A stretch of 37,006 nucleotides of DNA from Planctomycetota bacterium. Lineage in GTDB: Bacteria; Planctomycetota; UBA1135; GCA-002686595. The stretch lies in assembly GCA_004357655.1 (NCBI GenBank), contig SMVQ01000125.1, positions 1 through 37,006 on the forward strand, written 5' to 3'. Shown here piece after piece: positions 1-37,006 of this stretch; positions within the stretch are counted from its first letter, which is position 1, and every line of letters starts with the position of its first letter. The position numbers and the translations under genes were made by a program. The notes below the pieces were generated by a model. That model saw only the letters and a program-made list of their open reading frames with translations. It did not search any database and was not told where the DNA came from.

Positions 1-1
1 A

Positions 2-1087
2 TTCCTGTTCGCCTGGGTCGTGCTCTTCGTCATCTCGACGGGTGCGGCCGCCGTCGTGGCGGAGTTCTGCGCGCGCCAGATCGGGATTCTCGGCTGGGGC
101 GCGGGTGGTGCGCCCGAGTCCGCGACGCGCGCGATCGGCGCGGCGATCCTGGTCGGCGTGACCGCGCTCGCATTCACGGGCCTCAAGCGCGGGGCGATGT
201 TCCAGAACGTCTGCATGGTGCTGAAGCTCCTCGCGATCGGGGCGTTCGCCGTCGCCGGCGTCGCACTCTTCGACCCGGGCAGCGCCGTCCCTGCCGCCGC
301 CACGGCCGCCGACGCGGCTCCGAGCCTCGCCGAAGGCATGATGCGCGCGGCGCTTCCGGTGCTCTTCGCGTACGGCGGCTGGCAATACGTGACGTACATC
401 GCGCCGCACATCGTGAACCCGCAGCGGACGCTGCCACGGTCCATTCTCATCGGCGTGATCGGCGTGGTCGTCGTGTATCTCGCCGCGAACTTCGCCTACG
501 TCCACGTCCTGGGCATGGACGGCCTGGCGCACACCGAGGACTTCGCCGCCGAGATGGCGCGCCGGACGTTCGGGGACGTCGGCGGAACCGTGCTCGTGGC
601 CGCGATGGCGATCTCCTCGCTCGGCGTCTGCACGGCGATCCTCATCTCCACGCCCGGCGTCTACGTCGCCATGGCCAAGGAAGGGCTCTTCTTCGAGACC
701 TTCGGCCGCCTGCACCCGCGCACGGGCGCGCCCGTCGCCGCCCTCGCGCTCCAGCTCACCATCGCCCTCGGCTACTACGCCTGGGGCCGCGCCGGAACGC
801 TGGTGGACGCCGTCGTGTTCGCGGAGTGGATCTTCCACGCCCTCGTCGGCCTCGCCCTGCTGAAGCTCCGGCGCCTGCGCCCGGAGCTGCCGCGCCCGTT
901 CAAGAGCTGGGCGTACCCGCTCTTCCCCGCGCTCTACGTGCTGCTGGCGTGCGCGGTCGTCGTCGGCTCGCTCATCACCGCCGAACGGGACCGGACGCTC
1001 CTCGGCCTGTCCGTGCTCGCCGTCGGCCTCGCCGTGTACGCGCCGTGGCGGCGTGTGATGGCTCAGTACGTCCGGAACGAGTCCTGA
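2..1087 (+). CDS. Amino-acid permease, APC superfamily (5' end cut by the window)
   Basis: This is the last 361 codons of a multi-spanning inner-membrane transporter. The reading frame is already open at base 2, and the first residues visible (FLFAWVVLFVISTG) sit in what would be the second membrane helix of an APC permease, so roughly 60-90 N-terminal residues lie outside the window. The remaining protein is a run of hydrophobic helices, including the region around the conserved YxGWQ and LGVCTAI stretches and the cytoplasmic loop with AKEGLFFETFGRLHP, which matches the 'A.DG..P..F..vHp' loop typical of amino-acid/polyamine permeases. The substrate cannot be told. The stop codon lies 25 bases inside the convergent rodA gene, so the two genes share coding DNA on opposite strands. 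Family call is firm; specificity is unknown. Confidence 0.85.
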   Translation, partial: FLFAWVVLFVISTGAAAVVAEFCARQIGILGWGAGGAPESATRAIGAAILVGVTALAFTGLKRGAMFQNVCMVLKLLAIGAFAVAGVALFDPGSAVPAAATAADAAPSLAEGMMRAALPVLFAYGGWQYVTYIAPHIVNPQRTLPRSILIGVIGVVVVYLAANFAYVHVLGMDGLAHTEDFAAEMARRTFGDVGGTVLVAAMAISSLGVCTAILISTPGVYVAMAKEGLFFETFGRLHPRTGAPVAALALQLTIALGYYAWGRAGTLVDAVVFAEWIFHALVGLALLKLRRLRPELPRPFKSWAYPLFPALYVLLACAVVVGSLITAERDRTLLGLSVLAVGLAVYAPWRRVMAQYVRNES

Positions 1088-2253
1088 TCGAGGCTCGCCG
1101 TGTGGTGCGAGGCCAGGCCGAGCGCGAGGCCCAGGGCGAGGAACGTGACGAGCAGCGACGAGCCGCCCGTCGAGAAGAGCGGCAGCGTGAGCCCCGTCAT
1201 CGGCAGCAGTCCGAGATTGACGGCGGCGTTGATGAACACGTGCGCGGCGAAGTAGAGCGCGACACCGCCCACCACCAGGCGCGAGAAGCGGTCGCGCAGG
1301 CCGGCCGCGCTGGCCATGAGCAGGATCACGAGCAAGGTGTAGAGGAAGAGCAGCGCACCCGCGCCGATGAAGCCCGATTCCTCGGCGATCACGGCGAAGA
1401 TCGAGTCGCTGTCGCGCTCCGGCAGGTGGCCGGTCTCGTTCGCGATGCCCCGCCCGAGGCCGGTGCCCAGCCAGCCGCCGTTCCCGATCGCGGTCCGGGC
1501 GTGATAGACGTGGAAGCCGAGGCGGTTCCGCTCCTGGATCAGGTCCTCCGGCTGGTACGAGTCGACCCACGTGTCGACGCGCTTGAGTTGGTACTCCTTC
1601 ACCATCCCGGCCCGCACGCCGAGGTACCCGACGAACAGGCCGCAGGCGACGAGCATGAAGAGCGCCCGACCGCGCGCCCCCGCGAGGTACAGCATGCCCA
1701 GCGTGATAGGCACGATCGTGAGCGCCGTGCCGAGGTCCGGCTGGAGCACGACCATGCCCATGGGGACGAACGCGACGAACGCCGGCTTCATCCAGTCCTC
1801 GAGGTCCTTCAGCCGGCTCCGGTGCAGGATCTTCGCCAGCATCAGGATGACGCCGAGCTTGGCGAGCTCGGACGGCTGGAGGTCGAACATCGGCAGTTGG
1901 ATCCAACGCCTGGCGTTGTTGCGCTCGTCACCGATGAAGGGCACGAGGGCGAGCAGGACGAGGCAAGCGAAGTAGAGCACGTGCGCGTTGCGCCTCAGCC
2001 AGCCCGGCCGCACGAGCATGCCGACGAGGATGAGCGGCGAGGTGAGGAGGACCTTCTTCAGGTGCCCCGAGAAGTCGATGTCCCCCTCGTACTGGTTCGA
2101 CAGTGAACCGTCCATCGCGTTCAGGAAGAGCAGGCCGAACAGGAGCAGGCACCCGGCGATGATCAGGATGTGCCAGTCGACCTCGAACCAGCGTACGTGC
2201 CGCGCGGAGAGGACGCGACCCAGGCCGAACGGCCCCGTGCTGCGGGCGCTCAC
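1063..2253 (-). CDS. rodA: Rod-shape SEDS peptidoglycan glycosyltransferase RodA
   Basis: SEDS-family polymerase that extends glycan strands from lipid II during side-wall growth, working with the class B PBP encoded just upstream. The 396-residue protein has about ten hydrophobic helices. Recognisable family blocks are ARRWIQLPMFDLQPSELAKL (about 114-133), QPDLGTAL (171-178), HLPERDSDSIFAVIAEESG (276-294) with the conserved acidic residue at D283 in the position of the proposed catalytic Asp of E. coli RodA, and the C-terminal LLPMTGLTLPLFSTGGSSL. The start is GTG at 2253, whose bases overlap the TGA of mrdA (GTGA), so translation is probably coupled. It is the last gene of the mre operon and its 3' end overlaps the convergent permease gene by 25 bp. 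FtsW is the alternative name in the same family, but the operon context favours RodA. Confidence 0.95.
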   Translation of the reverse strand: MSARSTGPFGLGRVLSARHVRWFEVDWHILIIAGCLLLFGLLFLNAMDGSLSNQYEGDIDFSGHLKKVLLTSPLILVGMLVRPGWLRRNAHVLYFACLVLLALVPFIGDERNNARRWIQLPMFDLQPSELAKLGVILMLAKILHRSRLKDLEDWMKPAFVAFVPMGMVVLQPDLGTALTIVPITLGMLYLAGARGRALFMLVACGLFVGYLGVRAGMVKEYQLKRVDTWVDSYQPEDLIQERNRLGFHVYHARTAIGNGGWLGTGLGRGIANETGHLPERDSDSIFAVIAEESGFIGAGALLFLYTLLVILLMASAAGLRDRFSRLVVGGVALYFAAHVFINAAVNLGLLPMTGLTLPLFSTGGSSLLVTFLALGLALGLASHHTASLDQDSFRTY

Positions 2254-5200
2254 CGCCGAGCCTCCGGACTCCGGCTCGCGCGCTCGAGGAAGCGCTGCAC
2301 CGCGTCCGAGCGCAGGAACTGCGAAGCGAGGTAGACGGCGCCGTGGGACGAGGTCGTCGAAGTGTCGTGCACGTACACGACGACGATCGCCCGCGGTTCA
2401 TCCGACGGGAACCAGCCCGCGACCCAGGTGTGCTTGCGCATGCCGCGCTTCCACGCCCCCGCGTACGGGAGGAGCGGTTCGCTGGGGACGCGACCGACGC
2501 GATAGTCGGCGCTCCCCGTCTTGGCGGAGAGCTGGAACCCCAGTGTCTTCTCACCGAGTCCCTTGCCCGCGGCCGTCCCCTTGCGCACGACGTCCCGCAG
2601 TGCCTGCTGCACGAACGCGAGTCGCTGCGGCTCGAACGGGAGCTGCCGCGAGCGCACCGGCAGCTCGCGGCCGCCGACGGACATGACGAGGCGCAGCTCG
2701 GGCAACTGGCCCGTCGCGAGGCCCGCGTAGGCGCGCGCAACCTGCATCGGCGTGGCCTCCACGTCCGTGAGCCCGTTGCCGATCCGGTGGACATCCTCCG
2801 GCATGAGCCGGTCGGGGCTCCGCGACAGCTTGGTGCGGAGCTGCCAGTCCTCGGAGAGCCCCCTGGCGTCAGTTTCAAGGCAGCGGACGCCCGTCGGCTC
2901 GCCGAACCCGAACGTGTGCGCCATCTCGAGGAGCTTGGAGCCCGAGGGGTACTGTTCGGCCAGCGCCGCGAAGTAGGCGTTGCAGGAGTGCTGGAGCGCG
3001 TCGTGCAGGCCGAGCTTGCCGTGCCCCCACTCGTTCCAGCAGTGCAGCTTCGCGTAGCCCGCGCCGCCGCCGTCGAGACTCGCGCAATCGAACCGCGTAT
3101 CGACGTCGAAGTCGAGGAACTGCATGGCCCAGAGCGCCACGAAGGGCTTGAACACGGAGCCCGGTGGCTGCGCCCATGGTCGGCGCAGCGTGCGTTCGAT
3201 CGCAAAAGCGCGCTCGCCGTCCTGACCCGGGCCCGGCTCGCCCGGGCGATTCGGCGCGGACGCGGCGGCGAGCACATCGCCGTCCGGTGTGATCATGACG
3301 ATCGCGCCCACGGAATGGTCGCGCCAGACGAGGTCCGGCTTGCGATCGTCCGCGGGGACGGGCGCCGGGTGTTCGAGCACCGTCTGCGCCGCGCGCTGCA
3401 GCTCCAGGTCGATCGTGAGCACGAGATCCTCGCCGTCCCGCACCGCCAGGTGGAGCGGATTCCGCCCCCCCGCCCCGCGGTCCTGCAAGCCCTGCGTCTC
3501 GTGGTAGCCGTTCGTACCCGAGAGGAACGCGTCGAAATAGCCCTCGAGCCCTGTCCCACCCTGGCGTTCGCCGGCGCGGACGAGGCTCGTCGCGAGGTGG
3601 GCGATCACGGCTTGGTCGGACTCCGATCGTTCGCGCTTCCGGCGCAGCTCGCCGAGCTGCTCCTCCTGCGGACGCTGCCGGAAGAGGTCCGCGAGGAGTG
3701 GCGTGCGCACCCGCCCGACCAGTTGCTCCGCGATCGGACGCGGCTCGCGCTCCTCGTCGAACGCGACGGGCACGCGGCGCGTCGTGCTCCTCACGACCAT
3801 TCCGGCGTAGCGGTCCGGATAGCGCGTCACGAGCTGCACGAGATCGTAGTCGGGATTCTTGATGAGCCGCAGTGGGCGAGAGCTCCGGTCGCGGACGACG
3901 TAACGGTGCTCGTCGATCGCGCTCTCGCGGCGCTCCTCGGTGAAGACGAGTCGCCCGCCCACCTCCGCTTCCCAGCGCTCGAGCACGGTCTCGATACAGT
4001 CCTGGAGTCGGACGTTCCAGTCGACGAGGACGGGCGCAATGAGCTCCCTGTCCGCGGGCTGAGGTGCCTGGCGCCGGTTCCGCGCGATCTCCACGAGCTC
4101 CGACGCGACTTCGGCGATGGTCCGGGCTCCGAACCGCGACCCGTCGATCGCTCCGAGCGCCGCGGCGACGAGCGCGCTCCCTGCGAGCGGCCGCTCCGAG
4201 CGCACGCGTCGACGGAGTTCATCGGCTTGGAACGGGAGCGCCGCGCGGCCCACGTCTTCGTCAGGGGGCGATGTGCCCGCGAAGACACCTTCGAGCTCGG
4301 ACAGGACGACGAGGTGTTCCACGTCCAACCAGCGCCCACCCCCGCCGGCCAGGAGGCCACGGCGCTCCTCGGACACCGCGAAGAACGAAGCGAGCGCGTC
4401 GAGCACACGCGAACCCGGCTCGCTCGATCCGATCTTCGAGTGCACGGCCGCGTGCGTGTACAGAACGCCCCCGGCGACCCGGTCCCACATCCTCCCGCGC
4501 GAGTCGACCCAGTCTTCCAGCCGCTCGGGGCTCCAGTGCAGCGCGCCGCGGAGCCAGTCCACATCGATCCGTGCGAGGTTCGCGCGCGACAAGCGCCACG
4601 CGTCGAAGCCCGCGGCGGTGGCGAAGAGCTCGTCCGCCACGCCATTCTGAACGTCGCGCCGCGCGCCCTCGAGCTCTTCGAGGAGGTGCTCGACCTCGCC
4701 ACCGTACCCGTCCGCGCCCCACAGCCCCGCGAACTTCGCGAGATGGCCGCGCGCCGCGCGCACGCGCCGGTCGAGCTCGCCGTAGACGACTCCGGGCGCG
4801 ACGTCGCGCCCCCGCGCAACGAGCTCGGCGAACGGGAGCTCGTACTCCGGCCGCCCGCGCAACTTCTGGATCGAGCGGCGGATGTCCCGGCTCTCGGAGT
4901 CGTTCCGATTCAGATCGAGGAGGGCGCGAATGTAGAACACGAGGTCGCCGCGGCGGCTGGAGCGCCATTCCGCATGGGGGTCCGTCGTGGCTGGAATGGT
5001 GAACGCCTGCGTCTCGAGCGCGCGACCACGCCCGAAATCGTCGAGTGCCTGGGGCGAGAGGCGGACGAGCTCCATCGCCCACGCGGGCAGGTGCTCGTAC
5101 GCATCGCGCAGGTCGACCGGCTCGCTGAATAGCACCGAGCGCGCCTCCGCCACCTGGCCGAGCGGGTGGCCCCGGCGAAAATTGCGCCAGATGAAGTCGA

Positions 5201-5411
5201 GCTCGTACACGTCCTCGTCGTGCACGAGCAAGCGCCCTTCGCGGTCGTAGATGGAGCCCCGCCGGTAGGGATCGAACGTCCACGTCCGCACGAGGTTCGC
5301 AGCCTCGCGCGCCCAGGTCTCGTGCTCCAGGATCTGAACCTGGAACATCCGCGCGAGCAGGAGCGCGAGCCCAAGCGCGCTGGCCACCATGAGCGGAGCG
5401 AACCGGCGCAT
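2250..5411 (-). CDS. mrdA: Penicillin-binding protein 2 (class B transpeptidase) with a very large N-terminal insertion
   Basis: D,D-transpeptidase that cross-links new peptidoglycan in the elongasome together with RodA. The start chosen is ATG at 5411, two bases after the mreD stop; it gives a 1053-residue protein with one membrane anchor at 8-25. The pedestal begins normally (SIYDREGRLL, 53-62). The transpeptidase domain has all three catalytic motifs: S752-VFK, S809-C-N and K964-TG. In E. coli PBP2 (about 630 residues) the catalytic serine is at 330, so roughly 420 residues are extra here. They lie mainly between residues 85 and 515, are rich in Arg, Glu, Leu and Ala, look mostly helical, and match no family I recognise. 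The pedestal resumes around VTRYPDRYAG (528-537). There is no frameshift or stop in the insertion, and codon use resembles that of the rest of the gene. Confidence 0.92.
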   Translation of the reverse strand: MRRFAPLMVASALGLALLLARMFQVQILEHETWAREAANLVRTWTFDPYRRGSIYDREGRLLVHDEDVYELDFIWRNFRRGHPLGQVAEARSVLFSEPVDLRDAYEHLPAWAMELVRLSPQALDDFGRGRALETQAFTIPATTDPHAEWRSSRRGDLVFYIRALLDLNRNDSESRDIRRSIQKLRGRPEYELPFAELVARGRDVAPGVVYGELDRRVRAARGHLAKFAGLWGADGYGGEVEHLLEELEGARRDVQNGVADELFATAAGFDAWRLSRANLARIDVDWLRGALHWSPERLEDWVDSRGRMWDRVAGGVLYTHAAVHSKIGSSEPGSRVLDALASFFAVSEERRGLLAGGGGRWLDVEHLVVLSELEGVFAGTSPPDEDVGRAALPFQADELRRRVRSERPLAGSALVAAALGAIDGSRFGARTIAEVASELVEIARNRRQAPQPADRELIAPVLVDWNVRLQDCIETVLERWEAEVGGRLVFTEERRESAIDEHRYVVRDRSSRPLRLIKNPDYDLVQLVTRYPDRYAGMVVRSTTRRVPVAFDEEREPRPIAEQLVGRVRTPLLADLFRQRPQEEQLGELRRKRERSESDQAVIAHLATSLVRAGERQGGTGLEGYFDAFLSGTNGYHETQGLQDRGAGGRNPLHLAVRDGEDLVLTIDLELQRAAQTVLEHPAPVPADDRKPDLVWRDHSVGAIVMITPDGDVLAAASAPNRPGEPGPGQDGERAFAIERTLRRPWAQPPGSVFKPFVALWAMQFLDFDVDTRFDCASLDGGGAGYAKLHCWNEWGHGKLGLHDALQHSCNAYFAALAEQYPSGSKLLEMAHTFGFGEPTGVRCLETDARGLSEDWQLRTKLSRSPDRLMPEDVHRIGNGLTDVEATPMQVARAYAGLATGQLPELRLVMSVGGRELPVRSRQLPFEPQRLAFVQQALRDVVRKGTAAGKGLGEKTLGFQLSAKTGSADYRVGRVPSEPLLPYAGAWKRGMRKHTWVAGWFPSDEPRAIVVVYVHDTSTTSSHGAVYLASQFLRSDAVQRFLERASRSPEARR

Positions 5412-5413
5412 GG

Positions 5414-5932
5414 TCACCACCTGCGGGTCCTCAGCGGCGTGAGGCCCGGGAGGTGAGCGAAGACCGGTCCGAACGCGAGGGCGAAGAGCGCGGTCGAGAG
5501 CGCGATGCGCCACAGACCGAGGACCTCCGAGAGCAGCGCCACCGGTTCACCGCCGTCGCGCACGTGCCGGACGAGGAGCAGCCAGGCCGGGAACAGCCAG
5601 CCGGCGAAGCCTGCGACCACGGTCCGCAGGAGCGCGCCGTTCACCTCGAGCGCCGAGCGCATCGCGTTCACGAGGAGCGCCGTGCAGAGGAACGCGGCGA
5701 AGATCGCCGTGGGCGGTTCGATGGTGTAGGCGACACGGGAGAGGGCCAGGAGGAGCGCCGCGCCGGGCACGTCCTGCTTCTGGAAGCGGCCCGCGCAGGC
5801 GATCAGGAGCACGAGTCCGCCATCGGGCAGCCACGCGGCCAGGGGCGTCTGCGCCACGAGAATGCCCTGCGCCGCAACGATCCAACTGCTCCACACGCCG
5901 AGCATCAGCCAACTGATCCAGCGCTTCCTCAT
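5414..5932 (-). CDS. mreD: Rod-shape-determining membrane protein MreD
   Basis: Small polytopic inner-membrane protein of the elongasome, assigned by position between mreC and mrdA and by its profile: 172 residues with about five hydrophobic segments, starting MRKRWISWLMLGVWSSWIVA and including LPDGGLVLLIACAGRF. MreD sequences are poorly conserved, so the operon context carries most of the weight. The frame stays open upstream of this point, but that extension is an arginine-rich shadow of mreC. The ATG at 5932 gives a normal MreD N-terminus and overlaps the mreC stop codon (ATGA), implying translational coupling. Confidence 0.85.
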   Translation of the reverse strand: MRKRWISWLMLGVWSSWIVAAQGILVAQTPLAAWLPDGGLVLLIACAGRFQKQDVPGAALLLALSRVAYTIEPPTAIFAAFLCTALLVNAMRSALEVNGALLRTVVAGFAGWLFPAWLLLVRHVRDGGEPVALLSEVLGLWRIALSTALFALAFGPVFAHLPGLTPLRTRRW

Positions 5933-7359
5933 GGCACGGGCTCGCCCCCGCGCGCGACGCGTACCCGCAGGCTCCCGGGTTCCTGCGCGCCTTGCGGCTG
6001 GTGGATGCGGATGATGTGCGGCCCCGGCCCGCACGGTAGCTCTGCGTCGCCGACGAGCAGGCCGCGCGGGACGCCGGCCTCGCCCGAGCCCGTCCACACG
6101 CTCGCGCGGACGCAGCCCTCGCCCGGGATCTCGATCGTCGCGGGCCACTCGAACCGGAGCGCGCCTTCCGCGTCACGGCCGCCGCCCGTGATCCGACCCA
6201 TGACGTGCGGGGACTCGCCGCCGTCCGGCGTCCGGATCATCGCCAGCGCGGCGAAGGCGAGACCCGGATCCCCGACCATGCGCACGTCCGAGATCGTGAG
6301 GCCCGCGCGCTCGACGCGCCCGACGAACCGCGCGCCCGAGGCGACCGCGGCCCCACGCTCGACCCCGTGGATCCGGCCGAGCGATAGCTTGCGCCCCTCG
6401 CGCCACCACGAGGGCTCCGAGCGTAGGAAGAACCGCGCGCGGCGCCAGCCATCGTCCTCCAGCATGCTCCCGCGACGCGCCGTGGCCCCGACCGGCCCGT
6501 CGCCCGGACACAGGACCAGGACCTGGTAGAGGCCCGTCTCGTAGTCGAGCCCGGGCCGCACACCGAGCACGTCCTTGCCGTCCTCCGCGACCCGCTCGAG
6601 CTCGCCCAGGAGGAACCCGTTCGCGAGGTATGTGAGGTCTTCCGCCAGCTCCTTCGAGTCGTTCACCACCACGCGGCCGCGCTCGATCCCCCTGCGCTCG
6701 GGGTTGTGGACGTCGAGGTACTCGCGCCCGCGAATGGGTGCGAGCCCACCCACCACGAGGTCGCTCAGCTCGACCGTCATCCCGTTCAGCTCGCCGCCCT
6801 CGACCGAGGCGCCGATCCGCGCCGTGGCGGAGGTGATCAGCTCCACCACCAGCTCGTCGCTCCCGGGCACGTCGCCCTGCCCGCCCCAGCGCTCCACCAC
6901 CACCCCGACGTAGGAGTCCGCGCTGACGACGGGGAAGCCGGGTTCCACCCCGGAGCGCCCGTCCACGCGGATCCGGATGCGATCCAGGTTGCCGCGCTCG
7001 CGACGGACGACCTCCGCGTGGCGCCAACCGACCCCGTCGAGGCGATGGGGATCCGCGGGCTGGGCCGAATCGAGGACCGCCCGCTCGACCTCCGCGTACC
7101 GCCGCAGGTCCGCCGCGCGCGCCCCCGCTTCACTCGGGTCGCTGGCGCGGGCCCGACGCCCCTGGAGCCAGCCGACCGGCGCCGAGAGCTCGGCGAAGAC
7201 CCGCGCGGGGGCGAGGAGCACGTCGAGCAAGCGGTCGACGGGCTCCACGGGTCTCAGCGAGAGCACGGCGAGCGCGAGGCAGAGGACCAGGTAGAGCGTG
7301 CGCGACCGGGAGAAGCCCAAGGCGATCCTTCGAGACGAATAGAATCGGACGAAGGGCAC
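5929..7359 (-). CDS. mreC: Rod-shape-determining protein MreC, elongated form with a probable second beta-domain
   Basis: Periplasmic scaffold that links MreB/MreD to PBP2 and activates it. The 476-residue protein has a short cytoplasmic N-terminus, one membrane helix (about 20-36), a charged linker/helix (60-110), and then the MreC beta-barrel region: RIRVDGRSGVEPGFPVV, SYVGVVVERW, and later NGFLLGELERV near residue 250. E. coli MreC has 367 residues. The extra C-terminal part (about 320-455) again contains a 'GVERGAAV..G.RFVGRVERAG' pattern like the core domain, so it may be an internal duplication. The start is GTG at 7359; it lacks a clear Shine-Dalgarno sequence. A good one (AGGGGAAGG) instead precedes an ATG at 7381 in another frame that runs off-family after a few residues. 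The gene is separated from mreB by the 89-nt inverted repeat. Confidence 0.88.
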   Translation of the reverse strand: MPFVRFYSSRRIALGFSRSRTLYLVLCLALAVLSLRPVEPVDRLLDVLLAPARVFAELSAPVGWLQGRRARASDPSEAGARAADLRRYAEVERAVLDSAQPADPHRLDGVGWRHAEVVRRERGNLDRIRIRVDGRSGVEPGFPVVSADSYVGVVVERWGGQGDVPGSDELVVELITSATARIGASVEGGELNGMTVELSDLVVGGLAPIRGREYLDVHNPERRGIERGRVVVNDSKELAEDLTYLANGFLLGELERVAEDGKDVLGVRPGLDYETGLYQVLVLCPGDGPVGATARRGSMLEDDGWRRARFFLRSEPSWWREGRKLSLGRIHGVERGAAVASGARFVGRVERAGLTISDVRMVGDPGLAFAALAMIRTPDGGESPHVMGRITGGGRDAEGALRFEWPATIEIPGEGCVRASVWTGSGEAGVPRGLLVGDAELPCGPGPHIIRIHQPQGAQEPGSLRVRVARGGEPVP

Positions 7360-7423
7360 GGGCGAAGCGCACGCGGCGCATCGCCTTCCCCTCGGCGCCA
7401 GCGTAGTGATCGCGAGGGACGAT

Positions 7424-7512
7424 TAGTACGGAGGCGGGACAAAATCAGCCGCCACTCCCGGCCGCCTCCGGCGGCCGGGAGTGGCGGCGGATTTTGTCCC
7501 GCCTCCGTACTA
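7424..7512. repeat. 89-nt near-perfect inverted repeat between mreB and mreC
   Basis: Two 43-base arms (7424-7466 and 7470-7512) are reverse complements of each other with a single mismatch (A7447 opposite G7489) and a three-base loop (TCC, 7467-7469). The right arm ends exactly on the mreB stop codon: its outermost three bases, read on the minus strand, are the TAG. The flanks resemble each other further out (CGAGG-AC and CGAGGGACGAT before TAGTACGG), so the symmetry extends beyond the perfect arms with a small bulge. No run of U follows the stem in the direction of the operon, and the stem is far longer than an intrinsic terminator needs. It could be a REP/MITE-like element, an RNA processing or stability site that sets the mreB:mreCD ratio, or both. 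No second copy was noticed in this window. Confidence 0.95.
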
Positions 7513-8571
7513 GTCCTCGTCGGTCCCCAGCACGCTGGCGAAGATGTCGAGCTTCTCGAGGAAGATGCCCGTCCCGCGCGCGACGGCGGTCAGGGGGTCG
7601 TCGACGACGCGCGCGTGCACGCCCAGGTGGTCGCTGATGCCCTCGGCGATGCCGTACAGGAGGCTGCCGCCGCCCACGAGGGTGAGGCCCGCGTCGAAGA
7701 GGTCGGCCGAGATCTCGGGCGGAGCCTCCTCGAGGATGCCGCGGATCGCCTCGCAGATCTGAGTCACGGGCACGGAGAGCGCCTCGCGAATCTCGATCGA
7801 GGTCACGGTCGTGCAACGCGGCAAGCCGTTGATCGAGTCGCGGCCCTTCACCTCCATCGAGAGCTCCTGCTCCATGGGCCAGGCGGACCCGACCGTCAGC
7901 TTGACGCGCTCCGCCGTCAGCTCACCGATCAGGAGGTTGTGGTGCCGCCGAAGGTGGCTGATGATGGCCTCGTCCATCTCGTCGCCCGCGATCCGGAGCG
8001 ACGTGGAGACGACCGAGCCCGCGAGCGAGAGCACCGCGATCTCGGTCGTGCCGCCGCCGATGTCGACCACCATCGAGCCGCGCGCTTCCGTGACGGGCAT
8101 GTCGCAGCCGATGCCGGCGGCCATGGGTTCGTCGATCAGGTAGACGCGGCGTGCCCCAGCCCGTTCGGCCGAGTGGATCACGGCCCGGCGCTCGACGGGG
8201 GTGATCCCCACCGGCACGGCGATGACGACCTGCGGCTTCACCCATTGGCGTCCCTCGTGCACCTTCGCGATGAAGTAGCGCAGCATCTTCTCCGTCACGT
8301 CGAAGTCGGCGATCACACCATGTTTCAGAGGACGGATGGCCTCGATCGAGCCGGGCGTCTTGCCCAGCATGGCCTTCGCCGTGTTTCCGACCGCCATGCC
8401 GTCGAGCAGCACTTCGTTCGTGCCCTTCTTCACGGCCACGACACTGGGTTCGTTCAGGATGATGCCCCGGCCTCGCACGCAGACGAGCGTGTTCGCGGTC
8501 CCGAGATCGATGCCCATGTCGACGGAGAGGTGCCCAAAGGCCCATTCCATCGGCTTGAAGAGGCTTACCAT
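7510..8571 (-). CDS. mreB: Rod-shape-determining actin homologue MreB
   Basis: Actin-like ATPase that forms membrane-bound filaments and directs side-wall synthesis. The 353-residue protein has the full nucleotide-binding signature: phosphate-1 MGIDLGTANTLV (19-30), the catalytic glutamate in LIDEPMAAGIG (E148), phosphate-2 VVDIGGGTTEIAV (168-180) and the adenosine motif LVGGGSLLYG (298-307). The C-terminus DPLTAVARGTG is also typical. The N-terminus MVSLFKPMEWAFGHLSVDMG carries hydrophobic residues that may help it bind membrane. GGAG lies five bases before the ATG. It is the first gene of the operon mreB-mreC-mreD-mrdA-rodA; its stop codon is built into the adjacent inverted repeat. Confidence 0.97.
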   Translation of the reverse strand: MVSLFKPMEWAFGHLSVDMGIDLGTANTLVCVRGRGIILNEPSVVAVKKGTNEVLLDGMAVGNTAKAMLGKTPGSIEAIRPLKHGVIADFDVTEKMLRYFIAKVHEGRQWVKPQVVIAVPVGITPVERRAVIHSAERAGARRVYLIDEPMAAGIGCDMPVTEARGSMVVDIGGGTTEIAVLSLAGSVVSTSLRIAGDEMDEAIISHLRRHHNLLIGELTAERVKLTVGSAWPMEQELSMEVKGRDSINGLPRCTTVTSIEIREALSVPVTQICEAIRGILEEAPPEISADLFDAGLTLVGGGSLLYGIAEGISDHLGVHARVVDDPLTAVARGTGIFLEKLDIFASVLGTDED

Positions 8572-8635
8572 CGAGACTCCGGGCTAAGGCTTCCTACCGA
8601 CCGGGGAAAACGGACGAGTCGCGGCAGGCAAATGC

Positions 8636-8663
8636 AGTGTATCGGCGGCGAGGGGGCATTCAA
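8636..8663 (-). promoter_or_regulatory. Candidate housekeeping promoter of the mre operon
   Basis: On the minus strand TTGAAT (8658-8663) and TACACT (8636-8641) are separated by 16 bp, 64 bases or more before the mreB ATG; transcription would begin near 8629 and leave a leader of roughly 60 nt. It has the same spacing and -10 form as the promoter at 10121-10148. The surrounding stretch 8572-8869 holds no gene; it also includes a run of nine G (8690-8698) and a hairpin at 8815-8846. Confidence 0.45.
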
Positions 8664-8814
8664 GCGGGCGGAGCGGGACTCGTGGGCACGGGGGGGGGCG
8701 GCCGAGATGCCCGGCGCCCAGCCACGCCGGGCGACGACCTCTAGGAATGCGGTTCTGCTCCCAGCCGATCATGGGCCCGGCCGGTCGAGACGCCTCCGGC
8801 CGCGATGGAACGAG

Positions 8815-8846
8815 CGCGGGCCGCGCCTCGGAGGGCACGGCCCGCG
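8815..8846 (-). terminator. Candidate hairpin after the 78-residue protein gene
   Basis: Perfect 9-bp arms CGCGGGCCG (8815-8823) and CGGCCCGCG (8838-8846) with a 14-base loop lie 24 bases downstream of the stop codon at 8870, between that transcript and the mre promoter. The position suits a terminator, but there is no U tract, so it is only a candidate. Confidence 0.35.
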
Positions 8847-8869
8847 TGAAATCCGGGTCGGACGGGGTC

Positions 8870-9106
8870 CTACTTGAAGAACATGCCGCCGCCGTAGTGG
8901 GTCCCCCAGTCGTAGTCGACGAGGAGGATCGAGACGACCAGCAGGAGCGCGGTGACGATGGCGATGCCGTCGTCGATGCCCAGGCCCTTGCCCTCCTCGA
9001 CCACCTCGATCGCTGCGGTGGCCGGGGCCTCCTTCTTGCGCGAGGTCGCGCGGGGCGTGCGGCCCCCGCTTCTTCCGGAACCCGATTTGGAGCGACTGGG
9101 TGCCAT
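8870..9106 (-). CDS. Small membrane protein of unknown function (78 residues)
   Basis: I do not recognise a family. The protein begins with a basic, Ser/Gly/Arg-rich stretch (1-30), has a short acidic linker (EVVEEGKGLGIDDG, 34-47), one hydrophobic helix (IAIVTALLLVVSILLV, 48-63) and a short end YDWGTHYGGGMFFK, which would face the periplasm if the basic part stays inside. A GAAAGG ribosome-binding sequence precedes the ATG. It starts 27 bases after the stop of the coiled-coil membrane protein and is very likely co-transcribed with it. The presence of a good ribosome site, a clear helix and conserved codon bias make it a real gene rather than noise; function is unknown. Confidence 0.7.
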   Translation of the reverse strand: MAPSRSKSGSGRSGGRTPRATSRKKEAPATAAIEVVEEGKGLGIDDGIAIVTALLLVVSILLVDYDWGTHYGGGMFFK

Positions 9107-9133
9107 CTTGGTGCCTTTCGTGGGCTCGGGGCC

Positions 9134-9994
9134 TTAGAGGCGGGTGGAGGCGAGGTCGCCCTGGCCGATGGTCTGGCCGTCCACCGTGCGGATGACGATC
9201 GCCGAGCACATGCCGGCCTGGACGTTCTCGACGCGGGCCTGCCCTTTGTACTGGCTGCCCCTGTGGATCTCGAAAGTGAAGCCGCGCTTCACCCCGTGCT
9301 CCTCGCCCTTGTTGATCGCGATGAGGCTCATGTCGTTACCGAGCGCGACGACCTGCAGCACGGCGCCGTCGATGAGCGGCATCGGCATGAGGTCCGCGAG
9401 CTTCGTCCCCGTGGCTTCCGCCAGGGTCTGGAGCTGGGCGTCGAGGTTGGCGTTCGCCTTGCGGAGGGTCTCGCGGTCGATCTCGAGGTCGACGATCGAC
9501 TTGCTCGCCGCGGTGAGCTGCTCATCAGCCGTGCGCTGGGCATCGAGGGCCGTCTCCTTGGCGTCCTCCGCGTCCCGCTTAGCGCTCGTGGCCTCGGCGA
9601 CCGCGGAGTTGGCCTGTTCCAGGCGCTGGACGTTCTGGCGGTTGGTCTCGTCGTAGTTGGCGAGCGTCTCCTTGATCGCCGACACATCGGCGTTGAGCGT
9701 GTTGTTGCGGCGCCGCTCGGTCTCGTAGTCCGTCTTGAGCCGGTCCATCTCCGCCTTGAAGCCGTCGCGCTGTTCCCGCAGGCTGGAACTCGAACTCTCG
9801 AGCTGGGCGATCTGCGCGGTGAGGTCCCCGAGCTCCACTTCCTTGGTCTCGCGGTACTGGTCGTGCTCGTCGCGCTTGTCTTCGAACTGGCCTTTGAAGT
9901 CCTGGCTCGAAGCGAGGTTGTTCGACGCGAATCCAAGGAAGACCGCGGAGAGGACGAGGTTGAGAACGATGAATATCCGGCCGATCGGGCTCAT
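9134..9994 (-). CDS. Membrane-anchored coiled-coil protein with C-terminal beta-domain
   Basis: A 286-residue protein with no name I can give. It has one N-terminal membrane helix (about 5-24, RIFIVLNLVLSAVFLGFAS), a long coiled coil (about 30-195) dense in Glu, Ala, Gln, Leu and Arg, and a compact C-terminal part (205-286) with IDGAVLQVVALGNDMSLIAI, NKGEEHGVKRGFTFEIHR and GQGD. That tail resembles the beta-rich C-terminal domain seen in FlgT-type and some MreC-like envelope proteins ('..V..V....v.In.G...GVk.Gd.F.v.r'). The architecture, helix then coiled coil then beta-domain, is the same as in MreC, and the gene lies just upstream of the mre operon on the same strand. A periplasmic scaffold role is inference. 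It has its own strong promoter (10121-10148) with a leader of about 120 nt. Confidence 0.75.
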   Translation of the reverse strand: MSPIGRIFIVLNLVLSAVFLGFASNNLASSQDFKGQFEDKRDEHDQYRETKEVELGDLTAQIAQLESSSSSLREQRDGFKAEMDRLKTDYETERRRNNTLNADVSAIKETLANYDETNRQNVQRLEQANSAVAEATSAKRDAEDAKETALDAQRTADEQLTAASKSIVDLEIDRETLRKANANLDAQLQTLAEATGTKLADLMPMPLIDGAVLQVVALGNDMSLIAINKGEEHGVKRGFTFEIHRGSQYKGQARVENVQAGMCSAIVIRTVDGQTIGQGDLASTRL

Positions 9995-10120
9995 GCTCTT
10001 ACCTGAAGGAATAGGGTCGTTCCGCTGAGCGACCGAGAGGGGGGATGGGGCGATTCCTGTCGAGCTGTCGGGCAGCGATGGCCTTGGAAAGGCCGTGCCA
10101 CCAACGAATGAGGGCGGGCG

Positions 10121-10148
10121 AGTATAGCAGTGCGAGAGGGTCGGTCAA
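10121..10148 (-). promoter_or_regulatory. Strong sigma-70-type promoter whose -35 box overlaps the lnt stop codon
   Basis: TTGACC (10143-10148) and TATACT (10121-10126), each five of six bases from consensus, are separated by 16 bp on the minus strand. The lnt TGA (10145-10147) lies inside the -35 box. Transcription would start near 10113 and run about 120 nt before the ATG at 9994. It separates expression of the coiled-coil/78-residue pair from moeA-lnt. Confidence 0.65.
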
Positions 10149-12067
10149 GATTCACTCGGAGCGCGCCCGGCGTCCGGATGCGGCCTAGCCGATCGACCGA
10201 CCCCGGTAACCGGGCGCCGGCCCGCAATCGCGAGGAACAAGGCGATTCCGGCCCACCAGGCCCCGATCTGCCAGCGCTCGGTCCGGACGTAGAAGGTCTT
10301 CGGGGCTGCTCCTGAAGCATCCCGGACCGGGATCGGGACCGTCGCTCGCAGGGTGCCGCGGACCATCTTGCGCCGGCCGTCCAGCTCGAGCAGCGCCACG
10401 TCCCGGCCCTCCGGATCGATCACGATCGAGATCCCGGCGTTGGCGACCCGCACCAGCGAGCGTCCGGTCATGATCGCGCGCAGCCGCGAGAAGGCCACCA
10501 TCTGATCCATCTCGACCCCGGTCTCGTACCAGGCCTCGTTGCTCGCGATCAGGTGGAAGTCGACCTCGCCCTCGCGCACGGGGACCGTGTAGGGCCCGTC
10601 GAAGGCGTTGTCGAAGCAGACCGTGGTCGCGATGCGGACCCGCCCGCGCTGCGTCCGGAGCGACAGGACCTCCGTCCGCTCACCGGGCAGCATGTCGGGG
10701 ATGTAGCCCCCCACCGCCTTCGCCACCCGGCGCACGGCGTCCCAGCGCTCGAGCCCGGCCATGTATTCCGCGCCGGGCACGAGCTGGACCTTGGCGGCCG
10801 GAGCGCTGCGGTTGTGGAGGCCGTCCGGCTCCCACAGGAAGACGGCGTTCTGGCGGCGGATCGCCCCGTCCTCGACGAAAAAGTACACCGCCCCGGCGAG
10901 GAAGCTCGTGCCCTCCGGCAACATCGCCTCCCCGTCGAGCACGCCCTGCGCCCAGGCGTGCCCGGAGCGCGCGAGCTCCTCGAAGCGCGCGGCGATCACG
11001 CGCGCGAGGAGCTTGCGCTCGCCGAAGAGGACGGCCTGCACGCACCCCATCTCCCACAGGACCATGTTCGTGATGTGCTCCACGTCGAGCCTGTGCTCCG
11101 TCCAGGGGAGCGGCCGCGCGCCGCTCCGGAACGCAGCCGCGAGGCCCGCCTCCGTGACCGGCGAGATGAGCATCGCCTCCCCCCATGCGACGAGGTCGGG
11201 GGTGGGCTCGCCCGCCGCGCGGATCTCCGCCAGACCTTCGGCCGTCAAGCTGCAGACGTCCGCGTAGTACTCGCGGAACGGGTCCGCGGCAAAGTTCTTG
11301 CGCTCCTGGGCGATCGCCGGCTGGACGATCATCACGCGCGGCCCGTCGATCGTCTCGGGGGCCGAGGTCGCGTAGGACAGCGCGATGACGGTGACGACCG
11401 GCGCGAGCCCGAAGAGCGTACACGTGCGCCGCGAGAACGGCGCCGGGTGCGCCGCATCGGCGCCCTTGATCCGGCGCAGGTCCGCGAACCAGCCTCCGAA
11501 CGCCGCGAACATGTACGAGAGGCCCCAGACGCCGAAGATCCGCGCGCTCCCCGCGAGCCAGCCGGTGTCGTGCGCCATCGTCCCAAGCCGGATCCAGCCG
11601 ACGCTGAGCGGGTGCGGCAGGTACCAGCGCAGCATCTCGAACGCCATCCAGGCGACGGGCACCGCGAGGGCGAGGGGCACCCGGCGCGCGAGGCGGCGCA
11701 GCACGACGCCGCCGAGGGCGAAGTAGAGCGCGAGCACCATCGAGATGGGCACGGTGATGCCGGGCACGACGTGGCAGAGCCAACCGAAGACGAGCGCGAG
11801 CCCGAGCGTGCCCGCGAGCCACTCGGCGAGGAAGGCCTTCGGTCCCGGGCGGCTGCACCAGAGTCCCCATGGCGCCAGCGCCAGGAAGGCGATGTGCCCG
11901 AAGCCGCCCGCCCGGCCGATGCCCGGCGTCGAGAAGTAGAACAACAGCCACGTGCCGAGCGCCGCGAGGAACCGGACCCCGAACGGAACGGAATTCGCAC
12001 CGCGGGCTGCAACCGAACCCGATGTGGCGGAGTCACTCTCCTCCATGGGGGCGCGACGGTCGGACAT
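10145..12067 (-). CDS. lnt: Apolipoprotein N-acyltransferase
   Basis: Transfers the third acyl chain to the N-terminal cysteine of lipoproteins at the periplasmic face of the inner membrane. The 640-residue protein has an N-terminal set of about six membrane helices (30-240), a carbon-nitrogen-hydrolase domain, and a last helix (600-617). The catalytic triad is visible: E297 in WGEAM, K426 in AKVQLVPGAEY and C484 in TTVCFDNAFDG, matching E267, K335 and C387 of E. coli. The distance from E297 to the next core strand (FLAGAVYFF, from 389) is about 50 residues longer than in E. coli Lnt, so there is an insertion near the active site. The ATG at 12067 lies nine bases after the moeA stop, so the two genes are probably co-transcribed. 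Its presence supports a diderm cell with triacylated lipoproteins; two candidate lipoproteins occur in this window. Confidence 0.93.
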   Translation of the reverse strand: MSDRRAPMEESDSATSGSVAARGANSVPFGVRFLAALGTWLLFYFSTPGIGRAGGFGHIAFLALAPWGLWCSRPGPKAFLAEWLAGTLGLALVFGWLCHVVPGITVPISMVLALYFALGGVVLRRLARRVPLALAVPVAWMAFEMLRWYLPHPLSVGWIRLGTMAHDTGWLAGSARIFGVWGLSYMFAAFGGWFADLRRIKGADAAHPAPFSRRTCTLFGLAPVVTVIALSYATSAPETIDGPRVMIVQPAIAQERKNFAADPFREYYADVCSLTAEGLAEIRAAGEPTPDLVAWGEAMLISPVTEAGLAAAFRSGARPLPWTEHRLDVEHITNMVLWEMGCVQAVLFGERKLLARVIAARFEELARSGHAWAQGVLDGEAMLPEGTSFLAGAVYFFVEDGAIRRQNAVFLWEPDGLHNRSAPAAKVQLVPGAEYMAGLERWDAVRRVAKAVGGYIPDMLPGERTEVLSLRTQRGRVRIATTVCFDNAFDGPYTVPVREGEVDFHLIASNEAWYETGVEMDQMVAFSRLRAIMTGRSLVRVANAGISIVIDPEGRDVALLELDGRRKMVRGTLRATVPIPVRDASGAAPKTFYVRTERWQIGAWWAGIALFLAIAGRRPVTGVGRSARPHPDAGRAPSES

Positions 12068-12076
12068 CGGCGGGCG

Positions 12077-13285
12077 TCAGCGGAGGGGCCGGAAGGACAC
12101 GATGGCGCCGCGCTCGAGGGTCTCCCCCGGAGGGACGACCGCCATCCCGTCCGCGGCGGCGAGCCCGACGATGTCGGCCGAGCTCGACCAGTCGAGCGGG
12201 GTGAGGGCGAGCACGCCGCCCGCGTCCTCGGTGACCCGCACCGGCAGGTTCTGCTGGCGGGGGTTCGGCCGCGGGGACGGGCCCTCCCAGCGCCCGAGCC
12301 GCAGGCGCTCCCGCCACTCTTCGGGGTCCGCCCCGCCCATCTTCGCGAGCGCGGGCCGGACGAAGACCTCGTGGCAGATCAGGCACGAGACGGGATTGCC
12401 GGGGAGCCCGAAGACGGGCCGCTGCCCGCGCATCCCGAACCAGATCGGCTTGCCGGGCTTGATCGCGACTTTGTGGAAGACCTGGCGGACGCCCAGCCGC
12501 ACGAACACGTCGGCGACGAGGTCGTACGCGCCCATGCTCACTCCGCCGGTCGTGATCACGAGGTCGGACTCCTCGAGCGCCGCGCCGAAACGCCGCTCGA
12601 GCTCCGCGGGCTCGTCGGTGACGAGCCCGACGTCGACGATCTCGGCGCCCGCACGGCGCGCCAAGCCTGCTAGATGGAGGGTGTTGCCCTCCCATATCTG
12701 TCCCTCCGTGAGCGGCGTACCCGGTCGCACGAGCTCGTCGCCCGTCGTGAGGATGGCGACGCGCGGACGCCGGTAGACGGCCACCGGGTCGCGCCCCACG
12801 GAGGCCAGGACGGAGAGGTCCGTCGGTGTCAGGCGGCGCCCCCCCCCGAGCGCGAGCGCGCCGCGGGCCAGGTCGGCCCCCCGGTTACAAATGTTTTGCC
12901 CCGGTTTCGGCGCATCCTCGAGGGCGACGGCAGCACCATGGGAGGTGCTCTTTTCCACGATCACGACTGCGTCGCAGGCCTCCGGCACGACGGCGCCCGT
13001 GTAGATCGCCACGCAGCTCCCCGGCTCGATGGATCCCTCGTACGGCCCTCCGGCGCGGGCCTCGCCGACGACGACCAGGCGCGTCTCTCCGGCGACCCCG
13101 AAGTCGGCACAACGCACGGCGAAGCCGTCCATGGCGCTCTTCCGGAACGGCGGGAGGTCCACCCCCGAGACGACATCCTGCGCGAGGACCCGGTCGACCG
13201 CCTCGAGCAGGGGCACCGGCTCCACATCCCCGAGGGGCTCGACGCAGGCGAGAATCTCGAGCATGGCCTCCGCGGGGGTGCGCAT
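12077..13285 (-). CDS. moeA: Molybdopterin molybdotransferase MoeA
   Basis: Inserts molybdate into adenylated molybdopterin to complete the molybdenum cofactor. From the ATG at 13285 the protein has 402 residues. Family blocks are DLPPFRKSAMDGFAV (43-57), PGQNICNRGAD (128-138), ILTTGDELVRPG (178-189), TTGGVSMGAYDLV (245-257) with D255 at the position of an essential acidic residue, IKPGKPIWFG, and FGLPGNPVSCL (292-302). The frame is open 40 codons further upstream but that part is not MoeA-like. A run of nine G (C on the plus strand, 12839-12847) encodes Gly147-149. A -10-like TACACT sits six bases before the ATG, so the message may lack a leader. Lnt follows nine bases downstream; no functional link between the two is known to me. 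Confidence 0.95.
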   Translation of the reverse strand: MRTPAEAMLEILACVEPLGDVEPVPLLEAVDRVLAQDVVSGVDLPPFRKSAMDGFAVRCADFGVAGETRLVVVGEARAGGPYEGSIEPGSCVAIYTGAVVPEACDAVVIVEKSTSHGAAVALEDAPKPGQNICNRGADLARGALALGGGRRLTPTDLSVLASVGRDPVAVYRRPRVAILTTGDELVRPGTPLTEGQIWEGNTLHLAGLARRAGAEIVDVGLVTDEPAELERRFGAALEESDLVITTGGVSMGAYDLVADVFVRLGVRQVFHKVAIKPGKPIWFGMRGQRPVFGLPGNPVSCLICHEVFVRPALAKMGGADPEEWRERLRLGRWEGPSPRPNPRQQNLPVRVTEDAGGVLALTPLDWSSSADIVGLAAADGMAVVPPGETLERGAIVSFRPLR

Positions 13286-13291
13286 AGGCGC

Positions 13292-13297
13292 AGTGTA
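13292..13297 (-). promoter_or_regulatory. Possible -10 element of moeA (leaderless transcript)
   Basis: TACACT on the minus strand is separated from the moeA ATG (13285) by only six bases, so a transcript starting seven or so bases downstream would begin at or next to the start codon. The best -35 candidate, TTGCTC (13317-13322), is 19 bp away, which is long. The hexamer and its following GC match the mre operon promoter. Confidence 0.25.
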
Positions 13298-13492
13298 GCG
13301 TGCGGGACAGGGCCGCGAGCAACGCCCAGATCGCGTACTTTCCTTCTGGCCCCCCGTGGCCGCGTCGGCCGGGGCGCTCCCATAATACGACCTCATGAAA
13401 CCCAAGACCTGGATCCTTGCCGCCCGGAGTGGAGCTCACGACTCGCAGAGAAGTGCCTGGATCCGCGCCGGCGGCGACGCGGGTTCCCCTTC

Positions 13493-13537
13493 GGACGACC
13501 CTGAGGGGTCGTCCCTATCCGCCTTCGGTGGACAGGG
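13493..13537 (+). promoter_or_regulatory. Two adjacent hairpins in the leader of the efflux operon
   Basis: GGACGACCC (13493-13501) and GGGTCGTCC (13506-13514) form a perfect 9-bp stem with loop TGAG. A second stem pairs 13513-13523 with 13527-13537, closing a TTC loop with one mismatch and one G-T pair. The two share bases 13513-13514, so they compete at their edge. They lie 26-70 bases before the ATG of the fusion protein. A CATAAT hexamer at 13381-13386 could be a -10 element for this transcript but has no good -35 partner. The whole divergent spacer 13286-13562 holds no other gene. Confidence 0.4.
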
Positions 13538-13562
13538 GCGCACCCCGCCGAGAATCCCCCGC

Positions 13563-14945
13563 ATGAGCATCCAAGCGCCTCGCCAGCCCGAATCCCGCCC
13601 CTCCCGAAGGCGCCGTGCGATTCACCACGGACTGCTCGCGCTCGGCGCGTCGCTCGGTGGAGCGCACGCCTGTTCGCCACCGCCGGACGCGCCGCAGACC
13701 AAGCTCGCCGGCGAAGTCCGCCCCAAGGAGAAGACGCGAGTGCTCGTCGCGCCGATCGAGGTGCGCGAGATGCTGCGCACGCTCACGACGACGACGGACG
13801 TCGAGTCGAAGAACGAGATCGAGGTCTTCCCGCGCACGGCCGGCGTCGCGGTGGAGGTGCGCGTCGAGGAGGCCGATCGCGTGGAGGCCGGGCAGGTGCT
13901 CGCGGTCCTCGACCAGCGCGACGCGCTCGCGGGGCTCGCCGATGCGGAGATGGAGCTGCGCGTTGCGCGGGAGAGCCGGCCCAAGCTCGCGATCTCCAAG
14001 TCCGACGCAGAGGAGCGAGTCGCGCGCGCCAAGCTCACCTGGGAACAGGCCGTCCGCGACGTCGAACGCAACGAGGGCGCTGGGCTCATCAGCCAGAGCG
14101 AGCTCGACCGGATCGCCCTGACGCGCGATCAGGCATTCCGGGATCACGAGACCTCGAAGCTCGCCCATGCGACGTGCGTCCAGGATGTAAAGGCGGGAGC
14201 AACCGCGGTGGACCGCGCCGCGCTCTCCGTCGAACGCGCGAAGCTGATGCTCTCCTACACGGAGATCGTCGCGCCGTTCGCCGGCTCGATCGCGGCTCGG
14301 ACGATCAAGGTCGGTGATTCGGTCAGCGCCGCCGCGAGCGCCTTCGTGCTCACGGACCCCGAGAACCTGCGCGCGATCTTCGGCCGGCCGCAGCGCGAGC
14401 TGCCCTTGTTCCAGCGGAGCCGCGCCGGAATGAACGGTGAGGGCGGGGATCCGATCGAGATCACGGTCACGGCCGAGGCCATCCCCGACGTGACCTTCGC
14501 AGGCACAATCGAGCTGATCAGCCCGACGATCGACCCGACGAACGGTTCGTTCCGGATCACGGTCGCCCTCGAACAACCGACAGAGGAGAGCGGCCGCGCG
14601 CGCCTCGCGCCCGGGATGCTCGTGCGCCTCGCGATCGTCACCGAGCGTCACGAGAAGGCGCTCGTCGTCCCGAAGCGCGCGGTGCTGCGGGAGGGCGACG
14701 CGACCGTGGTCTTCGTGATCGCGGACGGCGTCGCACACCGGGTTCCCGTCCGCGAGGGGTTCTCGAACGACGCGAGCGTCGAGCTGTTCGCCGCCACCCC
14801 CGGCGGTCTGAACGTCGGGGACCTCGTGGTCGTCGTCGGCAACCGCGACCTCGAGGAAGGCTCCGAGGTCATCGCCGAGCCCTGGGGCGAAGCCGCCGAA
14901 GCGGATTCGACCCGTGCGGACGCCGGAGCGGCGGAGTCCCGCTGA
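13563..14945 (+). CDS. RND efflux periplasmic adaptor (membrane fusion protein)
   Basis: Adaptor that joins an RND pump to an outer-membrane channel. From ATG 13563 it has 460 residues. The N-terminus has an arginine run (SRRRRAI, 14-20), a hydrophobic stretch and a cysteine at C37 in GGAHACS, so it may be a lipoprotein, possibly Tat-exported; the lipobox is weak. The HlyD/AcrA order follows: barrel-sandwich half ending in VLAVLDQRD, helical hairpin (about 120-215), second lipoyl half with LMLSYTEIVAPFAGSIAARTI (conserved 'T.i.APF.G' motif), beta-barrel with PTIDPTNGSFRI and LAPGMLVRLAI, and a membrane-proximal end with VPKRAVL. The frame is open back to an ATG at 13395, but that extension is not family-like and contains the two hairpins. 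Its stop lies 32 bases inside the next gene if that starts at GTG 14914. Confidence 0.9.
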   Translation: MSIQAPRQPESRPSRRRRAIHHGLLALGASLGGAHACSPPPDAPQTKLAGEVRPKEKTRVLVAPIEVREMLRTLTTTTDVESKNEIEVFPRTAGVAVEVRVEEADRVEAGQVLAVLDQRDALAGLADAEMELRVARESRPKLAISKSDAEERVARAKLTWEQAVRDVERNEGAGLISQSELDRIALTRDQAFRDHETSKLAHATCVQDVKAGATAVDRAALSVERAKLMLSYTEIVAPFAGSIAARTIKVGDSVSAAASAFVLTDPENLRAIFGRPQRELPLFQRSRAGMNGEGGDPIEITVTAEAIPDVTFAGTIELISPTIDPTNGSFRITVALEQPTEESGRARLAPGMLVRLAIVTERHEKALVVPKRAVLREGDATVVFVIADGVAHRVPVREGFSNDASVELFAATPGGLNVGDLVVVVGNRDLEEGSEVIAEPWGEAAEADSTRADAGAAESR

Positions 14946-17900
14946 CTTGGACGCCTCCGCCTCGCCCCCTGCCGCGGACCCGAAGGGCCGGAGCGCTCTC
15001 GCCTTCGTCGCCACCCGCCCGGTCGCGATCACGATGTTCATGCTGGCGCTCGGCGTCTTCGGCGTCGTCTCGCTCAACAAGCTCCCCGTCGACCTCCTGC
15101 CGGAGATCAGCTACCCGACGCTGACCGTCCGCACCGCCTACGAGGGTGCCGCGCCGGAAGACGTGGAGGATCGCGTCTCCGTGCGGCTCCAGGAGGCGCT
15201 GTCGACCCTGGCCGGGCTCGTGAGCACGACCTCGATCAGCCGCGCGGGCTTCTCCGATATCGTGCTCGAGTTCGACTGGGGTACGAACATGACCTTCGCC
15301 GTGCAGGAGGTGCGCGACCGGCTGGACGGCGTGTTCATGCCGGACGGTGCGGAGCGGCCCCTGATCCTGCGCTACGACCCGAACCTCGATCCGATCCTGC
15401 GCATCGGCGTCAGCCCCGCCGGGAGCGACGCGGGCGAGGACGCCTTCATTCACCTGCGGTGGATCTGCGAGAAGAAGATCAAGCGCGAGCTCGAGGGCGT
15501 CGAAGGCGTCGCCGCGATCCAGGTCCGGGGCGGGCTCGAGGAGGAGATCCGCGTACAGGTCGACCCGTACAAGCTCTCGGCCCAGAACCTCGACCCGAGC
15601 GAGGTCGCCCGGCGGCTCCGGCAGGAAAACCTCAACGCATCGGGCGGGCAGATCCGCGAGGGCTCGACGGACTACCTCGTGCGGACACTCAACGAGTTCC
15701 AGAGTCTCGAGGACATCGAGAATCTCGCGATCGTGAGGCGCGGGGACACGGCCATCCGCCTGCGCGACATCGCGATCGTGACCCGAACGCACGCCGAGCG
15801 CGAAGTGATCACGCGCCTGAACGGCGCCGAGGCGGTCGAGATCGCCATCTACCGCGAGGCCGGCGCGAACATCGTCGACGTGGCGCGCCGGGTGCGGAAC
15901 GCCGTGTTCGGAAACGAGGAGCAGCAACAATTCGCGCGAGAGAAGCTGGCGGCGGGTGAGATCGGGCGCGGCATGAGCTGGGAGGACCGGAGGAAGCTCG
16001 CGTTCCTGGGCTGGTACCTGCGCGACGAGGCGAAGCTGGAGATGCTCTCCGACCAGTCGACGTTCATCGCCGCCGCGATCGCCGACGTCAAGGAGTCCGC
16101 GATCCTCGGCGCGCTCCTGGCCATCGCGGTGATCTGGGTGTTCCTGCGCCACCTGTCCGCGACCCTGATCATCGCACTCGCGATCCCGATCTCGGTGATC
16201 GTGACGTTCGCGCCGATGTACCTGCTCGACGTCTCGTTGAACATCATGTCGCTCGGAGGCCTCGCGCTCGGCGTCGGCATGCTCGTCGACAACGCGATCG
16301 TCGTCCTCGAGTCCATCACGCGCTGCCGCGAGGAGGGCGACGACCTCGCGCAGGCCGCGGTCCGCGGAGTGGGCGAGGTCGCGGGGGCGATCACGGCCTC
16401 GACTCTGACCACCGTCGCGGTCTTCGTCCCGATCGTGTTCGTGTACGGGATCGCCGGGCAGATATTCGGCGACCAGGCCGTCACCGTCGTCTCGTCCTTG
16501 CTCGTCTCGCTCCTCGTCGCCGTGCTCTTCATCCCCATGCTCGCCTCGCGCACCTGGCTTGCGGGCGACGGCGCGCGACTCGGGCTCCGCCCGGGCGCGA
16601 CCCCCGAGCAGCCCGGCATCCAGGGCTTCCTCACGGAGTTCCTCTTGAAGGGTCTCACCTGGTCGTGGATGGCGCTGCCCTCGAACCTGCTCCTGCTCCT
16701 GGGGCGCGCGCTCCTACTCACGGTCTTCCTCGCCCTGCGCCTCCTCATGCTGCTCGCGGGCGCGGCCTTCTTCGTGGGCCGCGTGCTCACCTGGCCCCTG
16801 CGCAGAACCTTCGACTGGATCTGGAACACGCTCGACGCCGTCTACCCGCGCGCCCTCGCGCTCGCCCTGCGCCACCCCCTGTTCGTGCTGCTCCTGGCGG
16901 GGCTGCTCTCGTGGGGCGCCATGCGGCGGCTCCCGAACCTCGGCCTGGAGCTCCTGCCCGAGATCCACCAGGGCGAGTTCACGGCGCACGTCGGGCTCGC
17001 CGTCGGCACGCCGCTCGAGCACTCGGACATCGTCTTCTCCAAGATCGACCGGGAGATCCGTGCTTACGACGAGGTCGCCGTCACGGCGCTCACGATCGGA
17101 GTCGAGCAGGACACGCTGTCGCGCAGGATCGAAGGTGAGCACACGGCGCGTATCACGGTGCGCTTGCGGCCCGAGTTCGCGGACTCCGAGACCGAGGAGC
17201 GCGTGCTCGAGCGTGTGCGAGCGCTCTTGCGATCGAACGCGGAGGTCCGGACGGTCGACGTGACGCGGCCCACGCCGTTCGCGCTCGAGTCCCCCATCGC
17301 GGTCGAGGTGCACGGCTTCGACCTCGAGCGCATGGGCGTGGTCGCGGAGACGATCCGTGCGCGCCTCGAGCAGCTCGGCGGGTTGACGGACGTGCGCACG
17401 ACCGTCCGCGCCGGGCACCCCGAGGCGCGCGTGACGTTCGACCGCGACAAGATGCTCCAGTACGGACTCGACCTCGCGACGGTGTCGAATCTCGTCCGCG
17501 ATCAGATTCTCGGCACGGTTGCGACACGCTTCGTCGATGGCGAGGACCGCATCGACATCCGCGTCATGGCCGACGAGCGCATCCTCGCTACCCTCGAGGA
17601 CGTGCTCGACCTCATCGTGAACCCGGCCTCGGAGCAGTCGGTGCCGCTGCGATCGATCGCGGAGATCGAAGTGGTCCGCGGTCCGGCCGAGATCCGCCGC
17701 ATCGGGAACAGTCGCGCCATCGTCATCACCGCGACCAGCACGGGGCTCGACCTGGGCGGCGTGACGAAGCGCATCGAGTCGACGCTCGCCTCGCTGGTGA
17801 CACCCGACGACATCGACGTCGGGCTGGGGGGGCAGAAGCGCGAGATGGAGGAGGGCATGAAGAGCCTGCGCTTCGCCCTGCTCCTCGCCATCTTCCTCGT

Positions 17901-18438
17901 CTACGTCGTGATGGCGAGCCAGTTCGAGTCGCTCCTGCAGCCGCTCATCATCCTGTTCAGCGTGCCGCTCGCGGGCGTCGGCGTCGTGCTCGTGCTCGAC
18001 GCGCTCGACATCCCCTTGTCGGTCGTCGTCTTCATCGGGCTGATCCTCCTCGCCGGTATCGTCGTGAACAACGCGATCGTCCTCGTGGACCGCATCAACC
18101 AGAAGTGCCGGGCCGGGCTCGAGACGACCGCGGCCTTGCTCGAGGCCGGGCGCGCGCGGCTACGACCGATCCTCATGACGACCGCGACGACCGTGCTCGG
18201 CCTCCTGCCGCTGACGGGCTGGCTCGCCGGGCTGCCGTTCGTCGGCACGCTCGGAGCGGGCGAGGGCGCGGAGTTGCGGGCGCCCATGGCGATCACGGTG
18301 ATCGCCGGACTCTTGAGCTCCACGTTGTTGACGCTCATCGTGATCCCGGTCATCTATAAAGTGATGGGTGCCCGGCCCCTCGGGCGCACCGATACGAGCG
18401 GGCGCGACCTGGCCGTGGAAGGCGCCGGACCCCAGTGA
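14914..18438 (+). CDS. RND efflux permease subunit 1 (AcrB/SwrC-like) with extra membrane segments
   Basis: Proton-driven inner-membrane pump of the HAE-type RND family, 1174 residues from GTG 14914; TTG at 14947, just after the adaptor stop and behind a GGAG, is an equally possible start. The first helix leads into LNKLPVDLLPEISYPTLTV, the usual start of the porter domain. The helix-4 motif is GVGMLVDNAIVVLES (D459-N460), and the helix-10 motif is VVNNAIVLVDR (N1052-N1053), so the AcrB pattern Asp-Asp/Lys is replaced by Asp-Asn/Asn-Asn, as in many SwrC-like pumps. Between the two halves (about residues 575-640) sits a long hydrophobic insertion with two or more extra helices. A shorter insertion of charged residues precedes helix 2. 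It overlaps the next permease gene by four bases. Confidence 0.9.
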   Translation: MRTPERRSPADLDASASPPAADPKGRSALAFVATRPVAITMFMLALGVFGVVSLNKLPVDLLPEISYPTLTVRTAYEGAAPEDVEDRVSVRLQEALSTLAGLVSTTSISRAGFSDIVLEFDWGTNMTFAVQEVRDRLDGVFMPDGAERPLILRYDPNLDPILRIGVSPAGSDAGEDAFIHLRWICEKKIKRELEGVEGVAAIQVRGGLEEEIRVQVDPYKLSAQNLDPSEVARRLRQENLNASGGQIREGSTDYLVRTLNEFQSLEDIENLAIVRRGDTAIRLRDIAIVTRTHAEREVITRLNGAEAVEIAIYREAGANIVDVARRVRNAVFGNEEQQQFAREKLAAGEIGRGMSWEDRRKLAFLGWYLRDEAKLEMLSDQSTFIAAAIADVKESAILGALLAIAVIWVFLRHLSATLIIALAIPISVIVTFAPMYLLDVSLNIMSLGGLALGVGMLVDNAIVVLESITRCREEGDDLAQAAVRGVGEVAGAITASTLTTVAVFVPIVFVYGIAGQIFGDQAVTVVSSLLVSLLVAVLFIPMLASRTWLAGDGARLGLRPGATPEQPGIQGFLTEFLLKGLTWSWMALPSNLLLLLGRALLLTVFLALRLLMLLAGAAFFVGRVLTWPLRRTFDWIWNTLDAVYPRALALALRHPLFVLLLAGLLSWGAMRRLPNLGLELLPEIHQGEFTAHVGLAVGTPLEHSDIVFSKIDREIRAYDEVAVTALTIGVEQDTLSRRIEGEHTARITVRLRPEFADSETEERVLERVRALLRSNAEVRTVDVTRPTPFALESPIAVEVHGFDLERMGVVAETIRARLEQLGGLTDVRTTVRAGHPEARVTFDRDKMLQYGLDLATVSNLVRDQILGTVATRFVDGEDRIDIRVMADERILATLEDVLDLIVNPASEQSVPLRSIAEIEVVRGPAEIRRIGNSRAIVITATSTGLDLGGVTKRIESTLASLVTPDDIDVGLGGQKREMEEGMKSLRFALLLAIFLVYVVMASQFESLLQPLIILFSVPLAGVGVVLVLDALDIPLSVVVFIGLILLAGIVVNNAIVLVDRINQKCRAGLETTAALLEAGRARLRPILMTTATTVLGLLPLTGWLAGLPFVGTLGAGEGAELRAPMAITVIAGLLSSTLLTLIVIPVIYKVMGARPLGRTDTSGRDLAVEGAGPQ

Positions 18439-21400
18439 GCCAGTACCCGGAGCGACCGCACGGAGGCTTCCACCGGACGGCCGTCGGGCGGCCCGTCGGG
18501 CTCTTCGTGATCTTCGTCACGCTGCTCGTGATCGGGGTGATCGCCTACCGCAGCATCCCGCTTCAGATGCTACCCGGCGGGCTCTCGGGCACGCGGCTCA
18601 GCCTCTGGGTGAACCACCCGGGCTCGGGGGCGCAGGAGAACGAGGAAAAGGTGGCGCGGGTGATCGAGGAGCAATTGCGCACGCTCCCGGATCTCGAGCA
18701 TGTCTGGTCGCGTTCTTCCGAAGGCAATGTTCGGCTGTGGCTCTCCTTCGCGGGCAGTCCGGACATGCATCTCGCGAAGGCCGAGCTGCGCGACCGGATC
18801 GAGCGCGCGCGGCCGGAGCTGCCCGACACCGTCGGTCGAATCTTCATCTGGGCGAACGACGACGGCGACCTCCCTGTGATGTGGTTCGCGATCCTCGATG
18901 AGGCCGGCGACAAGCGGAACAACGCCCTGATCGACACGGTCCTGAAGCGCCGGCTCGAGGCCGTCGACGGCGTGAGCCGCGTCGAAATCATGGGGCTGCT
19001 GGACGACTCCGTACGCATCCTCCTGGACGAAGACAAGGTCAAGGCGGCGCGGCTCGACATCGGCAATTTGATCCGCCGACTCGCCACCGACAACTTTGCG
19101 CAGCCGCTCGGCAAGGTGAACGACGGCGGTCGCGAGTTCCTCCTGCGGTCGGACATGCGCTTCCGATCGCTGGAAGACATCCGGGACTATCCGTTGGGCG
19201 ACGGCCTGCGGATCCGGGACATCGCCCGCGTCGAGCGCGTGGAGACGGTGCGCAACCGGCTCTCCCGCATCGACGGCAAGACGTCCTTCTACGGGATGAT
19301 TCAAAAAGAAAGCACGGCCAACGTCGTCGAGGTCGCGCACCGTGTCGAGGACGTGATCGCGAGTTTCGACGACGACCCGCAGCTGGCCGGCAAGATCAGC
19401 ATCGAGGTGCTCTTCAGCCAGGCGACCTTCATCGAGAACTCCCTCGCGCGCCTGCGCGCGACAGCCCTGTGGGGCGGCGGGCTCGCGAGCCTGGTCCTGC
19501 TCCTCTTCCTGCGCCGGATCCGGATGACGATCTGCGTCGCGCTCTCGATTCCCGTCTCGGCCCTGCTCGCGATCACGTGGGAGTCGTTCACGGGCGGCAC
19601 GTTCAACATCCTGACGATGACAGGGCTCACGCTCGGCATCGGGATGCTCGTCGACAACTCCGTCGTCGTCGTCGAGAGCATCGCGCGCCAGCGGGCGATG
19701 GGTCAGGATCGCATGACGGCGGCGGTGAACGGGGTCCGGGACGTCGGGCTCGCCATCTCGCTCGCCACGCTGACTTCGGTCGTAGTGTTCCTGCCGCTCA
19801 TCTTCATGGGCGACAACCCACGGATGCACGTGATGCTGAGCGCGCTCGGCATCCCGCTCTGCGCCTCCTTGATCTTCAGCCTGCTCGTCGCGCTCATCTT
19901 CCTGCCCGCAATGTCGGCGCGCATCACCGGCGACCGCGGCCCCACGATGAAGCGCGTCGCCGCGGCGCTCACGCCCGTCACGCAGGTGCCCACGCGGCTC
20001 CTCGCGCGGGCGATCGGGCTCGTGCGGGCCGTGTCGTACTACGCGATGGTGGCGGCGTTCCGCGGACTCCGAGCGCTCGCCGTGGTCTTCGCGCCCCTGC
20101 GCTGGACCCTGGCGGCCGCGCTGCTCGCCCTCGTCGCCTGGCGGCTGCGCGAGATGCTGGCGTTCGACGCGCTGGGCGAGCGCTTCCGCGCGCTCGGCAT
20201 CCCGAGCGGGAGCCCCGACAACTTGCGTCTGTGGATCGGGCTCGGTGCCGCCCTCGCCGTCATCGCCGCCGGGCTCCTCGTCGTCGCCCTCCCGCGCGCC
20301 CGCCGGCGGCCCGCCCTGCCGCCCCGGCGCCCGACGCGGTTCACACCGGTGGGCGGGTCGCTCCTCGTCTGGCTGCAGAGCGCCAACCACGCGCTCCTCG
20401 AGTGGACGCTGCGCCACCGGATCCTCGCGACCCTGATCTCGGGGCTGTGCGCTTTCTCCATAGTCATTCCCCTCAGGGGGATGACGCTCACGGGCTTCGG
20501 GGAAGACGAGGATCTGTCCGAGCTCGAGGTCGACATCCGCATGGAGAGCAACTTCACGCTCGCGGAGACGAGCGCGGAGATCGCGAAGTACGAGGCGTTC
20601 TTCGAGGGCTACCGGGAGGAGTTCGGGTACGAGCACCTCGTGGCCCGATTCAGCGCGCGCGGGGGCGAAGTCAGCATGCGCTGGGCCGAGCGCCAGGACC
20701 CGGAAGTGCTCGCGAGCTACCGCCGCCGGCTGCGTCGGGAGCTGCCGCGGTACGCCGGACACGAAGTGCGGTTCTCGCGCGAACAGCAGGTGAATGCGGC
20801 GAGCCGGCAGTACGTCACGTTCCAGATTCGCGGACCGAGCGCGGAGGCGCTCGATCGCTATGGGCGCGAGGCCGTGGAGTTGCTCGAGACTGTCCCGGGC
20901 CTCCTGGACGTCTCGACGAGCCTCGATGCTTCGCCGGACCAGGTGCGCCTCGTGCTCGACAGCGACAGCGCCTTCCGCTACGGCGTCACCTCGGATGCGG
21001 CGCTGCAGAACGTCTCGTGGGCCCTGCGCGGGGCGAACCTGCCCCGGTACCAGGAAGAGGGGCGCGAGGTCCCGTTCCTGATCGAGTACGACTCCGAGCG
21101 CCTGGCCGGCCTGGACACGCTGCGCGATCTCGAGGTGTACACGGCGGAGGGCGTCGTGCCGATGTCGGCGTTCGCAGAGATCCGATTCGAGAAAGGCCGC
21201 AGGAGTATCTTCCGCTCGGACGGCCAGACGACCTTCAGCATCCAGGCCCGGGTCGACAACCCGAACCGCCAGGGGGAGCTCGTCGAGTCGGGCTACACCG
21301 CGCTCGAGGCGCTCGACCTGCCGCGCGGCTTCAGCCTCGGACGGGACACGAGCGTGCGCGTGCAACAGCAGGAGGAGATGAACGCTCTCATGGATGCTAT

Positions 21401-21986
21401 GGGGCTCAGCGTGGTCCTCGTCTTCCTCCTCATGGGGATCCTGTTCGAGTCGCTCCTCCTGCCCATCTCGGTGCTGACGACGATTCCCTTCGCCGCGGCC
21501 GGGGCCCTGTGGACGCTGTACTTCACCGGCACGACGATGGACTCGGTGGGCTGGATCGGGGTGATCATCCTCGTCGGCGTCGTCGTGAACAACGGCATCG
21601 TGCTCATCGACAAGATCCACCGGATGCGGCTGGCGGGCATGGACCGGACGCAGGCCGTGCTGGAAGGCGCGGAGGCGCGTGTGCGCCCGATCCTCATGAC
21701 GGCCATGACGACCGTCTTCGGACTCCTCCCCATGGCCCTCGGCGACGCCGCTCGCGAGGCCATCGACTACCGGGCCCTCGCCACCTGCGTGGCCGGGGGG
21801 CTCGCCATCAGCACCTTCTTCACCCTCTGGGTCGTGCCCCTCGCCTACACGATGATGGACGACCTCGCGGCGAAGCTCGGTTGGGTCGTCCGCCGCAGCC
21901 TCAGCGCGGGCCCTCTACCGCGGGCGGAGCGCTCGAGCGCCGGTGTGACGGCAGCCGTGGTCACGCGCTCATCCGAGCCATCCTAG
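18435..21986 (+). CDS. RND efflux permease subunit 2 (AcrB/SwrC-like) with extra membrane segments
   Basis: A second, diverged RND pump of 1183 residues, starting at a GTG that overlaps the previous stop (GTGA). It has the two-fold RND layout: helix 1, porter loop beginning YRSIPLQMLPGG, helices 2-6 with GIGMLVDNSVVVVES (D407-N408), a second porter loop, and helices 8-12 with VVVNNGIVLIDK (N1052-N1053) and VRPILMTAMTTVFGLLP. Between the halves, roughly residues 535-640, lie two or three additional hydrophobic helices and an arginine/proline-rich loop, longer than in the usual 12-helix pump. One adaptor followed by two unlike permeases resembles mdtABC, where the two permeases form mixed trimers; the same is possible here but is inference. 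No outer-membrane factor gene is nearby. Confidence 0.9.
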   Translation: MSQYPERPHGGFHRTAVGRPVGLFVIFVTLLVIGVIAYRSIPLQMLPGGLSGTRLSLWVNHPGSGAQENEEKVARVIEEQLRTLPDLEHVWSRSSEGNVRLWLSFAGSPDMHLAKAELRDRIERARPELPDTVGRIFIWANDDGDLPVMWFAILDEAGDKRNNALIDTVLKRRLEAVDGVSRVEIMGLLDDSVRILLDEDKVKAARLDIGNLIRRLATDNFAQPLGKVNDGGREFLLRSDMRFRSLEDIRDYPLGDGLRIRDIARVERVETVRNRLSRIDGKTSFYGMIQKESTANVVEVAHRVEDVIASFDDDPQLAGKISIEVLFSQATFIENSLARLRATALWGGGLASLVLLLFLRRIRMTICVALSIPVSALLAITWESFTGGTFNILTMTGLTLGIGMLVDNSVVVVESIARQRAMGQDRMTAAVNGVRDVGLAISLATLTSVVVFLPLIFMGDNPRMHVMLSALGIPLCASLIFSLLVALIFLPAMSARITGDRGPTMKRVAAALTPVTQVPTRLLARAIGLVRAVSYYAMVAAFRGLRALAVVFAPLRWTLAAALLALVAWRLREMLAFDALGERFRALGIPSGSPDNLRLWIGLGAALAVIAAGLLVVALPRARRRPALPPRRPTRFTPVGGSLLVWLQSANHALLEWTLRHRILATLISGLCAFSIVIPLRGMTLTGFGEDEDLSELEVDIRMESNFTLAETSAEIAKYEAFFEGYREEFGYEHLVARFSARGGEVSMRWAERQDPEVLASYRRRLRRELPRYAGHEVRFSREQQVNAASRQYVTFQIRGPSAEALDRYGREAVELLETVPGLLDVSTSLDASPDQVRLVLDSDSAFRYGVTSDAALQNVSWALRGANLPRYQEEGREVPFLIEYDSERLAGLDTLRDLEVYTAEGVVPMSAFAEIRFEKGRRSIFRSDGQTTFSIQARVDNPNRQGELVESGYTALEALDLPRGFSLGRDTSVRVQQQEEMNALMDAMGLSVVLVFLLMGILFESLLLPISVLTTIPFAAAGALWTLYFTGTTMDSVGWIGVIILVGVVVNNGIVLIDKIHRMRLAGMDRTQAVLEGAEARVRPILMTAMTTVFGLLPMALGDAAREAIDYRALATCVAGGLAISTFFTLWVVPLAYTMMDDLAAKLGWVVRRSLSAGPLPRAERSSAGVTAAVVTRSSEPS

Positions 21987-22062
21987 CCCGATGCCGCTCA
22001 CCCTGAATCGGTAGCGGTCTTCCCAACCTGCCCGAGCCGGAGCCCGACCTCCGTCCCCGCGC

Positions 22063-22092
22063 TTCGACTCCCTGCCTCGCCTAGGCTAGACT
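22063..22092 (+). promoter_or_regulatory. Weak candidate promoter for ribH-nusB-ftsY
   Basis: TTCGAC (22063-22068) and TAGACT (22087-22092) are 18 bp apart in the 143-base gap after the efflux operon; transcription would begin about 30 bases before the ribH ATG. The -10 fits the TA-N-ACT form of the other promoters here, while the -35 is poor. Confidence 0.3.
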
Positions 22093-22129
22093 CTCCACTC
22101 CGCTTCGCCGCTCCTTGATCCCACCCGCA

Positions 22130-22648
22130 ATGGCCGTCGACCCGAATAGCTCGGAACGAGCCCGCCGCATGCGCCCCGGCGTCCGCGTCGGTGCGGTCGT
22201 CTCGCGCTTCCACGGGGAGCTCACGGGTGCGATGCTCGAGTCCGCGCGCGACGAGCTGATCGCCTCGGGCATGGCCGCGGAGGACTTGCGCGTGGTCTGG
22301 GTGCCCGGCGCGTTCGAGCTGGCGATCGTCGCCCGGCGGCTCGCGGCGCGGGCGGACGTCGACGTCGTGCTGTGCCTCGGGCTCGTGCTCAAGGGCGAGA
22401 CGACACACGACCTGCACGTCGCCCAGGGCGCCGTCCAGGGCATCGTCCGCGCGAGCCTGGACGTGGACAAACCGATCCTGTTCGGCGTACTGACGTGCGC
22501 GACTCTGGCGCAGGCGCGCGACCGCGCGCTCTCCGTGGAGCACGGCGGCAAAGAGGACAAGGGCCGCGAGGTGGCGCGCGCGGCCGTCGCCGTCCTCGCC
22601 GCGTTGGACGAGGTCGACGAGACGCCCGCAAGGAAGAGCCGAAGTTGA
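22130..22648 (+). CDS. ribH: 6,7-dimethyl-8-ribityllumazine synthase
   Basis: Condenses 5-amino-6-ribitylamino-uracil with dihydroxybutanone phosphate, the last-but-one step of riboflavin synthesis. From ATG 22130 the protein has 172 residues, the size of the family. Conserved sites are VSRFHGELT (24-32), the substrate loop WVPGAFELA (57-65), LKGETTHDLHV (87-97) with the catalytic histidine H93, FGVLT (118-122), and ARDRA with R132 in the position of the conserved phosphate-binding/catalytic arginine. An in-frame start five codons earlier (22115) is possible but less likely. No strong ribosome site is visible. It is the first gene of a compact set with nusB and ftsY. Confidence 0.95.
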   Translation: MAVDPNSSERARRMRPGVRVGAVVSRFHGELTGAMLESARDELIASGMAAEDLRVVWVPGAFELAIVARRLAARADVDVVLCLGLVLKGETTHDLHVAQGAVQGIVRASLDVDKPILFGVLTCATLAQARDRALSVEHGGKEDKGREVARAAVAVLAALDEVDETPARKSRS

Positions 22649-23139
22649 ATAGACGCACCAGATCACGGGAGCTCGCGCTCCAATTCCTCTATCAGGTGGA
22701 CCTCCTCGGCGACGACAAGCTCGCGGAGCTCGCGGACTTCCTCCGGCAGGAGGAGCAGGACGCGGAGACCTGCCGGTTCGCGCGCCGGCTCGTCGACGGG
22801 ACACTCGCCCAGCGCGCCATCCTGGACACGGAGATCCAGGGGGTCGCGCAGAACTGGCAGATCTCGCGCATGGCGGTGATCGACCGCAACGTGCTCAGGC
22901 TGGCGGCCTTCGAGCTCCTCTTCTGCGACGACATCCCCCCGAAGGTCGCGATCAACGAGGCGATCGAGCTCGGCAAACGCTACTCCACTTCGAACTCGGG
23001 CGCGTTCATCAACGGCATCCTGGACAAGATCAAGAACCGCGCCGATGCCCACCGCTCGAGCGCTGATGCGGCGGCCGAGGCAGAGACCACCGTGCCCCCC
23101 GCACCGATCGCTCCCAAGGCCGAGAAAGACGTGGACTGA
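22645..23139 (+). CDS. nusB: Transcription antitermination factor NusB
   Basis: All-helical RNA-binding protein that joins NusE on boxA RNA in rRNA antitermination. The start is TTG at 22645, overlapping the ribH stop (TTGA) and preceded by AGGAAG, which gives a 164-residue protein that begins directly with the family N-terminus (NRRTRSRELALQFLYQ). Other family blocks are NWQISRMAVIDRNVLRLAAF, PPKVAINEAIELGKRYS and AFINGILDKI. The last 30 residues or so are a low-complexity Ala/Pro/Glu tail. Its stop overlaps the ftsY start by one base (TGATG). The open frame extends upstream over ribH but is only a shadow there. Confidence 0.93.
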   Translation: MNRRTRSRELALQFLYQVDLLGDDKLAELADFLRQEEQDAETCRFARRLVDGTLAQRAILDTEIQGVAQNWQISRMAVIDRNVLRLAAFELLFCDDIPPKVAINEAIELGKRYSTSNSGAFINGILDKIKNRADAHRSSADAAAEAETTVPPAPIAPKAEKDVD

Positions 23140-24074
23140 TGGGTCTCCTGGAGCGCCTCAAGGCACGGCTGAGCCGGACGAGGACGGTGCTGGCCGACGG
23201 CGTATCGGCGCTGTTCCGTGGGGGACGGCCGATCGATCAGGCGTTGCTCGACGAGCTGGAGGAGCTCCTGTACACGTCCGACCTCGGACCGATCGCGGGC
23301 GAGCTGACGGCCGAGCTCGCGCGCCGCCACAAACGCGGCGAGCTGAAGGGCGAGGATGACGTGCGGCGCGCCCTGCGCGAGACGCTCCTGACGAAGATCG
23401 CTCAACCGAGCGAGGAGCTCGCGTGTGACGCGAAGCCGACCGTGATCCTGATCGTGGGCGTGAACGGATCGGGCAAGACGACGACGATCGCCAAGCTCGC
23501 GCACAGGTTTCAGCAGAGCGGCAAGAAGGTGCTCCTCGGCGCCGCCGACACGTTCCGCGCCGCGGCCGCGGACCAGCTCGAGGTGTGGGCCGACCGAAGC
23601 GGCGCCGACATCGTGCGCCAGACACAGGGTGGCGGCGATCCCGCGGCGGTGGCCTTCGACGCGCTGAACGCGGCGATCGCGCGCGACATCGACGTGGTGC
23701 TCATCGACACGGCGGGTCGTCTGCACACTCAGAAGAACCTCATGGAGGAGTTGGGCAAGATCCGGCGCGTCATCGCGAAGCGTCTGCCCGGCGCGCCCCA
23801 CGAGACGTGGCTCGTGATCGACGGCACCAACGGCCAGAACGCCATCCGGCAGGCGCAGGAGTTCACCGCAGCCGTCGACGTGACGGGCCTGATCGTGGCG
23901 AAGCTGGACGGCACCGCGCGCGGAGGGGCCGTGTTCGGCATCAAGGCGGCCCTCGGGTTGCCCGTCCGGTACATCGGGACGGGGGAGTCGCTCGAGTTGC
24001 TCGAGGTCTTCCAGCCCGAGGCCTTCGTGGAGGCGATCGTCGGGGCCGTGGACGGCGCGCTTCCGAGGGCCTGA
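23139..24074 (+). CDS. ftsY: Signal recognition particle receptor FtsY
   Basis: SRP-type GTPase that docks ribosome-nascent chain complexes to the Sec translocon. The 311-residue protein has the helical N domain (1-95) and the NG GTPase core: G1 GVNGSGKTT (107-115), the G2 block DTFRAAAADQL (137-147), G3 DTAGRLHTQKNLMEEL (190-205), G4 VAKLDGTARGG (253-263, with Ala where TKLD usually has Thr) and G5 GTGESLELLEVF (280-291). It lacks the long acidic A domain of E. coli FtsY, as is common outside the enterobacteria. It overlaps nusB by one base and ends the ribH-nusB-ftsY set. Confidence 0.97.
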   Translation: MGLLERLKARLSRTRTVLADGVSALFRGGRPIDQALLDELEELLYTSDLGPIAGELTAELARRHKRGELKGEDDVRRALRETLLTKIAQPSEELACDAKPTVILIVGVNGSGKTTTIAKLAHRFQQSGKKVLLGAADTFRAAAADQLEVWADRSGADIVRQTQGGGDPAAVAFDALNAAIARDIDVVLIDTAGRLHTQKNLMEELGKIRRVIAKRLPGAPHETWLVIDGTNGQNAIRQAQEFTAAVDVTGLIVAKLDGTARGGAVFGIKAALGLPVRYIGTGESLELLEVFQPEAFVEAIVGAVDGALPRA

Positions 24075-24325
24075 GGGCAGAGGCGATCCGGACGGGGCTG
24101 CGGACGGGCCGGCACGGGCACGTTGGGAGGGATCGCCGGTGCTCCATGCGAACGGCATGGGCCCCGGGGAGAGGCGACCGGCGCGGGCGCGGTCCGGTCG
24201 CACGCGAGTCGCGAGGTTCTTCAGCGCGCCGCGGATCGCGGTCCCTCCGTTGCAATCGCGGCCGGGATCGTCTCCCCTCTGCCCCGCCCGGGACGAGCGG
24301 CCCCGCGCGTCGTCCCCGCTACTCC
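24075..24325 (+). other. Spacer of 251 bases between ftsY and the ligase gene
   Basis: Very GC-rich. No credible small gene, tRNA or clear promoter was found; short open frames here have the composition of shadow frames. Confidence 0.5.
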
Positions 24326-26608
24326 ATGACCCTCGCCGATCCGACCCCGACCGGTCCCGTCTCGGACACGCCGCGCGCCCGCGCGCTCGACCTCGTGCAG
24401 GCGTGCCTCACGCTGCTGCCCGCGGCCGTGCTCGCCACGCCGGTGCTCCGCGGCGTGCCGACGCACGTCTCGGCGGGAGCGGGCTGGGCCGGGCTGGCGG
24501 CGTTGCCCGCGGCGGCCGCGCTCATCGTGCGCAGGCCGGAGATTCGCGTCCGCGGCCTGCCGCTGTTCCTCGCCGTGATCGCCGTCGCGGTCTTCCACGG
24601 CGAGCGCGCACAGCCACCGTTCGACACCTTCGATGCCGACCGCTCGATCCTGGGACTGGCGACGGGGCTCGTGATGCTGCTCTCGGGCGCGAGCCTGGGA
24701 GAGCGCGGGCGGGCGCTCTTCGTGCGAGGTCTCGCCATCCTCTCCCTCGCGTGGGTCGTCGGCGCATTCGTCGACACGCTCCTCGACACCGAACGCTCGC
24801 TCGCGGGCATGCTCGAGAACACGGGCGACCTCTCCGAAGCGGCGCTGCCGGGAGCGCTCGCCGGTCTCGCGGTCGTCGCTACGGGTCGCAACCCGGCGCG
24901 CGTCGCGTGGCTCGCCGCGCCGCTCCTCTACGCTGCGTACGTCGGTTTCGTACCCGTGTATGCCGGCGTCGTCAGCATGGTCGTCGCCGGTGCGGCCGCG
25001 AGCTTCCTCGCGCGCGGCAGCTCGCGCGGTCGCACCTGGGGACTCGCCCTCGGGCTCGTCCTCGCCGTCGTGATGCTCGCGACGGGCGCGCGCGCCATCG
25101 CCGATCGGACCGCGGCGGGACCGCCGACGGCCGCCGGCACGGCGCTGGGAACGACCGCCGGGGAACCCGCCCCGCCGACGAGCCTGGGCGGCGTCGAGTT
25201 TCGCCTCCGCACCTGGCAGCGCCTCCCCGCCCTCGTCCGCGATCACCTCTGGGGCGGCGTCGGTCCAGGCCAGTTCGCCCGCACGTTTCCGCCCTACCGC
25301 GATCCGCGCGAGATCGAGCGCTCGAGCTTCGGCCGCTCGGCGCCCTACCAGACCGAGGTCGAGCACGCCCACAACGACTGGCTCGAGGGCGTGGCGGAAT
25401 TCGGCCTCCTGGGCGGCCTCCCCTGGATCGCATTCCTCGTGGTCGCGCTCCTGCGCGCCGCGGCGGCCCTGCGCGAGCGCGACACGACGCGCACCGCGCT
25501 CGGACTCGCGGCGATCGGCATGCTCGCGAACGCCGGCTTCAACAGCCCGTTCCTGGAGGGCCCGGCCGCGCCCGTCCTCGCCTTCGCCACCTTCGGCGCC
25601 CTCCTGGGAACGGGGCGCACGAGCGGACCGCGCTCGCGCCGCGCGATGCTCCTCCCGATCCTGGCCGGCGTGCTGCTCATCCTGCACTCCATCCGCGCGC
25701 TGGACTTCATCCGGCACGGTGCGGCGCTCTCCGAGCTCTCCTACCGGGCCGCGGTCGATATCGGCGGCATCACCGGACACATCGCGAGCGAGAAGGAGCG
25801 CATCCTCGGCCGGGCGCTCGCCGCGTGCCCCGACTCCGTGGTCGCGCTGACCGAGCGCGCAGCGCTCCTGCGCGACACAGGAGCGGAGGACGAGGACGTC
25901 GCGCCCATCTGGGAGCGCGTCGTCAGCCGCCGCCCCAACCGCATCGAGGCGCTCATCGCGCTCGGCAACATCGCAGCGCGGCAGCGACGTTTCGCGGAGG
26001 CCCGGGAACGGTACGAAGCGGCCTTCGCGCTCGACCCGCTGCTGCCCGAGCTCCTCGCCAACATGCTCACGCTCGCGCTCGACGCAGGGACCGTGAACGA
26101 GATGGATCGCGCGCTCGAGCGCCTCGAGCTGCGCGGCCCGATCGCACCCGGTCTGCTGAGAAAGAAGGGCGCCGAACAACTCCTCATGGGACGTCCGCAC
26201 CTCGGCCTGCCGCTCCTCGCGCGCGTCGAACCACGCTTCGCCGCCCTTACCGCCGAGGAGGCCCGCGCGCTCGCCGGCGAGCTCGCGGACGCGGGCGCGC
26301 CGATCCTCGCCGACGGTATGGCCTTGCTCGCGAACCAGCTCTGGGCCCGCGAGCACGCGGCAGCCGGGCGCCCGCACGACGCCGTGCGCCTCTACCGCCA
26401 GGCCCTCGCCGTCTCCCGCCGCTACGCCGCGCTCGAGTTCGGCGCGCCGGCCGTACGGCTCGAGCTCGCCGGTGCGCTCGTGCTCGACGGCGACGAGCAG
26501 GGCGCCCGGACGACGCTGGGAGCCCTGGTGCCCACTCCGGCCGAGCTCATCGCGCTCCCCGCCTGGGCCGGCCAGGCACTCCTCGACGCGGGCCTGCTCG
26601 GCGAATAG
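24326..26608 (+). CDS. O-antigen ligase/polymerase-like membrane protein with TPR-like C-terminus
   Basis: A 760-residue protein in two parts. Residues 1-460 are polytopic, with about ten or more hydrophobic helices and the Wzy/WaaL periplasmic loop: FRLRTWQRLPALVRDHLWGG, GVGPGQFARTFPPY, and EHAHNDWLEGVAEFGLLGG with H347, H349 and N350, the signature of the O-antigen ligase family that joins or polymerises undecaprenyl-linked sugars. Residues about 490-760 are helical repeats of the TPR type (for example ALIALGNIAARQRRFAEARERYEAAFALDP). Many exopolysaccharide and S-layer or glycoprotein ligases of this family carry such tails, so the substrate cannot be fixed. The ATG at 24326 is the first start that gives a proper N-terminus; no good ribosome site precedes it. 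It stands alone, without sugar-transfer genes next to it. Confidence 0.82.
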   Translation: MTLADPTPTGPVSDTPRARALDLVQACLTLLPAAVLATPVLRGVPTHVSAGAGWAGLAALPAAAALIVRRPEIRVRGLPLFLAVIAVAVFHGERAQPPFDTFDADRSILGLATGLVMLLSGASLGERGRALFVRGLAILSLAWVVGAFVDTLLDTERSLAGMLENTGDLSEAALPGALAGLAVVATGRNPARVAWLAAPLLYAAYVGFVPVYAGVVSMVVAGAAASFLARGSSRGRTWGLALGLVLAVVMLATGARAIADRTAAGPPTAAGTALGTTAGEPAPPTSLGGVEFRLRTWQRLPALVRDHLWGGVGPGQFARTFPPYRDPREIERSSFGRSAPYQTEVEHAHNDWLEGVAEFGLLGGLPWIAFLVVALLRAAAALRERDTTRTALGLAAIGMLANAGFNSPFLEGPAAPVLAFATFGALLGTGRTSGPRSRRAMLLPILAGVLLILHSIRALDFIRHGAALSELSYRAAVDIGGITGHIASEKERILGRALAACPDSVVALTERAALLRDTGAEDEDVAPIWERVVSRRPNRIEALIALGNIAARQRRFAEARERYEAAFALDPLLPELLANMLTLALDAGTVNEMDRALERLELRGPIAPGLLRKKGAEQLLMGRPHLGLPLLARVEPRFAALTAEEARALAGELADAGAPILADGMALLANQLWAREHAAAGRPHDAVRLYRQALAVSRRYAALEFGAPAVRLELAGALVLDGDEQGARTTLGALVPTPAELIALPAWAGQALLDAGLLGE

Positions 26609-26936
26609 CCGGACATCCGCGTCCCGAGAGCCGGCCAACCGGACGTTCGCGAGGACCGCCGGCAACCTCGAGCGACTCGCGACGCTGGGCCGCCCGAACG
26701 CGCGGCCCCTGCCCTCGAGCGCGCGCTCGCCGCCCTGCGGGCGAGAGCGGCCGACCCGGCCGGTCCGGAAGCCGGAGCCTGGAGCGAGCCTTCGGTCCGG
26801 GCTCCCGAGCCCTGTACCGCGATCACAGGGGACTTACGGGACGGCGGCCCGAAGATCGTCAGGATGGCGCGTATCACGCTCCTCGACCGACCGCCCCATC
26901 CCTCGCTTGAAGCCGCCTCCCAAGGGAGTCATCATC
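26609..26936 (+). other. Spacer of 328 bases before the two-component genes
   Basis: No gene is supported here. It holds several GC-rich self-complementary stretches, for example GGAGCC (26774-26779) with GGCTCC (26800-26805), and ends with a clear ribosome site (AAGGGAG, 26922-26928) eight bases before the regulator ATG. No promoter of the TA-N-ACT form was found. Confidence 0.5.
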
Positions 26937-27683
26937 ATGAACCCCCCCATCGGAACCACCATGACCCCCGAGAACGAGACGCAGACCGAGTCCGCGACCC
27001 GCGACGTCCTGGTCGTCGAAGACGAAGAGAGCCTCGCGGTCGGGATCCGCGACGCCCTCGAGCACGCCGGCTTCCAGGTCGACATGGTGCACGAAGGCGT
27101 CGGTGCCCTCGAGCGCATTCGCCGTACCAAGCCGGGCCTCATCGTTCTGGACCTCATGCTGCCCGGCATGAGCGGACTGGAGATCCTCGCCAAGCTGCGC
27201 GAGGAGCGGCTGAAGGTGCGCGTGCTCATCCTCACCGCGCTCGCGGACGAGGACGACCTCCTGCGCGGCTTCGAGATGGGTGCCGACGACTACATGAAGA
27301 AGCCCTTCTCGCCGCGCGAGCTCGTCGCACGCGTCGAGGCACAGTTCAGGCGCCGGGAGATGGACAGCGAGCCCCCGCAAGTCCTCGAGCTCCCGGGCGA
27401 CATCCGCGTCGACCTCCACCGCCTCGAGGTCCATCGAGATGGCCAGGTCGTCCCCCTCACGCCGCGCGAAGGCGACATCCTCTCGTACCTGATCAAGCAC
27501 CACGACCGCGTCGTCACCCGGGATGACCTCCTGCTCGACGTGTGGCACTACCAGAGCGCCAACGTCGAGACGCGCACGGTCGACATCCACATCGTGGGCC
27601 TGCGGCGCAAGGTCGAACCCAACCCGTCCGAGCCGACGCTGATCCAGACGGTGCGCGGCAAGGGCTATCGCTGGTACAGCTAG
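26937..27683 (+). CDS. Two-component response regulator, OmpR/PhoB family
   Basis: DNA-binding regulator activated by phosphorylation, 248 residues. The receiver domain (about 22-137) has the acidic pair E28-D29, the phospho-acceptor D72 in IVLDLMLPGMSG, T100 in LILTALAD and K122 in MKKPFSP. The winged-helix output domain (about 150-248) has PLTPREGDILSYLIKHHDRVV, NVETRTVDIHIVGLRRK and the wing end TVRGKGYRWY. The ATG at 26937 follows AAGGGAG with eight bases spacing, which fixes the start; the frame is open further upstream but without family similarity. The kinase gene begins five bases after its stop, so the two form an operon and most likely a cognate pair. The target genes are not evident. 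Confidence 0.93.
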   Translation: MNPPIGTTMTPENETQTESATRDVLVVEDEESLAVGIRDALEHAGFQVDMVHEGVGALERIRRTKPGLIVLDLMLPGMSGLEILAKLREERLKVRVLILTALADEDDLLRGFEMGADDYMKKPFSPRELVARVEAQFRRREMDSEPPQVLELPGDIRVDLHRLEVHRDGQVVPLTPREGDILSYLIKHHDRVVTRDDLLLDVWHYQSANVETRTVDIHIVGLRRKVEPNPSEPTLIQTVRGKGYRWYS

Positions 27684-27688
27684 CTCCG

Positions 27689-29584
27689 ATGCCGCCACGC
27701 GAGGCGGACCACGATCAGGCAACCATGGCTCGAGCGGACCGAAGCTCCAACGTGCCGCGCCTGGCGACGAGGCAGACGGCGCTCCTCTTGTACTCGGTGC
27801 TCGTCGTCCTGCCCGCGGTCGTGTTCGGCGGACTGCACTGGCACCAGCTCGTCTCCGACCACGAGACGCAGCTGGAGCGCGTCCCTTCCAACGCGAGGGA
27901 CGCGGCGACACGCATGCTGGAAGGCATGCGCGAGCGCGTGACGGCGCTCGTCGAGTCCGAGAGCGCGCGGCCCTTCTACCACTACCAGGAACGGTTCTTC
28001 GAGGAAGAGGGCACGACCGAGGAGCTCCCGTTCCTCACCTCGCCCTTGATCAAGCAAGTGCCGCCGGAGGGCATCCTGGCGTGGTTCGCCTACGACTTCC
28101 TCGACGGGCGCGACGTCAAGGTCGACATCTTCACGCAAGCGCGCGAGCCGGGGGCCGGTTGGTCGGATCGCGAACGCCTGCGCGGCTTCATCCAATCGCT
28201 CGTGAGACAGGAGTACAAGGAGCGCATCGAGGTCACCCTCGCGCGGTCCGGTGATGCGCAGCTCAAGCAGGTCTCGTTCCGCGAGGCCGCCGTGAATCGC
28301 AGCCCGCACCTGGACTCGGACTGCCTCAAGGTCGACCTCTCGGTGATCGCGAACCTGAAGAGCGACCAGGTCGACGTGCGCTACCGCCGGTTCGGCCTGC
28401 GATTCCTACGTGACGACGAGGGCGAGGCGCGGATCCTCGCCACGCGCCAGGTCGACATCGAGACGCAATTCGAGGCCGCCGAGCTGCCGGAGTGCTTTCG
28501 CTCACTCGGCTACAAGACGATCCTGATCCAGGGCTTCCTCATCGACGAGCGCTGGCTGCTGGAGACGATGCCCGTGGCCGTCGCTCGCCGGGTGCTCGAC
28601 GGCTCGCAACGCTTCATCATGGGTGGCGAGACGCCCGCGGACATGCGCCCGACGGACGCGCTCGTCGAGCTCGACCTGTTCGAGGACCTCGACTTCGAGG
28701 TCGAGTTCGAGGAGGACCGGGAGCTCGGTCGCATGAGCGTCGCCGTCCACGCGGGCGACCTCGAAGACCGCTTCTCGCGCCAGGCGTGGCGTTTCTTCGG
28801 CGTCGCCGCGATGATGGTCATCTCGCTCGTGATCGGGATGGGGCTCCTCGTGCGCAGCGTGCGGAGCTCCCTCGAGGTGGCCCGCCGCACCGAGAACTTC
28901 GTGGCCTCGGTGACGCACGAGCTGCGCACGCCCATCGCCGCCGTGAAGCTCTACGGGGAGATGCTGCGCGACGGCTGGATCTCGGACCCCGACAAGCAGG
29001 CGGACTACCTCGAGCGCATCGTCCGCGAGACGGACCGACTCGACACGCTCGTCGACCGCGTGCTCCAGAAGCGCCGGCTCAGCGGCGAGACGATCCAGCC
29101 CGTGCCCGGTGACCTGGCCGGTGTCGTCGAGGCCCAGATCCCGGATCTCAAGCTGACGGCCGGCACGTACGGCGAAGATCTCGCCTTCGACGTCGAGCCC
29201 GACCTGCCCCCCGTGCTGCTCCTCGAGGAAGCCGTCCACTCGATCCTCACCAACCTCGTCGAGAACGCCCGCAAGTATGCGCCCGTGGACCAGCGGAGCG
29301 AGGGCGCGGAGCCGATCCTCGTTCGCGCGCGGCTCCACAAGGGGAGCGTGGTGCTCGAGGTCCTCGATCGCGGTCCCGGCATCGCCGAGGCGGAACGGAC
29401 GCGGATCTTCGAGGCTTTCTACCGCGTCGGCGACGAGCGGGTGCGCACGACGCGCGGCACGGGCCTCGGCCTGCACCTCGTCGCGCTCCAGGCGCGCGCC
29501 ATCAAGGCGCGCGTGCAAGCCCTCCCGCGGAGGGGCGGCGGCTCCGTCTTCCGCGTGACGTTCAAGACGTTGAAGCGGGCCTAG
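27689..29584 (+). CDS. Sensor histidine kinase with a large unrecognised periplasmic domain
   Basis: Membrane sensor kinase of 631 residues that should phosphorylate the upstream regulator. Helix 1 (about 30-48) and helix 2 (367-388) enclose a periplasmic domain of about 315 residues that I cannot assign to PAS, CHASE or Cache families by eye. The cytoplasmic part is canonical: H-box SVTHELRTPIAAVKLYGEML with H410, N-box SILTNLVENARKYAP (N522, N526), G1 VLDRGPGIAE (558-567), F-box RIFEAFYRVGD and G2 TRGTGLGLHLVAL. No HAMP domain of normal length fits between helix 2 and the H-box (only about 15 residues). An internal ATG at 27725 is an alternative start. The gene ends before a pair of hairpins shared with the convergent neighbour. 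Confidence 0.9.
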   Translation: MPPREADHDQATMARADRSSNVPRLATRQTALLLYSVLVVLPAVVFGGLHWHQLVSDHETQLERVPSNARDAATRMLEGMRERVTALVESESARPFYHYQERFFEEEGTTEELPFLTSPLIKQVPPEGILAWFAYDFLDGRDVKVDIFTQAREPGAGWSDRERLRGFIQSLVRQEYKERIEVTLARSGDAQLKQVSFREAAVNRSPHLDSDCLKVDLSVIANLKSDQVDVRYRRFGLRFLRDDEGEARILATRQVDIETQFEAAELPECFRSLGYKTILIQGFLIDERWLLETMPVAVARRVLDGSQRFIMGGETPADMRPTDALVELDLFEDLDFEVEFEEDRELGRMSVAVHAGDLEDRFSRQAWRFFGVAAMMVISLVIGMGLLVRSVRSSLEVARRTENFVASVTHELRTPIAAVKLYGEMLRDGWISDPDKQADYLERIVRETDRLDTLVDRVLQKRRLSGETIQPVPGDLAGVVEAQIPDLKLTAGTYGEDLAFDVEPDLPPVLLLEEAVHSILTNLVENARKYAPVDQRSEGAEPILVRARLHKGSVVLEVLDRGPGIAEAERTRIFEAFYRVGDERVRTTRGTGLGLHLVALQARAIKARVQALPRRGGGSVFRVTFKTLKRA

Positions 29585-29619
29585 TCTCGAGTTGCGCCAT
29601 CTTCAGGGGTCGCGGAGCA

Positions 29620-29638
29620 CGCGGAGGGCGACTCCGCG
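29620..29638 (+). terminator. Candidate hairpin terminator after the histidine kinase
   Basis: CGCGGAG (29620-29626) and CTCCGCG (29632-29638) form a 7-bp stem with a five-base loop, 35 bases after the kinase stop codon. No U tract follows. Confidence 0.35.
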
Positions 29639-29661
29639 CCGCCCACGCCGACCACCGTGAT

Positions 29662-29694
29662 CACGCCGGGCTCCATCTGAAAGCTCCCGGCGTG
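29662..29694. terminator. Candidate bidirectional hairpin between convergent genes
   Basis: CACGCCGGG (29662-29670) and CCCGGCGTG (29686-29694) pair perfectly over 9 bp with a 15-base loop, and weak pairs extend the stem outward. It lies in the spacer 29585-29797 where the kinase and the foldase-like gene converge, so it could end both transcripts. No U tract is present on either strand. Confidence 0.4.
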
Positions 29695-29797
29695 GTTCCG
29701 TGATCCGGCGGCGGGTGCGGCACTCTCCGACCTGTGGGACGCCACGGCGATCACCTTCGCTCCCTGACGGGTGCCGCCAACCGGAGACGAGGGCGGG

Positions 29798-31873
29798 CTA
29801 CTCGTCCGTGTCCGTGTCCGCGTCTGTGTCCGTGTCCGCGTCTGTGTCCGCGTCCTCGTTCTCTTCATCCCAGGAACGGAGGTGCAGGGCGTACTTCGTG
29901 CGGACGAAGTCGCTCGTAGCGAGGAAGCAGTTGTCCTCGAACTCGGTGGTCGCCTCGCGCACAGCCTGCTGGCGCAGGGCGTCGAGCTGGCGCGGGTCGA
30001 GCTTGGACATGTCCGCCGTGCGCGTGCCCGCGTACCGGACCAGGAAAGCATGCGCGCCCTGCACGTCCTTCTCGGCCGCTGACACCTGGCCGTCTTCCAA
30101 CTCGAAGAGGACGGCGGTCACGCGGATGAACAGATCGCCGGGCTTCGCATCGATGATGTCGCCCTCGGGCAGCTCGTAGCGTTCGAGGTACGGGCGCGCG
30201 ATCACTTCGAAGCCCGCCTCCGCCGCCTTCGCCGCAAAAGTCGCCTCGTCGACGATCGGCAGGTACTCGTCGTCGCCGGTCGGCGGCTCGCCGAACGTGG
30301 CGCGCAAGGCCTCGAGTTGCTCCATGGCGATCACCGCCGCGTGCTCCTTGGCCCATTCCTCGCCCACGGCCTCGCGGATGTCCTCGAACGGCGGCTCCTG
30401 CCCCGGGACCTTCGCATCGAGGCGCGCGATCATGATGGCCGACTCCTCCACGACGACGCGCGAGAGCAGCGCGTCCTCGAGGCCGAAGGCGAGCTGTCCG
30501 GCGATGTGCCGGCCACCCCAGCCCTCGGCCTCCTCGAGCGCCGCGCGCGTCGAATCGGCCCCCGTGGCCACGAAGGTGAGTCCGAGCGCGGCGGCATCGG
30601 CGGCGAGATCGAGCTCCTCACCGGCAGTCTCGCGGGTCTTCATGTCCGCGAGCCACGCCCTGAACGCGGCGTAGATCGGCTCCTCGCGGAGACAATCCGC
30701 CTTCACCTCGTCGAACGACTGGAAGATGCGCTCCGACGCCGGCGCGGGCTCATCGTCCTCGCCGTCCTCGCCGTCCTCAACGTCCTCGCCGTCCTCAACG
30801 TCCTCGCCGTCCTCGCCGCCCTCAACGTCCTCGCCGTCCTCGCCATCCTCCTGCTCCTCCTCAGGGATGCGGAACCGCACGTTCGAGAACTGGTTGTAGT
30901 AGCCCTGAGCGCGGGCCTCGGCGGCCGCGTCCGCGTCCTCGAGCTCGACTTCGGTCAGGGTCGCCGGGTACCGCTCGAGGAGTGCCGTCGCGTCGAACGT
31001 CCCGTCGAGCGGCGCCCAGGCGATGCTCGCCTGCAACGTGTCGTCGGTGAAGTAGGTTCTCTGCCTGAAGTTCGGCAGCGCGTGGAACCACGCGGCGAGC
31101 TCCTCGTCGGCCGGAACGTCAGCGGCCGCCTCTTCCTCGTAGTCGGCCGCGTCGAGCTGGACGTACTGGAAGGCGTACTCCGGGTGCTGCTCCTCCCAGA
31201 GCTCCGTGACGCGGTTCGCGTCGGCGATCCCTACGGACGCCTGCACGAAACCCTTGTACTTGTCCACGAGCATGACGAGCCGCGCATCCTCCGCTGCCGC
31301 CTTCGCCGTCGTCCTGATGCTGCGCGCCCAGGCTGCCATCCGGTCGTCGCTCTCGAAGGTGGCCGCGAGGCGCGCGGACAGCTCGTCATCGGTGACCCGC
31401 ATCCCCGCCTTCTCCGCGAGGGCTTCGAACACGAAGACCATCGCGGTGTCCTCGTCGCTCACGCTCGCCCGCTGTCCCCCGGAGAGGGCTTCGCGCGGGA
31501 TGAAGATGCGGACGTCCCACATGCGGGAGAGCGCGCGCTTCTGCTCGAGCCACTCCAGTCTAGGAATCTCGATCCGCTCGTCCGTGTCCGGGTCCGTCCA
31601 GGACATCGCGACATCGATGCCACCGCCCCCTTTCATGCTCCCGACGACCGACTGGAAGAGCCCGCTGACGGTGAAGATCAGGAGCACGAAGATCAGCATC
31701 GACCAGACCATGAAGAACTGGAAGCGACTCTGGCCCTTGGGGACGATGATCAGATCGTCGTCGTGCTCGTGCTCGTGCTCGAGCTCCTCGGGTGTCTCCG
31801 CCTCGTGCGCGTGGTGTGCCTTGTGCGCTTGGTGTGCCTTGTGCTGCTGCTTGTGCTTGTGTTTCTTCGACAT
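29798..31873 (-). CDS. Membrane-anchored PpiD/SurA-like protein with histidine-rich tail and acidic repeats
   Basis: A 691-residue protein starting at ATG 31873. Residues 1-45 are cytoplasmic and very rich in His, Lys and Glu (16 His in the first 37 residues), followed by one membrane helix (52-73) and a long periplasmic part. Residues about 85-235 resemble the SurA/PpiD N-terminal helical region (a hydrophobic stretch leading into EKAGMRVTDDELSARL), and segments near 385-520 resemble the second half of such foldases. I see no clear parvulin catalytic core, so enzyme activity is doubtful. Residues 337-375 are a repeat of Glu-Asp-Gly units that splits the protein, and the last 21 residues are an Asp/Thr repeat. 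PpiD-like topology suggests help for proteins leaving the Sec translocon; this is inference. It follows scpB with a hairpin and a possible promoter in between. Confidence 0.65.
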   Translation of the reverse strand: MSKKHKHKQQHKAHQAHKAHHAHEAETPEELEHEHEHDDDLIIVPKGQSRFQFFMVWSMLIFVLLIFTVSGLFQSVVGSMKGGGGIDVAMSWTDPDTDERIEIPRLEWLEQKRALSRMWDVRIFIPREALSGGQRASVSDEDTAMVFVFEALAEKAGMRVTDDELSARLAATFESDDRMAAWARSIRTTAKAAAEDARLVMLVDKYKGFVQASVGIADANRVTELWEEQHPEYAFQYVQLDAADYEEEAAADVPADEELAAWFHALPNFRQRTYFTDDTLQASIAWAPLDGTFDATALLERYPATLTEVELEDADAAAEARAQGYYNQFSNVRFRIPEEEQEDGEDGEDVEGGEDGEDVEDGEDVEDGEDGEDDEPAPASERIFQSFDEVKADCLREEPIYAAFRAWLADMKTRETAGEELDLAADAAALGLTFVATGADSTRAALEEAEGWGGRHIAGQLAFGLEDALLSRVVVEESAIMIARLDAKVPGQEPPFEDIREAVGEEWAKEHAAVIAMEQLEALRATFGEPPTGDDEYLPIVDEATFAAKAAEAGFEVIARPYLERYELPEGDIIDAKPGDLFIRVTAVLFELEDGQVSAAEKDVQGAHAFLVRYAGTRTADMSKLDPRQLDALRQQAVREATTEFEDNCFLATSDFVRTKYALHLRSWDEENEDADTDADTDTDADTDTDE
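29801..29863. repeat. Hexanucleotide repeat encoding an Asp/Thr tail
   Basis: Degenerate tandem units of the form GTCCGT/GTCCGC/GTCTGT on the plus strand encode alternating Asp-Thr and Asp-Ala at the C-terminus of the foldase-like protein. The unit length keeps the frame, so copy number can change without breaking the gene. Confidence 0.7.
30749..30865. repeat. Tandem repeat encoding Glu-Asp-Gly units
   Basis: Repeated 9-base (and 18-base) units based on CCGTCCTCG, with CAACGTCCT variants, encode the acidic stretch around residues 337-375 of the foldase-like protein. The region is about 100 bases long and stays in frame. Confidence 0.7.
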
Positions 31874-31969
31874 CGGTTGCCGCCCGCCGCCGGATTCTCG
31901 GGGGTGATGCACCCCGCGGGGAGTCAGGGCGTCGCGAGCCGGGTCGGCCCGGACGAATTGGAGCGCAGC

Positions 31970-31999
31970 AGTCTACGGGTCACCCCGCGACCGGCGCAA
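31970..31999 (-). promoter_or_regulatory. Weak candidate promoter for the foldase-like gene
   Basis: TTGCGC (31994-31999) and TAGACT (31970-31975) lie 18 bp apart on the minus strand, about 97 bases before the ATG at 31873. The -10 matches that proposed for ribH; the -35 is weak and overlaps the hairpin at 31986-32013. Confidence 0.25.
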
Positions 32000-32013
32000 G
32001 GAGCCCGGTCGCG
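31986..32013 (-). terminator. Candidate hairpin after scpB
   Basis: CGCGACCGG (31986-31994) and CCGGTCGCG (32005-32013) form a perfect 9-bp stem with a ten-base loop, starting 26 bases after the scpB stop. It could end the pseudopilin-to-scpB transcript; there is no U tract. Confidence 0.35.
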
Positions 32014-32039
32014 CCACGGCCGAAGTCGCGCGGGGCCGG

Positions 32040-32726
32040 TCAGTCGCGCGTCAGCTCCGAATCGCGTGGCAGGTCCTCGATGGCCATGAGGCCGAATCGG
32101 TCGAGGAATTCCTTCGTCGTCGCGTACTGGAGGGGATGCCCGGGGACGTCGGCGCGGCCAACCACGCGCGCCAGCCCCCGGTCGACGAGCGAGCGCAGGA
32201 TCGGTCCCGCCTGGACGCCGCGGATCGCCTCGATCTCGGCCTTCGTCACGGGCTGGCGGTACGCGACCACGGCCAGGGTCTCGAGCGCCGCGGGACTGAT
32301 CCGCTCGACCGCCCGCGCGCTCGAGAGCCGGGCGACGACCGCGCCCATCTCCGGCACCGTCATGAGCGTGTAGCCGCCCGCGAGCGCTCGCAGCTCGAGC
32401 GGCAGACCCGCCGCCCGCAACCGTTCCGGGATCGCCGCGAGAGCAGCCGCGACCCGCTGCGGCTCGGGCCGCTCGAGCAAGCCCACCAGGCGCGACTGCG
32501 CGAGTGGCTCGGGCGAGGCGAAGAGCAACGCGAGGACGCGCTGCGCGAGCTCGTCGTCGTCGAGGTCGGCCCCCGGCCCGCGCCGCCCGCGCTTCGGCGA
32601 AGCCTCGTCCTGGCCCTCGGCCGGACCCTCGGCCCCACCTTGCTCCTCGGGCACAGCAGGTACCGCGCCCTCCGCGCCGGGCGGCAGCTCAGCCGTCTCG
32701 GCACCCGATTCCGTCGCTTGCCTCAT
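32040..32726 (-). CDS. scpB: Segregation and condensation protein B
   Basis: Winged-helix partner of ScpA in the SMC condensin complex, needed for chromosome compaction and segregation. From ATG 32726 it has 228 residues. The N-terminal 50 or so residues are a Pro/Glu/Gly-rich tail not seen in short ScpB proteins. The core begins at ELAQRVLALLFASPEPL and contains the strongly conserved block ISPAALETLAVVAYRQPVT then KAEIEAIRGV, followed by LVDRGLARVVGR, GHPLQYATTKEFLDRFGL and the end MAIEDLP. ScpA is not in the window. A TTG start at 32810 would add 28 residues without family similarity, so the ATG is preferred. It follows the parvulin-like lipoprotein gene after 138 bases. Confidence 0.92.
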   Translation of the reverse strand: MRQATESGAETAELPPGAEGAVPAVPEEQGGAEGPAEGQDEASPKRGRRGPGADLDDDELAQRVLALLFASPEPLAQSRLVGLLERPEPQRVAAALAAIPERLRAAGLPLELRALAGGYTLMTVPEMGAVVARLSSARAVERISPAALETLAVVAYRQPVTKAEIEAIRGVQAGPILRSLVDRGLARVVGRADVPGHPLQYATTKEFLDRFGLMAIEDLPRDSELTRD

Positions 32727-32864
32727 GCGTGGAGCATCCACGAGGCGGGGGCCAGGATCAAGCGTCCGCTCCGTCCCTTGCTCTCCGTTCCTTTCCTGCT
32801 CCGGGAACAAGCCTTGGCAGGTCAGGAGGCGGGGAACAGGACGGAACGGAGATGGACGGACGGA

Positions 32865-33875
32865 CTACCGCAACGGCTCACCCACGAGTCCGAAGAACGG
32901 CGACATGTCCACCTCGTACCGGTCGAGCATCGCATCTTTCCACTGCCAATACTCGGGGTCTTCGATCGACGTGACCTCGAGGCTCGCCTCCACCGCCTGC
33001 CCGATCTCGGCCCAGGTCCCCTCCAGCGCCGCGGGTCGCGCGTCCACCTTGAGGAACAGCGTGCGGTCCTGCTCGACGATCGGCCCCCCCACCTCGCCGA
33101 CCGGTGTCGCGAACGCGAGTCGCGCGAGGGCGACGTTCGAGCGCACGACCGGCGGCATGCGGCCGCCGTCCACGCCCGAGTCCTCGATGCTGAGCTCGCG
33201 CGCCAGCTCGGCGAAATCCTCGCCCGCGGCGAGCCGGCGCCGAACCTCGTCGACAGCGTCGGCGGTGTCGAGCACGATCACCCGCACTTCGGCCCGCTCG
33301 TTCTCGAGCAGCCAGGCCCGCACGCAGCGCTCGGCGAGCAGGTCGACGAGCTTCTCCGCGCGCACGCGCGCCCGGTACGTCTCGGGGTCGAGCCCCAGGC
33401 GGCGCTCGATGAACTGGTCGAGCGTGAGTCCGGCACCGTTCTCCTGCACCTCCACCTTCATCTGGGCGAAGGTCTCGCGCAGTGCTTCGGACACGAGCTG
33501 GGGGTCGAGCTCGATCTCGAAGCGCCGCGCCTCGGCCGCGACGAGGCGCGACAGGATCACCTCTTCGAGGTAGGTCCGGACCGACGGGCTCTCGCGGAAG
33601 AGCCACGCGCCGAGCAGCTCGGACGCGAGCACGGGCTGATCGGCCACCATCGCGACGACGTCCGTGCCGGAAACCTTGGGCGCCGCGCGCGGCACCGGTG
33701 TCTCCCCCGCGTCCTGCGCGGCCCCGGCTTCCGCGCCGGTCGCCGGCGCGAGGGCCGTCGCCCGGCGCGCGGGGCGCGTGTCCGGGGGCGGGCGGTTGGC
33801 AGCCGATTGGCAGCCGAGGGCGAGCGCGAGGGCGAGCGCGACGCCCGCCGACCGGGTCGTATCCGTCGTATCCAT
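32865..33875 (-). CDS. Parvulin-type peptidyl-prolyl isomerase-like lipoprotein
   Basis: A 336-residue envelope protein starting at ATG 33875. The signal sequence GVALALALALGC has a good lipobox with C22, so it should be a lipoprotein. A Pro/Ala-rich linker (25-68) leads to a SurA-like N-terminal helical domain (70-190: VADQPVLASELL, YLEEVILSRLVAAEARR) and a parvulin domain (about 195-280: VRVIVLDTADAVDEVRRRL, AAGEDFAELARELSIEDS, GVDGGRMPPV, FATPVGEVGGPIVEQD). The C-terminal GYH signature of active parvulins is replaced by EQDRTLFLKV, so catalysis is uncertain and a chaperone role is equally possible. It starts 19 bases after the stop of the zinc-finger protein gene and is probably in the same operon. 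Confidence 0.8.
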   Translation of the reverse strand: MDTTDTTRSAGVALALALALGCQSAANRPPPDTRPARRATALAPATGAEAGAAQDAGETPVPRAAPKVSGTDVVAMVADQPVLASELLGAWLFRESPSVRTYLEEVILSRLVAAEARRFEIELDPQLVSEALRETFAQMKVEVQENGAGLTLDQFIERRLGLDPETYRARVRAEKLVDLLAERCVRAWLLENERAEVRVIVLDTADAVDEVRRRLAAGEDFAELARELSIEDSGVDGGRMPPVVRSNVALARLAFATPVGEVGGPIVEQDRTLFLKVDARPAALEGTWAEIGQAVEASLEVTSIEDPEYWQWKDAMLDRYEVDMSPFFGLVGEPLR

Positions 33876-33894
33876 GGGCAGGGCCTGGACCACG

Positions 33895-35451
33895 TCAGCG
33901 GTAGAAGATCTTGCGCACGACGCCCACGCCGTGGCACGTGGGGCACTTGTGGAGCGTGGTCCCGCCGCTGCCCGTTCCGCCGCCGCCGACGTACATGACC
34001 TCCACCGCACCACTGCCGGCGCAGGTCGCGCAGTTCTGAAACCTCGGCTTCGGCTTCAGCTCGACGTCGCCGACGTGCTCGGCGTAGAACGCACGGATCC
34101 ACTGCGCGCGGCCGTTCACGGAGAACGTCGACCAGAACCGGTCGTAGTCCTCGGCCTCGTCGGTGCGGCTCCGCGCCTTGCGGGCGAGCTCCTGGTTCTT
34201 GAGGAAGCGCTTGATCTTCGCCTCCATCGCCGCGCGCTCCTGGTCCTTGACGGAGACCTCGGGGGCGGCCTGGCCCTCGTCCTCGATCCCCGCCCGCGCC
34301 TGATCCTCGCCGAGCAGCCACGTCCCGAGGCCGTACGACGCGAGCTGGTAGCGCCGCGCCGAGCGGTTCGCCCAGAAAGCCATGATGTGGTCGGGCTGAA
34401 CCTCCTCCGATAACTGCTTCTGCACATCTGCCAGCACATGGTCGCGGATCTCCTGCGGCAGCCCCTCTTCGGCGTAGCCCACGGCCTCGGCGTAGGTCGT
34501 GTACTCCAGGGCGGCGGCCCGCGCGAACCGGCGCAGCCAGTAGTGCCAGCGCTTCTCGACGAGGTCCAGGATCGCCTTGTCCCGCGCCTTGAGGATCCGC
34601 GATTTCTTCTTGTTGACGTCCTCGTAGAGCGGGCTCTCCGGGAACAGCGCCTCGAACTCCTCGAGCGCGAGGAGCGCCTCGTCGAACCGCTTGCGCTTGC
34701 GGAGCGTGTCGACCTCGTGGAGGTAATCGATCTGCCCCTGCTGCTCGGCCTTCACCTGCGCGAGCTGAAGCGCGAAGGCGACCTCCTCCGGCTTGAACTC
34801 GGGATCGAGCTCGGCCGCTGCCGCGAAGTGCTCGGCGGCGCGGCGGAAATCGAGGATCCGCTCGCAGAGCCGCGCGAGCTCGAAGTGCGCCTCCGGATCG
34901 TCCAGGGCCGTATTCGCGAGGTTCTGGGCGTAGATCTCGTCGCGCGAGTAGACGTCCAGCGCGGGGATGCGCAGCCCTTGCGAGATGCTCTGCACGCGGA
35001 GTTTGGGGACCGCCTGGAGGTTGCCGCCCGTCTTCACGATCAGGTTGTCGCCCTCGCGCGACTGGATCACGCCGATCACCTCGCCGCCGCCGCGCAACTG
35101 GATGCTGACGGCGTCGATCATGAGCTCCTCGGAGGAGACGTCGACGTAGCCGAAGCGCTCCCGCAGGGCTGCCTCCTGCGGCGGGTCCATGAGGCTCCAG
35201 GGCAGGCGGACCCGGCCGCCGTTCGCGAGGAGCCCGAACTGGATCCCGTCGGGGTCGTGCTCGAGGATCTCGCCCCAGCGGATGGAGCCATCGCGCAGGC
35301 GAAGCATGATGACGTCCTTCGGCGCGCCGGCATCCTCGCTCGGCGAGAGCTGCACGGAGGCCGTCTCCGCGGGCGGGGTCTGCGCGGCGACGGCGGGCAC
35401 GAGGAGCACAGGGCTCGCGAGCGCAACGATCGAAATAGTCCAGTTCATCAT
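33895..35451 (-). CDS. Secreted TPR-like protein with a C-terminal half DnaJ zinc finger
   Basis: An exported protein of 518 residues that I cannot name. The signal peptide (1-23, ending AVAA) is followed by two short beta-rich stretches (about 50-150) in which the pattern 'L.dGs...G.i.....' (RLRDGSIRWGEILEHDPDG and SIQLRGGGEVIGVIQ) occurs twice. Helical TPR-like repeats follow (about 175-290, with AHFELARLCERILDFRRAAEHF), then a mixed, partly coiled region. The last 48 residues carry two CxxCxGxG motifs, C474-C477 and C503-C506, separated by a Gly-rich turn: half of the DnaJ cysteine-rich domain, enough to bind one zinc ion. A strong AGGAG sits before the ATG-ATG start, within the stop of the pseudopilin gene. 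The motif order suggests protein binding or quality control in the envelope; that is inference. Confidence 0.75.
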   Translation of the reverse strand: MMNWTISIVALASPVLLVPAVAAQTPPAETASVQLSPSEDAGAPKDVIMLRLRDGSIRWGEILEHDPDGIQFGLLANGGRVRLPWSLMDPPQEAALRERFGYVDVSSEELMIDAVSIQLRGGGEVIGVIQSREGDNLIVKTGGNLQAVPKLRVQSISQGLRIPALDVYSRDEIYAQNLANTALDDPEAHFELARLCERILDFRRAAEHFAAAAELDPEFKPEEVAFALQLAQVKAEQQGQIDYLHEVDTLRKRKRFDEALLALEEFEALFPESPLYEDVNKKKSRILKARDKAILDLVEKRWHYWLRRFARAAALEYTTYAEAVGYAEEGLPQEIRDHVLADVQKQLSEEVQPDHIMAFWANRSARRYQLASYGLGTWLLGEDQARAGIEDEGQAAPEVSVKDQERAAMEAKIKRFLKNQELARKARSRTDEAEDYDRFWSTFSVNGRAQWIRAFYAEHVGDVELKPKPRFQNCATCAGSGAVEVMYVGGGGTGSGGTTLHKCPTCHGVGVVRKIFYR

Positions 35452-35454
35452 GGT

Positions 35455-35461
35455 TCTCCTA
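35455..35461 (-). promoter_or_regulatory. Ribosome-binding site overlapping a stop codon
   Basis: On the minus strand TAGGAGA contains both the TAG stop of the pseudopilin gene (35459-35461) and the AGGAGA ribosome site for the next gene, three bases before its tandem ATG-ATG. This couples the two genes and fixes the start of the zinc-finger protein. Confidence 0.7.
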
Positions 35462-35947
35462 TCGGGCGGTTTCCACCTTGGCCGGGGCGGGGAGGCTGCG
35501 CTCGACGAACTGCCTGCGCATTCGTTCCCCGAAGGGGATCTCGCGCAGCATGATCGTCGTGAAGCGTCGGGTGCGTTGCACGCCGGATGACTTCCACTTC
35601 ATGTCGACGTCGACGCGGTATTCGAGGGGGCGGTCGGGGTTGGGCTCGGCCGTCGCAGAGTAGAGCACGGCGGGCGCGGCCGGCACCTCGCGGTCCACGA
35701 TCGGCAGCGGCTCGCCGGCCTCACCGTCCTCGCCGAGCGGAAACATCGACTCCTCGAGGTCGGCGAGGACCGACTCGATCGCCGCCGAGGCCGCGGTGCG
35801 CATCGCCGCCGTGCGCGACAGAGCCGCGCCGAACGTCAGCAGGCTGATCAGCACGGTCATCCCGATCACGAGGATGCCCATGGCGAGGACGACCTCGAGG
35901 ATCGTGAAGCCTGCATTCCCAGGTGCTTTCGATACGGCCGGAGTCAT
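35459..35947 (-). CDS. Type II secretion / type IV pilus pseudopilin (GspI/PilV-like)
   Basis: A 162-residue minor pseudopilin. After a short leader the prepilin peptidase site is clear: G13 followed by FTILE with the conserved glutamate at mature position 5 (E18), then a hydrophobic helix VVLAMGILVIGMTVLISLL. The remaining 125 residues form a small globular part with no recognisable family. The ATG overlaps the stop of the preceding pseudopilin gene (ATGA). Two pseudopilins in a row suggest that a larger gsp/pil operon extends to the right of the window; whether it belongs to secretion or to pili cannot be told. Confidence 0.85.
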   Translation of the reverse strand: MTPAVSKAPGNAGFTILEVVLAMGILVIGMTVLISLLTFGAALSRTAAMRTAASAAIESVLADLEESMFPLGEDGEAGEPLPIVDREVPAAPAVLYSATAEPNPDRPLEYRVDVDMKWKSSGVQRTRRFTTIMLREIPFGERMRRQFVERSLPAPAKVETAR

Positions 35948-37006
35948 AGGTTCCAGTCGTCGTTGTACAACGCCAAGGTCACTTCCGTGACCACGAGACC
36001 GCCGAAGTGCACGCGCTCCCCCGCAGGATGCTGCACGGGTGCCGTACCCCTCCGCCCGCGCTGGACCTGGACTCGATCACCGTCGACCGACTGGATCAGC
36101 ATCCACTCCGGTCCGATCAGGACGAGCCGTCCGGCGCCCGGAAGGCGCGCGCCGTTGTCGACCTGGAAGCTCGTGGCGCTGGCCTCGAGCATGTCGGTCG
36201 TGCGCGTCCTGCGGCGGACATCGACCGGCCGCTCGAACTCGAGCTCCAGGCGCACGCGGCGTGGCAGCAGCGGCGCGTTCGCCACGCGCGGCATGCCGGC
36301 ACCGGGCTCGTTCCACTCGTGGTACGTCGGGTCGGGCCGATCGCGCTTCCACGCGTCCCACGACGCCGAGCTGTCCGCCAGCTCGAAGCCGATGTGCCAG
36401 CCTTCCCTCACGATCGAGGTCTGGGTCGCGAGCTGGATACCGAACCAGAGCAGCCCGCCCGAGACCTCGTTCAGCGCGCCGACCGGCGGCTCGTTGCGCG
36501 CGTCGAAGAACCCCGGCGCGAAGTACGACGTCCGATCCAGGCGACCGTACAGTTGTTCGCCGCGCCACAGCACGCCCTCGTGCGGGGCCGCCTTGCCCGC
36601 CGGCAGGATCGCCCAGCAGACCTCGATGAGGCCCGAGCGCATGGCGCGCCCGGTCGCGCCCGTCGGGGATTTCGCCGCGGGCTCCGTCGCGTCCTCTGGG
36701 CCCTGCTGCGCGACGAGATCGCGCTTCCGAAGAATGGCGAGCTCCGCCGCGGAGGCCTGACGCACGAGGCGAACGCGCGGCCAGACGCGCTCGAAGGCGC
36801 CATCGGCGTCGACGTCGAACTGCGCCCACTCGACGAGGAAGTCGCCCTGAGCTCCGTTGTGCAAACTTCGGAGGTCATGCGCGAAGATTGCGGCGACGAC
36901 CGAGGCCTGCTCCGTGAGGCTGCGCTGGACCTCGCCGCGGCTCCACAGCCGCAGCGACGTGTCGAGCAGCCGAAAGACCGCCACCATCAGGATCGAGGCC
37001 AGGCCG
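35944..37006 (-). CDS. Pseudopilin-like protein (GspJ/PilW-like), 5' end cut by the window
   Basis: The frame is open from the stop at 35944 to the window edge, at least 353 codons. The first visible residues (GLASILMVAVFRLLDTSLRLW) look like the second half of a prepilin N-terminal helix, so the processing site lies just outside the window. An internal ATG at 36987 is not the likely start. The rest is a large globular domain with many aromatic and Arg/Glu residues (for example SGLIEVCWAILP, VRLELEFERPV) and a C-terminal part with the pattern 'RLVLIGPEWMLIQSVDGDRVQVQRGRRGT'-type beta strands, given here only in outline. GspJ/PilW is the best guess because of order (followed by GspI/PilV-like) and size; the function within the pseudopilus is inference. 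Confidence 0.65.
   Translation of the reverse strand, partial: GLASILMVAVFRLLDTSLRLWSRGEVQRSLTEQASVVAAIFAHDLRSLHNGAQGDFLVEWAQFDVDADGAFERVWPRVRLVRQASAAELAILRKRDLVAQQGPEDATEPAAKSPTGATGRAMRSGLIEVCWAILPAGKAAPHEGVLWRGEQLYGRLDRTSYFAPGFFDARNEPPVGALNEVSGGLLWFGIQLATQTSIVREGWHIGFELADSSASWDAWKRDRPDPTYHEWNEPGAGMPRVANAPLLPRRVRLELEFERPVDVRRRTRTTDMLEASATSFQVDNGARLPGAGRLVLIGPEWMLIQSVDGDRVQVQRGRRGTAPVQHPAGERVHFGGLVVTEVTLALYNDDWNL

Follow-up and report, generated by a model that had tools for sequence, protein, structure and literature searches.

The window, by which we mean the whole 37,006-nucleotide stretch of planctomycete DNA that was analysed, carries mreB, mreC, mreD, pbp2 and rodA in this order on one strand, and the genes are likewise linked in the other loci of the same family. 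This linkage to rodA and mreBCD is that of an elongasome PBP2. The genes and the features within them are collected in Table 1. The mreD-position protein has no Pfam match; it is kept in the operon across the family, despite a review that reported MreD to be absent from all PVC proteomes (PMC5147048). Two tandem arrays further along the window, at 30754-30850 and 29803-29859 (27- and 18-base units), are probably low-complexity coding sequence. The source assembly comprises 4.45 Mb in 357 contigs and is 77.8 percent complete, and no 16S rRNA was found in it.

Table 1. Genes and protein features of the elongasome operon, with positions in the window.
Feature	Position	Strand	Basis
mreB	7510..8571	(-)	PF06723, E 6.5e-133
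mreC, 476 aa, tandem barrel cores about 111-282 and 305-466	5929..7359	(-)	PF04085 in both halves; hhalign
mreD-position membrane protein	5414..5932	(-)	place in the operon; kept across the family
pbp2, class B penicillin-binding protein, 1053 aa	2250..5411	(-)	ORF, Pfam, 59 full-length family orthologs
membrane anchor helix, residues 5-28	5328..5399	(-)	AlphaFold2 helix; hydropathy peaks at residue 7
head motif FRRGHPLG, residues 78-85	5157..5180	(-)	occurs in PBP2s of families whose MreC is long or double-core
Block I, residues 97-269, helices common to order-level relatives	4605..5123	(-)	hhalign; pLDDT mostly >90
Block II, residues 270-500, helical, family-only	3912..4604	(-)	profile comparison; 60/60 aligned members; pN/pS 0.38
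resumed canonical head (strand-helix-strand), residues 501-548	3768..3911	(-)	model and profile alignment
transpeptidase domain, residues 703-1021	2349..3305	(-)	PF00905; Foldseek of whole model
predicted zinc site C776, C791, H797, C810	2982..3086	(-)	spacing from Ser; 60/60 family members
rodA, SEDS glycosyltransferase partner	1063..2253	(-)	PF01098, E 1.2e-83; start overlaps pbp2 stop

The pbp2 gene is a single unbroken frame with an ATG start. The catalytic serine is residue 752 of 1053, and the three motifs S752-V-F-K755, S809-C-N811 and K964-T-G966 are invariant in a 60-row family alignment. The transpeptidase domain is recognized by Pfam above its cut-off (E 1.4e-33), and the PBP_dimer match (PF03717, 31.7 bits vs a cut-off of 24.4) is split in two stretches, with the best piece at residues 50-94. 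A SxxK/SxN/KTG transpeptidase with a pedestal domain after one membrane anchor is the arrangement of class B penicillin-binding proteins. Reading frame, Pfam and alignment thus agree with the earlier note, made from the sequence alone, which had described an intact PBP2 in a normal operon position. Since the cut-off of TIGR03423, the NCBIfam PBP2 equivalog, was missed (221.4 vs 455 bits) and is reached by only 19 of 147 planctomycete genomes, the protein is classed by sequence as a PBP2-type enzyme and not as a TIGR03423 equivalog.

The residues of the predicted zinc site lie +24, +39, +45 and +58 from the catalytic serine, the same spacing as D350, D365, H371 and C384 relative to S326 in A. 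baumannii PBP2 (PMC9974482). Four ligands at this known spacing, with Cys as the x of SxN, are the sequence features of a zinc-binding PBP (PMC9974482, PMC9334274). An SCN motif preceded by the Cys and the His is widespread among PBP2s of Planctomycetota, and the predicted site would add this phylum to the Firmicutes and proteobacteria from which zinc-binding PBPs have been described.

The RGxIxDRxG motif and the motif of the catalytic serine lie 701 residues apart; in the phylum's shortest PBP2s this distance is 302-326. About 400 extra residues had been placed at 3867-5159 (residues 85-515) by the earlier note; the size held, and alignment with shorter PBP2s together with predicted secondary structure reset the extra part to about residues 97-511. 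As had been proposed, it sits within the pedestal head: the PBP_dimer match is interrupted, and the canonical head resumes after the insert in the model (strand 514-518, helix 522-530, strand 538-548), where alignment with short PBP2s also resumes. The insert was rejected as a membrane segment, with no strongly hydrophobic stretch (maximum 1.21 vs 1.88 for the anchor).

A PBP2 match was obtained in 78 of the 81 genomes of the family, covering 40 of 42 genera. Besides the window protein there are 59 full-length copies of 1005-1132 aa, and all full-length close relatives keep the insert; in each of the 60 aligned rows the stretch from position 68 to 515 holds 417-514 residues. The complete genomes Pla163 (CP036290) and Pla86 (CP036296) match over the full PBP2 length. 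In a phylum-wide search of 294 genomes, full-length matches to the insert profile were confined to the window's family. Median pN/pS between close pairs was 0.23 for Block I, 0.38 for Block II and 0.19 for the transpeptidase domain, so both blocks are under purifying selection, constrained yet faster evolving than the transpeptidase domain. The insert also retains residues invariant across the family. The probability that a frameshift, misassembly, intein or gene fusion produced it is practically nil, because the same insert is kept at the same place in the 59 further full-length relatives and in the complete genomes; purifying selection and the lack of a known domain inside it also argue against such an origin. 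Nothing in the window favours this explanation; an in-frame TAG in the relative L026 comes from a single weak assembly.

AlphaFold2, run with the family alignment, gave a mean pLDDT of 92.5 and a pTM of 0.87 for the whole protein, and a pLDDT of 94.2 and a pTM of 0.91 for residues 68-515 alone. In the model the insert is nearly all helix, as had been supposed, with long helices at 206-231, 239-267 and 452-484. In Foldseek the whole model was matched to solved PBP2s, among them 6g9p of E. coli (E 1.7e-20) and 7rcw of C. difficile (E 3.7e-20). The insert by itself had no match in Pfam, NCBIfam or PHROGs, no significant match among PDB sequences, no Foldseek match below E 0.37 in the PDB and none below E 0.23 in a fold search of viral models. 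It is therefore without a known protein family or fold, the latter meaning among solved structures, and can be described as a helical module of about 400 residues, predicted with confidence and unmatched in that set. No description of the insert or of the double-core MreC discussed below was found in the openly licensed literature.

The insert is composed of two layers. For Block I (about residues 97-270), hhalign gave E-values of 1e-8 with family f5, 9e-7 with f4 and, more weakly, about 1e-4 with f7 and f27/f71; by profile comparison it is homologous to pedestal helices of these order-level relatives. For Block II, comparison with the profiles of 17 other family groups gave no match (all E 0.24 or higher), and none of the other enlarged planctomycete PBP2s carries it. 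As an internal repeat of Block I it was rejected by hhalign (E 0.13). Family f2 groups with the window's family on the transpeptidase tree (SH-aLRT 97) and has 456 residues between the RG motif and the serine motif vs 701 in the window protein; as Block II is unmatched elsewhere, it would most simply have been gained on the stem of the window's family. The idea of a lineage-specific module thus holds for Block II, but not for Block I, about half of the insert, which is common to order-level relatives.

Outside the window's family the RG-to-serine distance ranges from 302 to about 620 residues, so that enlarged PBP2 pedestals are common in Planctomycetota and the window's family is the extreme of this trend. 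Extended pedestals as in the window protein are found in f4-f8, f27, f71, f17, f30 and f54. The f17 head (L168, L169) was separately enlarged, with about 620 residues from the RG motif to the serine; this PBP2 has SSN, without the zinc-site cysteine in SxN. No relation of the insert to the large heads of f17 or f30 was detected by hhalign.

Each family genome also has a second transpeptidase-SEDS pair elsewhere, presumably FtsI-FtsW. The FtsI-like enzyme of the window's genome (contig C203, 8860-9636, L274) is likewise enlarged before the catalytic serine, and the same was seen in five family members. The anchor-to-serine distance is 434-514 residues in the window's family vs 262-280 in two other families, and no homology was found between the FtsI and PBP2 inserts, which suggests a more general cause of enlargement. 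Such a cause could be the unusual envelope, owing to which planctomycete class B PBPs would generally have enlarged periplasmic pedestals; in a wide periplasm the PBP2 insert would then serve to brace the transpeptidase domain or hold it in position, and would dock nothing specific. This explanation agrees with the many families with enlarged PBP2 pedestals and with the non-homologous enlargement of FtsI. However, the insert lies inside the head and not between membrane and linker, where it should not itself lengthen the reach, and its invariant residues exceed the needs of a filler. Adaptation to the envelope is considered rather unlikely.

The adjacent MreC had been called unusually long, and its 476 aa indeed compare with 268-337 aa and one core in most other planctomycete families tested. 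Its N and C halves align with each other (hhalign E 2.5e-7 over 156 columns), PF04085 was found in the N half of 23 of 32 family MreCs, and the N-half profile finds the MreC structure 2j5u (E 3.4e-5). A single-core planctomycete MreC model matches twice in f1, f4, f8, f11, f27, f41 and f54. In f2, f5, f6, f7 and f71 MreC is long and the model finds one core only; these proteins are probably double-core too. The long MreC thus consists of a barrel core duplicated in tandem, and the duplication is older than Block II. The length is hence real, but it is explained by a duplication predating the part of the insert specific to the family.

PBP2s of the same families share a head motif, F-x-x-x-[HSTNQ]-[APV]-x-[GA], located 17-18 residues after RGxIxDRxG, of which R79 is invariant in the window's family. 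It occurs in all families with long or double-core MreC, f2 excepted, and is missing in about 20 single-core families, with a chance-like match in f56; the chance rate in random windows is 6.6 percent. Since double-core MreC and head motif map to a single change on the tree (support 82), their co-occurrence is one observation and not replicated evidence. Growth of the head does not require the double MreC, as large pedestals accompany a single-core MreC in f17 and f30. Partial co-variation of Block II distances was 0.30 with MreC core 1, 0.27 with the linker and 0.30 with the transpeptidase domain, that is, positive, weak and non-specific to MreC.

The head is the MreC-binding subdomain of PBP2 in H. 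pylori; by moving in between the head and the anchor, MreC causes the latter to swing open (PMC5626683). For E. coli it has been proposed that RodA is activated when MreC opens PBP2 (PMC10257715). An insert within the head would be placed to alter this MreC-driven step, and for that reason the explanation we favour, with a probability of roughly 0.5, is that the enlarged head offers the Rod complex an additional surface for docking or regulation. Since both ends of the module join the head (the MreC-binding subdomain of the H. pylori enzyme), it would form a lateral outgrowth and not a stalk. The added surface may hold PBP2-RodA in the Rod complex and set the timing of head opening. The duplicated MreC would be its likeliest partner; co-variation of Block II with MreC core 1 was no stronger than with other parts of PBP2.

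Alternatively, the helical module might act within the molecule by packing on the catalytic domain, whose opening it would control; its counterpart would be the central helical cluster in C. difficile PBP2, which touches each of the three parts of the enzyme (PMC9334274). The whole-model pTM suggests a fixed placement of the domains, and one of the best whole-model matches is C. difficile PBP2, whose head bears a helical insertion in the corresponding part (PMC9334274). Nevertheless, the insert alone had no fold match to C. difficile PBP2 or its helical cluster among the matches listed (none below E 0.37 in the PDB), and such an intramolecular regulator appears doubtful. The insert is real, conserved and without a known family, and the protein is a variant of a known enzyme; docking within the Rod complex is retained as a plausible role.

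The machine formed by PBP2, RodA and MreC is held to be nearly universal, and its activation is understood from E. coli, H. pylori and Thermus. With the extra PBP2 residues and the duplicated MreC core, the wall-building machine of the window's family is physically unlike the textbook one. Pla163 and Pla86, the complete-genome strains that carry the insert, are taken here to be members of the Saltatorellus clade, to whose family the source planctomycete would belong, and with them the adaptation of the Rod complex in FtsZ-less cells becomes a concrete question. This clade has been described as having 70 percent G+C and no FtsZ, as shape-shifting and fusing, as able to switch between budding and binary fission and as having an actin-like protein, saltatorellin (PMC11032199, PMC11481906). 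The activation surface, the pedestal head, is remodelled in a lineage reported to change shape and switch its mode of division without FtsZ (PMC11032199). It is conceivable, if quite improbable, that the helical PBP2 module and the double-core MreC make up a rebuilt Rod complex with extra coupling between cytoskeleton and wall synthesis, enabling FtsZ-less shape change and the budding/fission switch.

Compared with known systems, the barrel core of canonical MreC (PF04085; PDB 2j5u) is recognized in both halves of the window MreC; the canonical protein has one core, as in most planctomycete families tested, whereas here it is a tandem duplicate in one chain. The whole PBP2 model has the fold of E. 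coli MrdA, and the about 400 extra head residues are missing from both the E. coli and the H. pylori PBP2. The nearest precedent is the very large C. difficile PBP2 (7rcw; PMC9334274), whose N-terminal domain has a helical head insertion and whose active site is flanked by a zinc site, as is predicted here. In the C. difficile enzyme a coiled-coil lies between strands 3 and 4 of the transpeptidase domain. The window protein lacks it, its model having a short turn of about 10 residues from strand 962-976 to strand 987-1001. Finally, the head insertion of C. difficile PBP2 consists of about 130 residues in five helices, in comparison with about 400 residues in the window protein.
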